Below, piece by piece: positions 1 through 9,634 of a stretch of DNA of 9,634 bases. Source of the stretch: Bacteroidota bacterium (GTDB taxonomy: Bacteria > Bacteroidota > Ignavibacteria > Ignavibacteriales > Melioribacteraceae). The stretch spans positions 1 to 9,634 of the forward strand of contig JAKAMS010000074.1 in assembly GCA_021812745.1 (NCBI GenBank), read 5' to 3'. The notes beneath the pieces were generated by a model. It saw nothing but the letters and a program-made list of their open reading frames with translations, was not told where the DNA came from and made no database searches. Made by a program: the position numbers and the translations under genes. Position 1 is the stretch's first letter. Each line of letters opens with the position of its first letter.

Positions 1-912
1 GGCAATAAAATAGCACTGCAGAGTTCGCCATTATTTAATGTTTATTTTCTTCTAATGTATGCGCTAATTTTTGCTTACGGCAATTTATCTGGGGAACGGG
101 GAGAGAGAGAATCGGTAAATACAATTTTAAATACCATAATTAATTCTCTTTTTTGTTTTCTCCTTTTATTAATTATTACTCTCGCTAAATTTAGCGATAC
201 AACTGCCATCTCTGAACTAATCAGTTCAATAGTTTTCCTTTTTCTTTCTGTTATTTACTATGAGAAACGAAAAAGTAAATACTCCACGTTCTTTTATGCT
301 ATTCTAGGATATACCGCATTAAGCGTTGCAATAGTGAATAGCTTTCCGAAGCCCGATTATTTTGTTTGGTTGAGCTGGCAAAGTATAATCGTGGTTGCAA
401 CAGCGCTTTGGTTCCGCTCAAAAATTATAATCGTTGCTAACTTTATAATGTATCTGATAATATTCTTCTCTTATCTAGTGTTGGAAGAAAAAATTGGCGT
501 AACTGCTCTAAGTTTTGGAATTGTAGCATTAATAAGCGCGCGTATTTTAAATTGGCAGAAACACCGGCTCGATCTCAAAACTGATGCTATGAGATTATCT
601 TACCTAGGAGCAATGTTCTTCATATTTCCTTACGCACTCTATCATATAGTACCAAAAGATTATGTTGCTCTTTCTTGGACTATAGTTGCAATTGGCTATT
701 ACGTAATGAGTATAATTCTAAAGAATAAAAAGTACAGATGGCTTGCACTCTTAACATTTTTATTAACGGTCGTATATATTCTTTTTGCAGGCACAACAAA
801 TTTAGATCCAAGTTACAGAATTATTTCTTTTATGTTTTTGGGAATAGTATTGTTAGTGATTTCAATTTTATACGCTAAACGGAAGAAAGGAAGTGATCTA
901 ATAAATAATTAA
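1..912 (+). CDS. C-terminal part of a polytopic membrane protein (DUF2339-like?), 5' end outside window
   Basis: The frame is open from base 1 to the TAA at 910-912, giving 303 codons. The first in-frame ATG (position 55) lies inside a hydrophobic helix that already begins around codon 10, and no ribosome site precedes it. I therefore read this as the 3' part of a longer gene. The visible part is almost entirely membrane: about ten or eleven hydrophobic segments separated by short, mostly basic loops, ending in a Lys/Arg-rich tail. The last segment, with a Tyr-Arg-Ile-Ile-Ser-Phe start and a KRKK end, resembles the C-terminus of DUF2339 predicted membrane proteins. That resemblance is from memory and weak. 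No catalytic motif is visible and I assign no function. It ends 30 bases before the preferred start of the cytochrome gene. It has no heme or metal motifs, so a role in the downstream respiratory locus is not indicated. Confidence 0.75.
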   Translation, partial: GNKIALQSSPLFNVYFLLMYALIFAYGNLSGERGERESVNTILNTIINSLFCFLLLLIITLAKFSDTTAISELISSIVFLFLSVIYYEKRKSKYSTFFYAILGYTALSVAIVNSFPKPDYFVWLSWQSIIVVATALWFRSKIIIVANFIMYLIIFFSYLVLEEKIGVTALSFGIVALISARILNWQKHRLDLKTDAMRLSYLGAMFFIFPYALYHIVPKDYVALSWTIVAIGYYVMSIILKNKKYRWLALLTFLLTVVYILFAGTTNLDPSYRIISFMFLGIVLLVISILYAKRKKGSDLINN

Positions 913-942
913 AAAATACACAAAGTAATGGCGGACATATTC

Positions 943-1692
943 ATGAAAAAATTTCTACAAAAGATTCCGGAACAAGTTAAACGCCTATCAATACTTTTGG
1001 TTGTTGTGGTGGTTGTCTTTATTGTAGCTCAATCGCTTCTTACTCCTAAAGATTTTGGTCTGATAGGTCATTACCGCGCCACTTCAGTTCAAAACAATGC
1101 CAACAAAAAAATGCAGTATGCCGGTCAGGAAGCATGCAGTGACTGCCATGAAGATATGTGGAAAATTAAAAATGCAGGATATCATAAAAATCTTTCATGC
1201 GAAGTATGCCACGGACCATCACTTAATCACGTTAATGAACCGGATCAATTCAAACCGGAAAAACCGATGGGAAGAAATTTTTGCCCTGTCTGTCATGAAT
1301 ATAATCCTTCACGTCCAACGGGTTTTCCTCAAATAGTATCTGCATCACACAATCCCAGAAAATTTTGTATTACATGCCATAACCCTCACAATCCAACTCC
1401 TCCACAGACGCCGAAAGATTGTTCTGCTTGCCATGCTGAAATATCAAATGCTAAATCTGTTTCGAGCCATATGGATATACCATGTACAAAATGTCACGAA
1501 ACTTCTGAGAAGCACAGACTAAGTCCGAGGGAATTTTTACCAACCAAACCAACTCAACGAGAATTCTGCGGACAGTGTCACTCTAAAGACGCAAAAGCCG
1601 ATGAATCAATTCCAAGAATAAATATGGATACTCACGAGCCGAGATACGTTTGCTGGCAATGTCACTACCCACATTTACCGGAGGCACAATAA
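943..1692 (+). CDS. Membrane-anchored octaheme cytochrome c (duplicated tetraheme unit)
   Basis: This 249-residue protein has a basic N-terminus (MKKFLQK) followed by one hydrophobic, Val-rich segment at about residues 16-30. That segment is either an uncleaved anchor or a signal peptide, and it places the rest outside the cytoplasmic membrane. Eight CXXCH c-heme sites start at residues 65, 86, 114, 142, 160, 181, 209 and 237. The two sets of four have identical spacing, so the protein is a tandem tetraheme duplication. The last heme of each set is followed by a CHxPH pattern. An in-frame ATG at 928 would add five residues. I prefer 943 because GGCGGA sits seven bases upstream and the charged signal region starts there. 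The stop overlaps the next start by one base (TAATG), so it is co-translated with the Fe-S protein. By analogy with NrfB or DsrJ in NrfBCD and DsrJOP systems, it probably exchanges electrons with the Fe-S/NrfD pair; the direction is not visible. Confidence 0.9.
   Translation: MKKFLQKIPEQVKRLSILLVVVVVVFIVAQSLLTPKDFGLIGHYRATSVQNNANKKMQYAGQEACSDCHEDMWKIKNAGYHKNLSCEVCHGPSLNHVNEPDQFKPEKPMGRNFCPVCHEYNPSRPTGFPQIVSASHNPRKFCITCHNPHNPTPPQTPKDCSACHAEISNAKSVSSHMDIPCTKCHETSEKHRLSPREFLPTKPTQREFCGQCHSKDAKADESIPRINMDTHEPRYVCWQCHYPHLPEAQ
1135..1389 (+). repeat. Tetraheme repeat unit 1 of the octaheme cytochrome
   Basis: This is the first 85-codon unit, from the first heme Cys to the His of the CHNPH motif (residues 65-149). 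Heme cysteines lie at offsets 0, 21, 49 and 77. A gap-free comparison with unit 2 by hand gives 31 identical positions of 85, 12 of which are the CXXCH residues themselves. Confidence 0.85.
1420..1674 (+). repeat. Tetraheme repeat unit 2 of the octaheme cytochrome
   Basis: This is the second 85-codon unit (residues 160-244). Heme cysteines lie at the same offsets 0, 21, 49 and 77, and it ends in CHYPH. Non-heme identities with unit 1 include the KP pair and the Arg-x-Phe before heme 3, and the His-x-Pro-Arg before heme 4. A ten-residue linker containing a Pro/Thr-rich stretch separates the units. The DNA has diverged, so the duplication is old. Confidence 0.85.
1680..1684 (+). promoter_or_regulatory. 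Ribosome binding site (GGAGG) for the Fe-S protein
   Basis: GGAGG lies seven bases before the ATG at 1692. This fixes 1692 rather than the in-frame ATG at 1650, which would lie inside the cytochrome gene and spoil the Tat signal's position at the N-terminus. Confidence 0.8.
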
Positions 1693-2486
1693 TGGACAAG
1701 AATGTAAATCAAACAGATAAAAAAGTTGAGCGAAGAAATTTTCTAAAGAAGCTGGCAATACTTGCTCTTGCACCAATTGCGTTTGGGTTTCTCGGATCAA
1801 CGGATAAATTAAAAACTATAAAAAAATGGATGTTGGAAAACGGATACGTGCCCAGCAACCACAAATGGGGAATGGGCATAGATATAAACAAGTGTATTGG
1901 TTGCGGCAGATGCGCCGTTGCTTGTAAAAATGAAAATAATGTTCCCAAAGAACCTTTCTTCTTTAGAACTTGGGTTGAACGTTATCGAATTTATGAAGAC
2001 GGAGATATTCAAGTTGATAGTCCGAATGGTTCTATAGATGGATTCGAAAATTCGCGTACAGACAAAAAAATGTTGAGAAGTTTCTTCGTTCCTAAAATTT
2101 GTAATCATTGTGAAAATCCTCCTTGTGTACAAGTTTGTCCTGTAGGGGCAACTTTTAAGGGTGAGGATGGAGTTGTTTTGGTTGACTCGGATTACTGCGT
2201 AGGATGCAGATATTGTATACAAGCATGCCCTTACGGTGCAAGATTCTTACATCCAGTAACACATACAGCTGAAAAATGTACATTCTGTTATCATAGAATT
2301 GTACAGGGTAAATTGCCGGCGTGTGTTGAAGTGTGCCCTACTCAGGCAAGAGTTTTTGGCGAGTTGAATAAAAAAGCAAGTCCGTTAGTTCGTTTCTTAA
2401 GAATGAATAAAATTGGAGTTCTTAAACCATCATTAAACACCGAACCAAAAGTTTATTATGCTAACTTAGATATGGAGGTAAAATAA
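1692..2486 (+). CDS. Tat-exported ferredoxin-type subunit with four [4Fe-4S] clusters (NrfC/DsrO/HybA-like)
   Basis: This 264-residue electron-transfer subunit opens with a twin-arginine signal: Arg14-Arg15 followed by NFLKK and a hydrophobic stretch to about residue 34. Sixteen cysteines form four cluster-binding groups. They are CxxCxxCxxxC at 68-78, CxxCxxxxCxxxC at 137-149, CxxCxxCxxxC followed by Pro at 169-179, and CxxC...CxxxCP at 196-215. This arrangement is that of the NrfC/DsrO/PsrB/HybA family, which normally partners an NrfD-type membrane protein. The Tat signal argues that it is folded with its clusters in the cytoplasm and works on the outer face, next to the octaheme protein. 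There is no obvious Ala-x-Ala cleavage site, so it may stay anchored. It overlaps the upstream gene by one base, and the NrfD start follows two bases after its stop. The trio is almost certainly one transcript and one complex. Confidence 0.92.
   Translation: MDKNVNQTDKKVERRNFLKKLAILALAPIAFGFLGSTDKLKTIKKWMLENGYVPSNHKWGMGIDINKCIGCGRCAVACKNENNVPKEPFFFRTWVERYRIYEDGDIQVDSPNGSIDGFENSRTDKKMLRSFFVPKICNHCENPPCVQVCPVGATFKGEDGVVLVDSDYCVGCRYCIQACPYGARFLHPVTHTAEKCTFCYHRIVQGKLPACVEVCPTQARVFGELNKKASPLVRFLRMNKIGVLKPSLNTEPKVYYANLDMEVK
2474..2478 (+). promoter_or_regulatory. Ribosome binding site (GGAGG) supporting a TTG start
   Basis: GGAGG is embedded in the last codons of the Fe-S gene, ten bases before the TTG at 2489. 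No ATG in the NrfD frame lies near the expected N-terminus, so this site is the main evidence for the TTG initiation codon. Confidence 0.7.
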
Positions 2487-2488
2487 CA

Positions 2489-3682
2489 TTGGAAGAGCTC
2501 ATACAGCATTTGACGCCAATACTTAAGGAAATATGGGGCTATATTTTTCCAAATGAAATTGAACTCCATTGGGGAATTCTTATAGTATTATATCCTTATT
2601 TGACAGGATTAGTTGCCGGTGCATTTATATTGGCATCGTTAGTTAAGGTCTTCAACGTAAAAGAACTTCAGCCTACATACCGTTTAGCAATGCTTACTGC
2701 AATGTCATTTTTAATTGTTGCTCCTCTTCCATTACTTGCGCACTTAGGTCATCCTGAAAGGGCATACGAAATATTGATTACGCCTAACAGCACTTCTGCA
2801 ATGGCAATGTTCGGTTTTGTATATGCATGGTATTTAATGGCAGTTCTATGTTTAGAGATTTGGTTTGAATATAGAAGAGATATAATTCTTTGGTCTCAAA
2901 AAGAAACCGGAATCAAAAAATGGATTCATAAAATTGTTTCTCTCTTTTCAAAAGATATTTCAGAGAAAGCAGTTCACTTCGATAAAAAATGGGTAAAGAT
3001 CATTACTATAATTGGTATTCCTTCTGCTTTTCTTTTGCACGGTTATGTAGGATTTATCTTTGGTTCTATCAAAGCAAATCCGTGGTGGTCAAGTGTGTTA
3101 ATGCCAATTGTGTTTTTGTTCTCTGCAATTGTTTCCGGTATAGCAATGGTATTAATTCTCTATATGATAATAACACCTTTTCGCGGTAAAGAGCTGGACA
3201 TTTTGTGCCTTGATAAATTAGCAAGTTATCTCTTCTATGCAATGATCATAGATTTCTCTCTTGAAGCGCTGGATTTTGTACACCGTGTTTATGAATCCGA
3301 AGAGTCAATTAAAATTTTAGCATACCTTGTCTCTAACAAATTATTCGTTAGTCTAATTGTAATTCAACTTTTCATGGGAATGCTTATTCCGCTTTTGATG
3401 ATAGCGCTAATTAAAATCTTAAAATCGCCTCCGGATTTGAAGAAAATGATTTACTTCATTTCAGCTATTCTTGTGCAAGTAGGAATATTTTCCACACGAT
3501 GGAATATTGTAATTGGGGGGCAATTATTCTCAAAAAGCTTCAGAGGATTGACTGTCTATAAAATAACATTTTTTGGCTTGGAAGGATTTTTTGCGGCGGT
3601 AGTTATATTTTGTCTTCCATTCATAATCCTGTATATTCTTACAAAGATTCTTCCGCCATGGGAAGAAGCTAGAAATTCTTGA
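2489..3682 (+). CDS. NrfD/PsrC-family integral membrane quinone-reactive subunit
   Basis: This polytopic membrane protein of 397 residues begins at TTG. Family-like marks are a first helix with the Tyr-x-Leu-x-Gly-Leu-x-Ala-Gly type pattern (residues 35-44), the HLGHPER loop at 85-91, a helix carrying LHGYVGF at 183-189, and ANPWW at 196-200 leading into the next helix. Together these are typical of NrfD/DsrP/ActC/PsrC proteins, which bind menaquinone or menaquinol and pass electrons to or from an attached Fe-S subunit. About eight to ten helices can be drawn. A basic, soluble-looking loop lies at about residues 128-168. It follows the Fe-S gene by two bases. No molybdopterin catalytic subunit is nearby, so the module looks more like NrfBCD or DsrJOP than polysulfide reductase. 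Reaction direction (quinol oxidation or quinone reduction) cannot be read from sequence. Confidence 0.88.
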   Translation: MEELIQHLTPILKEIWGYIFPNEIELHWGILIVLYPYLTGLVAGAFILASLVKVFNVKELQPTYRLAMLTAMSFLIVAPLPLLAHLGHPERAYEILITPNSTSAMAMFGFVYAWYLMAVLCLEIWFEYRRDIILWSQKETGIKKWIHKIVSLFSKDISEKAVHFDKKWVKIITIIGIPSAFLLHGYVGFIFGSIKANPWWSSVLMPIVFLFSAIVSGIAMVLILYMIITPFRGKELDILCLDKLASYLFYAMIIDFSLEALDFVHRVYESEESIKILAYLVSNKLFVSLIVIQLFMGMLIPLLMIALIKILKSPPDLKKMIYFISAILVQVGIFSTRWNIVIGGQLFSKSFRGLTVYKITFFGLEGFFAAVVIFCLPFIILYILTKILPPWEEARNS

Positions 3683-3696
3683 AAGAAGAATTTTTA
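3670..3696 (+). other. A+T-rich hairpin across the NrfD stop codon
   Basis: TAGAAATTCTT and AAGAATTTTTA can pair over 11 positions (one G-U) around the five-base loop GAAAG. The TGA stop at 3680-3682 lies at the stem/loop junction. The stem is weak in GC and has no clean T-run after it, so it is at best an attenuator or RNA-processing element between the NrfD trio and the Rieske/b genes. Confidence 0.35.
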
Positions 3697-3709
3697 TAAT
3701 AATTAATTG

Positions 3710-3731
3710 AATTCATCATCAAAAATGAATT
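3710..3731 (+). other. Small inverted repeat just before the Rieske start
   Basis: AATTCAT (3710-3716) and ATGAATT (3725-3731) are perfect inverted arms with an eight-base loop, ending four bases before the preferred ATG. No good ribosome site is visible here. The arms could form a translational hairpin or an operator-like palindrome, or could be chance in A+T-rich DNA. Confidence 0.25.
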
Positions 3732-3735
3732 GGTT

Positions 3736-4167
3736 ATGAAATTAGATAGAAGAAAATTTCTGAATACGCTTTTAGGTGTTGGAGGAATCGGCGGAATCTT
3801 AGCTGTGTTTTATCCAATCTTTTCATTCTTGATTCCACCCAAAAGCGCCGAACCAAAAGTGAATTCTGTTAAAGCTGGTTTGAGTTCCGAGTTTCCTACC
3901 AATAGTTATAAGATTATAAAGTTTGGTAGAAAGCCGGTAATTTTAATTAAAACAGAAGACAATCAATACAAAGCACTCTCTGCCAGTTGTACGCATTTAG
4001 ACTGCATTGTTCAATATAAAAGTGATACAAAGCAGATCTGGTGTGCCTGTCATAATGGAATTTACGATCTGAACGGACGTAACGTTTCGGGACCGCCTCC
4101 AAGACCTCTTGAAGAGTATGATGTAAAAGTAGTTAGAGAAGAGATTGTAATTACTAAAATGGGTTAA
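3736..4167 (+). CDS. Rieske [2Fe-2S] protein of a cytochrome bc-type complex
   Basis: This 143-residue protein (a TTG at 3730 would add two residues) has a twin-arginine signal-anchor: DRRKFLN at residues 4-10, then a Gly-rich hydrophobic helix to about residue 35. The cluster domain has CTHLDC at 85-90 and CACHNGIYD at 103-111. Cluster ligands are Cys85, His87, Cys103 and His106, with Cys90 and Cys105 as the disulfide pair. A Pro-rich loop (GPPPRPL) at 119-125 matches the Pro loop of bc1/b6f Rieske proteins. The second loop lacks the usual Ser after CHG: Ser is replaced by Gly108, while Tyr110 is kept. The first loop has Asp89 where Gly is usual. It takes the first electron in quinol oxidation at the outer-side site, working with the cytochrome b encoded three bases downstream. 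The length is short but complete for a minimal menaquinol-type Rieske. Confidence 0.93.
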   Translation: MKLDRRKFLNTLLGVGGIGGILAVFYPIFSFLIPPKSAEPKVNSVKAGLSSEFPTNSYKIIKFGRKPVILIKTEDNQYKALSASCTHLDCIVQYKSDTKQIWCACHNGIYDLNGRNVSGPPPRPLEEYDVKVVREEIVITKMG

Positions 4168-4170
4168 AAA

Positions 4171-5253
4171 ATGACCGGGAATTTTGGAAATAAAATTATT
4201 TCATGGATTGATGAGCGGTATGATATATCGCCATTAAGAAATATGCTAAAGCATAAAAAGGTTCCTGTCCACAAACATTCAATGTGGTATTATATGGGCG
4301 GGGTAACACTTTTTTTATTTGTGGTTCAGTTACTTACCGGGATACTTCTGCTTCTATATTATAGACCGGGCGAAGACAATGCTTACGAAAGTGTCCGCTT
4401 CATTGTTACAGAAGTTAGATTCGGATGGCTGATCAGAAATGTACACAGTTGGTCGGCGAATTTATTAGTTCTGTTTGCTTTTATTCATATGTTCAGTGTT
4501 TTCTTCTCTAAAGCATACGAAAAACCGCGTGAGTTAACGTGGGTAACAGGATTTATCGTTTTGGTCTTTACCCTTGCGTTCGGATTTAGCGGCTATCTTT
4601 TGCCATGGAATGAACTTGCATATTTTGCAACAAAGGTTGGCACAGATATAGTCGGAGTAGTTCCTGTAATTGGAGAGCCGTTAAAAATATTTTTGCGCGG
4701 CGGCGAAGATGTAACCGGTGCAACTCTTTCACGGTTCTTTGGCATTCACGTTGCAATTCTTCCTGCCATATTTACAGTTTTTTTAACATTGCATTTATTG
4801 TTTATTCAGCGTCAAGGAATGCACGAACCGGAACATTTCAAAAACTTGCCGGAAGAAAAGAAAAAGTATATTCCTTTCTTTCCGGATTTTGCTTTGAAAG
4901 ATCTTCTTTTATGGGTCATTGTTTTTAATATTTTGATTTTCCTGGCTCTCTATTTTCCGTGGGAATTAGGAAACAAGGCAGATGCATTTGCCGCGGCACC
5001 GGCAGGAATAAGACCGGAATGGTATTTTATGTTCATGTTCCAATCGCTGAAACTTCTTCCGGCACACATTTTATTTCTAGAAGGCGAATTGCTGGGAGTA
5101 TTATTTTTTGGCGCTGCGGGTTTTGTATGGATGTTAATTCCTTACATCAAAGTAAAACATAAACCTAATTGGAAAATTCAGCCCCTAACTTTAATTGGAA
5201 TTATTATTGTAGCGTTCATAGTGATAATGACCGTAATAGGTTACTTAGTATAG
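4171..5253 (+). CDS. Cytochrome b, b6 and subunit IV in one chain
   Basis: This 360-residue membrane protein carries the diheme b6 part and the subunit IV part in one polypeptide. Heme b ligands are His92 and His106 in one helix (13 residues between) and His193 and His208 in another (14 between). The 14-residue spacing is the b6f/menaquinol-type pattern; bc1 has 13. PEWYF at 282-286, the quinol-oxidation-site motif, is present with the family's PEWYF spelling. The GGVTL motif at 43-47 aligns with the b6 region that carries the cysteine for heme cn, but Tyr41 stands at that position, so a covalent cn heme is not predicted. About seven or eight helices fit, fewer than the eight plus tail of full bc1 cytochrome b. 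It follows the Rieske gene by three bases and precedes the nonaheme gene by 11. Together these three are the core of a quinol:cytochrome c oxidoreductase without cytochrome c1 or f. Confidence 0.94.
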
Positions 5254-5256
5254 GGA
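5252..5256 (+). promoter_or_regulatory. Ribosome binding site (AGGGA) for the nonaheme cytochrome
   Basis: AGGGA overlaps the cytochrome b stop codon and lies eight bases before the ATG at 5265. This supports 5265 rather than an in-frame ATG at 5169 inside cytochrome b. Confidence 0.6.
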
Positions 5257-5264
5257 ATAATAAC

Positions 5265-6542
5265 ATGAGAACAAGATTTTTTCACGTATTAATATATTTT
5301 ATAACAATTTCATCTCTACTCGGTGTTGTTATTTCCGGACAGAAGGAAAATAAAAATATTCAGAGTTCCCAAGAAGATCATTGTTATACATGTCATAAAG
5401 AAAATGATAATCTGCCAAAAGATTTTTCAGAAAACGACACACACCGTCACGCAAACATTTCATGTTCATCTTGCCATGGCGGAGACCCCACCAGCGATGA
5501 TCAAGAAGTTGCAATGAGTCCTGCAAAGGGATTTGTTGGCGTTCCAAAACATAAAGACATTCCTAAATTTTGCGGTAAGTGCCATTCGAATATTAACATC
5601 ATGAGAGTATTTCAGCCAAGAATAGCAACAGATCAGGTTGAACAATATTACACAAGCATGCATGGTAAAAAACTTTTAGCTGGTGACGAAAATGTTGCAG
5701 AATGTGCCAGTTGTCATTCGGCTCACGCGATACTTCCCGCAAAAGATCCGCGCTCAACTGTTTATGCGTTAAATGTTCCGGCAACATGCAATAAATGTCA
5801 CGGCAATTCAGAGTTGATGAAAAAATATAATCTCCCGAGCAACCAACTGGAAGAATATTCCAAAAGCGTTCACGGGGTCGCACTTCTTAAAATGAAAGAC
5901 ACAGGTGCACCTGCTTGTAATGATTGTCATGGCAATCATGGTGCAATGCCTCCGGGAGTTACATCAATTTCCCATGTGTGCGGAACCTGCCATGTGAGCA
6001 ATATGGAATATTTCAACGCGACAAGAATGGCAAAAGCATTTGAAGAACAAGATTTTCATGGATGCGAACAGTGCCACGGAAATCATGCTGTGTTAAAACC
6101 ATCTGATGAAATGGTCGGTGTTGGTAAAGATTCGAAATGTGTTGACTGCCATTCATCGGGCGATGAGGGTTATGCCGTAGCGAAAGGGATCTATTCATCG
6201 CTGACAAATTTGAAAAATCGGTTCTCTTTGGCAGAAGCAAAATATTTAGATGTTAAGAAGAAAGGAATGAATGATGTTGAAATTGGATTCCTGCTTCAAG
6301 ATGCTAATCAAGCCCTGATTCAATCAAGAACATTGATTCATACTTTTGATTCGACTAAAGTTGGCGCTAAGACAAAAGAAGGTATTGATATTTCTAATAA
6401 AGCTTCTTTGCTGGCACAAAAAGAAATTGATGAATATTATTCACGAAGAAATGGTTTTGCTGTTGCAACTTTAGTCTTTCTTTTAGTTGTCATAGCGCTT
6501 TATTTCAAAATAAAAGACAAAGAGAAAAAAACCAATAAATAA
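5265..6542 (+). CDS. Nonaheme cytochrome c with C-terminal membrane anchor
   Basis: This 425-residue protein starts with a signal peptide (basic MRTR, hydrophobic to about residue 24). Nine CXXCH sites begin at residues 40, 67, 103, 147, 175, 218, 239, 267 and 292. Three of them (147, 218, 267) have the form CXXCHxxH followed shortly by Pro, and each is followed by another CXXCH. This gives three paired-heme modules preceded by three single sites. Residues 128-179 and 198-243 are recognisably related (Tyr, Ser, HG, LL, then two hemes). After the last heme comes a helical, heme-free domain (about 303-393), then one transmembrane helix at about 396-414 and a basic tail facing the cytoplasm. With no cytochrome c1 or f in the cluster, this is the likely redox partner that takes electrons from the Rieske/cytochrome b core. 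That role is inferred from position. I do not recognise a named family beyond multiheme cytochrome c. Confidence 0.92.
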   Translation: MRTRFFHVLIYFITISSLLGVVISGQKENKNIQSSQEDHCYTCHKENDNLPKDFSENDTHRHANISCSSCHGGDPTSDDQEVAMSPAKGFVGVPKHKDIPKFCGKCHSNINIMRVFQPRIATDQVEQYYTSMHGKKLLAGDENVAECASCHSAHAILPAKDPRSTVYALNVPATCNKCHGNSELMKKYNLPSNQLEEYSKSVHGVALLKMKDTGAPACNDCHGNHGAMPPGVTSISHVCGTCHVSNMEYFNATRMAKAFEEQDFHGCEQCHGNHAVLKPSDEMVGVGKDSKCVDCHSSGDEGYAVAKGIYSSLTNLKNRFSLAEAKYLDVKKKGMNDVEIGFLLQDANQALIQSRTLIHTFDSTKVGAKTKEGIDISNKASLLAQKEIDEYYSRRNGFAVATLVFLLVVIALYFKIKDKEKKTNK

Positions 6543-6573
6543 TAGACCACTCTAACCGTCAAATACTTGCTAT

Positions 6574-6616
6574 CAGGGGTCAGAAAATAAGTTTTTTGGA
6601 TTTTTAGCTGACTCTG
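6574..6616 (+). other. Imperfect hairpin after the nonaheme gene
   Basis: CAGGGGTCAG (6574-6583) pairs imperfectly with CTGACTCTG (6608-6616): five perfect pairs GTCAG/CTGAC, a small bulge, then three more. AAAA at 6584-6587 can also pair with the T-run at 6601-6605 inside the loop. No terminal T-run follows, so this is not a standard terminator. It overlaps the promoter-like element described separately. Confidence 0.3.
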
Positions 6617-6626
6617 GTTAAGTTTG
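6595..6626 (+). promoter_or_regulatory. Bacteroidota-type promoter before the heptaheme gene
   Basis: TTTG at 6595-6598 is separated by 20 bases from TAAGTTTG at 6619-6626. This matches the Bacteroidota primary-sigma consensus (TTTG, about 19-21, TAnnTTTG). It would start transcription near 6633 and give a leader of about 60 bases, including AAGGA at 6686-6690, five bases before the ATG. Whether this organism uses that consensus is assumed, not shown. Confidence 0.5.
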
Positions 6627-6695
6627 CCACACAAGATCAAAATCTTATTGATTTATTGCGTTGAATAACGTTAAAATTTATAAACAAGGAATGAA

Positions 6696-8204
6696 ATGAA
6701 ACTAAAATTACCTCATTCATCCCAAAATTGGGTTTCTTTGGCTGGTGCTACTATTGCATTGATCAGTCTTTTCATGATAATCTTTCTGTTTGTTATAACC
6801 TTCACATCCGGAGGAGGGACTTATTTAGGATTAGTGGTTTATATAATTCTTCCCGGTTTCCTGGTAATGGGATTATTAATGATTCCATTAGGCATGTTTC
6901 TAAAGGTCAGAAGCAATAGGAAAAAACATATTCTTCCTCCAACAGAATGGCCGCAGGTTAATCTAAACGATATTCGGCACAGACATGCATTTTTTATTTT
7001 TGCAATCGGAACAACAATTTTTCTTTTTCTAACAGCATTCGGCAGTTACGAAGCGTTTCATTATACCGAATCGGTAGAATTTTGCGGTAAACTTTGTCAT
7101 AATGTAATGGCGCCTGAATATACCGCATATCAAAACTCTCCCCATGCAAGAGTAGCCTGCGTTGATTGCCATGTTGGAACTGGCGCAAGCTGGTATGTTA
7201 GATCTAAGCTTTCTGGTTTATACCAGGTGTACGCAGTTACCTTGGGTACCGTACCAAGACCAATTGAAACACCAATTTCAAATTTGCGCCCGGCGCGTGA
7301 GACATGCGAGCAATGTCATTGGCCTCAAAAATTTTATTCGAGAAAACTTGTAACTCAAAGACATTATATGCCAGATGAAAACAATTCTGAATGGGATATC
7401 TCTCTGAATATGAAAATAGGGGCTCAAATAAGTGCTCTTGGAACACAAGAAGGAATTCATTGGCACATCAATCCAGATGTTAAGATAGAATACAAAGCTT
7501 CGGACAGCAAGCGAGAAAAAATTCCATGGGTTAGATATACTAACTTAAAAACCGGCGAAGTTTTTGTTTATCAAGATAAAAATGAAAGTGTTGAGAAAAG
7601 CGCTTTAGATACAATGCAGACACGCACAATGGATTGTATGGATTGCCATAACAGACCGTCGCATAATTATCAACCTCCAACATTTTTCTTAAATAATGCG
7701 CTTGCCGCAGGCACTATTCCAAAAGAACTTCCATGGATAAAATCCAAAGCGCTTGAAATTATGGATAAAAAGTTTTCTACGACCGATACGGCAATGATTG
7801 TTATTAGAGACGAAATAAATAAATATTATAAAGAAAAGTATCCGGATATTTATTCTAACAAAAAATATTTGGTTGATAAAGCTGTCAAAGGAATTCAAGA
7901 AGCTTTTAAGAAAAATATTTTTCCGGAGATGAAAGTTCGTTGGAATGTCTATCCGAATAATATCGGGCATATGGAATTTATGGGGTGTTTCCGCTGCCAT
8001 AATGACAATCACTCAACTGCTCAGGGCAGAGTGATAAAAAGAGATTGCAATCAATGTCACCTAATTAATGCGCAGGGACCGCCGGATAAATTGGAAGTTT
8101 CTCCGATTAATGCATTCCTAATATTCAAGCATCCGGATAAGGAAAGCGGAGATGCTTGGAAAGAGATGAATTGCGTTGAGTGTCATACCGGCGTAAACCC
8201 GTAA
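6696..8204 (+). CDS. Heptaheme NapC/NirT-type inner-membrane quinol dehydrogenase, ImcH-like
   Basis: This 502-residue protein begins with three transmembrane helices (about 13-36, 43-69 and 97-121), followed by a periplasmic multiheme domain. The first heme site is unusual, CGKLCH at 130-135 (CX3CH), followed by NVM and then a SPHARV segment. Six regular CXXCH sites start at residues 155, 204, 314, 431, 451 and 493. The first two sites and their surroundings are the NapC/NirT/NrfH quinol-oxidising domain. The long insert between residues 209 and 313 and the later hemes make it much larger than NapC. Size, three helices and seven hemes resemble Geobacter sulfurreducens ImcH, an inner-membrane cytochrome needed for extracellular electron transfer to higher-potential acceptors. 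The resemblance is from memory, so I give no symbol. It lies 153 bases after the nonaheme gene behind a promoter-like site, and a strong terminator follows. It may be separately controlled yet part of the same pathway. Confidence 0.9.
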   Translation: MKLKLPHSSQNWVSLAGATIALISLFMIIFLFVITFTSGGGTYLGLVVYIILPGFLVMGLLMIPLGMFLKVRSNRKKHILPPTEWPQVNLNDIRHRHAFFIFAIGTTIFLFLTAFGSYEAFHYTESVEFCGKLCHNVMAPEYTAYQNSPHARVACVDCHVGTGASWYVRSKLSGLYQVYAVTLGTVPRPIETPISNLRPARETCEQCHWPQKFYSRKLVTQRHYMPDENNSEWDISLNMKIGAQISALGTQEGIHWHINPDVKIEYKASDSKREKIPWVRYTNLKTGEVFVYQDKNESVEKSALDTMQTRTMDCMDCHNRPSHNYQPPTFFLNNALAAGTIPKELPWIKSKALEIMDKKFSTTDTAMIVIRDEINKYYKEKYPDIYSNKKYLVDKAVKGIQEAFKKNIFPEMKVRWNVYPNNIGHMEFMGCFRCHNDNHSTAQGRVIKRDCNQCHLINAQGPPDKLEVSPINAFLIFKHPDKESGDAWKEMNCVECHTGVNP

Positions 8205-8218
8205 TAAGTTTTTTACCG

Positions 8219-8271
8219 GAACGCAGACAAATATGATTGCGTATGATCATAAAAATCTGCGTTCTTTTTTT
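8219..8271 (+). terminator. Intrinsic terminator closing the cytochrome locus
   Basis: A perfect nine-base-pair outer stem (GAACGCAGA at 8219-8227 with TCTGCGTTC at 8256-8264) is followed by seven T. Inside it, after a CAAA/AAAA internal loop, TATGAT (8232-8237) pairs with ATCATA (8246-8251) around an eight-base loop. It starts 14 bases after the heptaheme stop. Confidence 0.9.
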
Positions 8272-8344
8272 GTTCACTTTCAAATCGAATAACATTCTTT
8301 TCTTTTATATATTTCATCCGGAATAAAATTCAAATCAGCTTCTC

Positions 8345-9076
8345 ATGATTGAAATAATTAATCTTCACAAAAGCTTTGGCGCCAATAATGTTCTGCGGGG
8401 TGTTAATCTCGAGATCAAAGAAGGAGAGTCGCTTGCTATAATTGGTAGAAGCGGCTGCGGAAAAAGTGTTCTGCTTAAACATATAGTAGGATTACTATTG
8501 CCGGACGAAGGATATATCAAATTTGATGGTAAAATTATAAGCAATCTTGACCGGAAAGAACTTTATGAAATTAGACGAAAGTTCGGTTTTCTTTTTCAAG
8601 GCGCAGCGTTGTTTGATTCTATGACCGTAGAAGAAAATGTTGGAATAGCACTAGTAGAGAACGATTCAGGATTTTCAAAAGATGAGATTAAAAAGATAGT
8701 TGAGGAGAAACTTGAACTTGTTGGTTTGCCGGGAACTCAAAATTTAAAACCATCAGAGCTTTCGGGTGGAATGAAAAAAAGGGTTGGCCTTGCACGTGCC
8801 TTGGTCTCTAATCCGGAATATATTTTATATGATGAACCTACAACCGGTCTCGACCCGATAATGTCCGATTCTATTGATGATTTGATCAAAGACTTAAATC
8901 AAAAATTGAACGTAACTTCAATCATTGTAACGCATGATATGTTTAGTGTAAAAAATACTGCCGATAGAATAGCAATGATGCACGAAGGGAGAATATATTT
9001 TACCGGCACTTCTGCGGAAGTATTAGAAAGTTCCGATCCAGTAATCAAAAAATTTATTCAACGCACGGGATTTTAA
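8345..9076 (+). CDS. mlaF: MlaF/Ttg2A-like ABC transporter ATPase (phospholipid/organic solvent-type)
   Basis: This complete 243-residue ABC ATPase has Walker A GRSGCGKS at 34-41, the Q-loop Gln85 in a LFQGAALFDSMT segment, signature LSGGM at 139-143 followed by KKR, Walker B ending in Asp163-Glu164 (YDEPTTGLDP), and the switch His197 in VTHDM. The combination GRSGCGKSVLLKHI, FQGAALFDS and SGGMKKRV is characteristic of MlaF-type ATPases. These power MlaE/MlaD complexes that move phospholipids between the two membranes of Gram-negative cells. No permease (mlaE) or substrate-binding (mlaD) gene is in the window. The gene sits behind the terminator, so it needs its own promoter in 8272-8344, where I see no convincing one and no Shine-Dalgarno. 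Its TAA overlaps the radA ATG by one base, so the two are translationally linked. Confidence 0.9.
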   Translation: MIEIINLHKSFGANNVLRGVNLEIKEGESLAIIGRSGCGKSVLLKHIVGLLLPDEGYIKFDGKIISNLDRKELYEIRRKFGFLFQGAALFDSMTVEENVGIALVENDSGFSKDEIKKIVEEKLELVGLPGTQNLKPSELSGGMKKRVGLARALVSNPEYILYDEPTTGLDPIMSDSIDDLIKDLNQKLNVTSIIVTHDMFSVKNTADRIAMMHEGRIYFTGTSAEVLESSDPVIKKFIQRTGF

Positions 9077-9634
9077 TGGCTAAGAACAGAATAAAATATA
9101 TTTGTTCTAATTGTGGTCACGAAGAATTAAGATGGATGGGTAAATGTCCGGCTTGTGAAAGCTGGAATTCTTTTACCGAAGAATTGATCGAAGAAAAAAA
9201 ATCTTCAAAGAAAAAATTCAGCGGGGAATCATCAATTACAAAATTGAATACTGCGGCTCATCAAAGCGAAGATAGAATAAAAACGAATATTGAAGAATTC
9301 GACCGTGTTTTAGGCGGCGGTTTGATGCCGGGTTCTGTTGTGCTTATTGGCGGAGATCCCGGAATCGGAAAATCAACGCTGGTTATGCAAGCAGCGGCTA
9401 AAATTAGCAGTGAAGTTTTATACGTAACGGGTGAGGAATCGGCAAATCAGATAAACCTCCGCGCAAAACGATTGAAAGTCCATTCGGATAAAATTTCCGT
9501 GATGACTGAAACCGATCTTGATATTATTCTTAATGCAATAGAGAAACATTCGCCGGAAGTTGTAATAATTGATTCCATCCAGACGACATATAAGACAGAT
9601 TTTGATAACGCTCCAGGCACAATAACACAGATAC
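9076..9634 (+). CDS. radA: DNA repair protein RadA (Sms), 3' end outside window
   Basis: The first 186 residues of RadA are present. An N-terminal four-cysteine zinc finger is formed by Cys10, Cys13, Cys24 and Cys27, with the family's WMGKCPAC spelling. A basic linker follows, then LGGGLMPGSVVLIGGDPGIG with Walker A GDPGIGKST at 93-101, the YVTGEES segment at 116-122 and the Walker B region VVIIDSIQT at 162-170. RadA is a RecA-like, DnaB-related ATPase that promotes branch migration in recombinational repair. Full-length family members run to roughly 450 residues, so more than half, including the KNRFG motif and the Lon-like domain, lies beyond the window. It shares one base with the ABC ATPase gene. 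The functional link between the two is unclear and probably only organisational. Confidence 0.97.
   Translation, partial: MAKNRIKYICSNCGHEELRWMGKCPACESWNSFTEELIEEKKSSKKKFSGESSITKLNTAAHQSEDRIKTNIEEFDRVLGGGLMPGSVVLIGGDPGIGKSTLVMQAAAKISSEVLYVTGEESANQINLRAKRLKVHSDKISVMTETDLDIILNAIEKHSPEVVIIDSIQTTYKTDFDNAPGTITQI

Follow-up and report, generated by a model that had tools for sequence, protein, structure and literature searches.

A respiratory gene block in a Melioribacteraceae-like bacterium that may hold three separable menaquinol:cytochrome c oxidoreductases

How one bacterium picks among its quinol oxidases by acceptor potential is an open question. It has been studied in Geobacter, whose different quinol oxidases are matched to acceptors of different potential (PMC12307469, PMC6295460) and are listed as separate complexes. 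In the 9,634-nt stretch of DNA from an uncultured Melioribacteraceae-like bacterium analysed here (the window), NrfD, bc-type and ImcH-like gears lie in one block.

Six genes lie on the forward strand in the order given by the initial annotation. They encode an octaheme c protein (c1, 249 aa, positions 943-1692, eight CXXCH motifs), a 4x[4Fe-4S] NrfC/DsrO-like subunit (FeS, 1692-2486, recognised by 16 cysteines and profile matches), an NrfD-family membrane subunit (397 aa, TTG start, 2489-3682, PF03916), a Rieske [2Fe-2S] subunit (3736-4167; PF00355, 53.9 bits), a cytochrome b whose b6-like and subunit IV-like parts, the N- and C-terminal Pfam domains (PF00033, PF00032), are fused in a single chain (4171-5253), and a nonaheme c protein (c2, 5265-6542, nine CXXCH motifs) occupying the place of cytochrome c1/f. 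The first three genes form what we call the trio. The gaps of -1, 2, 53, 3 and 11 bases agree with the range of -1 to 53 claimed before, the FeS start overlapping the c1 stop by 1 base. The cluster is larger than the proposed six-gene unit, which had overlooked the C-terminal part of a DUF2339 multi-spanning membrane protein upstream (1-912, forward strand; PF10101 in the full-length copy of relative G001) and a third quinone-reactive module downstream, an ImcH-like heptaheme gene (6696-8204, forward strand) separated from the end of c2 by 153 bases. Since the latter matches the ImcH layout, three kinds of quinol:cytochrome c oxidoreductase would stand side by side in this block: octaheme/4x[4Fe-4S]/NrfD, Rieske/cytochrome b/nonaheme, and ImcH-like.

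The window holds no RNA family at gathering score and no tRNA, and a sigma-70 promoter scan gave no information (23 matches against 25.7 in shuffles). Between the halves lies an AT-rich hairpin at about 3670-3696 (11 pairs, -8.5 kcal/mol, then T's). The consensus terminator scan demands three G-C pairs and is blind to AT-only stems, which kept this hairpin out of its output; overall it returned 5 terminators in the window against 5.7 in shuffles. The corresponding stretch of ten relatives has a different best hairpin, located in the end of nrfD. The hairpin of the window is thus not a conserved stop, although it may still halt transcription in the window itself, and a conserved terminator between the halves was rejected.

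Within the trio, NrfD belongs to the NrfD superfamily (PF03916, 147.5 bits against a Pfam cut-off of 25.8), is 77-99% identical across 10 relatives, carries no heme or Fe-S motif and had no match in the PDB by sequence. Each of the 16 FeS cysteines is kept in 72 or 73 of 73 alignment rows, and the top PDB match of this subunit by sequence is 2vpw_B, an NrfC-type protein. Its N-terminus bears an RRNFLKK leader, which we take to be a Tat-type motif; an RRxF-type motif is found within the first 60 residues in only 42 of 72 relatives. The octaheme protein has one hydrophobic segment, an N-terminal membrane anchor at residues 15-33, and only two weak PDB matches by sequence. Beside its eight CXXCH motifs, eight further histidines are invariant in all 37 rows of the alignment (the window plus 36 of 65 eligible c1 proteins). 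These conserved candidate ligands suggest that c1 is probably an all-bis-His octaheme, and no five-coordinate (free) heme is predicted in it. Two described systems were rejected for the trio: an NrfBCD nitrite system, as the NCBIfam models for NrfC (TIGR03149, 171 against a cut-off of 377.6 bits) and NrfD (TIGR03148, 55.2 against 347.6 bits) fall below threshold and the partner NrfA is not among the genes of the window, and DsrJOP, as DsrO (198.0 against 200) lies just under its cut-off and DsrP (57.4 against 350) below it.

The Rieske motif, CTHLDC...CACHNGIYD, has glycine at the potential-raising serine position, as do all 34 proteins with a Rieske motif that were counted across the loci of the best 80 of 464 relatives. 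Loss of that serine is reported to cost 130 mV in yeast (PMC12954380), so the exchange fits menaquinol and suggests a low-potential Rieske centre; a single residue does not fix the potential, and an anammox Rieske protein without Tyr had a higher potential than one with Tyr (PMC12954380). Cytochrome b keeps PEWY and its four heme-ligand histidines (H92, H106, H193, H208) in all 7 aligned rows, features that together with the Rieske ligands mark a bc complex. A canonical bc1 or b6f complex was nevertheless rejected: the curated models fall short of their cut-offs (TIGR01416, 62.7 against 97.4; NF002990, 245.6 against 325 bits), a nonaheme protein replaces c1/f, and cytochrome b contains no cysteine, whereas b6f has one for heme cn. 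The nonaheme protein has hydrophobic segments at residues 5-23 (a signal-like N-terminus) and 398-416 (a C-terminal anchor). When aligned with 24 of 27 eligible c2 proteins, it shows seven further invariant histidines, Met185 in 25 of 25 rows and Met113 in 24 of 25, which suggests two of its hemes as candidates for His/Met ligation.

ImcH is a quinol oxidase of extracellular respiration with 495-519 aa, three N-terminal helices, one CX3CH and six CX2CH motifs, a NapC/NirT-like part and 31.5-49% or more identity to the Geobacter group (PMC6295460). The product of 6696-8204 matches this layout, by which, not by alignment to Geobacter ImcH, it is assigned as ImcH-like: it has 502 aa, three N-terminal hydrophobic segments (18-36, 45-63 and 98-116; Kyte-Doolittle), one CX3CH (at 130) plus six CX2CH motifs, and a NapC/NirT-like part (PF03264, 43.9 bits against a cut-off of 24.1). 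Its occurrence, like that of DUF2339 and NrfA, was counted in 44 of 168 genomes carrying the cytochrome b, made up of all 22 NrfD carriers and 22 others chosen by hand from the relatives and the start of the list; genomes with only a distant cytochrome b are not among these others. ImcH-like genes are present in 40 of the 44; 22 of these 40 genomes have the gene less than 5 kb from cytochrome b, and of 20 genomes that have it together with NrfD, 15 have the two less than 5 kb apart. ImcH-like genes also occur in 9 of 20 control genomes without a cytochrome b match (20 listed of 223). The DUF2339 protein, 547 aa long in G001 (PF10101, 57.3 bits against 33.6), is present in 30 of the 44 genomes, less than 6 kb from cytochrome b in 21 of those 30, and in none of 20 control genomes that lack a cytochrome b match at E <= 1e-60 (20 listed of 223). 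It is by its gene position a conserved neighbour of the Rieske/b module. Pfam assigns the family no function; it can now be considered a candidate component of Rieske/b complexes.

Across genomes, a synteny search bears out the claim that the two halves are linked. Relatives repeat the order with proteins 58-99% identical, and Rieske directly follows NrfD in 22 of 80 named loci, which is more than chance; these 80 are the best of 464 relatives, so the counts lean towards close kin, the flanks of 31 are too short for absence to be judged, and 13 have full flanks with no Rieske/b nearby. Among the matches listed, loci whose titles name Neomarinimicrobiota, KSB1 and Caldithrix show this order too. 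Within the class, full-length NrfD of this kind occurs in 22 of 391 genomes, all of which also have the cytochrome b (hypergeometric 3.7e-9, kinship ignored), the two genes lying less than 1 kb apart in 17. The initial annotation took halves living mostly apart as the sign against their joint working, and the answer depends on the half: the cytochrome b is indeed mostly found without NrfD (168 of the 391 genomes, only 22 of them with the full-length gene), whereas NrfD is mostly joined. In favour of separable modules, some relatives have additional quinone-reactive ones in this position: loci L037, L077 and L083 carry a cytochrome b561-like module (that of L083 just below the Pfam cut-off), and L031 a Mo/FeS/NrfD set.

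The trio is missing in 2 of 12 same-genus genomes (G002 and G005), with the Rieske/b/c2/ImcH-like block intact. At the junction in G002 a decayed, 254-bp remnant of NrfD survives, which contains one TGA and matches window positions 3476-3729 at 74% identity (E 5.5e-43); G005 has no NrfD match. The Rieske, b, c2 and ImcH-like genes of G002 have pairwise dN/dS values of 0.02-0.07, which also average over the time before the loss. G002 thus appears to have deleted the trio, while its remaining genes look intact and constrained. Such loss shows that the modules are separable, not that they lack contact where both are present. Because of the scar in G002 and the state of G005, an obligate supercomplex is ruled out; the fixed six-subunit complex implied earlier fails both on this loss and on the many cytochrome b genes without NrfD, and the relatives suggest that the modules can be exchanged and do not make up one fixed complex.

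We lean, by a little more than even chances, towards one chromosomal block with three separable menaquinol:cytochrome c oxidoreductases working as parallel gears that feed multiheme cytochromes. NrfD with its 4x[4Fe-4S] partner and octaheme wire, in which presumably all hemes are bis-His, would serve lower-potential acceptors. Rieske, cytochrome b and the nonaheme wire would make a bc-type Q-cycle complex with a multiheme protein for c1/f, bifurcating quinol and earning extra charge if the acceptor is positive enough to take electrons from the Rieske centre and from the candidate His/Met hemes in c2. The ImcH-like protein would be a simple quinol oxidase. All three would deliver to periplasmic or extracellular multiheme cytochromes, presumably through a shared periplasmic pool and with no fixed supercomplex. 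The window contains no outer-membrane conduit, so an extracellular acceptor would be borrowed, by analogy, from relatives and from the role of ImcH. With the gears in one block and the trio naturally lost in close relatives, gear switching and modularity become testable. It is improbable that the block is instead a plug-in respirasome. In that case the bc-type complex would be the older part, with the nonaheme as its exit wire and DUF2339 as a hitherto unrecognised subunit or assembly factor; a proton-translocating NrfD arm could be mounted on it, the Q-cycle and the NrfD arm using a common heme wire, and acceptor potential would decide the gear.

Other readings join or part the modules differently. 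A facultative supercomplex of the trio and the Rieske/b module, with c1 and c2 touching and both quinone sites sharing an exit wire, is unlikely. It agrees with the tight gene packing, with the joining in 17 of 22 NrfD genomes and with a correlation seen where the modules are directly joined: NrfD distances there rise with those of cytochrome b (rho 0.73 for 20 of 22 such loci and the window, n=21; rho 0.65 for the 13 of them that are more distant; none of 2000 permutations reached either value). Shared descent alone could produce that correlation, however, and it vanishes in near-but-not-joined loci (rho 0.09, 11 usable of 14; 492 of 2000 permutations as high). Of the 36 loci that have both genes, 31 passed the length limits and entered the distance test, together with the window. 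The deletion in G002, the absence from G005 and the scarcity of NrfD among cytochrome b carriers also argue against a supercomplex. About as unlikely are opposite directions, in which periplasmic or extracellular donors would reduce menaquinone through c1, FeS and NrfD and the bc-type complex would oxidise it (or the reverse) in a redox loop. NrfD-type complexes are reported to work both ways, and Qrc is a cytochrome c3:menaquinone oxidoreductase (PMC8076601, PMC13059093); against this, ImcH, the relative of the third module, is implicated in quinol oxidation only (PMC6295460), and the annotated genes of the window include no donor enzyme or donor conduit.

That the halves are independent operons, functionally unrelated and neighbours by accident, is very unlikely: their separability and the 53-base gap with its window-specific hairpin would suit it, but the joining recurs across families in differing arrangements and every NrfD carrier has the cytochrome b. 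Least credible is a dedicated nitrite (Nrf-type) respiration cluster with the trio donating to nitrite reductase. NrfC/NrfD-like subunits and the NrfH-like similarity of the heptaheme protein speak for it, but the NrfC, NrfD and NrfH models all stay under their curated cut-offs and c1 has no predicted free heme. Near full-length NrfA (E < 1e-130) is found in 7 of 22 trio-bearing against 8 of 22 trio-lacking genomes (3 of these 15 matches contain stops, and G022, G050 and G294 have shorter ones); among trio carriers, NrfA has no match in G001 or G004, one below the cut-off in G006 and a short one just above it in G008. On this distribution a nitrite-specific cluster was rejected.

Returning to the three parallel oxidoreductases, each module has a known Geobacter relative (CbcSTU, CbcVWX and ImcH), and we found no description of a joint cluster of the NrfD trio, Rieske/b and an ImcH-like gene. 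The trio resembles CbcSTU, a proposed quinol:periplasmic cytochrome reductase, in its heme c, 4Fe-4S and membrane subunits, CbcU being presumably NrfD-type; the NrfCD plus multiheme sets of Melioribacter roseus and MBNT15 are of the same kind, and we assume the same make-up for NetBCD. The last is a named system of Aeromonas (PMC9012536). CbcSTU, described as a 4-heme c, a 4Fe-4S protein and a 'b-type cytochrome', is listed as its own complex (PMC10989804), whereas here c1 is an octaheme and the trio is joined to Rieske/b. Alternative complex III, Qrc, Nhc and DsrMKJOP likewise pair an NrfD-type membrane subunit with partners carrying FeS and heme c (PMC8076601), but the genes of the window include no molybdopterin-like subunit, and the word Rieske is absent from that review. 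The Rieske/b module is like CbcVWX, with Rieske, cytochrome b and a 5-heme c (PMC10989804), and like the bc cluster GSU2930-2937, with 2-, 10-, 12- and 5-heme proteins (PMC2825233), in that a multiheme c replaces c1/f; it differs in gene content and in a nonaheme c2 with a C-terminal anchor and two candidate His/Met hemes. The ImcH-like gene shares length, three N-terminal helices, heme motifs and NapC/NirT-like part with ImcH but lies in the same block as two other modules, while the accessible text of PMC6295460 names c-type cytochrome genes as ImcH neighbours and does not mention Rieske or NrfD. The nearest printed precedent we found is PcmABCDEFG of Geobacter metallireducens (Gmet_2117-2123; PMC10989804), which likewise mixes a membrane protein, 4Fe-4S, cytochrome b, Rieske and c cytochromes but, unlike the window, has two cytochrome b genes and two tetraheme c proteins.

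The six-gene order proposed in the initial annotation was borne out. All genes lie on the plus strand and encode, in turn, the trio of octaheme cytochrome c1 (943-1692), iron-sulfur (FeS) protein (1692-2486) and NrfD (2489-3682), then the Rieske protein (3736-4167), cytochrome b (4171-5253) and nonaheme cytochrome c2 (5265-6542), with gaps of -1, 2, 53, 3 and 11 bases. There are 8 CXXCH motifs in c1, 9 in c2 and 16 Cys in the FeS protein; the N- and C-terminal parts of cytochrome b are fused into a single chain. The block extends further, with a DUF2339 membrane protein 5′ (1-912, cut by the window edge) and a 502-aa heptaheme protein 3′ of c2 (6696-8204), followed by ABC-transporter and RadA genes. 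Block proteins of the nearest genome compared (G001) are 95-99% identical, except c2 (92%) and FeS (94%), and close NrfD homologues with a named source are labelled Ignavibacteriales, Ignavibacteriae, Melioribacteraceae, Melioribacter or Bacteroidetes. An AT-rich hairpin (3670-3696; 11 pairs, then T's) stands between the nrfD and Rieske genes; the corresponding stretch of ten relatives was not found to contain it, and it may be a young attenuator.

The heptaheme protein possesses three N-terminal hydrophobic segments, one adjoining CX3CH and six CX2CH motifs. By layout it fits the ImcH description available in print, in which proteins of 495-519 aa share this arrangement and Melioribacter roseus is counted among the carriers (PMC6295460). 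Three quinone-reactive types therefore adjoin: NrfD, Rieske/cytochrome b and ImcH-like. An ImcH-like protein occurs in 40 of 44 sampled genomes with the Rieske/b module (22 NrfD carriers and 22 hand-picked cytochrome b carriers); in 22 of the 40 it is encoded no more than 5 kb from cytochrome b. Of 20 genomes lacking a cytochrome b match, 9 carry one as well. Among 80 NrfD loci from across phyla, the best 80 of 464, 14 have a full-length ImcH-like gene (6 or 7 heme motifs) in their flanks. Three relatives (L037:569-10158, from genome G029; L077; L083) encode, directly 5′ of the ImcH-like gene, many-heme cytochromes (13 and 19 heme motifs in L037) together with a cytochrome b561-like protein; this b561-like protein is a fourth quinone-reactive type within the block. 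Elsewhere (L060, L062, L088, L090, L113, L116), 18-heme cytochromes of 625-685 aa adjoin the trio or lie close to it; they align with the ImcH-like query over only ~16% of the query length.

The linkage of the two halves, as initially proposed, held in one direction only. Our survey of 391 genomes of the class (E <= 1e-60 for both proteins, cytochrome b paralogues below 55% identity included) found cytochrome b in 168 and NrfD in 36, comprising 22 full-length proteins at 66-99% identity, one fragment (G392) and 13 at 38-44%. All 22 full-length NrfD carriers have cytochrome b, 17 of them less than 1 kb from NrfD; the distance is 17 kb in G294, and the two lie on separate contigs in G118, G137, G334 and G271, where cytochrome b starts at the contig edge. 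The trio is thus an add-on found mostly on the Rieske/b module, and not the reverse. NrfA as a general partner of the trio was ruled out by its distribution, since near full-length NrfA occurs in 7/22 trio carriers and 8/22 others.

Across phyla, the intact trio was called in 63 of the same best 80 of 464 loci, some others being cut by contig ends. The Rieske gene lies directly 3′ of NrfD in 22 loci, Rieske or cytochrome b lies elsewhere in the flanks in 14, and neither was found in 13 despite flanks of 8 kb or more at either end; the remaining 31 were assigned to neither state. Directly joined loci bear the titles Bacteroidetes/Ignavibacteriae/Melioribacter, Neomarinimicrobiota, KSB1, Caldithrix abyssi and, twice, plain 'bacterium'; in this group the tree distances of NrfD are correlated with those of cytochrome b (rho 0.73, n=21, being 20 loci and the window). 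Loci with the modules near each other without being joined are titled Aminicenantes, Deferribacteres, Fischerbacteria, Eisenbacteria, Latescibacterota, Omnitrophica/Omnitrophota, Gemmatimonadales/Gemmatimonadota, Acidobacteria, Rokubacteria/Rokuibacteriota and one uncultured bacterium; their distances are uncorrelated (rho 0.09, n=11; 492 of 2000 permutations as high).

Every one of 12 same-genus genomes has this cytochrome b, and NrfD lies directly 5′ of Rieske in ten, of which G009 shows only a C-terminal fragment, at the edge of a contig. It is lacking there in G002 and G005. The ImcH-like gene is the first 3′ of c2 in eight (G001, G002, G003, G004, G006, G008, G009, G011) and is separated from it by a single gene in G005. 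Contig ends interrupt the block in G007 and in G010, where the break falls inside the ImcH-like gene. G012 (72% complete; L031:6269-12800) has, next after cytochrome b, a Qrc/ACIII-like set (5-heme, molybdopterin, FeS, NrfD, 4-heme) and then a c2-like piece beginning at the contig end. In G002 (L023), 305 bases separate the DUF2339 and Rieske genes; 254 of these bases align at 74% identity with the nrfD end and spacer of the window (3476-3729; E 5.5e-43), with one TGA within the nrfD part. This decayed remnant indicates that the trio was once present and then lost, leaving a deletion scar. Pairwise dN/dS of the G002 Rieske, b, c2 and ImcH-like genes against the window or G011 is 0.02-0.07, values that include pre-loss time, and the trio-bearing pair window/G011 gives 0.04-0.08 across all seven genes. 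The remaining block therefore very probably functions without the trio.

DUF2339 (window 1-912; L021:11041-12684, minus strand) accompanies the Rieske/b module also where the trio is lacking. It was found in 30 of the 44 Rieske/b genomes, less than 6 kb from cytochrome b in 21, versus 0/20 without a cytochrome b match (Fisher 7e-8, kinship ignored), and is a candidate subunit or assembly factor of this module. In L034, L035, L036 and L038 it lies downstream instead of upstream. Two-protein pairs of like sizes stand 5′ of the module in L034, L035 and L038; the pair examined, in L034, is a histidine kinase and a sigma-54 response regulator.

Besides its 8 CXXCH His, c1 has exactly 8 His, invariant in 37/37 rows, and no Met conserved at 85% or more of these rows, for which the simplest reading would be an all bis-His, low-potential wire. 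c2 has, beside 9 CXXCH His, 7 invariant His, Met185 (25/25) and Met113 (24/25; Ile in L095), with 11 heme motifs in 5/25 rows; most simply, this wire beside Rieske would include two His/Met, higher-potential hemes. All 34 Rieske-motif proteins of the 80 loci (best 80 of 464) have Gly in place of the potential-raising Ser of bc1, and the Tyr is kept in 23 and Phe in 11. Loss of that Ser in yeast reportedly lowers the potential by 130 mV, although the study in question also shows that Rieske potential is not fixed by one residue (PMC12954380). Cytochrome b keeps H92/H106, H193/H208 and PEWY in 7/7 rows and has no Cys in the window, so that no covalent heme cn is expected.

We favor a model in which three gears would oxidize menaquinol in parallel and deliver to periplasmic multiheme cytochromes, with direction, quinone type and acceptor all inferred. 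The bc-type gear would bring the largest gain and need the most positive acceptor. Potential-tuned gears have precedents in ImcH, CbcL and CbcBA (PMC12307469).

In the open-licence literature, as far as its text was available, we found no description of the trio, Rieske/b and ImcH in one block, the modules being known singly. Each has a known relative in Geobacter CbcSTU, CbcVWX and ImcH, and published accounts place NrfCD with multiheme sets in Melioribacter roseus and MBNT15, and Rieske/b within a Nap cluster in Caldithrix. The study from the project behind the KSB1 locus L057 describes, in its available text, a different NrfD cluster, one that includes molybdopterin and ActD-like components (PMC10732223). 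The nearest mixed cluster found in print is PcmABCDEFG of G. metallireducens.
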